A stretch of DNA of 41,942 bases, taken from IMG/VR virus record IMGVR_UViG_3300047491_001328, positions 1-41,942 of that record, one strand, 5' to 3'. The DNA comes from a virus. Positions within the stretch are counted from its first letter, which is position 1. Each line of letters starts with the position of its first letter. The notes below the pieces were generated by a model. The model was not told the DNA's origin and did not search any database. It saw only the letters and a list, made by a program, of their open reading frames with translations. Both the position numbers and the translations under genes were made by a program. Of this stretch, positions 1 through 41,942 are shown piece after piece.

Positions 1-321
1 GTTCTTTTCCAGCAACTCCTCTCTATGGTTTAAATAGAACTTTTTTTGTCTCTCTTTTAGATGCTCTTTGTATTCTAAACAATCAGCATTTGCTAGACGA
101 TGTTCTTTCCTTTATGCGGATATTTTTTCCTTATTTTTCAAACGGTATTCTTTTGCCTTTATTAATATTTCTTCCTTATTTTTCAAATCGTATTCTTTTT
201 TGTATGCTGCCCGTTTTTCCTTGTTTTCTTCATTGTATTTCTTACTATATTCCATCAGTTTTTCTTTGTTTTTTATATAATATTTTTTATGATACTCTCT
301 CAATTCGTCTTTGCTTACCAT
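1..321 (-). pseudogene. Charged repeat protein interrupted by an in-frame TAA (possible homing-endonuclease N-terminus)
   Basis: An ATG at 321 follows a strong GGAGG site (GGAGGTAATATCA-ATG) and opens 69 codons ending in TAA at 112-114. The same frame then stays open for 37 codons to the window edge. Both halves carry the same roughly 15-residue repeat (for example YKKEYDLKNKEEILI), rich in Lys, Glu and Tyr. The TAA falls on a tyrosine slot: earlier copies read AAYKKEY, this one reads SA-stop-RKEH. Such repeats are common at the N-terminus of HNH or GIY-YIG type phage proteins, but no nuclease domain is inside the window, so that identity is inference. It is either a recent nonsense mutation, a sequencing error, or a short protein with a decayed tail. 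Confidence 0.55.
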
Positions 322-376
322 TGATATTACCTCCGACCGAAAACTGTAAATAGAATAATGTTCTATAAGTGTAATT

Positions 377-427
377 GGCAGTGATGTGATTGGTCAATGC
401 TACACCAATCCCCTCCCAATCACTGCC
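377..427 (-). other. Two-tier hairpin between nuclease and repeat-protein genes
   Basis: Outer arms GGCAGTGAT (377-385) and ATCACTGCC (419-427) are perfect complements. Inner arms GATTGG (388-393) and CCAATC (405-410) also pair, enclosing an 11-nt loop. It lies just downstream of the PD-(D/E)XK gene and 56 nt before the next start. There is no T-run after it, so it is not an obvious terminator; an RNA-stability or protein-binding element is equally possible. Confidence 0.45.
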
Positions 428-434
428 ACCTGTT

Positions 435-1073
435 TTAAATTGCTTCTGGCATCTCAAAGTCGAGGTATTTATTTCTAAAAACATCGAAGTGTTCTTTCAG
501 CTCACCCTTTTCTATGATCTTAACTCTTCCTAGCTGCTCAGGGTTTCTAGTCAAATCAGCATCTAGATAAACGAGAGCTGCCTGATCGACTGCCCACTTC
601 AACATGTGTACATAGGCTGAGGTTTGTGTATAGTTTTCTTTATACTCCTTTCCCGTCTTGATATCGAGAAGAGTCCTCTTGCCATCCAGTCTGCAAAACA
701 TGTCCATTCTACCCGCAATCCTCGGATCATCGGAAAATAGTGCGGTTTCTACGCATATCGGTTTTATCTTCAACTGGAGTTTGTCCCACATCGCGACGCA
801 AGCCTCGATTCTCCTGCGGGCCTCGTCTGGGGCCATCTTATATATTGGGTCCGTGGGCCTTGGCAACTGTCTATCAGCATAGCATTTCAAGATTCGCCAG
901 TGTACAATGCTTCCAATCGCTGCATATGGTGAACACCACCCACCCGACTTATTACTCCCTTTAACAACTGTTGACACACTTGGAAACAATGTATTTGGAT
1001 CATTCTTCAGATAGTAATATCTCCCATGATCGGTTTCCTTTGTTCCAAAAAAATTTGAATCTCTTATTATCAT
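435..1073 (-). CDS. PD-(D/E)XK (Cas4/RecB-like) nuclease
   Basis: A 212-residue protein with the core of the PD-(D/E)XK superfamily: GRMDMFCRLDGKRTLLDIKT around residues 123-142, where Asp of GRMD and the D-I-K triad form the metal site, followed by QTSAY, the motif IV glutamine/tyrosine of RecB/Cas4-type exonucleases. The four-cysteine Fe-S cluster of true Cas4 is not visible. In viruses such single-domain nucleases act in DNA end processing, recombination or host DNA breakdown. The ATG overlaps the TGA of the small gene upstream (ATGA), so it is probably translationally coupled. Family assignment is confident; the exact substrate is not known. Confidence 0.85.
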   Translation of the reverse strand: MIIRDSNFFGTKETDHGRYYYLKNDPNTLFPSVSTVVKGSNKSGGWCSPYAAIGSIVHWRILKCYADRQLPRPTDPIYKMAPDEARRRIEACVAMWDKLQLKIKPICVETALFSDDPRIAGRMDMFCRLDGKRTLLDIKTGKEYKENYTQTSAYVHMLKWAVDQAALVYLDADLTRNPEQLGRVKIIEKGELKEHFDVFRNKYLDFEMPEAI

Positions 1074-1171
1074 ATATTATCATACCTAAAATCTTCGCAC
1101 TCTTCATCCAAAATAATAACTTCGAATATTCCAGATGGTATTTTTATTTCCTCTCGATGAATTGTTATCAT
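1070..1171 (-). CDS. Small acidic protein (33 aa), coupled between phosphoesterase and nuclease
   Basis: The stop codon of the metallophosphoesterase (TAA) is immediately followed by this ATG, which sits 8 nt after a GGAGGG ribosome site lying inside the end of that gene. Its TGA overlaps the ATG of the nuclease gene. The 33-residue product starts MITIHREEIKIPSG and is rich in Glu/Asp/Ile. No family is recognised. The tight junctions on both sides and the strong ribosome site are the reason for calling it real. Confidence 0.6.
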   Translation of the reverse strand: MITIHREEIKIPSGIFEVIILDEECEDFRYDNI

Positions 1172-2119
1172 TTAAAAGTCCCTCCGTCGAATGCCGCCCA
1201 AACTCTCTAGTGTTATATACTCGGCCTCCATTGCTGTGACCTCACCTTTATTAGAAGCATATTTTAATATTAATCCACATATATCTCCATGCGTTCCCCG
1301 ATCAACTTGATATGGGGTATCAGCAATGAAACATCCAACTCCAAGAATATATTTTTCCATGAAATTCGTTGTACACCTTCTATGACAATGCCCATAGATA
1401 GCAATGTTAAATTTGCTATCGTTTGATAGCATTTCTGCCGTCTTTTGTTGAAGCCTCGGTTCGCGTTTTTGCCCGATTGCAGGATTCGCGCAATTGCTTC
1501 CATGATAAAGCAAAATTTTTACGCCGCCAGCCACGTCAAACGCCTTGGTAACGTTATCATCACCGGCTTTATGATAGATCAGATCCTTTCTGACCTTAGA
1601 TAAACTTCTACAAAAATCATAACTGCTGTTTTCATATGCAGTGAGGCTATTGTCATGATTTCCTGATATAATACAATTATTTTTAAAACCATCAGGATAA
1701 TTATCCTCACAGTACTCTTCATAAGAATATGGAGAGTGTAAGAACCTCTCTTTCTCGTGGCTTGGGTAGTTCATCATACCATCTGTTATATCCCCACCAC
1801 AAAGCAGTGTATCTATCGATCTTTCTTTACAAATTTTTATGAAATTATTTATGCATTTTCTCTGTTGGTAAAAATTTCCTAAGTGGAGATCGCTTATTAT
1901 AGCAACCTGATCATAATTTTCGTCTGATATCTTCCAGTTCAACGACATGTCTGGTTTTTTAAGACCGATGTCATACCACCTTTTTGTCCACGCGGTCTTT
2001 GATACCTTTATCGATTTCGCACAATCTATAAACTTTCCACCACATTTTGCATAAATCTTTAGCATATCGGTTTTAGTCGTATTTGCTAGTTCTAATAACG
2101 GTACTGATCTCTTCTTAAT
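1172..2119 (-). CDS. Calcineurin-like metallophosphoesterase (copy 1), probable AUU start
   Basis: The catalytic domain has the family motifs in order: SDLHLGN (D-x-H), GGDITDG (GD), SGNHDNS (GNHD), LYHGSN and YGHCHRR (GHxH), so the binuclear metal site is intact. Substrate may be a phosphodiester or nucleotide; not determinable here. Before it lies an N-terminal segment ending KVSKTAWTKRW, shared with the neighbouring paralogue and resembling a small helix-turn-helix. The first ATG (2065) has no ribosome site, whereas a perfect GGAGG lies 7 nt before an in-frame ATT at 2117-2119, directly after an in-frame TAA. The 18 extra residues (starting KKRSVPLLEL) align with the paralogue's N-terminus (TKTDML versus SKEDML). 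I therefore place the start at ATT. It follows copy 2 by 47 nt. Confidence 0.85.
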   Translation of the reverse strand: MKKRSVPLLELANTTKTDMLKIYAKCGGKFIDCAKSIKVSKTAWTKRWYDIGLKKPDMSLNWKISDENYDQVAIISDLHLGNFYQQRKCINNFIKICKERSIDTLLCGGDITDGMMNYPSHEKERFLHSPYSYEEYCEDNYPDGFKNNCIISGNHDNSLTAYENSSYDFCRSLSKVRKDLIYHKAGDDNVTKAFDVAGGVKILLYHGSNCANPAIGQKREPRLQQKTAEMLSNDSKFNIAIYGHCHRRCTTNFMEKYILGVGCFIADTPYQVDRGTHGDICGLILKYASNKGEVTAMEAEYITLESLGGIRRRDF

Positions 2120-2166
2120 TTAATAACCTCCTAGCAATTGTACTAATGCTGTAAAAAGTAAAAAGG

Positions 2167-3381
2167 TTAGATGAAATCGTTTTTGTGAATTCCGCCAAGT
2201 TCTTCAGCATAAACAAATTCAGAGCTAACGTTGACCATCTTTCCCGTGGTCTCATTAATATTATAACCTACAATAAGGCCACAGATATCAGGTTCCATCA
2301 TTTTGTCCGCGAGGTACTTTGTTTGTGATTGGAAACACCCCAAACCATAGACATAAGTACCACAATATCTAGGGATCATGCTCGTAAGATGACAGTGGCC
2401 AAATGCGATAATATCAGGTTGCCTTGACATTGCCATCAACTCAAATGTCTTATTTTGAGTTCTGGTTGATCTAAATTTAGTACATCCGCCCGTGCCATGA
2501 AACAGTTGAACATTTATTCCGCCGTCAACCTTTACCATGTCCGGCAAAGTATTTGACTTCAAATATGTCAAATCACCACGGGCCATTTCGACTGCCTTAC
2601 CAATATCAAATCCGTCACACCTAGTACCCATCGAATCATCATGATTTCCGAGTATGAATGCATTAATATCAAACCCATCTGGCAAATTTTCAACGCAATA
2701 ATCGGTCAAATCGTCGATAACATGCAAAAATCTATCATTTTTTGCGCCTACCCTTGGCATCAGGCCCTCAGATATATCACCGGCGTTTAAGAGTGTCCTA
2801 ATATCCCTTTCGTAGCATAATTCAACGAAATTATTTAACACATTTAACTGTTGATGTGTTGAACCAAAATGCATGTCTGAGATGAAGGCAATTTCATATC
2901 GCTCAGAGCTGGGGTCATACTCACTCTTCAGAGGGGTGGCTTCTTTCTCCCAAAACTCTCTACATTCTGATTCGTCTTTGGGTACAACAGTGGCATTTTC
3001 TTTATTAATATACTTGCTAATAAGGGTTGAATATGTATTACACGTCCCATTCAAGGAAACAGGATTTGCCCATCCACCTGAGTCTGAAACCGGCATAAGA
3101 ACCTCTTTATCACAATTGCAATTAGTACATTTGCACTTTCCTGATGCTACTTTTTTCTTTGGATATGAATTCGCATTTACATGACCCTCGCCGCGAGCTG
3201 GTTTAATGCATGGGTCCATAAAATCTTTACATCCAATCAAATCTTCACAATTCAAAACTGCCCAACGCTGAGCCCATGCGCGAGCACTGCACTTGACCTT
3301 CTTTGCACATTCTTCAAACGACCCTAACTTATGATATAAAGTTAGCATGTCTTCCTTGCTTATATTATTTATCGCATCCAT
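2167..3381 (-). CDS. Calcineurin-like metallophosphoesterase (copy 2) with cysteine insert
   Basis: A 404-residue paralogue of the downstream gene. The order is an N-terminal HTH-like segment (residues 1-45, CSARAWAQRW), a linker with a dense cysteine motif CKCTNCNCDK (about residue 83-92, likely metal binding), then the phosphoesterase core with SDMHFGS, AGDISEG, LGNHDDS, LFHGTG and FGHCHLT. All metal ligands are present. It has its own BRE/TATA promoter (3428-3442) and a GGTGA ribosome site before ATG 3381. The two copies differ enough to suggest old duplication and possibly different substrates. In viruses this fold includes DNA-end nucleases, cyclic nucleotide hydrolases and RNA-processing enzymes; which one applies is not known. 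Confidence 0.85.
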   Translation of the reverse strand: MDAINNISKEDMLTLYHKLGSFEECAKKVKCSARAWAQRWAVLNCEDLIGCKDFMDPCIKPARGEGHVNANSYPKKKVASGKCKCTNCNCDKEVLMPVSDSGGWANPVSLNGTCNTYSTLISKYINKENATVVPKDESECREFWEKEATPLKSEYDPSSERYEIAFISDMHFGSTHQQLNVLNNFVELCYERDIRTLLNAGDISEGLMPRVGAKNDRFLHVIDDLTDYCVENLPDGFDINAFILGNHDDSMGTRCDGFDIGKAVEMARGDLTYLKSNTLPDMVKVDGGINVQLFHGTGGCTKFRSTRTQNKTFELMAMSRQPDIIAFGHCHLTSMIPRYCGTYVYGLGCFQSQTKYLADKMMEPDICGLIVGYNINETTGKMVNVSSEFVYAEELGGIHKNDFI

Positions 3382-3427
3382 TATTACTCACCAAAATATT
3401 ATTTTCAATATCGAAAGGCAAACAAAC

Positions 3428-3442
3428 TATTTAAACCTTTCG
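3428..3442 (-). promoter_or_regulatory. BRE/TATA promoter for the metallophosphoesterase pair
   Basis: Minus-strand CGAAAGG followed directly by TTTAAATA. The predicted start site is about 25 nt downstream (near 3405), leaving a leader of roughly 24 nt that contains GGTGA before ATG 3381. Confidence 0.65.
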
Positions 3443-3484
3443 GCAATCGCGATTATAGTCGTATCGTTTCCACAAATTTTACAC

Positions 3485-3709
3485 TTATCTATCATAGGTA
3501 CCATCTTCATTTTTCCAGCAATACATCTCAGGAAACATCTTTCTCAATTTGTATCTAGTATAAATGCCTTCCGAGCACTGAATATCAAACTCATTTTGAC
3601 AAGCAGGACACATAAAAGTATTGAAAAATAGTCCTACGTCTCCTGATTTTACAACAGAATTGGTATCAACAAAAATAATTCGATTGCATGCTCTACATGT
3701 TATTATCAT
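3485..3709 (-). CDS. Small zinc-ribbon protein
   Basis: A 74-residue protein with two CxxC knuckles (CRACNR at residue 5 and CPACQN near 34), the layout of a single zinc ribbon, followed by a basic C-terminal tail. Such proteins bind nucleic acid or partner proteins; no specific family is recognised. It has its own promoter at 3733-3749, giving a near-leaderless transcript, and lies between Ro60 and the phosphoesterases. Confidence 0.6.
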   Translation of the reverse strand: MIITCRACNRIIFVDTNSVVKSGDVGLFFNTFMCPACQNEFDIQCSEGIYTRYKLRKMFPEMYCWKNEDGTYDR

Positions 3710-3732
3710 GAGAAATGGATATAGAAAAAGTA

Positions 3733-3749
3733 GTATAAAAAGGTTTCGG
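3733..3749 (-). promoter_or_regulatory. BRE/TATA promoter for the zinc-ribbon gene
   Basis: Minus-strand CCGAAACC-TTTTTATAC, centred about 30 nt before ATG 3709, predicts a start site a few nt before the gene. Confidence 0.6.
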
Positions 3750-3764
3750 AAAAAAATAGAAAAA

Positions 3765-5345
3765 TTAGTGTTGGTTGCTCTCGATCATCGAATGAGCAAA
3801 GTTCAACACTCCAGCGGACCAACCACCCAATATATAAGTCTTATTATAAAACTCTGGTATGATTGTATCCTGATATCCAGCGACCTGCACCAAAAACACG
3901 TTAACATTTGAATTAACTTTGTTTCGATACTGCGCAATTAACTTTGGCACGTCAATATTTCGTGTACCAAACCACTGATAGTCACGATACTCGCTTGGAT
4001 CTATACCATATAGGCCCCCATGCCCCGCCTGCATATCAGAATAAACGAATACGTTATCCCAATGTTCCTTGTTACTGATTGCGTTTTTCCAAAACAACCA
4101 AATACCATTTTCAGTGGATTGCCCCACTTTGGAACCGGCCTGATCAGCATCCTTTACTTGATCGAATATTGATGCCTTCTTGCGAATAGCGGCAGTTGCC
4201 AACCTATCCCCAAACACACCAATATAACCTTCATCAGATACCTTTCCAGTAATTACCGCGCTCAGATTGGCAATCTTTGACATTCTCATGGTACCCATTG
4301 AAGATGTTGTGGTATTTCTAGCGGACCCTGAGTTATCACATAGGGACATTGTTCTGCCAGCGAATGTAGGCACGTTCTCAATGGCCTTCTCCATACATGA
4401 TTCAAGGGCATCTAAGACTGATGGCGGCGCAATCTTTTCAATTGCATTATATGCTGAAAGATACCGGAACGGCAACTGACGACCACCAGCTACCCCACCA
4501 ATTAGTTTATCCACATATAATTTTGGGTCCACTTTATGCTTAACTAGGTTGGACAAATTTCTCAATATTCCCATATGTTGCATGATGCCTACTGCTTTTG
4601 TCCAACTCTCGGTATTTGATCCTCCCTTAGAAACAATTGCTTCCCATGTATTGCCATCATTGGTAACTTCACCCTTCATGAATATATCAACTGCATCTGA
4701 TTTTGGATGAACCAATTTGATAACATCCTTGGTTTTTACAAACCTGTTTTCCAACTGATATTTCGCGAGGTAAGGAGCATCAGCTTCCTCTAACTTATCC
4801 TTCCAAAGCCTCTTTAGGGAGTTTGGTATTGGCTTTCCAAATTCACTCAATTGGTACGCTAGACCAATAGCAGGCTCGTCTAACCTCTTAACAATTCCAG
4901 CACCATAATCTCTGATAGCTCCGGTGCCCTTCAGCAACTTAGCAGCTCTTACAAGAATTACTTGAGGAGTGACTCTGATATTATCAACATGCCTCAATTG
5001 AATAGCAAGCTCCAGTGTAGCAATTGGATCGTGCTTCAAAGCTGCATCGATAGCAGATTCCATCAAAGTCTTTGGGGTCATCCCACGCCACTCGCGAGGA
5101 TCTTTAGCATCCAACGTTTTTCTCAGATGTTCTACCTGACGGTCGTCGAGCCTCGATATTGGATTAAACTTTACCTTCCTCTTATCTTCCTCATCGCGAT
5201 GGTAATACATTGGCTCACCAAAGAATGACGAAGCTGCCGCTACTTTCAATCTCAATACAGGATCATTGATGTCGTATGATCTTCCACCCATAAAGTTAAG
5301 GTGGCTTGTGTCTTCTATCTTTTTTGTCGGATTTAAGTATCCCAT
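3765..5345 (-). CDS. Ro60/Rsr (TROVE-domain) RNA-binding protein
   Basis: A 526-residue homologue of Ro60, the ring-shaped RNA-binding protein that holds Y RNAs and misfolded or damaged noncoding RNA; bacterial Rsr works with PNPase in RNA decay and rRNA maturation. The N-terminal two thirds is the helical-repeat TROVE ring (motifs such as DPREWRGMTPKTLMESAI and LTRMGP-type helices). The C-terminal third is a von Willebrand A domain whose MIDAS site is intact (LCDNSGSA near residue 340). Length matches the usual 520-540. The start MGYLNPTK is chosen by resemblance to family N-termini; an ATG four codons upstream (5357) is possible and neither has a ribosome site. Upstream lie tRNA-like genes with unusual insertions, the natural place to look for its Y RNA. 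Confidence 0.93.
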   Translation of the reverse strand: MGYLNPTKKIEDTSHLNFMGGRSYDINDPVLRLKVAAASSFFGEPMYYHRDEEDKRKVKFNPISRLDDRQVEHLRKTLDAKDPREWRGMTPKTLMESAIDAALKHDPIATLELAIQLRHVDNIRVTPQVILVRAAKLLKGTGAIRDYGAGIVKRLDEPAIGLAYQLSEFGKPIPNSLKRLWKDKLEEADAPYLAKYQLENRFVKTKDVIKLVHPKSDAVDIFMKGEVTNDGNTWEAIVSKGGSNTESWTKAVGIMQHMGILRNLSNLVKHKVDPKLYVDKLIGGVAGGRQLPFRYLSAYNAIEKIAPPSVLDALESCMEKAIENVPTFAGRTMSLCDNSGSARNTTTSSMGTMRMSKIANLSAVITGKVSDEGYIGVFGDRLATAAIRKKASIFDQVKDADQAGSKVGQSTENGIWLFWKNAISNKEHWDNVFVYSDMQAGHGGLYGIDPSEYRDYQWFGTRNIDVPKLIAQYRNKVNSNVNVFLVQVAGYQDTIIPEFYNKTYILGGWSAGVLNFAHSMIESNQH

Positions 5346-5367
5346 AATTATAACCATGAGGAGAAGA

Positions 5368-5450
5368 GTCGAGAGCGATGGTCCTTTTTAGCGAAAGATG
5401 TATTCGCTCTCTGCACTACCCCACGTTTTATCGCGGATATTTCACCGCAA
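5368..5450 (-). ncRNA. Candidate structured RNA (Y-RNA-like) between Ro60 and tRNA 1
   Basis: No gene fits here, but the minus strand is highly structured. A TTGCGG/CCGCGA hairpin (5431-5450) is followed by one copy of a repeated 27-nt element (5394-5420: GGTAGTGCAG...ATACATCTTT). Then comes an 8-bp perfect inverted repeat, GAGAGCGA/TCGCTCTC (5371-5378 with 5404-5411), which competes with a nested AGCGAA/TTCGCT hairpin. It lacks a T-arm, so it is not a tRNA. A Ro60 partner RNA, or the leader of the Ro60 message, are the two readings; both are inference. Confidence 0.4.
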
Positions 5451-5593
5451 GGCTCGGTGCCGGATTTGAACCGGCGACCTTCTGATCCTCAAGAAGTATC
5501 CGTACTCTGCAATACCACCTAATCTAGGAGGATAAACTAAATTTCGAATACGGCCTCATAATCGGACGCTCTACCAGACTGAGCTAACCGAGC
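5451..5593 (-). tRNA. tRNA-like gene 1, interrupted by about 70 nt (anticodon uncertain)
   Basis: The acceptor arms GCTCGGT (5587-5593) and ACCGAGC (5452-5458) pair perfectly; D-arm GCTC-AGTCTGGTA-GAGC and T-arm GCCGG-TTCAAAT-CCGGC are canonical. No CCA is encoded and the discriminator would be C. Between the D-arm and T-arm is a long insertion holding an 8-bp helix (CCGTATTC with GAGTACGG) and a copy of the repeated 27-nt element (5490-5516). The anticodon arm is ambiguous: either a late hairpin CTTCT-TGAGGATC-AGAAG with an 8-nt loop, or TCCGA/TCAGA (one C-A mismatch) split by the insertion. Identity is therefore not assigned. A promoter lies 25 nt upstream. Confidence 0.7.
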
Positions 5594-5613
5594 AAACATC
5601 TGTTATCTTACAA

Positions 5614-5629
5614 CTATTTAAGCATTTCG
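5614..5629 (-). promoter_or_regulatory. BRE/TATA promoter for tRNA-like gene 1
   Basis: Minus-strand CGAAATG-CTTAAATAG, centred about 25 nt before the first base of the tRNA (5593), so transcription would begin at or near the mature 5' end. It abuts the end of the preceding protein gene. Confidence 0.6.
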
Positions 5630-5631
5630 TT

Positions 5632-6117
5632 TTAACTAGGCTTTCGATGAAGAGATTTGAATTTAAATTCGTTACAATTTTTCCATGTCATGCCATTGTC
5701 ATTTGATGATGAAGGCAGAGACGTGAATCCCATTCTATGGGATTTCCAATAACTATAATCATATTCATTGGGTGCAAGGACAGATCTAATGATATCATCC
5801 ATGTCATTTGTTAGCTGGAAACATATGTCATAACTTGAGAAACCATGACATCCAGTAACATAATCAAACCCATACGATACACTCCTATTTGAATCTGATT
5901 TAGATTCTGTGACTGCCGCATCATTATTATGAATTTCAGGAATTGCACAATATCTACCAACGTGAGTTTCTAAAATCCCAGCCGTGAGAGAAAGACTAGC
6001 CGCTGCTTCGCAACTTGATTCCATTTTTCGCGCCATGATCATACGATTATTACGATTAATAATACGATCTATCGCAACTTCGAGTTCTTTAATATGTTCA
6101 TAATCCGGTGCTTTCAT
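5632..6117 (-). CDS. Unknown protein with the shared P-[ND]-Y N-terminal signature
   Basis: A 161-residue protein starting MKAPDYEHIKELEVAI. The same N-terminal signature opens three other unrelated-looking proteins in this window (starts at 15136, 15805 and 39249). The rest has a GFDYVTGCHGF segment and a low-complexity SSSND stretch and matches no family I recognise. The start at 6117 has a GAGGTT ribosome site. An upstream in-frame ATG (6204) would run through tRNA-like gene 2 and is rejected. It sits inside the RNA-gene cluster, between tRNA-like genes 1 and 2. Confidence 0.6.
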   Translation of the reverse strand: MKAPDYEHIKELEVAIDRIINRNNRMIMARKMESSCEAAASLSLTAGILETHVGRYCAIPEIHNNDAAVTESKSDSNRSVSYGFDYVTGCHGFSSYDICFQLTNDMDDIIRSVLAPNEYDYSYWKSHRMGFTSLPSSSNDNGMTWKNCNEFKFKSLHRKPS

Positions 6118-6139
6118 AACAACCTCAAATATTATAATA

Positions 6140-6270
6140 AGGAGCAGAGAGAGATTCGAACTCTCCCATTTCTTTTTTCGGCAAGAAGTAACTGTGGCAT
6201 TCACTACCGATTTGATCAGAGAATTGCTGCCACGGTGTTAGTTGCGCTGAGCCTATCGCGCTTCTGCTCC
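6140..6270 (-). tRNA. tRNA-like gene 2, interrupted by about 55 nt (anticodon uncertain)
   Basis: The acceptor GGAGCAG pairs with CTGCTCC; D-arm GCGC-GATAGGCTCA-GCGC and T-arm GAGAG-TTCGAAT-CTCTC are clear, though one extra T lies between T-arm and acceptor and U8 is absent. Alternatively a G-1:C73 pair as in tRNA-His fits the acceptor. The insertion holds a perfect 6-bp helix (GTGGCA with TGCCAC) and the repeated 27-nt element (6182-6208). The following hairpin TTCTT-GCCGAAAA-AAGAA would be the anticodon arm, again with an 8-nt loop, so identity is unclear (GCC for Gly is one reading). It could be a degenerate tRNA or a tRNA-like RNA with another role. Confidence 0.6.
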
Positions 6271-6285
6271 ACAACAAAAATTATG

Positions 6286-6402
6286 TGTCTCAAAGAGAAT
6301 AATCGCTATCAGCATCACTTAAATATATATTGTCCCTGCACCTCTACAGGGAGCGTTGTTGTATTTACCAGAAGTAGCCGATAACTTCACTGCTTAGAGA
6401 CG
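6286..6402 (-). ncRNA. Candidate structured RNA between tRNA-like genes 2 and 3
   Basis: A closing stem GTCTCTAAG (6392-6400) with CTTTGAGAC (6286-6294) has one mismatch in nine pairs. Inside are the fifth and most divergent copy of the repeated element (6368-6394, AGCAGTGAAG...CTACTTCTGG), a hairpin GAAGT/ACTTC with an 8-nt loop, and a 5-bp CCCTG/CAGGG hairpin where a tRNA would have its T-arm. An AATATATATTTAAG stretch within it could instead be a TATA box serving tRNA-like gene 2, which would argue against a continuous RNA. Function is not known. Confidence 0.3.
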
Positions 6403-6403
6403 A

Positions 6404-6541
6404 TGCCCAGATTGGGATTTGAACCCAAGTTTCCCCTTCCAAAAAGGAGTAACTGAACTATTCACTACCTACATCATTAAATGTAAGAGAATATCTAGCT
6501 CAGAAATTTTGGCGTCATGGACCTAACTAGACCATCTGGGC
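6404..6541 (-). tRNA. tRNA-Gln(TTG) with a 63-nt intron between D-arm and anticodon arm
   Basis: This is the clearest tRNA of the cluster. The acceptor GCCCAGA/TCTGGGC with discriminator A, a D-arm with 3-bp stem GTC/GAC, the anticodon arm CTCCT-TTTTGGA-AGGGG (U33, anticodon TTG), a 4-nt variable loop and T-arm TTGGG-TTCAAAT-CCCAA all fit; no CCA is encoded. The 63-nt insertion lies at about position 26/27 rather than the usual 37/38. It contains a 6-bp helix (CTGAGC with GTTCAG) and the repeated element (6443-6469). The first intron bases CCAAAA could pair with TTTTGG in the anticodon loop. No textbook bulge-helix-bulge is evident. Exact splice points are uncertain by a few nt. Confidence 0.8.
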
Positions 6542-6544
6542 GAG

Positions 6545-6601
6545 GCGGTGACATCACACCGCACAATACCTAGATATCACATCTAGTATTTATACTTTTC
6601 G
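6545..6601 (-). promoter_or_regulatory. Promoter and two perfect hairpins before tRNA-Gln
   Basis: Minus-strand CGAAAAG-TATAAATA (6587-6601) is a strong BRE/TATA pair with a predicted start near 6565. A perfect 6-bp palindrome CTAGAT/ATCTAG (6570-6586) lies between TATA and start, an operator-like place. A second perfect 6-bp hairpin GCGGTG/CACCGC (6545-6562) would form the 5' leader, ending 3 nt before the tRNA acceptor. Confidence 0.65.
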
Positions 6602-6613
6602 GTATTATTTCAC

Positions 6614-7384
6614 TCACTCATCCAATTCCTCTTCTAGCATATCAGCAAAGTATCGTTTTGGTAATGGCGGTCTGTAAGGCATCTTTGGTATATATGCCAA
6701 AAAACCAGCATTATACGACTTCATTAATTCTGTTCGTGCGCGTTCGCGAATCTTATTGGGCTGAGAACAATCACTACACCACCCACCGGTAGAAGTAATA
6801 TCACATTTTCCATCCATGCTATCGTATTTACAACATGCTGGAATGCTTCTTGCGTGTTCCTCCGTCGCGACATCCTTCCAATAACTAATTTCCCTTAATA
6901 GTGATTGCTGAGAAGCACTAAGCCTACCGATAGTACGTTTTGACATACCATACAATCTTTCAAGTTCATCACACCGATTTTCGGCATCAGCCGCTCGCTG
7001 TCCCAGCTTCCTGTACCCATCGAGTTTTTCATTTGCCGCATTATTACACATCCACAAATATTTTTTCTCAAAATCATCTCGCTCAGCCTTTAGCTTAATC
7101 TTATCCCTAGCATGATCGCGAATCAAAATCCCATAGCGATCCTTCAACGAAACAACTCTATTTAACATTTCTTTATATGCATCAACACTTGCATTACAAT
7201 CCTCGACTTCTTCCTTTTTGTCACTAACTTCTTCCCTGAGCCTCTTAACCTCATCGAGCAATTCAAAAAAGCTCTTTTTGATACCCTCAGCATGAAACTC
7301 TTCAAACGGGATCATAGCATCGCCTGCATACGACTCTCTCCAAATCGATGCCAACTCATCTGCATTCTTTAATATGTCACTCAT
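6614..7384 (-). CDS. Coiled-coil protein with C-terminal cysteine cluster
   Basis: A 256-residue protein whose middle (about residues 35-165) is heptad-rich coiled coil with long runs of Lys/Glu/Leu. A cysteine cluster follows (ACCKYDSMDGKCDITS then WCSDCSQP), probably one metal site, and then a basic, proline-rich tail (PYRPPLPKRYF). A similar coiled-coil plus Cys layout is common in small phage proteins of unknown role. The start MSDILKN is chosen because it has GGAGG 10 nt upstream and overlaps the previous stop; an ATG seven codons earlier would overlap more. Confidence 0.6.
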   Translation of the reverse strand: MSDILKNADELASIWRESYAGDAMIPFEEFHAEGIKKSFFELLDEVKRLREEVSDKKEEVEDCNASVDAYKEMLNRVVSLKDRYGILIRDHARDKIKLKAERDDFEKKYLWMCNNAANEKLDGYRKLGQRAADAENRCDELERLYGMSKRTIGRLSASQQSLLREISYWKDVATEEHARSIPACCKYDSMDGKCDITSTGGWCSDCSQPNKIRERARTELMKSYNAGFLAYIPKMPYRPPLPKRYFADMLEEELDE

Positions 7385-7703
7385 TTTTCCGCTTCCTCCA
7401 TTCATCCCATACCGAATTTTCTTTTGAATCAGCTTCCCACCTAATGTCCATGATCATATCCCTAAATTCTTTTCCTTCATTCCAACATTCTTTACAAATG
7501 TAGGATGTCGGATAGTCGCCATCAAATGACGGAAAATTATCATCCAGATAAGAATTGTCATCTATACCATATCTACAACTTGGGCAGGTATCTTTTCCAC
7601 AGATACTACAACCTTGTGAATAATTTGTAGTACAACAGCCACACAAATCGCACGTCACGAATACATTTTCTGTTGTTTTGGTTTCACTTACAATTTTTCT
7701 CAT
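7377..7703 (-). CDS. Small zinc-binding protein, tandem paralogue A
   Basis: A 108-residue protein with a run of cysteine pairs: CDLCGCC, CSICGKDTCPSCRYG and later ICKECWNEG. This fits a two-zinc cross-brace like a shortened FYVE or double zinc ribbon. It is clearly a duplicate of the next gene upstream: both share CxxCGKDxCxxCRxGID, then PSFDGDYP/PSYSGDYP and ICKxCWN, and end in an acidic/basic WDEW or WEDW tail. The role is unknown; such cross-braces usually mediate protein or RNA contacts. The pair overlaps by 20 nt. Confidence 0.65.
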   Translation of the reverse strand: MRKIVSETKTTENVFVTCDLCGCCTTNYSQGCSICGKDTCPSCRYGIDDNSYLDDNFPSFDGDYPTSYICKECWNEGKEFRDMIMDIRWEADSKENSVWDEWRKRKNE

Positions 7704-8016
7704 TCTTCCAATCTTCCCAAAGTTTTTCTTCCATCTTCTCTGCTTGGTCTCTCACAGCCTGAATTTTTGAACGGTATCCAACACCATCATTCCAGCACTG
7801 CTTACAAATTCTATCGCTTGGATAGTCCCCACTATAGGATGGATACTTATTATTCAAATCGCAACAGTATGCATCTATACCGTGGCGGCATGCCTTGCAG
7901 ACATCTTTTCCACAAATCATGCAAGGCGTTGTGAAACACAACGACTCTGATCCACAATTATCACAAACGTAGATCGTGACCTCTTCTTCAACGGTTTTTG
8001 ACTCTTTTCTCATCAT
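7684..8016 (-). CDS. Small zinc-binding protein, tandem paralogue B
   Basis: A 110-residue duplicate of the downstream gene, with CDNCGS, CMICGKDVCKACRHGID and ICKQCWND, again predicting two zinc sites. It starts at ATG 8016 behind GGTGA and overlaps the stop of the gene before it by 4 nt. Conservation of the cysteines and of the DYP loop, with divergence elsewhere, indicates both copies are kept functional. Confidence 0.65.
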   Translation of the reverse strand: MMRKESKTVEEEVTIYVCDNCGSESLCFTTPCMICGKDVCKACRHGIDAYCCDLNNKYPSYSGDYPSDRICKQCWNDGVGYRSKIQAVRDQAEKMEEKLWEDWKNEKNCK

Positions 8017-8483
8017 TTGGCATCACCGGACTTTATATAGGCGTGATACTGATCCAAGATTTCTCCCTCAAGTTTTCCATACTCATCATACAACTTAGAC
8101 AATTTTTCGCGTTTTTCGAGCATAGATTTTAATTCGTCTGATAAGTTTTCCATGCAATTCTTGCACAATAAAATGTAACCAGCGCAATTCTCACCAAAAT
8201 CCTCACTAATAGACATCAATTTTTTTATACAATCATCACAAAACATACCATGACATTGGGCACATTTTCCTCCAAAATATGAAACCGTGGTATAACTATT
8301 AAACATATTAACGGGACTACGCCTTCCGGTTTCTTTATGAAAAGATATGGTATTTTCGAGTTCAACATATTCGGAAAGAGGACGTTCACACGCATCACAG
8401 CAGTTATAACTGCCGATTTTAGTCTCTTCACCAATCTTCTCACTTCTAAAAATTGGAGTTTTGTACTCCATTTCTTTTTTCAT
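8013..8483 (-). CDS. Zinc-binding cross-brace protein with coiled-coil tail
   Basis: A 156-residue protein with CDACERP, then CAQCHGMFCDDC and LLCKNCMEN, the same cysteine rhythm as the two following genes but with longer spacers. After residue 110 comes a charged helix (LKSMLEKREKLSKLYDEYGK). It is probably the longer cousin of that tandem pair. The ATGA overlaps on both sides show it is part of one transcript running from PolB. Function unknown. Confidence 0.6.
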   Translation of the reverse strand: MKKEMEYKTPIFRSEKIGEETKIGSYNCCDACERPLSEYVELENTISFHKETGRRSPVNMFNSYTTVSYFGGKCAQCHGMFCDDCIKKLMSISEDFGENCAGYILLCKNCMENLSDELKSMLEKREKLSKLYDEYGKLEGEILDQYHAYIKSGDAK

Positions 8484-8647
8484 TGATATCCCAATACCTT
8501 TTCGAGGTCATCAATCTCTTCGTGATGATCAATCATCCATCTCTCATTTTCAGGCCCATCGCTTACTATTAACCCGTGTTCACTGACTAACGTATGCAAT
8601 ATAATTTCCAATGTTTCCTGCTTGATTTCTACCATTCCATTAACCAT
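8480..8647 (-). CDS. Small acidic protein of unknown function
   Basis: A 55-residue protein, MVNGMVEIKQETLEII and so on, with an acidic C-terminal half (HHEEIDDLEKVLGYQ). The start at 8647 has GAGGTG 8 nt upstream; an upstream in-frame ATG (8662) would overlap the previous gene. It sits in the run of small genes downstream of PolB. No family recognised. Confidence 0.5.
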   Translation of the reverse strand: MVNGMVEIKQETLEIILHTLVSEHGLIVSDGPENERWMIDHHEEIDDLEKVLGYQ

Positions 8648-8648
8648 T

Positions 8649-8855
8649 TTAATACACCTCATTACATAATTGATTTTCGTTCGTTATATCTGTAGCAAAC
8701 TTCTTTCTTCCCTTTTCGTAACAATGACCAAGTGCCGTGCCTGAAATTTTTACCCAATACAAACACACGCCACATTGACATCGATCTCCACCGAAGTCCT
8801 CTTTGTCACTTGATTTCATTGACATAAAAAAAATATTTTTAGATACCATATTCAT
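8649..8855 (-). CDS. Small cysteine-containing protein downstream of PolB
   Basis: Up to 68 residues with a CQCGVCLYW motif and two further cysteines (GHCYEKG, QLCNE), so a single metal site is likely. The ATG overlaps the PolB stop (ATGA). A second ATG two codons in is better placed for the GGGAT ribosome site, so the start may be 8849. This CxCxxC...C pattern occurs in small phage proteins, but no named family is recognised. Confidence 0.5.
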   Translation of the reverse strand: MNMVSKNIFFMSMKSSDKEDFGGDRCQCGVCLYWVKISGTALGHCYEKGRKKFATDITNENQLCNEVY

Positions 8856-11464
8856 CCCTTCTTTCTAAACATTGTAAACATGTCATCAATTGTCTTGCCC
8901 TTTGGTTCTTCCTTCTTTTTCATTGGTTGCCGTGGCCTCGCGACAGGCAAGGCCCCTGCAAAAGTAAAGACATTTCTTTCATGTTTTTTCCTTTCTCCTG
9001 TCATCATATTTATGTCTAACGCATTAAATATTCTCGCCAATGGCTTAATTATTTGCTTGGTTATATAGTAGTTGGTGTCAATAAGCCTATTGTTCTTCTT
9101 AATAAACTCAATCGTCTCTGCCCGCTCAGCAAAATCCTCTCTACCCCTAACAATGTAATAAGATATCCTATCACCGAATCCGGGAATCTGGTCCCCCCGT
9201 TTTTTCATCCTATCGATGAGTCTCATGTGTGCGGGCAGGTTCGTGTAGCCCTGCGAATCTTTATGATAGTTTCTTGTGAGGGCTAAATCATCAAGTAAAT
9301 CTGCGTCTAGATCTATGTTAAAGACCCGTAAACGAGAGATCACACCAAGGACGTATTGTGCAGCCTCAGAGGTTTTACCCTCTTTTAAGATCAAATCAAG
9401 ACACTTTCTCATGGTGTTGCCAGTGAGCCTACACCAATCCCTTCTCACAGTTTCGATTCCCTTCGCCTTAACTTTATCCTTTATTTCCCCATTTCGACCC
9501 TTCTCCAGAAGCCACATCGCATAACGTTTTTTTGCGAGGAACATTGCACGTCTTGCATACCCCTCATAGTTAAGTTTCATTGGGTATTTCATCGGCTTAG
9601 AAACTATTTCAGCTACTGTATTTCCTACTTTATCTATGTTGTCTAGAGTTATTTCTCCATCTGATGTAACTTCTACATAAGCAGAATCCGTGTCCGTATA
9701 TATAACATGAAAATTATATATGTTTTCGTTAACACGTAGATCTTTAATTCCTTCAATCGCATTTCTCACACCATCAATCGTTTGACGACCGTATGCAGTA
9801 ACCGCACTTGCGACAGTGAGGTTAAATAACCTTGATCTTTTATATCCACACCAACCGTATGCGCTGTTAATAACAATTTTGTAGGCATACTGGATACTAT
9901 CAAGGACTTGTTTTTTGTGCCCGTCTACTTCCAATTTCATTTGCTTTTTTGTCTCGATTCTCTTCTTCAAGACATCATCCAACATCTTTGGAAGTATTCC
10001 AGGGAGTATATCACTGTTAACAAATTTTCCACCATTTGGATCAACATGATATTTTCCATCAGGCACCTCTTCATCCATTATAACCGTAGTAGGACACAAA
10101 TTGTTTGAAATGACTACCGATGGGTATAGGCTCTGCATATCGGTTAATATCAGGTGATCATGAAGTCCTACCTCTGGCTGAGAAACGTAGGCCCCTTCAA
10201 ATTCTGACTCATCGTCATCATCGCCTTCAGAGAGTTGTGGCTTAAGGGCCATTACCCGATTTAAGCGGTTGTATCGCTGTAATAACATAAATTCAAGCAT
10301 TACCGACTGTCCACCAGAAACGACAGTCTGTAATAAAATCCCACTGATCTTTGATAATGCAATGTATTTTTCCAGCATCCCAAGATCAGTAAGCAGCATC
10401 ATACCCAATACGGCATCACGTCTCGAATATTTAACAAAGTCTGTGAATCTCTCGTCTTCAGCAAACCAATACTCCCTCATTTTTTTAGGTTCAACGTCGA
10501 GCTTTTCTAAATGCAGCAACTCCTTAGCGATGGTCTTCAACTTATAATTGTCAAGACTGAAGTTTTTCCTAACCATTGGCAACGTATCCACTACAGCTCT
10601 TCCTGCTATCGTAACATCAATCTTTATGCCCACATTTCTGATATACCAGTCTGAATGGTCCCGCCCAAAATCACACGCGAGCAAGTTTTTTCTCAGTCTT
10701 GTATCAATATATGGAAAGTCAAACTCGTTTATGTTAAATCCTGTAACAATGTCTGGATCATAATCAATGATTATATTTCGCATTGTTTTTAGCAATTCTT
10801 TTTCATTATTGACAGCAATAACATCTGAGCGATCACATTTTACCGGCTTCGCGATAATAACCAAATCTTTAATACCTTTATATCCCCGATTAAACGACAT
10901 ACTAACCAAGTTTATCGGATCTTTCTCAGACATAGGGAAACTTCCATCCTCCGGTGCAAGACATTCAATATCAATGCTCAATATTTTATACTCGGACTCC
11001 TCTGACTTATCCAATTTTTTTATTTCTTCTGCTCTTACCGTGCCTTTAGGAACATCAATCCAACTCATGCCGGTTATATCAGTGTCCGCTGAAAATCGAC
11101 TATTAAATAAAATATCGGCTTCATAAATATCGAGCACATAAGGATTGAATCTCAGTGTTTCGCGCATCGGTTTTACGTCTTTCGGAGACACCGCTGTAAC
11201 TTTAATCATTCTTGAAGGTTCTGATTGATACCCAATTGGTTGAAATCGAAGTACCTCTTCAAGGTATAACCCCTCGCTACTATCCATTATCCTCATAAAC
11301 ACGTCATCAAAGTGGTCTGGATGAGGGCGAACATAAAAATAGGGCTTGAATCCAACCACCGAAACTTTTTGGGATTTACCACTATCATCACATCCAAAAA
11401 TGTTTATGATTGGACTTCTATCATAATCGGATTTATAGTTTATGTCAAATACCTGCATCTTCAT
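8852..11464 (-). CDS. polB: Family B DNA polymerase with 3'-5' exonuclease
   Basis: An 870-residue replicative polymerase. The exonuclease motifs are SIDIE (Asp165/Glu167), NINEFDFPY (Asp249) and YSRRDAV (Asp350). The polymerase motifs are A TDMQSLYPS (Asp442), B NSAYGWCGYKRSR (about 533) and C YTDTDSAY (591-594), all intact, so both activities are expected. An acidic insert (SEGDDDDESE, about 412-421) precedes motif A. The last residues, KTIDDMF before the basic end, resemble a PIP box (QxxIxxFF) with Lys for Gln and Met for Phe, suggesting binding to host PCNA (inference). Length and motif order fit archaeal and archaeal-virus PolB enzymes. A cluster of small zinc-protein genes follows with 4-nt overlap. 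Confidence 0.97.
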   Translation of the reverse strand: MKMQVFDINYKSDYDRSPIINIFGCDDSGKSQKVSVVGFKPYFYVRPHPDHFDDVFMRIMDSSEGLYLEEVLRFQPIGYQSEPSRMIKVTAVSPKDVKPMRETLRFNPYVLDIYEADILFNSRFSADTDITGMSWIDVPKGTVRAEEIKKLDKSEESEYKILSIDIECLAPEDGSFPMSEKDPINLVSMSFNRGYKGIKDLVIIAKPVKCDRSDVIAVNNEKELLKTMRNIIIDYDPDIVTGFNINEFDFPYIDTRLRKNLLACDFGRDHSDWYIRNVGIKIDVTIAGRAVVDTLPMVRKNFSLDNYKLKTIAKELLHLEKLDVEPKKMREYWFAEDERFTDFVKYSRRDAVLGMMLLTDLGMLEKYIALSKISGILLQTVVSGGQSVMLEFMLLQRYNRLNRVMALKPQLSEGDDDDESEFEGAYVSQPEVGLHDHLILTDMQSLYPSVVISNNLCPTTVIMDEEVPDGKYHVDPNGGKFVNSDILPGILPKMLDDVLKKRIETKKQMKLEVDGHKKQVLDSIQYAYKIVINSAYGWCGYKRSRLFNLTVASAVTAYGRQTIDGVRNAIEGIKDLRVNENIYNFHVIYTDTDSAYVEVTSDGEITLDNIDKVGNTVAEIVSKPMKYPMKLNYEGYARRAMFLAKKRYAMWLLEKGRNGEIKDKVKAKGIETVRRDWCRLTGNTMRKCLDLILKEGKTSEAAQYVLGVISRLRVFNIDLDADLLDDLALTRNYHKDSQGYTNLPAHMRLIDRMKKRGDQIPGFGDRISYYIVRGREDFAERAETIEFIKKNNRLIDTNYYITKQIIKPLARIFNALDINMMTGERKKHERNVFTFAGALPVARPRQPMKKKEEPKGKTIDDMFTMFRKKG

Positions 11465-11475
11465 GAAAAAAACAC

Positions 11476-11760
11476 CTATCTATCAGGCAGTGCCCACCAC
11501 CATCTAACCAAATGCTCAGGGACTGATGTATATCCCCACCACCCAACTCCTTCCTCATCTGGAATACATGCGACATGCCAACCTATCTGATCACTCCTTC
11601 CCTCTTCAAACGGGCTGCGCCAACCTTCAACCTCGGAACGCCTCACCTTATCTAGCGTGCAATCCAAACATAAAATATCAGGGTAGAAACATCCATATTC
11701 TCGCCATAATTTAACGTCTGTTTTTCCACATTTTTCACATTTATACTCTCTTCTTGCCAC
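11476..11760 (-). CDS. Small zinc-ribbon, tryptophan-rich protein
   Basis: A 94-residue protein with an N-terminal ribbon (CEKCGK...CLDC, residues 8-33) and a C-terminal half unusually rich in Trp and Gly (GVGWWGYTS, RWWWALP), typical of a small protein-interaction or sugar-binding fold rather than a membrane segment. It overlaps the end of the kinase gene and ends 11 nt before PolB, so it probably belongs to the same transcript. Function unknown. Confidence 0.55.
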   Translation of the reverse strand: MARREYKCEKCGKTDVKLWREYGCFYPDILCLDCTLDKVRRSEVEGWRSPFEEGRSDQIGWHVACIPDEEGVGWWGYTSVPEHLVRWWWALPDR

Positions 11761-12373
11761 TTTTCATCCCATCCAATATGTCGCATATAACATTATCAAT
11801 TGACTGGTTTCCATCGACGATCAGCACAGGGTTAAATAGCCCACTACGACCGGTTATACGATTATTAACATTTCTTATTGCAGAATCCAGATACGATTCA
11901 TTGCAATTTTGTTCAAAGGAACGTCCTCTCTTTTTTATTCGATCCATTAACGTCTCCGTTGTACAATTTAGATATATAAACTTATCAGGTTTTGGTGTCA
12001 ACTGTGAAATAAATTCATCGTACAAATTATTCAACAAATTATATTCAGTTAGTGATAAAAATCCGTCCTCATACATGGCCGGAATGAACACCCCGATACA
12101 TGTTTGGATGGGGGAATCACATATAGTGCTTCCTGCAAAATCGCGAATTTGTTTGTGTTGACGAGCCTTCTCCAGTAAAAACCAAACCTCTGTTTCCAGC
12201 GCCCAATTCGCAGGATCTTGATAAAAGGCTTCCAATGTCGGGCATCCCTCGAAGCTCTCTTCGAAAAACGTATAACCCAATTCGTTCGCGATCTTTTTCC
12301 CGATAGTGGTTTTTCCACTTGCCATCATGCCGATGATTGCGATATCCTCTTTATCCTTCAAATTTATCACCAA
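11741..12373 (-). CDS. Deoxynucleoside kinase
   Basis: A 210-residue P-loop kinase: GMMASGKT (residues 15-22), then NWALETEVWFLLEKARQ, ICDSPIQTCIGVF (the DRS-like substrate motif) and the lid KKRGRSFEQNCNESYL. This order is that of the dNK/dGK/dCK family, which phosphorylates salvaged deoxynucleosides to dNMPs; the specific base is not readable. Together with Dcd/Dut and NrdD elsewhere in the window it secures dNTP supply. The start is uncertain: TTG (12373), GTG (12370) and a TTG at 12361 are all possible, the last with GGTGA 5 nt upstream. It has its own promoter (12425-12440), divergent from the plus-strand operon. Confidence 0.85.
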   Translation of the reverse strand: MVINLKDKEDIAIIGMMASGKTTIGKKIANELGYTFFEESFEGCPTLEAFYQDPANWALETEVWFLLEKARQHKQIRDFAGSTICDSPIQTCIGVFIPAMYEDGFLSLTEYNLLNNLYDEFISQLTPKPDKFIYLNCTTETLMDRIKKRGRSFEQNCNESYLDSAIRNVNNRITGRSGLFNPVLIVDGNQSIDNVICDILDGMKSGKKRV

Positions 12374-12424
12374 ACTAAAATAGTTTGCCGCATGTAATGC
12401 AGCAAATGATATATGATAGCAGTA

Positions 12425-12440
12425 CTATTTAACGGTTTCG
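12425..12440 (-). promoter_or_regulatory. BRE/TATA promoter for the kinase-PolB operon
   Basis: Minus-strand CGAAACCG-TTAAATAG; predicted start near 12403, about 30 nt before the kinase gene. It heads the long operon through PolB to at least the coiled-coil gene. Confidence 0.6.
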
Positions 12441-12458
12441 GTTAATATCACCAATAAG

Positions 12459-12483
12459 CTTTTATACTCCCATCCCTTATGGG
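12459..12483 (+). promoter_or_regulatory. Plus-strand TATA box with operator-like palindrome
   Basis: CTTTTATAC (12459-12467) preceded by CCAATAAG is followed at once by CCCAT-CCCTT-ATGGG (12469-12483), a 5-bp inverted repeat. The predicted start is near 12490, with AAGGTG before ATG 12505. The palindrome is well placed for a repressor. It is the only clear plus-strand promoter in the window. Confidence 0.5.
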
Positions 12484-12504
12484 TAGTCCGAAGGTGTTTC
12501 AAAG

Positions 12505-12828
12505 ATGAGGAGATTTTTCTTAGACGTGAATCGAGAGCCAATAATGGAAGCCCTTAAAGAAGCATCTGACATCTGGAGGGCAAGAGGCAAGGGCATTGAA
12601 GTATCAAAGAGATGTCCGGTGTGCGAGGTCATGGAAAAACTCGCTTCTGAGGATGATTCATGTTTCCAATGCCCGATTAGCAGACGAAATATGAATCTTG
12701 GTTGCCCTGAAATAATATTGGGACACCGAGAACTAACTGATGGTCTGGATAAAATGGTGTCAGCAAATGCTATCGCTGACTTCATTGATCAAGTAAGTTC
12801 GTTCTTCTTTAATAAAAATAAGGAGTAA
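12505..12828 (+). CDS. Plus-strand cysteine-motif protein of unknown function
   Basis: A 107-residue protein with CPVCEV (about residue 37) and, 15 residues on, CFQCPI, forming one plausible zinc site, then a helical C-terminal half. It reads against almost every other gene in the window, from its own promoter divergent from the kinase-PolB promoter. That position is typical of a regulator or an independently timed gene, but no DNA-binding motif is clear. Ribosome site AAGGTG lies 8 nt upstream. A second small gene follows 4 nt after the stop. Confidence 0.65.
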   Translation: MRRFFLDVNREPIMEALKEASDIWRARGKGIEVSKRCPVCEVMEKLASEDDSCFQCPISRRNMNLGCPEIILGHRELTDGLDKMVSANAIADFIDQVSSFFFNKNKE

Positions 12829-12832
12829 TAAA

Positions 12833-12982
12833 ATGGAACTAACACAACCTTTTTCTGAAGTATCCGATATGATGGCAGGCGAAGTTACAGCATATCGAGG
12901 ATATGGGTGCCCACTGGTGGCATGTCGCGGCGATTGTTCAACTTGCGATATAAAAACGGCAATATCGTCAAGACCAAGATAA
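12833..12982 (+). CDS. Small tetracysteine protein (49 aa)
   Basis: Starts at ATG 12833 behind AGGAG and encodes 49 residues. The core YGCPLVACRGDCSTCD has spacing C-x4-C-x3-C-x2-C, enough for one zinc or Fe-S site. It is the second gene of the only plus-strand operon, directly after another cysteine-motif protein. A comparable cysteine-rich miniprotein is encoded at 27065-27238. No named family recognised. Confidence 0.6.
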   Translation: MELTQPFSEVSDMMAGEVTAYRGYGCPLVACRGDCSTCDIKTAISSRPR

Positions 12983-13010
12983 AAATCAAAAAAAATATTT
13001 TTTATTTCAT
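12983..13010. terminator. A/T-run bidirectional terminator
   Basis: Between the convergent ends of the plus operon (12982) and the HD gene (13002) lies an A8-T-A-T6 palindromic stretch that yields a T-run in both directions, the form expected of an archaeal intrinsic terminator. Confidence 0.5.
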
Positions 13011-13448
13011 ATTGTAGGCATCGAGTATTGCCCTCGCTCCTAAATACTTTTTCACGAGCCTGTCATAAGTATCCTTTGGCAGACCTTTGAGCCTTTTCTC
13101 TGAGCTATTGTGCTTGATGTCCGCATATTTAACATTTATTGCTATGCTGTTTCCAGATTTCCCAATGTTTGCGATATAATCAAGATATCTTTCACCTTTT
13201 TTGTGTGTGAGAAGGGTCAGAGCCTCGGCTTCATACTCGCTTAGCTTGAATGCATCCGTCAAGAACTTGATAGAGATACCAAGATCTTCCGGAATGTCAT
13301 GCAAAGCACCAACTACCCTCTCAGGCTCCGTGTCTAAACTCATCATGACTTTTAGAGAGTGAAAAGACTTAGGGCTCGTCCCTAACTTATCGGTCTCCCC
13401 ACGGAACATATCAATTACAAAGAACATCGCATTATCGAGTCTTGTCAT
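13002..13448 (-). CDS. HD-domain phosphohydrolase (SpoT/Mesh1-like)
   Basis: A 148-residue protein carrying the HD metal-site series FHSLKV (His), LHDIPED (His-Asp) and KYADIKHN (Asp), in the arrangement of the RelA/SpoT hydrolase and MESH1 families. It could hydrolyse alarmone-like or other nucleotides; the substrate is inference. The start MTRLDN at 13448 overlaps the stop of the membrane-peptide gene by ATGA and has GGTGA 8 nt upstream. A GTG 21 codons earlier would run through that gene. Last of a three-gene unit with PspA-like and membrane proteins. Confidence 0.75.
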   Translation of the reverse strand: MTRLDNAMFFVIDMFRGETDKLGTSPKSFHSLKVMMSLDTEPERVVGALHDIPEDLGISIKFLTDAFKLSEYEAEALTLLTHKKGERYLDYIANIGKSGNSIAINVKYADIKHNSSEKRLKGLPKDTYDRLVKKYLGARAILDAYNMK

Positions 13449-13606
13449 TTTCTTGTCACCATCCATGCAAACCCTACTAATATAACTCCTACTATAAGAA
13501 GGATTTGCCACGGAAGTACAATAACGAATACTGCGTGACTAATTAAATATATCAAAAATAATAAAAGTGTAGCAATGGCCACATTCACGAACGTAAAGTA
13601 TGACAT
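13445..13606 (-). CDS. Small two-helix membrane protein (53 aa)
   Basis: A 53-residue protein with two hydrophobic helices (around residues 8-22 and 26-48) separated by a short turn containing His, ending in MVTRK. It is placed between the PspA-like gene (stop 13609) and the HD hydrolase, whose ATG overlaps its TGA. In bacteria PspA works with small membrane proteins (PspB/PspC), so it may be the membrane partner of the PspA-like protein; this is inference from context only. Confidence 0.65.
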   Translation of the reverse strand: MSYFTFVNVAIATLLLFLIYLISHAVFVIVLPWQILLIVGVILVGFAWMVTRK

Positions 13607-13608
13607 TC

Positions 13609-14274
13609 TTATTCAGCTCCTACTTTTGATTTGAGTTCGTTGAACTCCTTCGTTACTTGGGCAGTTTCCGCTGCATAAACGTCTCCGAGTACATTGTCCA
13701 ATACACCCTTCTGAACCAACTCTTGAATTGCTTTAGATTTAAGGTCAAGCTCTTCAATCTCCGCTTCGATATCGCGAATCGCATTATTGATATCGGGGCC
13801 ATCACTTATACCAGTTACACTTTCGTTTATTCCGACACTGGCCTTACTCATATCATATTTTACAGATAATACACTTTTTTTCGCCTTCAGCACTTCAATT
13901 TTTGTTTGGATCTTACTATCGTTTATGAGAAACCGGTCCTCACATTTCCCAATTTCTTTTAAAGACTCATCTATTGAATTTACTTGCGATTGCAGAACCA
14001 ACTTATCTGCAATATAAGCCTTCGCGACATCATCTTTTCCCGTATCTACTGCGATTTTTGCTTTCCCTTCAAGCTGTAATATTTTTCCTTTGAGACTGCT
14101 TTTTGTACTTTCTAAATTTACCTTTGATTCAGTAAAACCATCGAGTGATTCTAAAACCTTTAATCTCATTTCTAATAGTCGTTCATAAGCCAAATCGAGT
14201 TTTTCGACTGGCGTCAACTCCTTTTCCTCTTCAGAAAAAATATTAGATGCGAATTCTCTTAGTTTTCCAAACAT
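13609..14274 (-). CDS. PspA/Vipp1 (IM30)-family membrane-remodelling protein
   Basis: A 221-residue, almost wholly helical protein. The N-terminus MFGKLREFASNIF is an amphipathic helix, as in PspA, which uses it to bind stressed membranes. The central coiled coil includes AVDTGKDDVAKAYIADKLVL, the characteristic segment of the family (GREDLAR-type), and a GPDINNAIRDIEAEIEEL region matches its later helices. PspA, Vipp1 and ESCRT-III are one superfamily that assembles rods on membranes. In an archaeal virus it could counter membrane damage, aid egress or reshape the envelope (inference). It has its own promoter at 14306-14320. Confidence 0.8.
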   Translation of the reverse strand: MFGKLREFASNIFSEEEKELTPVEKLDLAYERLLEMRLKVLESLDGFTESKVNLESTKSSLKGKILQLEGKAKIAVDTGKDDVAKAYIADKLVLQSQVNSIDESLKEIGKCEDRFLINDSKIQTKIEVLKAKKSVLSVKYDMSKASVGINESVTGISDGPDINNAIRDIEAEIEELDLKSKAIQELVQKGVLDNVLGDVYAAETAQVTKEFNELKSKVGAE

Positions 14275-14305
14275 GTATATCCCAAATGTTTATGAACACA
14301 CCAAA

Positions 14306-14320
14306 TATAAATACCTTTCG
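14306..14320 (-). promoter_or_regulatory. BRE/TATA promoter for the PspA-like operon
   Basis: Minus-strand CGAAAGG-TATTTATA, 32 nt before ATG 14274, predicts a leader shorter than 10 nt. Confidence 0.65.
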
Positions 14321-14323
14321 CAA

Positions 14324-15136
14324 TCAATATGCATCATATGTAAACGTGATGGCTCCAGACTCTTTTTCCCCACGGTAATTTAAATATTGATGGTGTTCTT
14401 CATTTGACACCTCATCCCACAAGGTGTCCATCATCCTGAGACTTGTATAATCCTCGATCGAATAAACTCCATCATCTTTGATTTTTTCAGGTTTGCCAAA
14501 TATCTTTTCGTAGAATTTATCATCAAAATATATTTCCTTTGGCAATATTGATTTCTTGGAAAGTTCGTTGCAAGTTGCATAATTCAGCTCTAGGTAAGGA
14601 TCATATCGACTGCGGACAGAATGACTAAATATCAAAATGGTTGGAGGTTTCCATACGTCTGCATTCTCCCCATTAAACTCAATAGTATGGGCATTTGTCC
14701 ACATCCGTTTTCCATCCCTCGTGACAGGTACAAATGCGTTTTTCGGGACGCGGACCCTAGAGTAAAACGCATCGCCCCACGGCTCTCCAAAGAACTCATA
14801 TCTCGAAATTGAGTTGCATAATCCAAGATAAATAAAATCCGATGGGGTGGGAGTAGATGCTAACTCTACAATGTTATTTGCTAGAGCGGTCGGGCTTCCG
14901 TACATGATCGGTCCTGCAATTTTGCCAAACTTACATGCGTGAGATCCGCTGGATTTTATTTCCTTTGGAACTGGATATTTTACAGGCGGAGACTCGACCA
15001 TCTCTTTTACTGTTGGGCTTATTGCATCGATTTGCTTGCGGATTGTAGAGCTTAAATTCTTTCCAGCATCCAAGACAGCTAATTTCCGTTCAAGCTCCTT
15101 TATTCGTTCATAATTTGGTCTCTTTATTTTTGTCAT
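14324..15136 (-). CDS. Unknown protein with the shared P-[ND]-Y N-terminal signature (270 aa)
   Basis: Starts MTKIKRPNYERIKELERKL, one of four proteins in the window sharing this N-terminus. The following 240 residues look globular (segments YGSPTALANNIVEL, GEPWGDAFYSRVRVPKNAF, TILIFSHSVRSRYDP) and belong to no family I recognise; the central R-V-P-K and V-T-R-D-G-K-R segment could be a nucleic-acid or sugar-binding fold, but that is a guess. The start at 15136 has GGAG upstream and overlaps the previous gene by 29 nt; an in-frame ATG nine codons earlier is less likely because it precedes the shared signature. Confidence 0.6.
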   Translation of the reverse strand: MTKIKRPNYERIKELERKLAVLDAGKNLSSTIRKQIDAISPTVKEMVESPPVKYPVPKEIKSSGSHACKFGKIAGPIMYGSPTALANNIVELASTPTPSDFIYLGLCNSISRYEFFGEPWGDAFYSRVRVPKNAFVPVTRDGKRMWTNAHTIEFNGENADVWKPPTILIFSHSVRSRYDPYLELNYATCNELSKKSILPKEIYFDDKFYEKIFGKPEKIKDDGVYSIEDYTSLRMMDTLWDEVSNEEHHQYLNYRGEKESGAITFTYDAY

Positions 15137-15380
15137 AAAAGATAGTGCTCCATGCAGTGCCATTCCAATTTAATAGTTTATTTTCTATAATAAGCTGGTC
15201 GATGGCATCTTTCCTTGATAAACCATTTTTGATTCTTTCGTCTATCAACCAACCTTCTAATTGTTTCATTTTCTTTATGGTTTCAGGGACTTCGCCTGAT
15301 ACATAAATTATTTTTAGAAGTTTTATTAAGTTTTTTAGACCCTCATTCTCTCTTTTAAGGTCATCGATTTCTGCCTCCAT
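15108..15380 (-). CDS. Small helical protein (about 90 aa)
   Basis: Starts MEAEIDDLKRENEGLKNLIK, a short coiled coil, followed by a segment KKMKQLEGWLIDERIKNGLS and a C-terminal part with several tryptophans. No family is recognised. It sits between two genes with the shared N-terminal signature, overlapping the downstream one. Start is between 15380 and 15389. Confidence 0.5.
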   Translation of the reverse strand: MEAEIDDLKRENEGLKNLIKLLKIIYVSGEVPETIKKMKQLEGWLIDERIKNGLSRKDAIDQLIIENKLLNWNGTAWSTIFYDKNKETKL

Positions 15381-15385
15381 TAAGA

Positions 15386-15805
15386 TCACACATATCGGAA
15401 TGGTTTGCCGTTTTCGATACCTGTTTCATATCCAGTAATACTACCCAAATCGAAATCGGGAACTATAACAACTACATCAAATACACTAAGGTTTCTGATC
15501 GAAATTAACTCTTGATATGAATCATTGGTAATACATCGGCGCTTAATTGCATCAATTATTCGCATTGTGGTTGGATAATTGACTGACCCTGGTACCTTTA
15601 AAATGGTCCTGTCCTTAGACTCAATTTTTTCATCGAGTTGATTACCTCGATACTCTTTTTTGGGTTTTTCTTCAGGCGGTAACTTCTTCATAGACCTTTT
15701 TACGATAGGCACGCCCGTAGCCTTCTTTTTTGTGGATCTCTTCTTCTCCATGATTCCAATATCATTTTCAAGTTTAGAAATCTTTTCATAGTCTGGTTTT
15801 TCCAT
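15386..15805 (-). CDS. Unknown basic protein with the shared P-[ND]-Y N-terminal signature
   Basis: A 139-residue protein starting MEKPDYEKISKLENDIGI, then a lysine-rich linker (KKRSTKKKATG, KRSMKKLPPEEKPKKEYRG) and a C-terminal compact segment with ISIRNLSVFDVVVIVPDFD-type strands. The pattern is a short signature helix, a basic flexible linker and a small domain, as in a tethered or packaged protein. Function unknown. It is flanked by genes on the same transcript. Confidence 0.55.
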   Translation of the reverse strand: MEKPDYEKISKLENDIGIMEKKRSTKKKATGVPIVKRSMKKLPPEEKPKKEYRGNQLDEKIESKDRTILKVPGSVNYPTTMRIIDAIKRRCITNDSYQELISIRNLSVFDVVVIVPDFDLGSITGYETGIENGKPFRYV

Positions 15806-15832
15806 AAAGATCACATCTTCAAAAAAATAAAT

Positions 15833-16555
15833 TTAGGGTTTGCTCCACATGTAACACATATTACCAAAACAGCATCCACTGACATCCCCATTTGGCATTA
15901 CATGCACAAAGTCTTCATTTGGTTTGCACTTATCAAGATATCCAAGTTGTACGCCCAAACATGAATCCGTGGCAACCTTAAGAGCGAATTTGTAATGCTC
16001 TATCTTCCCTTTAATAAAATCTAGCTCGCTCTCGTTGTATCCAGAGTGCGGTTTTAGTGTGAGCAAATTCAGTTGTGCTGCATGTTCAAGAATCATGACA
16101 GGGACTCGGAATGGTATTTTAGCAATCAAATAGTTGCAAGCTACTGGCAACCCCGCACTAACGATTATTTTTGCCGCGTCTTCCCATTCACACAACTCCT
16201 TGGCATATCGTTTTGGATCTAACCAATAATCACCACTAAAACTTAGAGAAATGGCACTAATTCCATTATTTTTCATTGCTCCAACGAAGCCAGCATTTAT
16301 ACATTCAGGCATGGTAGTCATTGTCATTGTATGATCATTACAATAATATCGGGACAGGTCAAATATTGTTCTTATTCCATACCCATTATATTCAAAACAA
16401 ACCGTAGCATTTGGGTTTTCTTTAACAAGATCCCTAATTTTCCACTTTAACTGCCAATCATCACGTTTCGGTTCGTTTTTTGCATAACAAAACTCACATC
16501 TAGGCTCTCGAATGCACTTATTAGATAATGAGACAGCGATCATTTTTAATGTCAT
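15833..16555 (-). CDS. Radical SAM protein with non-standard CX5CX2C motif
   Basis: A 240-residue protein with NKCIREPRCEFCYAK near residue 13: spacing C-x5-C-x2-C rather than the usual C-x3-C-x2-C, yet followed by the typical aromatic-Ala. Later features are AISLSFSGDYWLD and a C-terminal cysteine set (DKCKPN...GCCFGNMC) that looks like a short SPASM/twitch auxiliary-cluster region, with HVMPNGDVSGC typical of SPASM proteins. Such enzymes modify peptides or RNA, or act in cofactor synthesis. Its ATG overlaps the stop of the gene before it (ATGA), making that product a possible substrate or partner. Substrate unknown. Confidence 0.7.
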   Translation of the reverse strand: MTLKMIAVSLSNKCIREPRCEFCYAKNEPKRDDWQLKWKIRDLVKENPNATVCFEYNGYGIRTIFDLSRYYCNDHTMTMTTMPECINAGFVGAMKNNGISAISLSFSGDYWLDPKRYAKELCEWEDAAKIIVSAGLPVACNYLIAKIPFRVPVMILEHAAQLNLLTLKPHSGYNESELDFIKGKIEHYKFALKVATDSCLGVQLGYLDKCKPNEDFVHVMPNGDVSGCCFGNMCYMWSKP

Positions 16556-16995
16556 GCTTTATCACCATTTTGCTTCCAATCGTCATAGCAATCCGTAGAA
16601 CCACCATCACAGGCAATGATTTCCCCGCCTTCTTTTTCAAATGCATTTAAAATCGGGAAACATCTAGAATCACTCTGATCACAGTTAGTGTCTGCCCTAA
16701 ATCCAGTATGTAGATATCCATTGCTTCCATATTCTAATGAGGCGCGATTGCCGTCTATATCATATACAGTAACTTCTGGGATTAGATCTTCCCTTTCTTT
16801 ATAATCGGCATATCCCATTTCATAAAATAGGGTGCCATACTTCAATTCCTGTAACATATCTTTAGAAAGTTCAGGTTCCGATGTAAAGCCATACTTCTTA
16901 AACATTTTTGTAAAGTGATCTAATGCCTTATCAACATTATGTATGCTCGTATCGCATAGCAGCTCCGAGCAACTGTTTTGGATAATATCTTTCAT
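16552..16995 (-). CDS. Unknown protein coupled to the radical SAM gene
   Basis: A 147-residue protein starting MKDIIQNSCSELLCD behind AAGGAGAGAT. The helical first half is followed by a small domain with TVYDIDGNRASLEYG, then a cysteine and aspartate-rich tail (NCDQSDSRC, IIACDGGSTDCYDD). Its stop overlaps the radical SAM start. The Cys/Gly/Ser-rich C-terminus would suit a modified peptide substrate or a Fe-S partner, but this is inference from position and composition. Confidence 0.55.
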   Translation of the reverse strand: MKDIIQNSCSELLCDTSIHNVDKALDHFTKMFKKYGFTSEPELSKDMLQELKYGTLFYEMGYADYKEREDLIPEVTVYDIDGNRASLEYGSNGYLHTGFRADTNCDQSDSRCFPILNAFEKEGGEIIACDGGSTDCYDDWKQNGDKA

Positions 16996-17011
16996 GTTTT
17001 TATATCTCTCC

Positions 17012-17371
17012 TTACCTAATATGCATATTTTTTGCATCGATCATAAGTGTGCTACATGGAATAAATTTGGAACATATTTTCATCATTCCATTCCACTGAT
17101 GACTAAAATATCTGAATATGTTCTTTCCAAGACTATCTATGTTTACATCCTCGCATTCATAAAACCATATATGATCATGAACCCCAAGATCTACAAGGGC
17201 CTTATCCTCGGTTTCTCCATAAACCTGTATGTATGGAAAACCAGAATCATGGAGCCTTCCTCTACCATTTGAAATGGCTATTATTGAATTAATTATTTGT
17301 TCATTGGGCTTGAGAATTGTCAGCCCATCATATCCATATCTACTCATCGATACAACTTCATCCTTATTCAT
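17012..17371 (-). CDS. Unknown protein (119 aa)
   Basis: No family recognised. The sequence has SRYGYDGLTILKPNEQIIN, IIAISNGRGRLHDSG, DLGVHDHIWFYECED and a C-terminal part with two cysteines (MMKICSKFIPCSTLMID). Mixed alpha/beta content and His/Asp-rich segments are compatible with a small enzyme or a metal-binding fold. It stands in the small-gene run between the helicase and the radical SAM gene. Confidence 0.5.
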   Translation of the reverse strand: MNKDEVVSMSRYGYDGLTILKPNEQIINSIIAISNGRGRLHDSGFPYIQVYGETEDKALVDLGVHDHIWFYECEDVNIDSLGKNIFRYFSHQWNGMMKICSKFIPCSTLMIDAKNMHIR

Positions 17372-17383
17372 AATATCACCAAT

Positions 17384-17542
17384 TTATAATATATTTGTTT
17401 TAATTCTTACCACTTTTAGTTTTTTTCCTGTCTTACTTTCAATAAACTGATCAACTTCTTCTGTAGTATCAAATTCATCAATCGAGGTATCATAATAATC
17501 CTCAAAAAATAAGGTCTTGTTCTTTGTTCTCTCATTGAACAT
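17384..17542 (-). CDS. Small protein overlapping the helicase end (52 aa)
   Basis: MFNERTKNKTLFFED followed by an acidic middle (DTSIDEFDTTEEVDQF) and a basic end (KKLKVVRIKTN). The start at 17542 lies 10 nt after GAGG, inside the last codons of the helicase gene, which it overlaps by 11 nt. Longer in-frame starts would overlap the helicase more. Function unknown. Confidence 0.5.
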   Translation of the reverse strand: MFNERTKNKTLFFEDYYDTSIDEFDTTEEVDQFIESKTGKKLKVVRIKTNIL

Positions 17543-19151
17543 ACCTGATTGCCTCTTTGAACCAGTCATAATTATAGTAAGAGTTCTTATGCTGTCCATA
17601 ATGCCTTCCAAAACTGTTATCAATTATATGGACTTCGCCAAAATCCTTTTCATTTCTTGTGTTACGTCCACATGCTTGAATAATACTATTTGCCACTTGT
17701 ATATTGTACCACTGTGAATTGTCAAGCTTGTTCCTTTTTGAGATCCAAGCATCCCCAATATTTGGAAAATTAAGACCCGCAATTATTCCAATTGGATATT
17801 CAGGCCCTGCTAAATCCAAACCATCAGTAAATTTCACAGAAAGGAATATAGAGTCTGGAATAGACTGCCACATGCTCAGACATTCCTCTCGATGTCCCTC
17901 TTTCTGCAAGACCACATTAGGATGCAAGTCTGTCAGCTCGTTATAAATAAGTTGAGCATATTCGTATGTCCCACAGTGGACTATCGTATGTTTATTATAT
18001 TTATTGTGCAATTCCATGATCTTGTATGCGGCATTTGGTGCGGAAATTTTTCTAGACGCTGCCTTACCAGAACCAACATTCTTATGGTAATATACAAGTC
18101 TTTGACTGACATCGATCGGGTGAGGCATATTTATATAGCAATGCCTAATTTTATTTGGTACAACCAACTCACTTGATGGTGTTCCGCTAGCTAAAACTAC
18201 AAAATCCATTCCAGTGATCATATCTTCAAATATATACTTGGCATCCAATAATTTAAAATATTTTCTCACGATGCTTGTTTTTTCTTTTGTGCTCCGATCA
18301 AAAATTATATCTTCCTTGTCATATATAACATATGGTATCGAACGATTTAAATAATTCAATACGTTTGCAACTCGTTTTTGTTCATTATATGAGGCATTGT
18401 ATGCCCTCTTTGCCTGCTTTGCATCATTTGCTAGCTTCTTGTCTGTACTATCTCCAAGAGCTTTTCTTGCCTTATCATAGGTCTCTTTGAGAGAAATTGT
18501 GCGTTCAACAATCAATTTGAAATACTTGTTTAGTTCTTGGAAAAGACCGTCTTCACCTACTATTATTTCTGGGAGTCTTAACTCGCTTTTACTAACTAAA
18601 CAATCAAACAGTGTTGCTGATTCATCGATAAATAGGAACTTTGTATTAGCCCGTGTATTAGCATCCAAATAGAACCTATCGAATGTCTCTGCTCCTATAC
18701 AACTATTATTGAATAGATACTTATCCATTTTGTATACACATGATTTGCATTTAGCATGAGGCGACTTTGAATTTTCATATGGACAATCGTCAGCATTATA
18801 TCCATGAAAGACTGAGCACTCATAATTGCTCTTTCCAATAATAACTGGCATCTTGAATAGAGTATTCCCGCGAAGTTGCTCAACCAAATTTATTTGTGGG
18901 GTTGTATACAAAGCTCTCTGAAGCTGCGCATCCTTATCGTATTTAGACTTAAAATCGTATTCAGCAAGATACCCCTCGGCAAATTTGTTCATAAGTATAT
19001 AACCAGTTAGTGATTTTCCTCCAGCGGTTGGCACTTTCAATGTGCATGCCTTATATCCACTATTATAGGCATCAATAACATTATTGATTTGTTCCGATTG
19101 TCCAGTACGAAATGATGGATACGGATTATAATAGTCAAAACAATGATTCAT
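17532..19151 (-). CDS. XPD/DinG-like superfamily 2 helicase with Fe-S cysteines
   Basis: A 539-residue helicase. Walker A is PTAGGKS (residues 41-47), the DEAH-box equivalent is FIDESATLFD (about 173-182), and between them lie four cysteines (CSVFHGYNADDC then CKSC, about 111-138), the position of the Fe-S cluster in XPD and DinG. The C-terminal half has ASGTPSSEL, TIVHCGTYEYA and motif VI QACGRNTRNEKD. These enzymes unwind DNA 5' to 3' and DinG also resolves R-loops. At 539 residues it is shorter than cellular XPD (about 600-700), as in viral relatives. Ribosome site AAGGAG lies 11 nt upstream of the ATG. Confidence 0.85.
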   Translation of the reverse strand: MNHCFDYYNPYPSFRTGQSEQINNVIDAYNSGYKACTLKVPTAGGKSLTGYILMNKFAEGYLAEYDFKSKYDKDAQLQRALYTTPQINLVEQLRGNTLFKMPVIIGKSNYECSVFHGYNADDCPYENSKSPHAKCKSCVYKMDKYLFNNSCIGAETFDRFYLDANTRANTKFLFIDESATLFDCLVSKSELRLPEIIVGEDGLFQELNKYFKLIVERTISLKETYDKARKALGDSTDKKLANDAKQAKRAYNASYNEQKRVANVLNYLNRSIPYVIYDKEDIIFDRSTKEKTSIVRKYFKLLDAKYIFEDMITGMDFVVLASGTPSSELVVPNKIRHCYINMPHPIDVSQRLVYYHKNVGSGKAASRKISAPNAAYKIMELHNKYNKHTIVHCGTYEYAQLIYNELTDLHPNVVLQKEGHREECLSMWQSIPDSIFLSVKFTDGLDLAGPEYPIGIIAGLNFPNIGDAWISKRNKLDNSQWYNIQVANSIIQACGRNTRNEKDFGEVHIIDNSFGRHYGQHKNSYYNYDWFKEAIRYVQ

Positions 19152-19178
19152 AATTTAATTAACTCCTTCCAAAAATAA

Positions 19179-19412
19179 TTAGTTCAATTTAAACTTAATT
19201 ATATGTGTGGCATTGTTCCTCTTTTTGGTAGACGCGAATCCCTCCGGCACTATCCCATGCTCCAAGTCAATCCTATGTTCGCTCAGAACGGCATTAAGAC
19301 CGCTCAGGTTTAGGATGGCATCATTATCCCCATCCGATACATCTTGGGAGATGGTACCTATCCCACTTGCTGTCGAATTAAGGAGCATGGATATGACTAA
19401 TATGCTCATCAT
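19179..19412 (-). CDS. Small protein of unknown function (up to 77 aa)
   Basis: The only open frame filling the space before the helicase. The N-terminus is hydrophobic (ILVISMLLNSTASGIG), then a soluble part LSGLNAVLSEHRIDLEHG and a basic C-terminus (ASTKKRNNATHIIKFKL). It overlaps the preceding zinc gene by up to 35 nt; the start could be 19412, 19409 or 19388. The first segment is too short to be a sure membrane anchor. Function unknown. Confidence 0.45.
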   Translation of the reverse strand: MMSILVISMLLNSTASGIGTISQDVSDGDNDAILNLSGLNAVLSEHRIDLEHGIVPEGFASTKKRNNATHIIKFKLN

Positions 19413-19716
19413 TGATAATCACGCCCATCTTTTCCATAATATATCGACCTACACGGCAATCCTCATCGGGTGAGGACTCAATTTGTCCAAACTGCGCGCA
19501 TGGCGTTTCCCCGTACCACGGTTTGTCGTGTATTGCGCAGGAATATTTCCCTGCCTCGTTGCCCCTCAGATGTGGACATGGCACACCCATTCCATCATGG
19601 ACAGCAAAGTTGTCTACATCCTCTTCACCTATGGAATTGCCCTTGATCTTATCAGGATCAAGAACAATAACCACGGAATAAAACTTGCAGCAGTGACCAC
19701 ATTTCAAGCATTTCAT
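19378..19716 (-). CDS. YkgJ-type CxxCxxCC metal-binding protein
   Basis: A 112-residue member of the YkgJ/UPF0153 family, marked by CLKCGHCCKFYS at the N-terminus and by VPCPHLRG...YSCAIHDKPWYGETPC. These cysteines are thought to hold zinc or iron; the cellular role of the family is unclear. The start MKCLKC is chosen because a BRE/TATA pair (19740-19755) ends 24 nt upstream, predicting a leaderless message; the ATG at 19731 would lie too close to the TATA box. Confidence 0.75.
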   Translation of the reverse strand: MKCLKCGHCCKFYSVVIVLDPDKIKGNSIGEEDVDNFAVHDGMGVPCPHLRGNEAGKYSCAIHDKPWYGETPCAQFGQIESSPDEDCRVGRYIMEKMGVIINDEHISHIHAP

Positions 19717-19739
19717 ACACCATACTCTCATCACGATAC

Positions 19740-19755
19740 TATAAATAGATTTCGG
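19740..19755 (-). promoter_or_regulatory. BRE/TATA promoter for the YkgJ-helicase operon
   Basis: Minus-strand CCGAAATC-TATTTATA. The predicted start falls at about 19718, two bases from ATG 19716. Confidence 0.65.
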
Positions 19756-20430
19756 TTAAATGTGATTCAATTCCGATTCTAGTATATCTATCTCGTTTTT
19801 TGTCTTCTCTGCTCTTCGTTGGTAATCCTCTCGCAATATGTTAGAAAGTAATGGTTCGTTTGCAAGGCTTCTATAATCTTCCATTCGATCAGTTAACTCG
19901 TTTATCTTTGTCATGATTACTATTCTTGCCTTTTCCTGACTTTCGGCGTTCTGCACTTCAACATGCTCGTTATAATCAGTGCCAAATACATTTCCTAATA
20001 CTATGTATATGGCTTGAAGATGGCTAAATGGATTGGCATACTTACCATTACCATTCATGTAATCATACGCCTGAGTTTTCATCGCTTTCTTAAATGTGGA
20101 CCGGACCCTTCCATATCCTAATGCAACCATCAATGCCTGTTGCTGAAGGAGATTCGGTGTCATCTCCTTTATATTTTCACCTACCTTAATACAGTTGATG
20201 TGCTTTCTGGTTCTGATTTCAGACTCTCTCTTATCAACTACGCAATCATGCCATGCTACGTAATTGTTGTGATTTCCAAATCTATGGAAGCTCATGTCAT
20301 CATATACAGTGACCCACATATCTGCATTGTTTTTTGTGCGATAATTGTATATTAATGTGTGACATATTGGGCAGATATCTAAGTTGATATACATCTCTTT
20401 TCCGATCTTCTCATAATTTTCGTTTTCCAT
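19756..20430 (-). CDS. Unknown zinc-ribbon and coiled-coil protein
   Basis: A 224-residue protein starting MENENYEKIGKEMYI, a weak echo of the shared P-[ND]-Y signature. A CPICHT site and later WHDCVV and HINCIKV could complete one zinc site. The middle is helical (QQQALMVALGYGRVRSTFKK) and the end is a coiled coil (NELTDRMEDYRSLANEPL to ILESELNHI). It resembles phage HNH-less zinc proteins but no named family is recognised. Confidence 0.5.
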   Translation of the reverse strand: MENENYEKIGKEMYINLDICPICHTLIYNYRTKNNADMWVTVYDDMSFHRFGNHNNYVAWHDCVVDKRESEIRTRKHINCIKVGENIKEMTPNLLQQQALMVALGYGRVRSTFKKAMKTQAYDYMNGNGKYANPFSHLQAIYIVLGNVFGTDYNEHVEVQNAESQEKARIVIMTKINELTDRMEDYRSLANEPLLSNILREDYQRRAEKTKNEIDILESELNHI

Positions 20431-20488
20431 GTACTTCAACCCAATACACAATATGCTATGTCAGTATATCAATCCTTCGGTCGTGGTG

Positions 20489-20719
20489 TCAAAATACCGT
20501 GCTCTTCATCTCAACCGTTATTGAGTCTCCTGTTCCAGTGCTAATACCGATACTGGTAACCACCTCGATCCTAGAATCGATTGGGTATTCACTGTCATCT
20601 AATACCGTATCGCGAATTAAGATAAATTCGTCGGCATAACCCTCTCTAAAATCACGATAAACCACTAACTGCCTCCAATCATTGAAATCGCAATAAGGGA
20701 TTAGAATTTCTTCAATCAA
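20489..20719 (-). CDS. Small beta-rich protein of unknown function (76 aa)
   Basis: Starts MIEEILIPYCDFNDW; alternating hydrophobic residues (VVYRDFREGYADEFILIRD, SRIEVVTSIGISTGTG) suggest a small beta-sheet domain. It overlaps the previous gene by 8 nt, so it is in the same transcript. No family recognised. Confidence 0.5.
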   Translation of the reverse strand: MIEEILIPYCDFNDWRQLVVYRDFREGYADEFILIRDTVLDDSEYPIDSRIEVVTSIGISTGTGDSITVEMKSTVF

Positions 20720-21017
20720 GGCAACTGCCTCCTTGAAGAATTTTTATCTTTTCCTCCTTTATTTCAAGGGCGGAAAGGAATGTATCCAAGGCACTCTCAT
20801 ACTTGTCATATATATTGTCCCTATCTTTTCTGGCGAATTCGAGATCTGCCTTAAGCTCTGCTATCAACTTATCTTTTACTGTATCCGTATTCGCTTGTAT
20901 GATGGCCCTTTGTTTTGCATGAGAATCCATTAGAATTTTAACCGCCTTTTCGTGGTCCCCATTTAAAGTGTCTCTTGGATACCCACACGCTTCCAAATAC
21001 TCAAAGATATCAGTCAT
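20712..21017 (-). CDS. Coiled-coil protein of unknown function (101 aa)
   Basis: Starts MTDIFEYLEACGYP and continues as one long charged helix (residues 40-95: KDKLIAELKADLEFARKDRD, then YESALDTFLSALEIKEEKI). It is the first gene of an operon whose TATA box (21041-21055) ends 24 nt upstream, giving a near-leaderless message next to the noncoding region. Function unknown. Confidence 0.55.
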   Translation of the reverse strand: MTDIFEYLEACGYPRDTLNGDHEKAVKILMDSHAKQRAIIQANTDTVKDKLIAELKADLEFARKDRDNIYDKYESALDTFLSALEIKEEKIKILQGGSCLD

Positions 21018-21040
21018 TGATAGTATCCAATCCTTATTCT

Positions 21041-21055
21041 TATTTATAACTTTCC
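21041..21055 (-). promoter_or_regulatory. BRE/TATA promoter at the edge of the noncoding region
   Basis: Minus-strand GGAAAGT-TATAAATA; the predicted start is a few nt before ATG 21017. Confidence 0.6.
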
Positions 21056-21409
21056 CTTCCCTTCTATTCTACATTATATCATGATTTATAACTATAGCTC
21101 ATATATAGCATAGCTATATGCTATTATCAATATCAGTATACGGCATAAGGGCATTTACTACGGTATCTAAATATAACACCCCCATTTTCTATATAGTGGG
21201 AAGTGGGAAAAAATGCCCTTAACCCCACCATTTTCAGTCTGTTGATATCGTTTCATGGCATCCAAAGACATTAGGACATCCCATGCATTTTTAATACTAT
21301 TTTTAAAAAGTGTAGCAACATATATCATGATCATCAATTAATTATAATTATTGATATACACATTAATGATTAATAGTTAACGTAACCAAGAAAAAAAAAT
21401 ATTGGCTTC
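21056..21409. other. Noncoding, palindrome-rich AT region (candidate replication origin)
   Basis: About 350 bp without a gene on either strand. It contains an 8-bp inverted repeat ATAGCATA/TATGCTAT with a 4-nt loop (21105-21124), a 10-bp perfect inverted repeat AAGGGCATTT/AAATGCCCTT with arms 54 bp apart (21147-21156 and 21211-21220), smaller GTGGG/CCCAC arms, and an ATCAAT...ATTGAT palindrome in a very AT-rich tract near 21333-21354. Long spacers and palindromes in the largest gene-free stretch of the window fit an origin or a control region; no initiator gene is adjacent, so this stays a candidate. Confidence 0.45.
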
Positions 21410-21541
21410 CTATCCTACAAGATTCCAGCCAATATGTATTAGAGCCCCGAATCCAATCGCAGCCATTATATATAAAACTAATGATATTATTGCCGTTATT
21501 AACCAAATAAATACATCTATAGTTGTTTCAATAAGTCCCAT
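21410..21541 (-). CDS. Small membrane protein (43 aa)
   Basis: Encodes MGLIETTIDVFIWLITAIIS and then a second hydrophobic run (LVLYIMAAIGFGALIHIG), ending WNLVG: one long or two short membrane helices. An AGGA site lies about 7 nt upstream and the gene overlaps the stop of the zinc-protein gene by 14 nt. Viruses often encode such peptides as holin-like, anchor or modulator proteins; no specific role is supported. Confidence 0.55.
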   Translation of the reverse strand: MGLIETTIDVFIWLITAIISLVLYIMAAIGFGALIHIGWNLVG

Positions 21542-21890
21542 TATTTCCTATCTCCTTTCTATACTTTATAAAGTACTTTGACATAATTTCTTCTAACTCA
21601 AATATGCGATCATTATTTATCCAAACATATTCTTCGTGTGCCTTCAAAAATTCCTTCATATCTTCGTTGGGTGCTGCAAGGCACTCACAGCATAAGAACA
21701 GTTGTGTAGGATCGTCCCACACACCACCGCTATCTATTGTAAATTTTTTCCCATGTTCATCACAAAAATCTCGATGACATAAAAAACAGGTTTGATGCCA
21801 TGTTCCTTCACTGCGCACCCGATTTTTACAATCGGGAAAATCACAGTTATGAATCATGATCCCAAGACCTTTAATCAGCTCTTGTTTCAT
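21528..21890 (-). CDS. Zinc-binding cross-brace protein
   Basis: A 120-residue protein with HNCDFPDCKN, CFLCHRDFCDEHGK and LFLCCECL, a double zinc site of the same style as the proteins at 7377-8483 (CxxC..xCxxH/C then late CxxC). A helical C-terminus follows. ATG 21890 has GGTGA 7 nt upstream. Probably a member of the same small zinc-protein family; role unknown. Confidence 0.6.
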   Translation of the reverse strand: MKQELIKGLGIMIHNCDFPDCKNRVRSEGTWHQTCFLCHRDFCDEHGKKFTIDSGGVWDDPTQLFLCCECLAAPNEDMKEFLKAHEEYVWINNDRIFELEEIMSKYFIKYRKEIGNNGTY

Positions 21891-22095
21891 ATTTTGTCAC
21901 CATCTCGGAGAATCGTTTTGATAGTTCAGCTAGACGCTCTTTAGAGTGGTTTGGATAAAAATTCTTGTGAAAGTCATCTTCTGAATAACCAACGATTTCA
22001 AGCTGTATTCTTCCAAGGTTATATTCCAACTGTTCTCTAGACTCCGATTCCTTTGCTATAAACTTGACAGCATTTGGCTTAAGATCATTTACCAT
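21871..22095 (-). CDS. Small helical protein of unknown function (74 aa)
   Basis: Starts MVNDLKPNAVKFIAKESESR. The sequence is charged and helical (EQLEYNLGRIQLEIVGYSED, RLAELSKRFSEMVTKYE). It overlaps the zinc-protein gene by 20 nt and follows the aldolase-like gene by 3 nt. No family recognised. Confidence 0.5.
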   Translation of the reverse strand: MVNDLKPNAVKFIAKESESREQLEYNLGRIQLEIVGYSEDDFHKNFYPNHSKERLAELSKRFSEMVTKYETRAD

Positions 22096-22098
22096 GTT

Positions 22099-23235
22099 TT
22101 ATGCCACCTCGTTGCCTACCTTCTTAGGATACCACAGATATCCACCTTGATATTCAGGTATAGACCTTGCGACATACTTGACATTTTTCATAAACTCTAC
22201 GTTGTCAGCAACCACAATTGATCCATGTCCATTTAAATTTATTCCAAAGTTTACCATGTTTCTTCCAGGAACCACTCTAAATACCTCGGAAGCCTCTTCT
22301 AAACTTCCACAAGGAATTATATCACTGGTAAAATCGCAGCCAAGTATATACGCATGCGAATGTATCATATACTTTGCATTCTTATAATATTGATACAGTA
22401 ATAATTGTATTGGGGTGTCCACTGATGGTTTATGTTTCCCATAATATCTTACCTCAAAGCAATCATCGTCTTTATCCCATTTATCGAGGTGTACATGAGA
22501 TGAGTCAACAGCGACAAAGCATTCCTGATCAATATAACGCTTATCTATGTTCCGTTTCGTAACGTAGATCATCTTATCCTTTTTGAATGATGGGAAGCCA
22601 AGCTCACATCGAAATGATGCATTCCCAAAAAATCGGTTCACTGCCTCTGGGTTTGGATGTATACAATCGTGGAAAGTTACTGCACGATCCTTGATTAATT
22701 GAATGAAATCTCGATCGACTGCAACTGATTTTTCATTTCCAATCGACTTACTTGGAACCCTAGTAAATTCCATGATGTCAAAAACCCTCTTTTGAACTGT
22801 CTTTCCGATTGCGAAAAAGTCACTTGTATCAGTAAAAACATTACCAAGTGGATCAAGAACCCTGCCATAATACCTTTCATCTGGTTTGTGAATTTCAACG
22901 ATAAGATTGCTCTTGATATTTAATCCATGATAAATTATATCTTGGAATGAATACTTACCACTATCATTTAACTTTGAAGTAACCAAGATAGTTTTAGGAG
23001 ACAGTTTTTTGAGGCCCAACACCAATTTTTCATGATCCTCCGGAACATTTGCTATCCAAATTACCAAATCCGGTTTTTCATCATTAATTCTGTTCGCTAT
23101 CTCTATCAACTCTTTGAACTCTCCGCCGTTGAGCTTGACATCAAATTCTATTCCAATTCCATTATAAAATTCCTCGGCTATTTTAGAACTCTTAGGATTT
23201 GATCCAAACGTGCCCGCGACAAAAAATGATTTCAT
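22099..23235 (-). CDS. Fusion of a Rossmann-like domain with a class II aldolase-like domain
   Basis: A 378-residue protein. Residues 1-130 form an alpha/beta domain (MKSFFVAGTFGSNPKSSKIA, PDLVIWIANVPEDHEKLV, PKTILVTSKLN) of flavodoxin or Rossmann type. Residues 170-350 resemble the class II aldolase/adducin fold: ITFHDC-type start (AVTFHDCIHPNPEAV), MIHSHAYILGCDF with the two zinc histidines, IIPCGSLEEASEV and LNGHGSIVVAD with the third. Sugar-phosphate aldolases and epimerases of this fold use that HxH...H zinc site. The combination is unfamiliar to me, so the reaction is unknown. Start ATG follows GGGGAG. Confidence 0.6.
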   Translation of the reverse strand: MKSFFVAGTFGSNPKSSKIAEEFYNGIGIEFDVKLNGGEFKELIEIANRINDEKPDLVIWIANVPEDHEKLVLGLKKLSPKTILVTSKLNDSGKYSFQDIIYHGLNIKSNLIVEIHKPDERYYGRVLDPLGNVFTDTSDFFAIGKTVQKRVFDIMEFTRVPSKSIGNEKSVAVDRDFIQLIKDRAVTFHDCIHPNPEAVNRFFGNASFRCELGFPSFKKDKMIYVTKRNIDKRYIDQECFVAVDSSHVHLDKWDKDDDCFEVRYYGKHKPSVDTPIQLLLYQYYKNAKYMIHSHAYILGCDFTSDIIPCGSLEEASEVFRVVPGRNMVNFGINLNGHGSIVVADNVEFMKNVKYVARSIPEYQGGYLWYPKKVGNEVA

Positions 23236-23616
23236 TTAATCTCCCCATATAAAATCGTACAGCTCATCAATGTTCTTGAATGCTTCGCGGATTTCCTCTT
23301 CATACAGAGGTATATATACAGTCTTTCTTATATATGCATCCATATATGTCTTTGGGATGATTTCTAGACTACATATTGGACACAGCTCTCTAGGTATATT
23401 CTCAAGGGAAAATTCCCTAGCATCTGCAAATTCTTCCAATGTTATTTTCTGACCATCTGTTAGACAATCGATATGAAACGAGTGTCCTTGTTCACACCTA
23501 TACATATCGTTTTCCTGAATACTAACGTCTCCATACCGCTCATCGGTTTCACCGCATATCGGACAATAGAACGAAGACGAGCTTGAATTGCTCACAAATC
23601 TAGTTCTAACTTTCAT
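23236..23616 (-). CDS. Zinc-ribbon protein with an RFVSNSSSSSF N-terminus
   Basis: A 126-residue protein beginning MKVRTRFVSNSSSSSF, a conserved opening seen in many small phage and clostridial proteins of unknown role. It is followed by two CxxC pairs: CPICGE and, much later, CPICSLE, plus HSFHIDCL between them, so a RING-like or double zinc arrangement. Coupled to the following genes by short overlaps. Function unknown. Confidence 0.55.
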   Translation of the reverse strand: MKVRTRFVSNSSSSSFYCPICGETDERYGDVSIQENDMYRCEQGHSFHIDCLTDGQKITLEEFADAREFSLENIPRELCPICSLEIIPKTYMDAYIRKTVYIPLYEEEIREAFKNIDELYDFIWGD

Positions 23617-23804
23617 ATTTCATCACCACTTGTCATAATTTTCTTTATCTCTCTTATCGTTTTGCTATGGATATTCCATCTTCCACCACCAAACCAACAA
23701 TCACTATCAGCAACAACTGTCATAAAACCGACATATTCAGAAACGAACTTGTCAAGGCTTTCCTTACTACTGAAAGTGTATACAGCATCTCTCATCAATT
23801 TCAT
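23613..23804 (-). CDS. Small protein of unknown function (63 aa)
   Basis: MKLMRDAVYTFSSKESLDKF, then a short hydrophobic segment (YVGFMTVVAD), DCWFGGGRWN and a basic end (KTIREIKKIMTSG). ATGA-type overlaps with both neighbours make it part of the run of tightly coupled small genes. No family recognised. Confidence 0.45.
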   Translation of the reverse strand: MKLMRDAVYTFSSKESLDKFVSEYVGFMTVVADSDCWFGGGRWNIHSKTIREIKKIMTSGDEI

Positions 23805-24022
23805 AGGCTTTTCGCATCCTTATCTCTAAACCATCTTCCTTTATACCCGCAATTGTAATCCTGATGTCGGCAATCGTAACAAGTTGTGACACCTAATTCA
23901 TAACCAGTCATATTATCAGAAAGGGCAGGATAAGCACAATGATCGAATTGTGGCATATGGTAGATCCAAAAAAGTCTATATTTTCTATACCATGCACAGT
24001 CCTTACAAACGGGAGGGGTCAT
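23801..24022 (-). CDS. Small cysteine-rich metal-binding protein
   Basis: A 73-residue protein starting MTPPVCKDCAWYR, with further cysteines in FDHCAYP and TTCYDCRHQDYNCGYKG: a CxxC...C...CxxCx6C set enough for one or two metal ions. This pattern (CxDCxxYR...C..P) is common in small phage proteins. The ATG overlaps the CoaD-like gene's TGA; an earlier ATG (24094) would overlap it by 75 nt and is rejected. Confidence 0.55.
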   Translation of the reverse strand: MTPPVCKDCAWYRKYRLFWIYHMPQFDHCAYPALSDNMTGYELGVTTCYDCRHQDYNCGYKGRWFRDKDAKSL

Positions 24023-24504
24023 AGGTTGATTTCCCCCCTTAGTATCAAATCTTTGATAATTGGTACAGCCTTTGGATCTACATATGCCTCCCATCCAGCA
24101 TGATTGTGAGCTATCAGCTCTCTAATATCAGTAGATGAAACTGAAAGTGTCCTTGAAAACTCTCCAATTGTTTTTATTCCCCCAATTAGCAGGTTGCCGG
24201 TTGCTAATCGCATCTCACCTTCATATTCAGTTGTATATCTCAGCCCACGAACAAGGCGCTTAGCTCCGACTTCATGCGCGACCTCAAATGCGAGCCTATT
24301 ATCACATAGCACAACGACATTTTCAATATCAGCACAAGACGCCGAAGCGATTTTCAGTCGGTTTTCATCGCTAAACATTCTATTCTTTTTGCGATTGTTT
24401 GCTACCAATACATATAAAGTTTCGAATACTTCTGCTTCTGATTCTGCAATGTACTTATGCTCAATCGAAAATGGGTCAAAAGACCCTGCAAATAACGCCT
24501 TCAT
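24019..24504 (-). CDS. CoaD-like nucleotidyltransferase (phosphopantetheine adenylyltransferase type)
   Basis: A 161-residue protein of the bacterial CoaD family: AGSFDPFSIEHKYI is the GSFDPxTxGH nucleotide-binding motif, NNRKKNRMFSDENRLKIA carries the substrate-site basic residues, RGLRYTTEYEGEMRLAT matches the CoaD RGLR-D-FEYE segment, and SVSSTDIREL is the S-S-T/S motif. CoaD joins ATP and phosphopantetheine to dephospho-CoA. Archaea normally use an unrelated enzyme (COG1019), so this is a bacterial-type gene in an apparently archaeal element; related viral enzymes may instead act on nicotinamide mononucleotide or tRNA. Ribosome site GGAGG lies 9 nt upstream. Confidence 0.75.
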   Translation of the reverse strand: MKALFAGSFDPFSIEHKYIAESEAEVFETLYVLVANNRKKNRMFSDENRLKIASASCADIENVVVLCDNRLAFEVAHEVGAKRLVRGLRYTTEYEGEMRLATGNLLIGGIKTIGEFSRTLSVSSTDIRELIAHNHAGWEAYVDPKAVPIIKDLILRGEINL

Positions 24505-24522
24505 ATTTTATCCTCCATTTAT

Positions 24523-24897
24523 TTATAACGTAACACCAATTAATGTTAACATTACATACATTAGTACTATATGCATACCGTTATCTATAATTATATAAAT
24601 AGATGGTGCAAATGGTTCTGATATGGCAGGTCCACCCTTCATCTCCATAATTTTATATGCAACTGAATATCTATCTATGAAGTAATGGCTTATATATACG
24701 AGTGCTATTGAAGCCAAAAATACCGTACTGCTAGTAAATAGCGGGAGCAGACATATCATAACGCTGATAGTATATAAAATACAGTGTATGGTACATGCCC
24801 AAAATCCTTTGGCATCGGGCTTGGACTTATTGGTTGCAATTTCATGGGTTTGAAGAATATAATCCCCAATCCAGTGCCCTAAAAGTAAATCATACAT
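24523..24897 (-). CDS. DUF3307-family membrane protein
   Basis: A 124-residue protein matching the DUF3307 pattern: an N-terminal GHWIGDYILQTHEIATNKS with the H-x2-GD-x3-Q motif, then three or four membrane helices (ACTIHCILYTISVMICLLPL, VFLASIALVYISHYFIDRYS, HIVLMYVMLTLIGVTL). The family is frequent in phages and plasmids; function unknown. Its promoter (24921-24935) gives a leaderless message. Confidence 0.7.
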   Translation of the reverse strand: MYDLLLGHWIGDYILQTHEIATNKSKPDAKGFWACTIHCILYTISVMICLLPLFTSSTVFLASIALVYISHYFIDRYSVAYKIMEMKGGPAISEPFAPSIYIIIDNGMHIVLMYVMLTLIGVTL

Positions 24898-24920
24898 AAA
24901 AAAGAGTATAGGAACTATAC

Positions 24921-24935
24921 TATTTAAACTTTTCG
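24921..24935 (-). promoter_or_regulatory. BRE/TATA promoter for the DUF3307 gene
   Basis: Minus-strand CGAAAAG-TTTAAATA ending 24 nt before ATG 24897; it lies just outside the end of the upstream 56-residue gene. Confidence 0.65.
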
Positions 24936-24942
24936 ATCGAAT

Positions 24943-25113
24943 CTATGGGTGTTCTTTGGAAAAAGAAAACCTTCTAACAGAAACAAGTGGTATCCATTCT
25001 TCCTCACCTGTAATATGTTTTATCCACAGTGTTGAATATCCACATCTCCAGTTCTCCACATCATGAAATCGTTCAAGATATCCATCGTGCCACCTAACTT
25101 CTAATTTCTCCAT
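24943..25113 (-). CDS. Small basic protein (56 aa)
   Basis: Encodes MEKLEVRWHDGYLERFHDVE, then NWRCGYSTLWIKHITGEEEW and a basic end (RRFSFSKEHP). The beta-strand rhythm with several Trp residues suits a small barrel that binds nucleic acid or protein. The ATG follows the stop codon of the upstream gene directly (TAG-ATG). Its own end lies just before the next promoter. Function unknown. Confidence 0.5.
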   Translation of the reverse strand: MEKLEVRWHDGYLERFHDVENWRCGYSTLWIKHITGEEEWIPLVSVRRFSFSKEHP

Positions 25114-25314
25114 CTAGACCACTATCCTGATTTTGCTTTTTGGAAATAAGCTTTTTACAGTGGATTTCATCCAGCATTCCTTACAGACATAATAATTTTT
25201 GCCATGCATGTACATATTAGGCTCTGGTAACTTTATCATACTTGATCCAACACATATTACATCTTCTGAAGGATATTGATTTCCACAGTCTTTACATAAA
25301 AATTTTTCACTCAT
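25114..25314 (-). CDS. Small zinc-ribbon protein (66 aa)
   Basis: MSEKFLCKDCGNQYPSEDV and YVCKECWMK give a CxxC...CxxC ribbon with a 33-residue spacer and a basic tail (KSKIRIVV). Similar ICKxCW segments occur in the paralogues at 7377-8016. Function unknown. Confidence 0.55.
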   Translation of the reverse strand: MSEKFLCKDCGNQYPSEDVICVGSSMIKLPEPNMYMHGKNYYVCKECWMKSTVKSLFPKSKIRIVV

Positions 25315-25539
25315 TCATTTACACCCTGCAATATCTTTGTATGTATAATCCTCATCACCAGTCGTTTTTGGATATTCACTGGCATCAATTAGATCAATAA
25401 CACTATTAATTAGTTTTATGAGCGCATCTTTCTGATTCCCTTCAAGATAAAGACCTCTTGCATAAATTTCGTCTTCTTCATAGCCAATATCACTATGACA
25501 TACACCATAATCATCAGTTATTTTAATTACGATCGTCAT
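25315..25539 (-). CDS. Small protein A of a probable duplicated pair (74 aa)
   Basis: MTIVIKITDDYGVCHSDIGY with YLEGNQKDALIKLINSVIDL; the next gene upstream has a like layout (ITVIL-type strand, then YLKESEVALVELICKKSREF). This suggests an ancient tandem duplication of a beta-alpha unit. Junctions overlap by 4 nt. Function unknown. Confidence 0.5.
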   Translation of the reverse strand: MTIVIKITDDYGVCHSDIGYEEDEIYARGLYLEGNQKDALIKLINSVIDLIDASEYPKTTGDEDYTYKDIAGCK

Positions 25540-25736
25540 CTTGAAGACCTCCGTAGTCCATCATATTCTGCCTTTGTTTCTAAATCCATTATTGGCATGC
25601 ACGCATATTCTGAAAATTCTCTTGACTTTTTACAGATCAGTTCAACAAGAGCAACTTCGGACTCTTTTAAATAAATTGGAATGTGTGTACTATCATCACA
25701 TCCACGCAACACTATTACATAATTCTCTTCATCCAT
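25536..25736 (-). CDS. Small protein B of a probable duplicated pair (66 aa)
   Basis: MDEENYVIVLRGCDDSTHIP then YLKESEVALVELICKKSREF and a basic end (DGLRRSSR). The ATG at 25736 has GGTGA 5 nt upstream; an earlier ATG (25766) would overlap the membrane-protein gene. See the downstream paralogue. Function unknown. Confidence 0.5.
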   Translation of the reverse strand: MDEENYVIVLRGCDDSTHIPIYLKESEVALVELICKKSREFSEYACMPIMDLETKAEYDGLRRSSR

Positions 25737-25741
25737 ATTTT

Positions 25742-26023
25742 TCACCAACTGTACTGAGGGAACCAATTATTGATAAGGCCCCTCAAATTGAATACCTCAT
25801 ACAAGAAAAATTGCAAGACCATAGGAGCATTTTTTTCCCTATCGAAATGGAGCACTAGGTATCCATTAGAGAATAGCCATACAAAAAATCCCAAACCTCT
25901 CATTGCTGCCAAGGAGTCAGAAGAAAGATATGCTCCTGTTAGAGCAAGGAGCATTGTAATCCAATATCCAGGACGGGATTTTATGTCTAGGATAATGTCA
26001 CTTAGTTTAAAATATTCTAACAT
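25742..26023 (-). CDS. Small membrane protein (93 aa)
   Basis: MLEYFKLSDIILDIKSRPGY, then two hydrophobic segments (WITMLLALTGAYLSSDSL and LGFFVWLFSNGYLVLHF) and a soluble, Trp-containing tail. It directly follows the RNA ligase gene (ligase stop at 26024). Membrane topology is clear, function unknown. Confidence 0.55.
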   Translation of the reverse strand: MLEYFKLSDIILDIKSRPGYWITMLLALTGAYLSSDSLAAMRGLGFFVWLFSNGYLVLHFDREKNAPMVLQFFLYEVFNLRGLINNWFPQYSW

Positions 26024-27055
26024 TTATATCTTTCGCTTTATCAAATCTTCGTTTGAAATGACTTTGAAGCTCAATCTACCTAATTCGATATCAGTAGACT
26101 CTTCGTATGACCTAACAACGATTCCTTCCATGTCGAACTCATCATTTATGGCACTTGGAAACTCAGATGCCATTTTAAGGAGCACATTTATATCTTCATC
26201 CAGGATTAAAACATCATAAATGATAGGAACAAAATCAAGACCTAACATTTCAACTAACCTGAGTGCATCCCTGAACCCAAGATACTCATTTTTCTCCAAG
26301 TCATAAACACTGTATACCCTAAAATGCTGATTTGGTAGACCGTAATTTCTTTGGATGCCTTTTCCATAGATCTCTCCTTGAATCGCGATATTCATACCAA
26401 AATGTCTTAGTTTCCCTTCTATATCCAGCACTCTAGCGATATGCCAATAAGTATTTGACTCGGTTTCTTTGAGTTCTAAATTGCGGGAGCAAACCCCGAA
26501 CTCTCCATCCTTAAGATAGTACGTAGCTGAAACCCCATCAATCTTCTCAGTCACATAGAAGACCTTGCCTTTGTGACGCTGTAATACGCCCGTGGTGCCC
26601 TGAATCCGCAGTTCATCGGTAGAAGGTATCCAAGATGGGAAATTGCCCTTAGCAAGTCCACCAAGGCATTCTGGAAGGGGTGGGTCGTATTTCACAATCC
26701 CAAGAATGTCAGTGACATCAGTCCCTACTGCAAGTTCATCGATCCCGTATTCAACGGTTAGCGGTAAAACCAACCCCTGTGAGATAATACCCCTCATTTT
26801 TTTAGTCTTGATCAAAAACCCTCTGAACCCGTTCTTATCAATATAGCAGGATTTCCTAAGAAATTCATATTCAGCAAAATCTGGTAGCACAGAATCAATT
26901 TCACAATAGACGCACTTGTCACCGGCCTTGAACTCTCCCTTTCCAACGACTACATTCCAATTAAGCACGCGCGCTACCTCTATTCTATCAGCTCCATCAA
27001 TAGGCTGAACATCACTAACTATTTGAATCGAAGCAAGTTTTCTTTTAACTATCAT
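26024..27055 (-). CDS. RNA ligase, Rnl5/DraRnl type
   Basis: A 343-residue nucleotidyltransferase-type ligase. Residues 1-120 form the N-terminal OB-like module of this family (VVVGKGEFKAGDKCVYCEID, MRGIISQGLVLPL). The catalytic domain follows: motif I EKIDGV with nucleophile Lys171, motif III GEIYGKG (227-233), motif IV DMEGIVVR (about 309-316) and motif V LSFKVIS near the end. Deinococcus DraRnl, the type enzyme, seals nicked RNA. With RtcB elsewhere in the window this virus has two chemically different RNA ligases, one for 5'-phosphate/3'-OH and one for 3'-phosphate or cyclic-phosphate ends. Ribosome site GAGG lies 8 nt upstream. Confidence 0.88.
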   Translation of the reverse strand: MIVKRKLASIQIVSDVQPIDGADRIEVARVLNWNVVVGKGEFKAGDKCVYCEIDSVLPDFAEYEFLRKSCYIDKNGFRGFLIKTKKMRGIISQGLVLPLTVEYGIDELAVGTDVTDILGIVKYDPPLPECLGGLAKGNFPSWIPSTDELRIQGTTGVLQRHKGKVFYVTEKIDGVSATYYLKDGEFGVCSRNLELKETESNTYWHIARVLDIEGKLRHFGMNIAIQGEIYGKGIQRNYGLPNQHFRVYSVYDLEKNEYLGFRDALRLVEMLGLDFVPIIYDVLILDEDINVLLKMASEFPSAINDEFDMEGIVVRSYEESTDIELGRLSFKVISNEDLIKRKI

Positions 27056-27064
27056 TGTCCATCC

Positions 27065-27238
27065 TCACAAAGATTTATTCATACTTACGAAAACAAAAGC
27101 AGCCTCTAGGACCAAACATTTCGTAGAGAGACTTTCGCTAAATGCCCGACAAGACGGAATGCAAAAACCGCCATCATTAAATGGGCACCTATAATCACCA
27201 CTTTTCATACGTACGATTCTCTTATCTATAATTTCCAT
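27065..27238 (-). CDS. Cysteine-rich miniprotein (57 aa)
   Basis: Encodes MEIIDKRIVRMKSGDYRCPF then a four-cysteine core (C-x7-C-x3-C-x10-C: CPFNDGGFCIPSCRAF, TKCLVLE), with an AGGAT site upstream of ATG 27238. A CPF/CPL plus C-x3-C pattern also marks the plus-strand miniprotein at 12833. Probably binds zinc or Fe-S. It lies 9 nt before the RNA ligase gene on the same transcript. Confidence 0.55.
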   Translation of the reverse strand: MEIIDKRIVRMKSGDYRCPFNDGGFCIPSCRAFSESLSTKCLVLEAAFVFVSMNKSL

Positions 27239-27249
27239 GATCATCTATC

Positions 27250-27606
27250 CTATTTTTTAACTGCCAACAGAATACCAATAGTTACAAATGCGTTGATAAT
27301 GAATCCAATTGCGATAAATATCCAATACACCGAATCCAGTACGATAATGGCATCTGGTGAAATCATGGCAGAAGTAATAGCATAATTATAGAGGCTATGT
27401 GCTCCCCAATATTGCAAGAGCAACCCAAGTACAGGAATGATAGAAAACCACATCAATATGTTAAATATTATACCTATACCAAGAATTGCCGCTGAAACAT
27501 AAATATCATGTGTCAACGCAAGTGTTATTAACGATGCTATGATGGGGATGATAAATCCAACCCCACCACATTTTGTATTACAATTTTTATTTAAATTCAC
27601 ACCCAC
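27250..27606 (-). CDS. Membrane protein, four helices (118 aa)
   Basis: GTG start behind GGAGA. After a short KNCNTKCGG N-terminus come hydrophobic segments VGFIIPIIASLITLALTH, VSAAILGIGIIFNILMWF, SIIPVLGLLLQYWGAH and WIFIAIGFIINAFVTIGIL, ending in KK. No family recognised; viral membrane protein of unknown role located between the DHH phosphoesterase and miniprotein genes. Confidence 0.6.
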   Translation of the reverse strand: MGVNLNKNCNTKCGGVGFIIPIIASLITLALTHDIYVSAAILGIGIIFNILMWFSIIPVLGLLLQYWGAHSLYNYAITSAMISPDAIIVLDSVYWIFIAIGFIINAFVTIGILLAVKK

Positions 27607-27608
27607 TA

Positions 27609-28535
27609 CTATATCTCCTTAACTTTTTCAAATGGTAGCTTTTTCACGGTCATTCCCGCCGCCCCCTTGTGGCCACCACCAATACCCTTTTGTTGTTCAG
27701 CCAACTTAGAGGCAATCGCAGAGCAATCAACACTATCTTTGGTAGAATATAGAGACACATACCAATCTTGATCCTGAGTATGACTATATACTACCATGAC
27801 ATCATGTACTGTAGGCTTATACACCGACTCCAATACATTGCTAGAATGAGTATCCGAATTAATTGCAATTCCTCTAAGCCCGTCAATATCTACGAGATAA
27901 GCACCACGCCTTGCATTCTTTTCATCATGCCTCTCTAAATACGCCATCACATTTTTTCCAATGTCAATGATACGTCCAATTTCAAGATTGTCCATAAAGG
28001 CGAACGGTTTTTTGTCAAATATTTCGTACCATATTTCCATATTTCTGGATGGGTTTGTTTCGCGAGTAAGCATACCGTATTCATATGGCACAACGCCTTC
28101 CCGCCACTCAACCAAGTTCCCCTTTCTCCAAGTATCATACTTTCCGAGCAATTCTACCGCTCTGGGAACATCCCTATCTGGTACAAGATGTCTCCAAGTC
28201 AGCTCACATGCCGCAAAATCGACAGACCTAAAGCCCTTAATTTTTGGAAACTTATCACGATTGGCCTCAAATCTTTCGATAGCCGACTTGTGGTGATCAA
28301 TCCAAATGAACTCACCACCATTTGCATAAATTTTTTGAGCAAGTTTGATCATGTCGTCCAACGGAAGGCTAAAATCGACCATGTATACTTCATCGGCATC
28401 CTTTATTTTTTCCCACGGAAAATCGTCGCCATGTTCGATCGCGATCAACTCAATATTCGGAATGCAATACTTCAAAATTGCTCCGCTGCAATGACCATCT
28501 ATGTCACTTTTATGAAAGAATCCTACAGATATCAT
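27609..28535 (-). CDS. DHH-family phosphoesterase (NrnA/oligoribonuclease-like)
   Basis: A 308-residue protein with KSDIDGHCSGA (motif I), MVDFSLP (motif II), WIDHHKSAIE (the DHH motif) and a C-terminal DHHA1 domain with GGGHKGAAGM that binds substrate. Members degrade nano-RNA or oligonucleotides, pAp, or cyclic dinucleotide products; the exact one cannot be told from sequence. All metal ligands are present. It starts 9 nt after AGGTG. Together with the RNA ligases and Ro60 it fits RNA turnover, and removal of oligoadenylate-type or cyclic signals is also possible. Confidence 0.82.
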   Translation of the reverse strand: MISVGFFHKSDIDGHCSGAILKYCIPNIELIAIEHGDDFPWEKIKDADEVYMVDFSLPLDDMIKLAQKIYANGGEFIWIDHHKSAIERFEANRDKFPKIKGFRSVDFAACELTWRHLVPDRDVPRAVELLGKYDTWRKGNLVEWREGVVPYEYGMLTRETNPSRNMEIWYEIFDKKPFAFMDNLEIGRIIDIGKNVMAYLERHDEKNARRGAYLVDIDGLRGIAINSDTHSSNVLESVYKPTVHDVMVVYSHTQDQDWYVSLYSTKDSVDCSAIASKLAEQQKGIGGGHKGAAGMTVKKLPFEKVKEI

Positions 28536-28904
28536 TTAGTTACACCTACTTACAATATTAATGAAGTCACTTACCACACTATACTCAGGAATTATCGCCA
28601 GTAATGCATAATGGGCTATCCAGTTGAGGAAAATTCCAGTAATTACAGCACCAAGTGCTCCGCCGCATATAGGAATTAATGTACGGTCTGATGAGCAATA
28701 GTTACCACTGTTTAACCGTACATGCTTCTTTCCCATCCTCCAGAACGCAAAACCAGATATCATAGCTACTATCAACACAATAATTGACAAAACAGCGTCA
28801 ATTCGTGTTCCCAAAACTAATATATCATAGCCTGCACTGGCATTGGCTTGAATACTCTGGAATATAGCCTCTCCTATTCGCATTTCTTCTTGTGTAAATA
28901 CCAC
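28536..28904 (-). CDS. Membrane protein with two or three helices (122 aa)
   Basis: Residues 32-52 (TRIDAVLSIIVLIVAMISGF) and 80-110 (CGGALGAVITGIFLNWIAHY, LLAIIPEY) are membrane segments, separated by a basic, Ser-rich loop (RMGKKHVRLNSG). A GTG start at 28904 shares the base of the preceding stop; MRIGEA seven codons in is an alternative. Function unknown. Confidence 0.55.
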   Translation of the reverse strand: MVFTQEEMRIGEAIFQSIQANASAGYDILVLGTRIDAVLSIIVLIVAMISGFAFWRMGKKHVRLNSGNYCSSDRTLIPICGGALGAVITGIFLNWIAHYALLAIIPEYSVVSDFINIVSRCN

Positions 28905-29542
28905 TATACCATCTCCATTGATCTTTTAGACATCAGTCTATCGATACTCTGAAGAGCAATAACGATCTCATTCTGTGGATTTAATTTGTACTTGCCACTA
29001 TCCATTAAGCATATAATATCCAAGTATATAAGCTTTTCTAACTCATTCTCGATTCCTATGTAGTCGATATACTCTTTTACTTCTTCAAGGGTATACGAAA
29101 ATGCTTTATTATCCATGAAGAAATCGATTAGGTATCGCATGTCAAGAAGCTTTAACAATAGACTACGATTATCCTCAAATATATCAACAATTGATTCGCG
29201 AGGGCACGAACTGATGTATTCTTCAAGGCTTTCTTCACTTTCAAGATAACTTAAATCGTGTTTCTCTTCGTTCTGATGATCCGCCTCATATGTTTTAGGA
29301 CTCCAATACATGATATCAGATGCGATATCTGCTAACTGATCCCTTATATCAACAGGCTTAAAATCGCCGTCGTCTAAGTCAATTTCACAATTAGAGTGCC
29401 CCAACCCTGGATATATTTCTTGGATTGATAGCTTTCCATCACTATCGCGAACAATACCATAAAACCATGATCCAACACTACCCAACTTATGGATATCATC
29501 AGGACTCCAGACGAAAGGATTAAAGTCGAATTTTTTTGTCAC
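28904..29542 (-). CDS. Unknown acidic protein (212 aa)
   Basis: The N-terminal part (FVWSPDDIHKLGSVGSWFYG, IQEIYPGLGHSNCEIDLDDG) looks like a small beta domain; the acidic centre ESEESLEEYISSCPRESIVD is followed by a helical C-terminal half (LLKLLDMRYLIDFFMDNKAF, EKLIYLDIICLMDSG, LQSIDRLMSKRS). The N-terminal DDI-x5-GSVGSWFYGI segment recalls DUF-type phage proteins, but I do not recognise the family. Confidence 0.5.
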   Translation of the reverse strand: MTKKFDFNPFVWSPDDIHKLGSVGSWFYGIVRDSDGKLSIQEIYPGLGHSNCEIDLDDGDFKPVDIRDQLADIASDIMYWSPKTYEADHQNEEKHDLSYLESEESLEEYISSCPRESIVDIFEDNRSLLLKLLDMRYLIDFFMDNKAFSYTLEEVKEYIDYIGIENELEKLIYLDIICLMDSGKYKLNPQNEIVIALQSIDRLMSKRSMEMV

Positions 29543-29557
29543 AGTGTATCAACACCA

Positions 29558-29758
29558 CTACTTTATAAATCCAAAATAGATACACGACATAACAATGCTA
29601 TATATCGCTATCACAAACTCCATTACCATGAACACTATTCCATTTATAATACGGGAACGGCTTTTATTATTATAAACACTCCTCCCTATATTAATCATAA
29701 ATACCAGTGCTATAAGAGCTACCAAGAGGAAGCCCGTGCCAACAATTTCACTAATCAC
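29558..29758 (-). CDS. Small two-helix membrane protein (66 aa)
   Basis: Two membrane helices (IVGTGFLLVALIALVFMINI and IVFMVMEFVIAIYSIVMSCI) joined by a basic loop (YNNKSRSR), predicting a cytoplasmic loop. It is one of several small membrane proteins in 21-30 kb. Function unknown. Confidence 0.55.
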   Translation of the reverse strand: MISEIVGTGFLLVALIALVFMINIGRSVYNNKSRSRIINGIVFMVMEFVIAIYSIVMSCIYFGFIK

Positions 29759-29776
29759 TTTTCAATCACCAAATTT

Positions 29777-30187
29777 TTATGTTATTCCTATAATCATCGC
29801 GGCATCGTCGTATTCTGGATAGTCCGTATCATATACACCATTCGGGCTCGACACGATAAGAGCGGCATCTACAGGGACTTCATTGCTGTATACGAGCCAC
29901 GACCTATCGTTTATATTCTCTCGGTAGAATAAAAATGCAAACTTACTGAGAGCTTCATACGATGAGCTACATTTCGCATTGATGCCAATCCAAAACGTCT
30001 CAATGTTTTCGGGATTTATAACTATCGCGCTTACGTGTCTATTCGTATTCATTCTGGATATCGCTTTGCACACATCGCTGAAGATATTACCGCCCCGACT
30101 CCATTTGAAGGGTGCTACTATCACCATTTTTGGATGCTTCTTGGCAGTGCTGATCATGTACTTAACCTTTTCCGTATTCACTATCAT
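29777..30187 (-). CDS. Unknown alpha/beta protein (136 aa)
   Basis: Starts MIVNTEKVKYMISTAKKHPK behind GGTGGGG. It has a predicted beta-alpha pattern (MVIVAPFKWSRGGNIF, VSAIVINPENIETFWIGIN, VPVDAALIVSSPNG) and an acidic end (TDYPEYDDAAMIIGIT). Overlaps the regulator gene by 4 nt. No family recognised. Confidence 0.5.
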   Translation of the reverse strand: MIVNTEKVKYMISTAKKHPKMVIVAPFKWSRGGNIFSDVCKAISRMNTNRHVSAIVINPENIETFWIGINAKCSSSYEALSKFAFLFYRENINDRSWLVYSNEVPVDAALIVSSPNGVYDTDYPEYDDAAMIIGIT

Positions 30188-30582
30188 TCTTTTCCCCACC
30201 TTTCAACAACAAATGGCATAAAGATACTTGGCCTTCCTGATGTATATTCGTATACGCCGCGATCAAAAGAGCACGAAAACCCATCATCCTCCTCTTCTGG
30301 CGAACGGATATCATCGTTTAAAGCAAATGCTAACAACGTAAGAGCCGCCCACGATTTCTTTTCAAAGTCAACTTCATAGGCTTTGTGTTCATCACAATAG
30401 TAGATAAGACCGTCTTTTTCAAGCTCTTTGATATACTTTCTTACGGTTTTTCTTGAGCAAGAACACAATTGCCCAATGAACCCAATATCGATTTTCTGGG
30501 AGGGATCAGCCATCAATTCCTCGACAATTCTGGCTTTCACAGTGTTGCCAAAAATATTGGCAAATGGTGCCAATTTACTCAC
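30184..30582 (-). CDS. Winged-helix transcriptional regulator
   Basis: A 132-residue protein with a winged helix-turn-helix at the N-terminus: ARIVEELMADPSQKIDIGFI, recognition helix SCSRKTVRKYIKELEKDGLI and wing YYCDEHKAYEVD, typical of archaeal ArsR/MarR-like regulators. The C-terminal half (RPSIFMPFV) is small and unassigned. It follows the CCA enzyme gene with 4-nt overlap and may control viral or host promoters; targets unknown. Confidence 0.65.
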   Translation of the reverse strand: MSKLAPFANIFGNTVKARIVEELMADPSQKIDIGFIGQLCSCSRKTVRKYIKELEKDGLIYYCDEHKAYEVDFEKKSWAALTLLAFALNDDIRSPEEEDDGFSCSFDRGVYEYTSGRPSIFMPFVVERWGKE

Positions 30583-31934
30583 TCATCCACCTCATCCATG
30601 ACCCACTTTCCTGCCTCTTTTCGCAGCCCATCGAGTACATTCTTAAGGAAGATTTTGGCACCATCTACATCAGTAAATTCATCATCAAGTTGTGCCTTGT
30701 AAACCCTCTTAAGTACTTTTCCAAATACTTCACCGGGTTTGATGTCGGGACGCATCTCGATAATATCCCTTCCAAATATGAACGGATCAACTTCGTTCTT
30801 GATATCTTCAAAGGTCTTAATTACTTTAGCAAGGTGTTCCTCATCTTCTTTAAGTCCTTCAGGATCAAGGCCCCGACTAAATTTATCGGCCCTGTACATG
30901 TCAACAATTTTGTAGACATCAACTTTAGATGCAAGCCTTTTTACCCGCGCCCTCGTAACGTTTCCATTGTAGAGCTTCATGTGGTTGCCCACGATTTTGA
31001 CAACCTCATCTATGATCTCTGCATTATTGGTCAGCCTAAGAGGGAAAGCCTCCTTAATGATATCAACAGAGATCATTTCATGTCTCTTTGTACCGTACAG
31101 CTTGCCTACATCATGCCACATCCTAGCAAGCTGCTCAACCAGTGTCCTCTGGCCAACAGGAGACCAATCGATTGTCTTTCGCCAATGGTTTCCAACGTTG
31201 CCTTCTGGATGGAACTTCGGGTTTTGCTCGACGGAATCCAGTACCCAAAGCTCAGGAAGCAGAAGCTCCATGACTCTGAGATGATCCATAACAGAGAAGC
31301 CATAGGAAGGCTTCGGAGAGTCCATAAGAACCGCGCTAACCTCACCAAACACCCTTTCAATAGGAAGGTTCTTTACATCCATCCGGTTCCTCTGGATGGC
31401 CTGTACGGTCTTATGGCTTATGATAAGATTATCCCTCGCGGCAAACTTGGCAGCTCTGATAAATCTAAGTGGATCTTCCACAAATGTCTTTTCGTCGATC
31501 ATCCTGACCATATTATCCCTGATGTCTTGTATGCCACCAAAGAAATCAAGAACATCACCAGTGAGCACATTTATCATGATCGCATTTCTGGTAAAGTCTC
31601 TTCTCCTCGCGGCGACTTCTGGTTCAAGGAACGGATCTGAATCTACCTCTATTGAAGTGTGGCTTCTGCCTGTTGATTTTTCCTTCCTCGGAATTGCAAC
31701 ATCGAGGTCGTCAATCTTGAACACACCAAAGGATTCCCCAACGAGAACAACCTTTTTACCAAATCCCTTAAGAAGATCCCGAAGTTCCTCCGGCCAAAGA
31801 CCGTATACCTCGATATCGATATCCTTATTGGACTTTCCCATTATTTTATCACGGGCAAACCCACCCGTAAAGTATGAACTACCGCCCACCTTATCAACTT
31901 CAGCGGCAATCTTTCTTGCAAGTTCTACACTCAT
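30579..31934 (-). CDS. cca: CCA-adding enzyme (class II tRNA nucleotidyltransferase) with HD domain
   Basis: A 451-residue protein of the bacterial class II type. Features: GGFARD (24-29), DIDIEVYG with the catalytic carboxylates, RRDFTRNAI (nucleotide selection), FVEDPLRFIRAAKFAARDN (the DPLR/R-AAR motif) and, from about residue 215, an HD domain (WHDVGKLYG, and GNHMKLYNG). It adds or repairs CCA on tRNA 3' ends; the HD part often removes 2',3'-cyclic phosphate. The virus tRNAs here lack encoded CCA, so it can serve them too. Archaea normally use class I enzymes, so this is of bacterial type. It overlaps the regulator gene downstream. Confidence 0.9.
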   Translation of the reverse strand: MSVELARKIAAEVDKVGGSSYFTGGFARDKIMGKSNKDIDIEVYGLWPEELRDLLKGFGKKVVLVGESFGVFKIDDLDVAIPRKEKSTGRSHTSIEVDSDPFLEPEVAARRRDFTRNAIMINVLTGDVLDFFGGIQDIRDNMVRMIDEKTFVEDPLRFIRAAKFAARDNLIISHKTVQAIQRNRMDVKNLPIERVFGEVSAVLMDSPKPSYGFSVMDHLRVMELLLPELWVLDSVEQNPKFHPEGNVGNHWRKTIDWSPVGQRTLVEQLARMWHDVGKLYGTKRHEMISVDIIKEAFPLRLTNNAEIIDEVVKIVGNHMKLYNGNVTRARVKRLASKVDVYKIVDMYRADKFSRGLDPEGLKEDEEHLAKVIKTFEDIKNEVDPFIFGRDIIEMRPDIKPGEVFGKVLKRVYKAQLDDEFTDVDGAKIFLKNVLDGLRKEAGKWVMDEVDE

Positions 31935-32263
31935 ATCATATACTTGCCTTTCTTGATATTTAAGAGTTTCGATGTTTCATACATCCACGCAATTGCTTCT
32001 TGGGATGTATCGAAGCTAAATACTGTAGCACCTCTATTGATTGCGATATTCACACATTCTCGTGCCGTATCGTAAAACTGAATGTTCCAAGGATAAGACC
32101 TTACCCGTGTGATACAGTACATGTAATATTTTCGTGAATCTCCCCTGAAATCGAGCCGACCGATATCATCACCTAATAGAATAAAAACAAACTTATTATC
32201 ATAATCAACATCATCAACATACTCAAATTCTTTTGCATCATTTGAAACAACCACTCTCTTCAT
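31931..32263 (-). CDS. Unknown protein (110 aa)
   Basis: MKRVVVSNDAKEFEYVDDVD then strands FVFILLGDDIGRLDF, KYYMYCITRVRSYPWNIQFY and a helical end (DTSQEAIAWMYETSKLLNIK). Start ATG 32263 is followed by overlap with the previous small gene (ATGA) and has GAGG 6 nt upstream. The layout of alternating strands suggests a small regulatory or nucleic-acid-binding fold; no family recognised. Confidence 0.5.
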   Translation of the reverse strand: MKRVVVSNDAKEFEYVDDVDYDNKFVFILLGDDIGRLDFRGDSRKYYMYCITRVRSYPWNIQFYDTARECVNIAINRGATVFSFDTSQEAIAWMYETSKLLNIKKGKYMI

Positions 32264-32418
32264 AAAAATACCTCGCTCATACAACATTTTCCTTTACAAC
32301 CTTCTATTCTACAATCAAAAACAGCCGCAGGCAAAAATCTAGGATCTCTAACATCATGGAACTCATTGGGAAAAATATAAAGTCCCCCACATGGATTTAT
32401 GCCACAACAATATGTTAT
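32260..32418 (-). CDS. Cysteine-rich small protein with probable AUA start (52 aa)
   Basis: A protein-like frame (ITYCCGINPCGGLYIFPNEF, then AAVFDCRIEGCKGKCCM) whose TGA overlaps the ATG of the next gene (ATGA), as in its neighbours. No ATG, GTG or TTG is available near the front. The first in-frame codon after a TAA is ATA at 32416-32418, and GGAG sits 8 nt before it, an ideal Shine-Dalgarno spacing. Seven cysteines imply one or two metal sites. Either a true AUA start or a sequence variant that destroyed an ATG; compare the AUU case at 2117. Confidence 0.5.
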   Translation of the reverse strand: MTYCCGINPCGGLYIFPNEFHDVRDPRFLPAAVFDCRIEGCKGKCCMSEVFL

Positions 32419-32423
32419 TTAAT

Positions 32424-32714
32424 CTACTCCCGCATATCCATGATCAACATTCCGCAATCAGTACAAGTAAATTTGCCACCGGAACGCTCTATATGATTAT
32501 GCTTGCAGTGTTGTTGTTGATACTTCTTTTGGCGCTGAGTATATGACAACTTGCAACACTCTAGGCAAGTATCTTCCTCCTCACTAAAAGAGAGACCGCT
32601 GTGCTCACTGCATACCTCTTTACCACAATAATCACATTTATGGTAGTGTTTGATTTTTTTACCGCAAATATCACAATAATATACATCCTGTTCAACAAGT
32701 TCTTTCTTCTTCAT
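32424..32714 (-). CDS. Multi-zinc-finger protein (96 aa)
   Basis: MKKKELVEQDVYYCDICGKK, then CDYCGKEVCSEH, CLECC, CKHNHIERSGGKFTC and TDCGMLI: at least six cysteine/histidine clusters predicting two or three zinc ions. The start at 32714 lies 6 nt after a perfect GGAGG. It resembles the zinc-protein family at 7377-8483 and may bind RNA or proteins. Function unknown. Confidence 0.6.
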   Translation of the reverse strand: MKKKELVEQDVYYCDICGKKIKHYHKCDYCGKEVCSEHSGLSFSEEEDTCLECCKLSYTQRQKKYQQQHCKHNHIERSGGKFTCTDCGMLIMDMRE

Positions 32715-32814
32715 CAAAATCCTCCAAAACCACGTTACACGACAAGCATACCATATCATGACCTATTCGGCCAAAAAAATAAGATCCGCAGGCTGGGCAT
32801 TTTTCAGGAAGCAT
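32692..32814 (-). CDS. Minimal zinc-ribbon protein (40 aa)
   Basis: Encodes MLPEKCPACGSYFFGRIGHD then CLSCNVVLEDFDEEERTC: a bare ribbon CPAC-x13-CLSC with an acidic tail, lying directly after the RtcB stop codon (6 nt). A GGGAT site precedes it, and its end overlaps the next gene by 23 nt. Real because both ribbon halves are exact and junctions are tight. Confidence 0.55.
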   Translation of the reverse strand: MLPEKCPACGSYFFGRIGHDMVCLSCNVVLEDFDEEERTC

Positions 32815-32818
32815 AGCC

Positions 32819-33994
32819 TCATCCCTTGATTACTGCTATCGGTTCCAATCTCACGATCTTCTTTACCAAGTCTGCCTGATTCTCCATTACTTCCTCAATA
32901 TCCTTGTAAGCTCCTGGAGCTTCATCCAACTTCGCGACGGACTTCATTCCATGAACAATCCCCTTTTCATCGAGAATTGCCATCTGCTCATCAAGGCTCA
33001 GCTTCCTCTTTGCCTCATTTCTCCCCATCTTGCGCCCGCTACCATGAGAACAAGACTGGAAAGACTGCGGATTTCCACGACCCTCTACAATATACGAAGC
33101 AGTCCCCTGCGAACCAGGGATGATGCCCATCTGATCCTTCTTTGCGGAGGTAGCACCCTTCCTGTGGATGTACACGGACTTTCCATCGATATGGTCCCAC
33201 TCTGCATAATTGTGATGAATGTCATGCTCCCAAACAAATTCAACATCAGGCACCATCTCACGGAAGATGTTTTGAATCCTGAGCATCATGAACTGTCTAT
33301 TTGCCTTCGCGAATGCCAAACAATATTGCATCTCCTTCTTGTACTTAAATCCAAGACTCTCTACATCACCAATGCTGGTCATAGGCAGAAAGTCCAGCTC
33401 CCACGCCTTTGGGATTGGATTATCAGACTCCTCGGTATACTTCCTCGCGATGGTCTGATAGTGGTCAGCAACCTTCTTTCCTATATTCCGGCTTCCGGAA
33501 TGGACCATTATCCAAATATCACCTAAAGAACTCTTCTGAAGCTCTATAAAGTGATTCCCACCGCCCAAGGTGCCTATCTGATGACACGCGGAATCATATT
33601 CCTTCTCGACAACTTCAAGCTCACCCTTGGGCCTCTCAGGCATCATCAAGGGGAAAGCATCCTTGTTGTGATTATGTCCAACTGGAATGGTCTCCTGTAT
33701 CTTTTCCACTATCTTGATAATGGTCGAAACATCAAGCTCCCTCAGATTAGTGCGTACCGCGCGCATCCCACATCCAATATCGACACCTACAGCATTGGGG
33801 ATAATTACACCCTTAGTGGCAATTACCCCACCAATAGGCATCCCGTAGCCCGAATGGCAGTCCGGCATCAGGGCAACGTGATTAACAGTAAAAGGATGTA
33901 AGGCTAGATTCATGGCCTGCGCCTCAGCCCCATCCTCAATATAAGACGCCCAAGAATATATGGGCAGCTTTCCAGTTTCCTTAATCTTCATCAT
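32819..33994 (-). CDS. rtcB: RtcB RNA ligase
   Basis: A 391-residue RtcB, which seals RNA with 2',3'-cyclic or 3' phosphate to 5'-OH ends using GTP and Mn2+; in archaea it completes tRNA splicing. Key motifs: MPDCHSGYGMPIGGVIA, DIGCGMRAVR (metal ligand Cys), GTLGGGNHFIEL, MVHSGSRNIG, HNYAE, VYIHRKGATSA, IIPGSQGTASYIV and the guanylylated His in SCSHGSGRKMGR (about residue 315). It is shorter than archaeal tRNA-splicing RtcB (about 480), closer to bacterial and phage forms. Here it can rejoin RNAs cut by anticodon nucleases or after the introns in the viral tRNAs are removed. Start 33994 is preceded by GAGGA. Confidence 0.95.
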   Translation of the reverse strand: MMKIKETGKLPIYSWASYIEDGAEAQAMNLALHPFTVNHVALMPDCHSGYGMPIGGVIATKGVIIPNAVGVDIGCGMRAVRTNLRELDVSTIIKIVEKIQETIPVGHNHNKDAFPLMMPERPKGELEVVEKEYDSACHQIGTLGGGNHFIELQKSSLGDIWIMVHSGSRNIGKKVADHYQTIARKYTEESDNPIPKAWELDFLPMTSIGDVESLGFKYKKEMQYCLAFAKANRQFMMLRIQNIFREMVPDVEFVWEHDIHHNYAEWDHIDGKSVYIHRKGATSAKKDQMGIIPGSQGTASYIVEGRGNPQSFQSCSHGSGRKMGRNEAKRKLSLDEQMAILDEKGIVHGMKSVAKLDEAPGAYKDIEEVMENQADLVKKIVRLEPIAVIKG

Positions 33995-33999
33995 ATTTT

Positions 34000-34245
34000 T
34001 CACTCCTCAATTATAATACCATGTTCCTTCGCAAGTTCTATTCCAGCATCAGTGAACTCAACAAACATCTCTTTGTTGTGTTGAAATGTGGTAATCAATC
34101 CCTTCTTTTTTAAGTCAGTGAGATTTCCCCGACCTTCCTTTGATCCTCTGACATTTCCATCAACTAAAGGTGTTCCGGCCCAATTTTCGGCATCCTCAGC
34201 ATACGCCAAGAACAATCTCAAAGACTGCTCAGATAGGTATAACAT
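34000..34245 (-). CDS. Small winged-helix-like protein (81 aa)
   Basis: MLYLSEQSLRLFLAYAEDAE... followed by a segment GRGNLTDLKKKGLITTFQHN and an end VEFTDAGIELAKEHGI, the pattern of a small winged-helix domain (DLKKKGLI as recognition or packing helix, then the wing). It heads the RtcB transcript from a TATA box (34268-34276) with leaderless spacing. A regulator of the RNA-repair operon is plausible (inference). Confidence 0.55.
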   Translation of the reverse strand: MLYLSEQSLRLFLAYAEDAENWAGTPLVDGNVRGSKEGRGNLTDLKKKGLITTFQHNKEMFVEFTDAGIELAKEHGIIIEE

Positions 34246-34267
34246 AAAACACTATAGGCTTTCAAAG

Positions 34268-34283
34268 CATATAAAGGTTTTGC
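34268..34283 (-). promoter_or_regulatory. TATA promoter for the RtcB operon
   Basis: Minus-strand CAAAACC-TTTATATG about 27 nt before ATG 34245; predicted message begins at the start codon. Confidence 0.55.
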
Positions 34284-34310
34284 CTGAAAAAAGAACAAAA
34301 AAAGAGAAAA

Positions 34311-34604
34311 TTAGCTGTCTATAGAATATATCCAGCCTTTACCAATCCACTTTTCACGGTGTATGACATCATCATGGGTAATTCCATATTCTATGAAGGA
34401 ATATTTGACGAGCACGAAGTTTTCAGTCTCATTAACAACAACAGCATCACTAATCACTAAAAAATCGTGATACGTGCCCATAGTGAATGTCGGTTGCAAT
34501 ATCGTAACGTTTTTCGCGACAAGACTTACATCAGGGCTAATCGCACATATCCCAATACCACACGAAAGTATAAATATCGCGGCAATCGCCATTAAACATC
34601 TCAT
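34311..34604 (-). CDS. Small secreted or anchored protein
   Basis: A 97-residue protein with a typical signal peptide: MRCLMAIAAIFILSCGIGIC, then ISPDVSLVAKNVTILQPTFT and a beta-rich mature part (VLVKYSFIEYGITHDD, IGKGWIYSIDS). The cysteine after ILS could be a lipobox. Exported viral proteins of this size may modify the cell surface, but no function can be assigned. It reads between the nucleotidyltransferase and the RtcB operon genes. Confidence 0.6.
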   Translation of the reverse strand: MRCLMAIAAIFILSCGIGICAISPDVSLVAKNVTILQPTFTMGTYHDFLVISDAVVVNETENFVLVKYSFIEYGITHDDVIHREKWIGKGWIYSIDS

Positions 34605-34610
34605 TCAAAT

Positions 34611-35228
34611 TCACCTATTTAACCTAAGATTGTACATGAACTCATAGAACGGTTCTGGGTTTGGTTTTTCAGGCAACATACTCGACTCATACGCTTGATC
34701 CAGCAAATACATCTTTTTGGTAAGTGCTTCCTCATCGACCCAATCAGGTGTACGATTAAATGCAACAGTACCAAACGTGAGAAGGTCGCACCCGAAATTA
34801 GCAGTTCTCCAAGCGGACCGTATTCCCTTTATGCCAAGGCCCCTCTTGGTGGCATCCTTCCACTGCGAAGTAGCCATCCCCTTGATTGAATGATATGTAC
34901 ACTTAGCTACATTCTCACGAACGATGACATCCAACACTCGATGTTCGGGGCATGTCCATAGTACTTTTGGACTGCATACCGCCCAAATAGCATTCTGATT
35001 GCCTTTCAGAAGCTGGCCAACAAGGTGCCCCACTTCCCAATATGTTGTTTCGACATCGCGTACTGCGATTATACTCTTTGTCTGTGGTCTTGTCTTATCA
35101 TATGGCCTTCCTTCCAAAATTGTCTTTGTAGGAACCACATAGACCTCCGAAATATCAAGATCCGACGTGGGTTTCTCATCTCCCCACATATGAGACCCTG
35201 TGACCGTTCTACACAATATCTTTTCCAT
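34611..35228 (-). CDS. RNA-repair-associated nucleotidyltransferase (YcgL/COG3541 type)
   Basis: A 205-residue protein of the polymerase-beta-like fold: VTGSHMWGDEKPTSDLDISE gives the GS-x-WG...SDxD metal site, followed by the family helices DVETTYWEVGHLVGQLLKGN and YHSIKGMATSQWK. COG3541 proteins are annotated as 'RNA repair pathway DNA polymerase beta family' because of recurrent linkage to RtcB, as here (RtcB begins 620 nt downstream). Probably adds nucleotides to or modifies damaged RNA ends. A TATA-like CTATTTAAC (35252-35260) lies about 28 nt upstream. Confidence 0.75.
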   Translation of the reverse strand: MEKILCRTVTGSHMWGDEKPTSDLDISEVYVVPTKTILEGRPYDKTRPQTKSIIAVRDVETTYWEVGHLVGQLLKGNQNAIWAVCSPKVLWTCPEHRVLDVIVRENVAKCTYHSIKGMATSQWKDATKRGLGIKGIRSAWRTANFGCDLLTFGTVAFNRTPDWVDEEALTKKMYLLDQAYESSMLPEKPNPEPFYEFMYNLRLNR

Positions 35229-35251
35229 ACATCACAATATAGATCTAGTAG

Positions 35252-35266
35252 GTTAAATAGCTTGCG
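35252..35266 (-). promoter_or_regulatory. TATA-like promoter for the nucleotidyltransferase gene
   Basis: Minus-strand CCGCAAG-CTATTTAAC about 28 nt before ATG 35228; it overlaps the last codons of the upstream gene and would give a leaderless message. Confidence 0.45.
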
Positions 35267-35630
35267 GTGCGCTGAATCTTTCCCTCATGTTTTTTATAAA
35301 ACCGGCATTGCTCGCCAGTACAATCTTGGTGCTACTTGAGATATCAATTACAGCATTATCAACCTTATTATATCCAATCTTCATCCATATTTTTCCAAGC
35401 TGGTTTCCCAGATCTCCATATTCAAGATTTATTATATTAATTATCTCATCATAATCATCAGAGAAGATTGATAAATATCTAACAGTGTCATAAATGCTAT
35501 ATAAGGCAGATACTATGGTCATGCGGGATTGAACATGAGGAAAAAATGATGTAAAGCCATTCCATTCAATATTATTACAATTCGAATATTTTTCAGAATC
35601 GCTTCTGGTCGTCTTAATATACTCTTTCAA
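35253..35630 (-). CDS. Unknown protein, probable TTG start (125 aa)
   Basis: The frame opens upstream inside the SF3 helicase gene, but a TTG at 35628-35630 follows GGGGG by 6 nt and gives a product starting KEYIKTTRSDSEKYS. Segments NNIEWNGFTSFFPHVQSRMT, SALYSIYDTVRYLSIFSDDY and a tail with IVLASNAGFIKNMRERF look globular and helical. No family recognised; located next to the replication helicase. Confidence 0.5.
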   Translation of the reverse strand: MKEYIKTTRSDSEKYSNCNNIEWNGFTSFFPHVQSRMTIVSALYSIYDTVRYLSIFSDDYDEIINIINLEYGDLGNQLGKIWMKIGYNKVDNAVIDISSSTKIVLASNAGFIKNMRERFSAPQAI

Positions 35631-35656
35631 AATAGTCCCCCTACTTGAAAAAAATA

Positions 35657-37042
35657 TTATGCAAGTAATCGCATATTTAGCCAAACGGTTTTTAATTCTC
35701 CATTGACATTTCGAATACCATCTTTTTTCCAGTATGCTATTTGCTTCGCGAACTGCCTACCAAACCATGACTTACATAATGGATCTTGAATCTCATGTTG
35801 GATGCAAAATGCGCGATACGCTTCATACACATCGTCTTTTGATGCCATTTCGCCAGCAACCTCTTCAATATGCTCCTCTACAAAGGTTCCTATTGGGTCA
35901 GATGCCGCCTTGTACTTCATTTTGGCATCGGTAACAGTGAACGAGTTTGAAAAGTTCCCCCTGCTTATTAAGACATCCAAATGTGGAATCACCATGTTCA
36001 ATAAACCGCTAAGCTCTTCACTTGATGTAGCTGCATCAAGAAGGGCCTGATCCTTCTCAGCTTCAGTAAAGACATGATCAAATGGTAAAATTTCTATTCT
36101 ACGATAGAATCCAGTCGTATCGTCCTTAACATATGGAAGCTTATTGGTAGCCATCAAAAACTTGGCAAAATTCACAAAGTCAAATGGGTGCTCCCGCTTT
36201 CGTTGTGCCCTAACCCTATCCTTACCAGATGTCAACATTTTTAATATGTTCACGTTCGGTAAAACCGTCTGTTCCATATCACCAAACTGATTCAGGCACT
36301 TATTAAATAAATCACTTGTTGCAAACCTATCTGTCTCTAAGTCGTGCATCGAAGTTGACGATACATTTTCAGCACCCAGCAACCTACAAACAATATCAAT
36401 GAACTGAGTTTTTCCTGTACCACCAGGACCAAGCAAAATGAACGCCTTTTGAATGGGATACGCCCGATATAAACAGTAAGCAATAAATTCAAGAGCCTTA
36501 AAATAATCCTCGCTCCGCAAGACAGTATTAAATATTTTTTCAATTGACGGACACTCAGCTTTAGGATCATACATTATGGGATGTTGAATGCGACTGTAAT
36601 AATATGGTGAGTGTGGGATCAGTTCCAACGTTCTCCAATTTAACAATCCATTTTGTACATTTATAACATTCAAATCAGCATCAATATCGCTTGCATGTAT
36701 ATATGTCATACCCTTTATAATATCCAACACTTCTCTAAATAGATATGTACTATATGCAGCTTCACCATCAACTTTTTCATAAGGCGCTAGCGAAGCAACT
36801 AAAGATTGGTGGATAAGTTCTTTCCCGTTTGCTATATATTTTCCATTAACATAAGTTAGTATTTCTTTTGATTCAATTACACAAATTGTAGGATGCCTTC
36901 TTAAAAACTTATCTGCAAATTTCTGAGCATTGACACTTACTATTCCCTTTCCTCGTTGGGCTTTTACAAGACACTCTTCAATATTATCAATCTCAATACT
37001 GCATCCTTCAACTTCAATTTCACTTTCAATATCTTCGTACAA
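35657..37042 (-). CDS. SF3 helicase of the D5/P4 primase-helicase type
   Basis: A 461-residue AAA+ helicase: Walker A LLGPGGTGKT (about 203-212), Walker B QFGDME, sensor 1 KFLMATNKLP, arginine finger region GFYRRIEILPF, and an N-terminal D5_N-like helical domain (SVASLAPYEKV...). The C-terminus (SKDDVYEAYRAFCIQHEIQD...) is a winged-helix DNA-binding part. The archaeo-eukaryotic primase domain usual in long relatives is absent, so priming must come from elsewhere. It starts at TTG 37042 with GGTGGA 7 nt upstream, and a TATA box CTTATAAAAAT with preceding GGAAAAA lies about 25 nt before it. Likely the replicative helicase for PolB. Confidence 0.85.
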   Translation of the reverse strand: MYEDIESEIEVEGCSIEIDNIEECLVKAQRGKGIVSVNAQKFADKFLRRHPTICVIESKEILTYVNGKYIANGKELIHQSLVASLAPYEKVDGEAAYSTYLFREVLDIIKGMTYIHASDIDADLNVINVQNGLLNWRTLELIPHSPYYYSRIQHPIMYDPKAECPSIEKIFNTVLRSEDYFKALEFIAYCLYRAYPIQKAFILLGPGGTGKTQFIDIVCRLLGAENVSSTSMHDLETDRFATSDLFNKCLNQFGDMEQTVLPNVNILKMLTSGKDRVRAQRKREHPFDFVNFAKFLMATNKLPYVKDDTTGFYRRIEILPFDHVFTEAEKDQALLDAATSSEELSGLLNMVIPHLDVLISRGNFSNSFTVTDAKMKYKAASDPIGTFVEEHIEEVAGEMASKDDVYEAYRAFCIQHEIQDPLCKSWFGRQFAKQIAYWKKDGIRNVNGELKTVWLNMRLLA

Positions 37043-37062
37043 TATTATTCCACCAAAAATTA

Positions 37063-37078
37063 TTTTTATAAGGTTTTT
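37063..37078 (-). promoter_or_regulatory. TATA promoter for the SF3 helicase gene
   Basis: Minus-strand AAAAACC-TTATAAAAA upstream of the TTG start at 37042, with GGTGGA between them. Confidence 0.5.
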
Positions 37079-37083
37079 CCTAT

Positions 37084-37605
37084 TTAGTCTATCTCGATAA
37101 CAACAAAATCATTCCCACCAGACACAACTGCTATGCTATCAGGAATATCGGTAACTACAATAAATTCACTAAGTTTTGGATCTGATAACGACTTGCCAAA
37201 AATTGCACCTAAAACCCACCAATAAGGGAGACCCAATGGATACTTTATCTTATTAATTATCTTTAACGTATTACGACTGACAATTAATTTACTTGGAAAT
37301 GCATCGTTCATATCGAGTTTCTGAACAGCCATCAATACATCATCATAAATACGTTGAGAAGATACCCACTTACCATGCGTTCTTTCAATGGATTTAGAAC
37401 GAATAACGTCCTCTAATCGTGTTGTACCACTGCACCCACCATTAGAAATAATTGTATCATAATTGATGCCCTTTTTTATGATCTTTTCCGGTTTGTTTTT
37501 TACAATGTCACCTATTATGTCAGATATTCCCATTTTTGATTTTGATATACTATTCACTACCGGTTCAATATCCTCGGAAGCATCCTCACTTTTTCTCTTG
37601 CTCAT
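37084..37605 (-). CDS. Unknown protein with disordered charged N-terminus (173 aa)
   Basis: MSKRKSEDASEDIEPVVNSI, a flexible charged start, then an alpha/beta core (GGCSGTTRLEDVIRSKSIER, LDMNDAFPSKLIVSRNTL, GLPYWWVLGAIFGKSLSD, SIAVVSGGNDFVVIEID). The start codon follows GGTGA. It directly precedes the SF3 helicase gene and may be a replication accessory or an inhibitor of a host factor, but no family is recognised. Confidence 0.5.
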   Translation of the reverse strand: MSKRKSEDASEDIEPVVNSISKSKMGISDIIGDIVKNKPEKIIKKGINYDTIISNGGCSGTTRLEDVIRSKSIERTHGKWVSSQRIYDDVLMAVQKLDMNDAFPSKLIVSRNTLKIINKIKYPLGLPYWWVLGAIFGKSLSDPKLSEFIVVTDIPDSIAVVSGGNDFVVIEID

Positions 37606-37624
37606 TAATATTCACCAAAAATCA

Positions 37625-38068
37625 TTAATTTCCTAAACTATAATCCTTATGATCGTGAAATGCAACTTGCTTCCTTATGTGATTGTCAACCATGCGTATA
37701 ATTTCACGCTCACATGCTTTATCCAAACTGCATTCATCATCATTATTACAAACAATCTTAATTTGTGCCTTCAGGTCAGAGACTTTGAACTTCTTTGATT
37801 CTTCTTCAGGAGTAATTGCCAAGAGACTATATCCACATATATCTGACCATGCCGACTCTCCACCCTGATCTCCATTTGCTATCCGAAATAACTTATCGAT
37901 CACCCGTGTAACGGTAAGAAAATCTTTGTACTGTTCTGGTTTAACTCCGTCAGGATATAAAACCTTCAATACATGGTGAGCATTCCCAAATGAATCGCCG
38001 TACTGAATTTGCTTCTTTGTGACCAACTCTCCAACTTCTTTTGCTTTGCTAATATAATTTCTTGACAA
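37625..38068 (-). CDS. Probable all-alpha NTP-pyrophosphatase-like protein (DUF1599-like)
   Basis: A 147-residue protein with KKQIQYGDSFGNAHHVLKVL, YKDFLTVTRVIDKLFRIANG, GESAWSDICGYSLLAI: the E...ExxD-like helix arrangement of MazG/DUF1599 nucleotide-modification proteins common in phages, though I would want a profile search to confirm. Such proteins degrade or sense nucleotides. It lies 18 nt upstream of the next gene on the transcript, near the replication genes. Confidence 0.5.
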   Translation of the reverse strand: MSRNYISKAKEVGELVTKKQIQYGDSFGNAHHVLKVLYPDGVKPEQYKDFLTVTRVIDKLFRIANGDQGGESAWSDICGYSLLAITPEEESKKFKVSDLKAQIKIVCNNDDECSLDKACEREIIRMVDNHIRKQVAFHDHKDYSLGN

Positions 38069-38069
38069 A

Positions 38070-38462
38070 CTACCACTCCCGAAAATTCATGATTTTCATA
38101 ATTCTTTTTGCCTCAATTCGATCCGTGTCCTTTTCACATTCAGGCAAGTTCTCATAATCAGTATACATCTGCCTCATCCAACGGTCAACCGCCCACTTTG
38201 GAATCGTAACGGTACCATCATCGTTTATCAGGGACATTACCTCGCCATCTTCTGTCTTTTTAGTACATCTCTGAAACAGGACCGTCATCCAACGAGTCCA
38301 CATGTCATGAATAAAATCTGACAGTTCCTCCATTTTCTCCCTTGAAATTTTCTTACAATTCTCGGAACAAACATCTGGATTTCCAGTATCTCGCGCGCAA
38401 TATTTTGATTGGAAAAGGCTTAAGCATCCACACCCTTCCTTCCATCCACAGTTATCCTTCAT
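38070..38462 (-). CDS. Small cysteine-rich protein of a phage-type family (130 aa)
   Basis: MKDNCGWKEGCGCLSLFQSK, with DVCSENCKK, then a helical part FIHDMWTRWMTVLFQR, IPKWAVDRWMRQMYTDY and NLPECEKDTDRIEAK. The segment with xxVDRWxRQMxTxYxxLPExEKDxDRxEA recurs in hypothetical phage proteins. An N-terminal metal site is likely. Function unknown. It overlaps the zinc-ribbon gene by 11 nt. Confidence 0.55.
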   Translation of the reverse strand: MKDNCGWKEGCGCLSLFQSKYCARDTGNPDVCSENCKKISREKMEELSDFIHDMWTRWMTVLFQRCTKKTEDGEVMSLINDDGTVTIPKWAVDRWMRQMYTDYENLPECEKDTDRIEAKRIMKIMNFREW

Positions 38463-38712
38463 TGAGAGCAACCACCTTAGCTAATTTCCAAACAGTTTTA
38501 GTATATTTTCCACAAGTCCCGCATTCATAGATCTCATCTAAATGCATTCCATGAATACCATGATTATGATAACTGGATTCACTTCTTCCAAAAACATCAT
38601 CGCTTCCACAATGAGCACATCTGATGTTCTCAATAGAATCGTGATTATCAAACCAATTCATTGTATCTTTCAAGAGTTTTTCATCTTGAATATCCTCTTT
38701 ATTTATCATCAT
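38452..38712 (-). CDS. Zinc-ribbon protein (86 aa)
   Basis: MMINKEDIQDEKLLKDTMNW then a ribbon IRCAHCGSDDVFGRS...YECGTCGKYTKTVWK (CxxC and CxxC). Short overlaps (ATGA) tie it to its neighbours. Similar two-knuckle ribbons are frequent in this window. Function unknown. Confidence 0.55.
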   Translation of the reverse strand: MMINKEDIQDEKLLKDTMNWFDNHDSIENIRCAHCGSDDVFGRSESSYHNHGIHGMHLDEIYECGTCGKYTKTVWKLAKVVALNEG

Positions 38713-38972
38713 TGTTCACCGCTCTGATTAACAAACATTTCGTCCATCATTTTGTAAAATTTATTAAACATCATGCGCCCTTGTAATCGCATGACCTCGA
38801 CGTTTTCCCCGACCATAGCAATGTCAAATCCCCATCTTTCCAATACCAACTGGAGTTCTGCCATCAGCAAATCGGCCTCTTCCTGAGTAATTGGTAGCAT
38901 TCCATTAAACGGTCGCTGATTATCACAAATGAATGTGAATCCACTGTCTGAAATTTTGTCTGCCGAAATCAT
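38709..38972 (-). CDS. Unknown protein (87 aa)
   Basis: MISADKISDSGFTFICDNQR, a strand-rich start, then a long helix (EEADLLMAELQLVLERWGFD) and an end EVMRLQGRMMFNKFYKMMDE. Helical composition suggests a small regulator or assembly factor. No family recognised. Confidence 0.45.
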   Translation of the reverse strand: MISADKISDSGFTFICDNQRPFNGMLPITQEEADLLMAELQLVLERWGFDIAMVGENVEVMRLQGRMMFNKFYKMMDEMFVNQSGEQ

Positions 38973-38985
38973 AAAAACACCGACT

Positions 38986-39249
38986 TTAAAGCTTTTCTCC
39001 CCTTACCCTATTTATAGGTTTCGCTGATCCTACACCATACTCATTATACCATGCAAAGTGATCACTGGGGCAAAATGTATATTCAAGATATCCCGTGTTA
39101 TATCCACAGCATTTGCTAATTGTTACTGTTCCTGTACGCGGGCTAGCTTTAATAGACCCCTTTTCTTTCCCTGCTCTCATGTTAATTTCATGGATTCGAA
39201 TAGCACTTTCCATTTCCTTGATATGGTCATAATTTGGTCTTCTAATCAT
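38986..39249 (-). CDS. Unknown protein with the shared P-[ND]-Y N-terminal signature (87 aa)
   Basis: Opens MIRRPNYDHIKEMESAIRIH, the clearest short form of the signature found in three other proteins here, then a basic linker (GKEKGSIKASPRTG) and a compact end with two cysteines in CCGYNTG and CPSDHF. Start has GGTGA upstream. Function unknown. Confidence 0.6.
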   Translation of the reverse strand: MIRRPNYDHIKEMESAIRIHEINMRAGKEKGSIKASPRTGTVTISKCCGYNTGYLEYTFCPSDHFAWYNEYGVGSAKPINRVRGEKL

Positions 39250-39277
39250 AGCAAATCACCAAAAAAATAAGGTAGAG

Positions 39278-41170
39278 TTAAACCTCTTCCCCATTGAAAA
39301 TCCTTCTTGGAAATTCGTACTCCCTTCTTGTCTTTCCCCAATTTGAAACATGACTGAAATACCCAATCACCCTTGTAACAAAATCAACTATTGGCTTGCT
39401 GCATATTGGACAAATATTCGAATTCCCGCACACGCTAGTATGTCCATCTGCGCATGTGCCAAATCCATAGTTCACAGCAAGATGACTGACACCATTCTTA
39501 ACCGAGTACAATATCAACTTTTTCATTACTTCAAAATCGGTGATCCTTTCTTTTACATTTAGATGTAAGATGCCTCCACCACTAAGTATTTCCATGAATT
39601 TTCCAGTAGTTATGATCCTTTCTGGCAATGGAACATCCTCAGTTAATGGGATATATTGATTCGAATACAACTCAAAGGGTACTGCATCATCACCAAAAAC
39701 AACCTTATCTTTCTGACAAAGCTTTGATGCTACACTTTCACCAGGTATCTCTTCTACATTATAAGAATATTTGTTTTCAACACTGGTCTTTTTCGCAAAG
39801 TCCTCGATGTAATTTAACGTGTCTACAGTAAATTTCGTTCCTTCTTCTGATCTAATATCGAATCCCATGAAATAATTCATCTCATGTATTCCAATTATTC
39901 CAATGGTTGAAAAATACCGATTTAAATTAAGCCACTTCAGCGGATTAAAGAACTTCAAAAACCCTGACTCGATTCTCTTTTTTACAATATTCTCTCTATG
40001 AATCAAAAGCAAATCGCGAACATCTTCAAGACGTTCTTGTAATAGTTTCGTGAATTTCTCCTTATCACCATTAGCCCTGATTGCTATCCTTGGTAGATTT
40101 ATTGTTACGACTCTATGCGATCCAAGATTCATACCGCCATTTCCAAATGTATCAACCTTAAATTGCATTCTCTCGCGATCGTTTACCAATCGACAACAGC
40201 TAGCAATCTTTTCACCGCTATTAACATAAATATTGAAGCATCCCTTTTCAGTATTCACTTTTGCAACAAAATCTAGGAACTCCTTATCAACAATGTTTTT
40301 ATTTTCATCACAATATATATTCATTGTTACAACTGGAAACCGGTATGGCAAGCCGCTGCTAGGATCTCCTTTTGCAAACCATTCTGCAAATAATTTCTGT
40401 ATGTGCATCACATATTCAAAGTCTACATGCGTGCCATCCGGATATACATGATGTTCAAATACCTTTTTCAAATTGGGCATATCAAAAATACTCAGATTCG
40501 AGAAGGGTGACTGAGATCCAACCCTAAAAGTATTATTAGTCACATGAACAAATTTTTGGCAGTCATTTATAATAACGCTATCAGAAAGCCCCTCATTTTT
40601 GGCATACCACGCATAATTTATAAACAAGTCAGCAAGAGCCACGGCACCCGCGAACTGTTGCGAAAGATCCATGCAAAATTCTATGCACTGTGCCATAAAA
40701 CTATCAGCTCTTTTTGGTGGCAAGCTATGAAGTGGGCCATACGGACGGCCTTCTGTCATAATTGGCATCGTACTAACACTTGTACAATAAACTTCTTGGA
40801 TGCCAACACCTGAAGAGTCATGGAAGTAAATATCACCTTTAACAATAGAATTTAATAGGTTTGCTGCCTTGTCTTCACCGAATCTTTTTGTTGCATATCG
40901 ATGAAGCAAATAAAACCCTTCCAACTTCTGAATGCCTTTTACTATCTCAGCTCCATAATTATTTGGACTGATTTCTTCTCCAGAATTTGCATTGCTGTCA
41001 ATAGTCACATCAGTGAACCGTTTAGTAAAGTAAGCATGGGACATATCACCGACATCAAGACATCTTCGGGAGATGCCTTCTATATCAAGAAGGCTTCTAG
41101 TTTTTTCACTCTGATTTAAATTGTTATACCAATCATCAAAAGGCTCAGAAAATGTATTTTCAACGCGCAC
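39278..41170 (-). CDS. nrdD: Anaerobic (class III) ribonucleotide reductase
   Basis: A 630-residue NrdD, making dNTP precursors from NTPs in anoxia. Family segments include GEEISPNNYGAEIVKG, FHDSSGVGIQEVYC, FVHVTNNTFRVGSQSPFSN, FPVVTMNIYCDENK and INLPRIAIRAN. Near the C-terminus a zinc site (CADGHTSVCGNSNICPIC) precedes the glycyl-radical motif TRVIGY. No N-terminal ATP-cone is visible, as in many phage forms. GTG 41170 is chosen as start because GGAG lies 8 nt upstream; a TTG one codon earlier is possible. Activation needs NrdG, encoded just upstream. Confidence 0.95.
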   Translation of the reverse strand: MRVENTFSEPFDDWYNNLNQSEKTRSLLDIEGISRRCLDVGDMSHAYFTKRFTDVTIDSNANSGEEISPNNYGAEIVKGIQKLEGFYLLHRYATKRFGEDKAANLLNSIVKGDIYFHDSSGVGIQEVYCTSVSTMPIMTEGRPYGPLHSLPPKRADSFMAQCIEFCMDLSQQFAGAVALADLFINYAWYAKNEGLSDSVIINDCQKFVHVTNNTFRVGSQSPFSNLSIFDMPNLKKVFEHHVYPDGTHVDFEYVMHIQKLFAEWFAKGDPSSGLPYRFPVVTMNIYCDENKNIVDKEFLDFVAKVNTEKGCFNIYVNSGEKIASCCRLVNDRERMQFKVDTFGNGGMNLGSHRVVTINLPRIAIRANGDKEKFTKLLQERLEDVRDLLLIHRENIVKKRIESGFLKFFNPLKWLNLNRYFSTIGIIGIHEMNYFMGFDIRSEEGTKFTVDTLNYIEDFAKKTSVENKYSYNVEEIPGESVASKLCQKDKVVFGDDAVPFELYSNQYIPLTEDVPLPERIITTGKFMEILSGGGILHLNVKERITDFEVMKKLILYSVKNGVSHLAVNYGFGTCADGHTSVCGNSNICPICSKPIVDFVTRVIGYFSHVSNWGKTRREYEFPRRIFNGEEV

Positions 41171-41182
41171 CAAACCATCTCC

Positions 41183-41710
41183 TCAGTCCTTTCTAAAAAT
41201 GGCTTTTGACAATAATTCCCCTTCATTTTGGTAGGCACCCCTGTAAAGCTTTTCAGCCTTTTTGCCAATCTTAATAAAGGCGATTTGTGCTAACTTTGCA
41301 TTCTCATGTACTAATATTCCATGAGTATTATAAACAACTAATAATGCCTTTGATTTTCCAGTATAACCAGCATCCCAGAACGCGGTTTCCATCGTTGCAC
41401 CCATTCTCAAAAGCGTTGATCTAGGCACCGCGAATCCCATACAATCATCCGGAATGCTCACTGTTTCATTAAATGTAATTAAATAATTTCCTTCCGATAA
41501 AAGCTTGCTTGGATCTGCACTAAAATCAGTCACAAGCTCGGTCGTTGGCAACATACGAGCAGCGTTATCAAAATCAATAGTTCCAGGACCAATAAACTTT
41601 TCTATTTTATTTACAGTGAGATCGACACCACTCATCTGCTCTTGCTTATCATTGTCAATACAATCCGAAACTATTTTATCTTCTATAATTTGTTTTCCTG
41701 TCAGTAGCAT
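41183..41710 (-). CDS. dcd: dCTP deaminase/dUTPase family protein
   Basis: A 175-residue protein of the Dcd/Dut fold. QMSGVDLTVNKIEKFIGPGT is the conserved N-terminal segment of archaeal members, FAVPRSTLLRMGATMETAFW the substrate-binding core, and WDAGYTGKSKALLVVYN the third conserved block. It makes dUMP from dCTP or dUTP and keeps uracil out of DNA. Resemblance to archaeal sequences helps assign the host domain. Ribosome site GGTGA lies 7 nt upstream. Confidence 0.88.
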   Translation of the reverse strand: MLLTGKQIIEDKIVSDCIDNDKQEQMSGVDLTVNKIEKFIGPGTIDFDNAARMLPTTELVTDFSADPSKLLSEGNYLITFNETVSIPDDCMGFAVPRSTLLRMGATMETAFWDAGYTGKSKALLVVYNTHGILVHENAKLAQIAFIKIGKKAEKLYRGAYQNEGELLSKAIFRKD

Positions 41711-41717
41711 TTTTTAT

Positions 41718-41942
41718 TCACCTATAGTATATTTTCTGATTAGACGATGCTGGAAAGCCACCTGACCTTAATTCTTTGACATAAGGGCCATCCACAACCA
41801 TATCAAATAGCGATATGATATCATATGGTATATCATTATAATAATGCCCTGTATACAGCACATTATAAAATTTTGACTTTCCCACTAAATCTCTAACCGC
41901 ATCTTTTTGGAAGAGCGGATCTCCACCGGTTAAGCACAATGC
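41718..41942 (-). CDS. nrdG: NrdG-like activase of the anaerobic reductase (C-terminal part, cut by window edge)
   Basis: Only the last roughly 75 residues are inside the window: CLTGGDPLFQKDAVRDLV (radical SAM GGE/GGDP region), VLYTGHYYN, DMVVDGPYVKEL and SSNQKIYY, matching the C-terminal half of NrdG (GPY...SxNQ). The SAM-binding CxxxCxxC would lie beyond position 41942. The gene precedes the reductase in the same direction, the usual pairing. Confidence 0.85.
   Translation of the reverse strand, partial: ALCLTGGDPLFQKDAVRDLVGKSKFYNVLYTGHYYNDIPYDIISLFDMVVDGPYVKELRSGGFPASSNQKIYYR

Follow-up and report, generated by a model that had tools for sequence, protein, structure and literature searches.

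The question raised by this locus is why a 27-nt element should occur five times beside a viral Ro60 gene, three times inside genes shaped like tRNAs and twice in neighbouring RNAs. An earlier note had proposed that the element is a Y-RNA-like or maturation module carried inside tRNA precursors. Read from its sequence, the element is the 5′ strand of a predicted Y RNA stem, Y RNAs being the small RNA partners of Ro60. On the basis of sequence, homology and covariation, the locus very probably encodes Ro60 together with five Y RNAs, two in standard order and three that are YrlA-type RNAs turned inside out. Each of the five maps no more than 1.2 kb upstream of Ro60 (Table 1) in the window, the whole 41,942-nt stretch that was analysed.

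Table 1. Positions of the element copies, RNAs and protein-coding genes in the window.
Feature	Position	Strand	Details
Ro60 (TROVE) gene	3765..5345	-	Pfam TROVE E 7.5e-8; PDB TROVE proteins 9l5y, 9kop, E about 5e-25
Standard-order Y RNA, just upstream of Ro60	5352..5427	-	upper helix GAGAGCGA/TCGCTCTC; lower helix CGUGGGG/CCUCAUG
Element copy in Y RNA 5352-5427	5394..5420	-	
Hybrid t1, tRNA-order Y RNA	5451..5593	-	acceptor GCTCGGT/ACCGAGC; canonical D arm; T arm
Element copy in t1	5490..5516	-	GGTATTGCA...ATACTTC; most divergent of five
Hybrid t2, tRNA-order Y RNA	6140..6270	-	acceptor GGAGCAG/CTGCTCC; D stem GCGC/GCGC; T arm
Element copy in t2	6182..6208	-	
Standard-order Y RNA	6286..6401	-	lower helix GUCUC/GAGAC; upper helix GTTATCGGC/GCTGATAGC
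Element copy in Y RNA 6286-6401	6368..6394	-	
Hybrid t3, tRNA-order (permuted) Y RNA	6404..6541	-	acceptor GCCCAGA/TCTGGGC; D arm, T arm, A73
Element copy in t3	6443..6469	-	5′ strand of Ro-type stem; end TTACTCC
DRB0094-type ATP RNA ligase (companion)	26024..27055	-	TIGR02306 above cut-off; Pfam RNA_ligase
CCA-adding / poly(A) polymerase-like nucleotidyltransferase (companion)	30579..31934	-	Pfam PolyA_pol; NCBIfam CCA, PcnB all under cut-off
RtcB-family RNA ligase (companion)	32819..34003	-	Pfam RtcB E 5.4e-108; under NCBIfam cut-offs
RlaP-family (RNA repair pathway) nucleotidyltransferase (companion)	34611..35228	-	Pfam RlaP E 1.6e-8; no NCBIfam match

The minus-strand coordinates of all five copies were borne out on re-check. 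A search with RGYAGTGMA-N9-TACWYCT, allowing up to two mismatches, returned six matches in the window. Five are the copies, one of which (5492-5516) departs at a single position while the rest fit exactly; the sixth, on the plus strand at 3617-3641, has two mismatches. The same search of shuffled controls returned a mean of 0.38 matches and a maximum of 2. The shorter pattern AGTGA..TACTTC has one further match in the window, at 9991-10015, which we attribute to chance. The uniform front GGTAGTG(A/C)A first described for the element does not hold for gene 1 (t1), the weakest copy, whose front is GGTATTGCA. The middle does vary, as had been said, but it is really one strand of a helix with its partner stretch nearby, upstream in the three tRNA-like genes (in t3, the upstream CTGAGCTA is the pairing partner of TAGTTCAG) and downstream in the two other RNAs. 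For the five copies, 75, 49, 67, 36 and 56 of 2000 simple base shuffles paired equally well, and the pairing evidence from any single copy is therefore modest.

The resulting Y RNA stem consists of two helices around an internal loop, topped by UUACUUC or a near variant; in most copies, the internal loop has the 5′ strand UAGUGAA and a 3′ strand ending in UUCUC. Covariation supports these helices. Across nine hybrids, 92.2% of cells were paired and 21 of 26 pairs had changed on both sides, a level reached by 0 of 500 shuffles, with slid versions attaining at most 50.5%; across twenty rows, the corresponding values were 94.6% and 23 of 26. The clustering of the copies within 1.1 kb could also arise from a recently duplicated spacer or repeat, common to tandem tRNA genes and lacking any RNA function. 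This is extremely improbable: the covariation contradicts it, the middle being different in each copy and co-varying with its partner strand, and the design is kept across viruses and bacteria.

We characterized the two copies that lie in tRNA-less RNA with a covariance model (R3) built from 30 standard Y RNAs and no window sequence; its input was 45 script-listed short standard-order candidates, 15 of which were dropped as longer, near-copies or, in one case, false. R3 produced 89 matches in 53 of 63 sources, every one on the Ro60 strand. Its two best matches in the window were the Y RNAs at 6286-6401 (27.3 bits, E 6.6e-5) and 5352-5427 (24.9 bits, E 2.8e-4), and the recovery of both tRNA-less copies by a window-free model upholds the earlier reading of the element as a Y-RNA-like module. 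In neither RNA was a tRNA-like body (D, T and acceptor arms) seen, by reading in the case of the Y RNA at 6286-6401, whose first modelled base is separated by two bases from the last base of t3. Folding z-scores were -3.0 for 5350-5455 and 0.1 for 6330-6412, the latter segment having been cut too short. Like the short bacterial and phage Y RNAs that have no tRNA body, both RNAs possess the stem and adjoin Ro60, and no difference of kind was seen; their own ends would form the Ro stem.

Searches against known families gave few matches. GGUAGUG occurs in animal Y RNAs, a likeness that now looks fortuitous: the same strand reads GAAGCGG in relatives, or CGAATGC in some myxobacterial arrays, and comparison with the Rfam Y RNA models gave no animal Y RNA match in the window at E up to 10. 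The Rfam YrlA model (RF02553) likewise found nothing in the window with an E of 10 or below. Rfam searches of the whole window and of the tRNA region returned tRNA and weak chance matches, with no Y RNA, and blastn of the tRNA region against phages found no match.

The remaining three copies lie in RNAs of 131-143 nt that combine 7-bp acceptor stems (7/7), D arms and T arms (T stem 5/5) in tRNA order; a closed hairpin of Ro type follows the D arm and precedes an anticodon-like arm. By reading, this arm is regular in t3 (CUCCU-UUUUGGA-AGGGG), whose acceptor is entirely Watson-Crick and whose Ro helix is paired 8/8. The Ro helix of t2 (GTGGCA/TGCCAC) is closed by CUGAU-CAA-AUCGG, and in t2 either one base is added between the T stem and the acceptor or the acceptor is displaced by one position. 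The t1 Ro helix is CCGTATTC/GAGTACGG; its two-helix stem is the least regular of the five RNAs, and its lower helix is ambiguous, the folded model and the homology alignment disagreeing. Anticodon-like arms are irregular by reading in t1, t2 and two related loci (L094, L095). Single-sequence folding gave no strong support (z-scores of -1.8, -2.0 and -4.4 for t1, t2 and t3).

The placement of the element within tRNA insertions is thus correct insofar as it sits in tRNA-shaped genes, but the Rfam tRNA cut-off of 29 bits was passed by gene 1 alone (49.2 bits, with a 73-nt loop insertion); gene 3 scored 20.9 bits and gene 2 had no hit. ARAGORN in bacterial mode called zero tRNAs in the window and none in four bacterial training loci, and called part of a viral hybrid (L132) as tRNA-Arg. 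When introns were allowed, it called gene 1 as tRNA-Ile(tat) with a 53-nt intron and gene 3 as tRNA-Arg(tct) with a 55-nt intron in one piece (L001), and nothing in another piece containing the same stretch (L002).

A covariance model built from four bacterial hybrids, three of them from Myxococcota (R1), matched t1 (52.1 bits, E 1.4e-9), t3 (41.3 bits) and t2 (34.7 bits, at 6141-6269), although ordinary tRNAs, with the insert deleted, also reached as much as 44.6 bits; the t2 and t3 scores alone therefore do not separate these two from tRNAs. A second model (R2) scored t3 at 85.3 and t2 at 84.8 bits, values that are not independent because its training set included the window's hybrids. R2 also gave one full-length false match (L043:3664-3797, 42.3 bits, 134 nt), which begins at the acceptor strand of one standard-order Y RNA and ends in the adjacent one. 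A hand-made regular expression for the permuted order, applied to 58 loci, was set aside; by reading, its output contained only t2 and t3 of the window, and it overlooked copies in L037 and L088 that were later recovered with the model, and therefore under-detects.

YrlA (RF02553) is reportedly a bacterial Y RNA that mimics tRNA. In one relative (L004), five element copies all lie within about 620 bp upstream of the Ro60 start, and one of them is an Rfam YrlA match at 34 bits (the gathering score is 69), with an E of 9.2e-6 when 451 bases were searched and 6.6e-4 in 32 kb. Three further relatives (L041, L043, L039) carry YrlA-order RNAs with the same helices as the hybrids and a capped acceptor stem paired 7/7. 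The distance from the Ro 5′ strand to the T stem is 31-33 nt in YrlA-order RNAs, compared to 31-34 nt in t1, t2, t3 and L094. The hybrids therefore resemble YrlA in adjoining Ro60, in joining a Ro-type stem to a body with D, T and acceptor arms, and in the circle order and spacing of their parts. Because the YrlA-order RNAs of related loci contain the same parts, t1-t3 appear to be circular permutations of YrlA with tRNA-like ends.

The two forms differ in which stem is open. In YrlA, according to PMC8394870, Ro60 is held by a large stem that the two ends of the RNA form with each other. As judged from sequence alone, the acceptor stem is capped in the relatives, whereas in t1-t3 the Ro-type stem would be closed by a short loop and the body would end in a free acceptor stem. 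Algae and archaea have circularly permuted tRNA genes, in which the permuted gene yields a normal tRNA; the tRNA parts in rotated order are a likeness, but the window has a permuted Y RNA that looks like a tRNA gene. Rather than belonging to tRNA precursors, the tRNA-form body most likely remains attached to the Y module, the arrangement seen in YrlA. Both YrlA and the Y RNAs of phages were already known; within a limited literature check, the permuted form is new.

The same hybrid design is present in Halogranum tailed virus 1 (HGTV-1; NC_021328 70440-70571), about 3 kb from a TROVE gene, where it differs in name: it is annotated as a tRNA with an intron, tRNA-Asp(gtc) + Intron. R1 matches this gene too, and the model match and annotation coordinates agree exactly. 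PMC8651126 mentions tRNAs, a CCA-adding enzyme, RtcB and RNA ligases, but its main text, when searched by word, contained neither TROVE nor Y RNA. The intron annotation accords with another explanation, in which t1-t3 are ordinary tRNA genes whose insert is excised and whose exons are joined, in the archaeal bulge-helix-bulge manner with RtcB, the Y-like hairpin being intron-borne or left over. The virus does encode an RtcB-family ligase, ARAGORN calls t1 and t3 in L001, and some anticodon-like loops have, by reading, seven nucleotides with U33 (t3 UUUUGGA, L093 CUUAUAA, L132 CUUCUAA); in t1, an upstream UCCGA could pair with a downstream UCAGA, one position excepted. At an early stage t1 was considered to be a tRNA whose intron has bulge-helix-bulge borders, an idea given up once relatives showed YrlA-order RNAs, in which the same parts form stand-alone molecules.

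We now regard excision as improbable. The element had been described as ending where the anticodon arm begins, but by reading its TACTTC end extends into the 5′ strand of that anticodon-like stem, and clean excision would consequently cut either the conserved (U/A)UACUUC or the stem. The same design is also present in myxobacteria, and the bulge-helix-bulge endonuclease is not known from bacteria. The irregular anticodon-like arms argue against it as well, as does a search that found no ordinary tRNA in the virus's 70.6-kb contig, which is perhaps a fragment.

A related possibility is that the hybrids are functional, chargeable tRNAs with a permanent Ro60-binding hairpin. Their acceptor stems, D and T arms and several plausible anticodon loops fit such a role, and some myxobacterial matches lie inside ordinary tRNA arrays. 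We consider it unlikely, however: besides the irregular arms, t1 would be Leu(GAG) yet has no long variable arm, and the ribosome would probably be impeded by an additional helix inserted between positions 26 and 27.

If the RNAs are instead Y RNAs, they should go with Ro60. The start of the window's Ro60 was set at the second ATG, aligning MGYLNP to MGTINK of L004; the protein had no NCBIfam match, and its nearest relatives are in viral contigs of untold host and in Myxococcota. Bearing likewise on whether the host is archaeal, the best GenBank matches of the DNA polymerase include haloarchaeal tailed viruses (about 24% identity) and a Vibrio phage (26%). The hybrid design adjoins Ro60 genes in myxobacteria and other viruses too, with tandem arrays in one myxobacterial group. 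In L094, from Nannocystis pusilla DSM 53165, a hybrid at 3667-3797 is accompanied by a standard Y RNA at 3805-3880, and Ro60 comes directly after them. We scanned 192 genomes of one myxobacterial class with R2, scoring 17 candidates per genome under strict filters, and found matches in 20, though genomes without a match may still carry the design. Cases of the element without Ro60 were sought, and the outcome favoured the earlier note's proposal: a TROVE gene is present in 19 of the 20, compared to 49 of the 192 overall (hypergeometric 4e-12), the exception being G070. Of 21 matching places, 19 are no further than 7 kb from a TROVE match, and all 10 genomes whose match contains the TAC[TA][TC]C strand end have TROVE. 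At 9 of the 21 places the loop is divergent and without TAC[TA][TC]C, and only the overall design is shared there; L104 makes a tenth, with TTCCTTC.

The companion genes suggest a putative link between these RNAs and tRNA handling. Most likely, the hybrids would share a transcript with neighbouring genes; tRNA-processing enzymes would trim them at the acceptor stem, and Ro60 would bind the closed stem. As Ro60-tethered tRNA mimics, they could recruit tRNA-handling enzymes or nucleases to Ro60, candidates being host PNPase or the viral RtcB, ligase and CCA-adding-like enzyme; alternatively, they may act as decoys for anticodon nucleases. We offer this function tentatively, giving it somewhat less than an even chance. 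A more specific and rather doubtful version is that the hybrids are CCA-tailed, tRNA-like bait, Ro60 on the permanent hairpin keeping the pieces cut by a host anticodon nuclease for RtcB, the ATP RNA ligase and the CCA-adding enzyme; if true, viruses and myxobacteria would possess a self-repairing tRNA decoy.

The permuted Y RNAs bear on how YrlA relates to tRNA, since each rotation is found, among related loci as well as in separate lineages. They connect the RNAs of Ro60 with tRNA arrays and probably with the processing of tRNA, and they give an annotated 'tRNA with intron' of a haloarchaeal virus a likely new reading. Such hybrid genes are overlooked or misnamed by tRNA finders, and myxobacterial chromosomes offer a place where their function can be tested.

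We found that the five copies of a 27-nt element proposed in the earlier note are correctly placed and far more abundant than expected by chance. With up to two mismatches allowed, the element's pattern matches the window six times, five of them the copies themselves, compared to a mean of 0.38 in shuffled sequences. All five copies (5394-6469) are on the minus strand, upstream of the Ro60 gene. A 70.6-kb contig is from the same virus (99.99% identity across the 11,357 bases compared). Between the tRNA-like genes t1 and t2, a 190-aa open frame without a Pfam match runs from 5632 to 6204 (-); its GTG start would fall within t2, and the real start may be further in.

Coordinates of the Ro60 gene and of the hybrid RNAs (window positions unless a record is named)
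Feature	Positions	Strand	Remarks
Ro60	3765-5345	-	Pfam TROVE; both solved structures retrieved by sequence are TROVE proteins
t1	5451-5593		7/7 Watson-Crick acceptor stem
t2	6140-6270		7/7 Watson-Crick acceptor stem; one additional base between T stem and acceptor
t3	6404-6541		7/7 Watson-Crick acceptor stem
HGTV-1 (Halogranum tailed virus 1) hybrid	L037:845-976 = NC_021328.1 70440-70571		Near the virus's annotated TROVE gene

The data support the earlier proposal that the element is a Y-RNA module: it is one strand of a Y RNA stem that recurs at related Ro60 loci. Relatives of Ro60 were collected from viral contigs (55 loci, including the window's virus), GenBank phages (74 records, best about 40% identity) and bacterial genomes (9 loci). 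The 133-kb contig of locus L004 has five same-strand copies of AGTGA..TACTTC, all located in the roughly 620 bp preceding the Ro60 start, and one match to a backwards control pattern; one of the five RNAs matches YrlA at 34 bits, with an E of 9.2e-6, or 6.6e-4 in a larger search, but does not reach the gathering score (69). Across 60 loci, a looser expression yielded 47 forward matches compared to 1 on the opposite strand and 4 for the backwards control, where the 47 count the window's virus (L002/L038) and L004 (L004/L048) twice each and some are likely chance. More distant relatives, including Bacillus phage G, retain (U)UACUUC at the stem top and UCUC at the end of the 3′ strand, and their 5′ strand is GAAGCGG or GATGCGG. 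L046:3720-3900 holds a tandem pair of near-identical short Y RNAs (strands GATGTGGAC..GGATACTTC). Upstream of Ro60 at L054, L055, L067, L073-L078 and L080, script hits point to Y RNAs whose apical region is very long, at about 150-190 nt, next to short ones.

A model of standard-order Y RNAs (R3) was built from 30 of the 45 short RNAs that a script had listed, originating from 24 Ro60 loci and L132 (the record of L070), with none from the window. Its alignment has an internal loop between two helices, 82.0% of cells paired and a covariation score of 0.834 compared to 0.238 in shuffles; neither both-side changes nor additional pair types clearly exceed the shuffles (438/500 and 60/500 as high, respectively). 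At E ≤0.01, R3 matched 89 places in 53 of 63 sources, 24 of which had supplied training rows, and every place was on the Ro60 strand. Several of the ten sources without a match (L003, L035, L037, L042, L047, L064, L068, L084, L085 and L091) end short on the upstream side. When R3 was applied to the window with filters off, the top two matches were the tRNA-less copies, 6286-6401 (E 6.6e-5) and 5352-5427 (E 2.8e-4), and the third-ranked had an E of 0.2. A weak match at 32497-32571 (+; 14 bits, E 0.2), far from Ro60 and containing GCAGTG and ATACTTC, is perhaps due to chance.

The remaining copies are inside t1 to t3, whose parts follow the order D arm, closed Ro hairpin, anticodon-like arm and T arm. 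In the closed hairpin, a short loop joins the Ro 3′ strand to the Ro 5′ strand, the latter being the element. These components recur in the YrlA-order RNAs of L041, L043 and L039 with the reverse closure: the Ro stem is open, and ACGTCAGT, CTTCGG or ACTCCAT caps the 7-bp acceptor stem. The Ro 5′ strand and the T stem lie 32, 34, 32 and 31 nt apart in t1, t2, t3 and the L094 hybrid, compared to 33, 32 and 31 nt in the YrlA-order RNAs; for the D stem and the Ro 3′ strand, the distances are 18, 14, 13 and 20 nt, compared to 14, 15 and 12 nt. Because the segments were picked by hand, this comparison of helices and spacings is a check of the proposed structure rather than a blind prediction; poorer fits occur in HGTV-1 (T 5/6), L088 (Ro 5/6) and L045's record (T 4/5). 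Since the parts and their circular order are the same and only the cut points differ, the two kinds of RNA are circular permutations of each other. When the sequences are folded singly, z is -4.4 for t3 and -3.0 for the RNA upstream of Ro60, with little support for the others. No CCA is encoded in t1, t2 or t3.

Alternatively, t1 to t3 could be tRNA genes with introns, and ARAGORN, when introns are allowed, does fit t1 and t3 as such. However, the conserved (U/A)UACUUC shares bases with the 5′ strand of the anticodon-like stem, the hybrid design is present in bacteria, and its parts also exist as stand-alone YrlA-order RNAs, making introns an improbable explanation. A further point against introns is that the anticodon-like arms, by reading, are regular in t3, L093 and L132, but irregular in t1, t2, L094 and L095.

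The permuted Y RNAs, or hybrids, also have bacterial counterparts. The four bacterial loci nearest by Ro60 (L092, a Polyangia MAG; L093, a MAG; L094, Nannocystis pusilla; L095, Paraliomyxa miuraensis) each contain a hybrid followed by a standard Y RNA and, after it, Ro60. A model built from these four alone (R1) scored t1 at 52.1 bits (E 1.4e-9), t3 at 41.3, t2 at 34.7, HGTV-1 at 56.4 and L088 at 48.3 bits. Ordinary tRNAs reached up to 44.6 bits, and therefore the R1 scores of t2 and t3 alone do not set them apart. The match in HGTV-1 has coordinates identical to an annotated 'tRNA-Asp (gtc) + Intron', which, according to the hybrid model, would be a permuted Y RNA.

When nine hybrids were aligned to R1, 92.2% of cells were paired, 21 of 26 pairs had both-side changes, 0/500 shuffles were as high on any measure and slid structures reached at most 50.5%, though the alignment was fitted to the tested structure and is biased in its favor. 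A second model (R2) was built from those nine; with 20 rows, it has 94.6% pairing and double changes in 23 of 26 pairs, and the Ro helices by themselves are 87.1% and 86.0% paired. TAC(T/A)(T/C)C is found in 17 of the 20 rows, while L095 has TTCCTTC and L088 has CATTTCATC. One R2 match, L043:3664-3797 (42.3 bits), was rejected as a hybrid because it begins in the acceptor and D strands of one Y RNA and ends in the Y RNA that follows, showing that neighbouring standard-order RNAs can yield full-length false matches. The permuted order could itself have arisen from a tandem YrlA gene pair. In the last of the 20 rows, L132:1297-1424, a tRNA-like RNA has a long insertion with a GGTAGAAC/GTTCTACC stem and no UACUUC strand, and may be something other than a Y RNA.

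The hybrid architecture is conserved and linked to Ro60 genes. Among 192 genomes sampled from the class to which the Nannocystis genome belongs, TROVE is matched in 49 (above cut-off in 47) and R2 in 20 (E ≤1e-8); in this check, of a kind that the earlier note had proposed, the hybrid accompanies Ro60, with TROVE in 19 of these 20 (hypergeometric 4e-12), or in 16 of 17 when three genomes that gave training rows are removed. For 19 of the 21 R2 places, the contig also has a TROVE match less than 7 kb away. The other two are in G070, which has no TROVE match and whose R2 match is close to the end of an 11.7-kb contig, and G186, where the R2 match is close to a contig end and TROVE is on other contigs. 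TAC(T/A)(T/C)C occurs in 11 places (10 genomes, TROVE in 10/10), L104 is the Paraliomyxa variant, and nine have a divergent loop with only the overall design in common (checked by reading in L110). Strict filters were applied and 17 candidates scored per genome, so that an R2-negative genome may still have the hybrid design.

Tandem arrays of tRNA-shaped Y RNAs, with 4-5 R2 matches each, are located beside myxobacterial TROVE genes (L113:1345-2233, L115:872-1820, L116:1341-2109, L117 and L107); ARAGORN reported no tRNAs in them. L113 has five consecutive matches with neighbours 5-7 nt apart, and several members of these arrays have CGAATGC..ACTACATC strands. At L108-L112, L114, L118 and L120, R2 matches are in or near ordinary myxobacterial tRNA arrays; the loop differs, with GGGCCG..GGTTATCG in several, TROVE is within about 3.3 kb in 7/8, and these are perhaps a second Y class.

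Among 50 viral Ro60 records, R2 matches that reach both 120 nt and 52 bits occur in six. Three of these had been used for training (those of the window's virus, L088 and HGTV-1) and three had not (those of L070, L054 and L045). Matches of ordinary tRNA length reach up to 48.9 bits. Two further records, G239 and G203, have matches of 134-136 nt and 42-46 bits, of which G203's is the false L043 match and G239's is a candidate only. Mapped on the Ro60 tree, the hybrid trait requires 6 changes, of which well-supported branches force 4 or more, so that repeated gain or loss is probable. Caveats are the very long branches of L037 and L035, the many stops in the translation of L100, and the uncertainty of scoring the trait as absent in fragments.

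Earlier literature already describes YrlA, including its mimicry of tRNA and its occurrence in phages. The permuted form, its myxobacterial arrays and the re-reading of the HGTV-1 gene appear to be new, as no earlier report was found in the literature searched.

In the proposed mechanism, Ro60 would bind the closed stem of the hybrids, and tRNA-processing enzymes would make their acceptor end. Two bases separate t3's last base (6404) from the next Y RNA's first modelled base (6401); together with the short spacers of the myxobacterial arrays, this gap fits tRNA-type cutting as a release route. According to two papers (PMC8394870, PMC7790460), Ro60 is joined to PNPase by a Y RNA in Deinococcus, while in Salmonella, rsr, Y RNAs and rtcBA share one operon and YrlA is a suggested competitive inhibitor against an anticodon nuclease. 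The window's virus encodes RtcB, an ATP RNA ligase, an RlaP-like enzyme and a CCA-adding-like enzyme, and HGTV-1 is reported to have RNA ligases, a CCA-adding enzyme and RtcB (PMC8651126). Based on these precedents and RNA-repair genes, we tentatively favor, at somewhat less than even confidence, a function in which the hybrids are Ro60-tethered tRNA mimics in RNA repair or in defence against tRNA nucleases, of which a decoy role would be the bolder reading.
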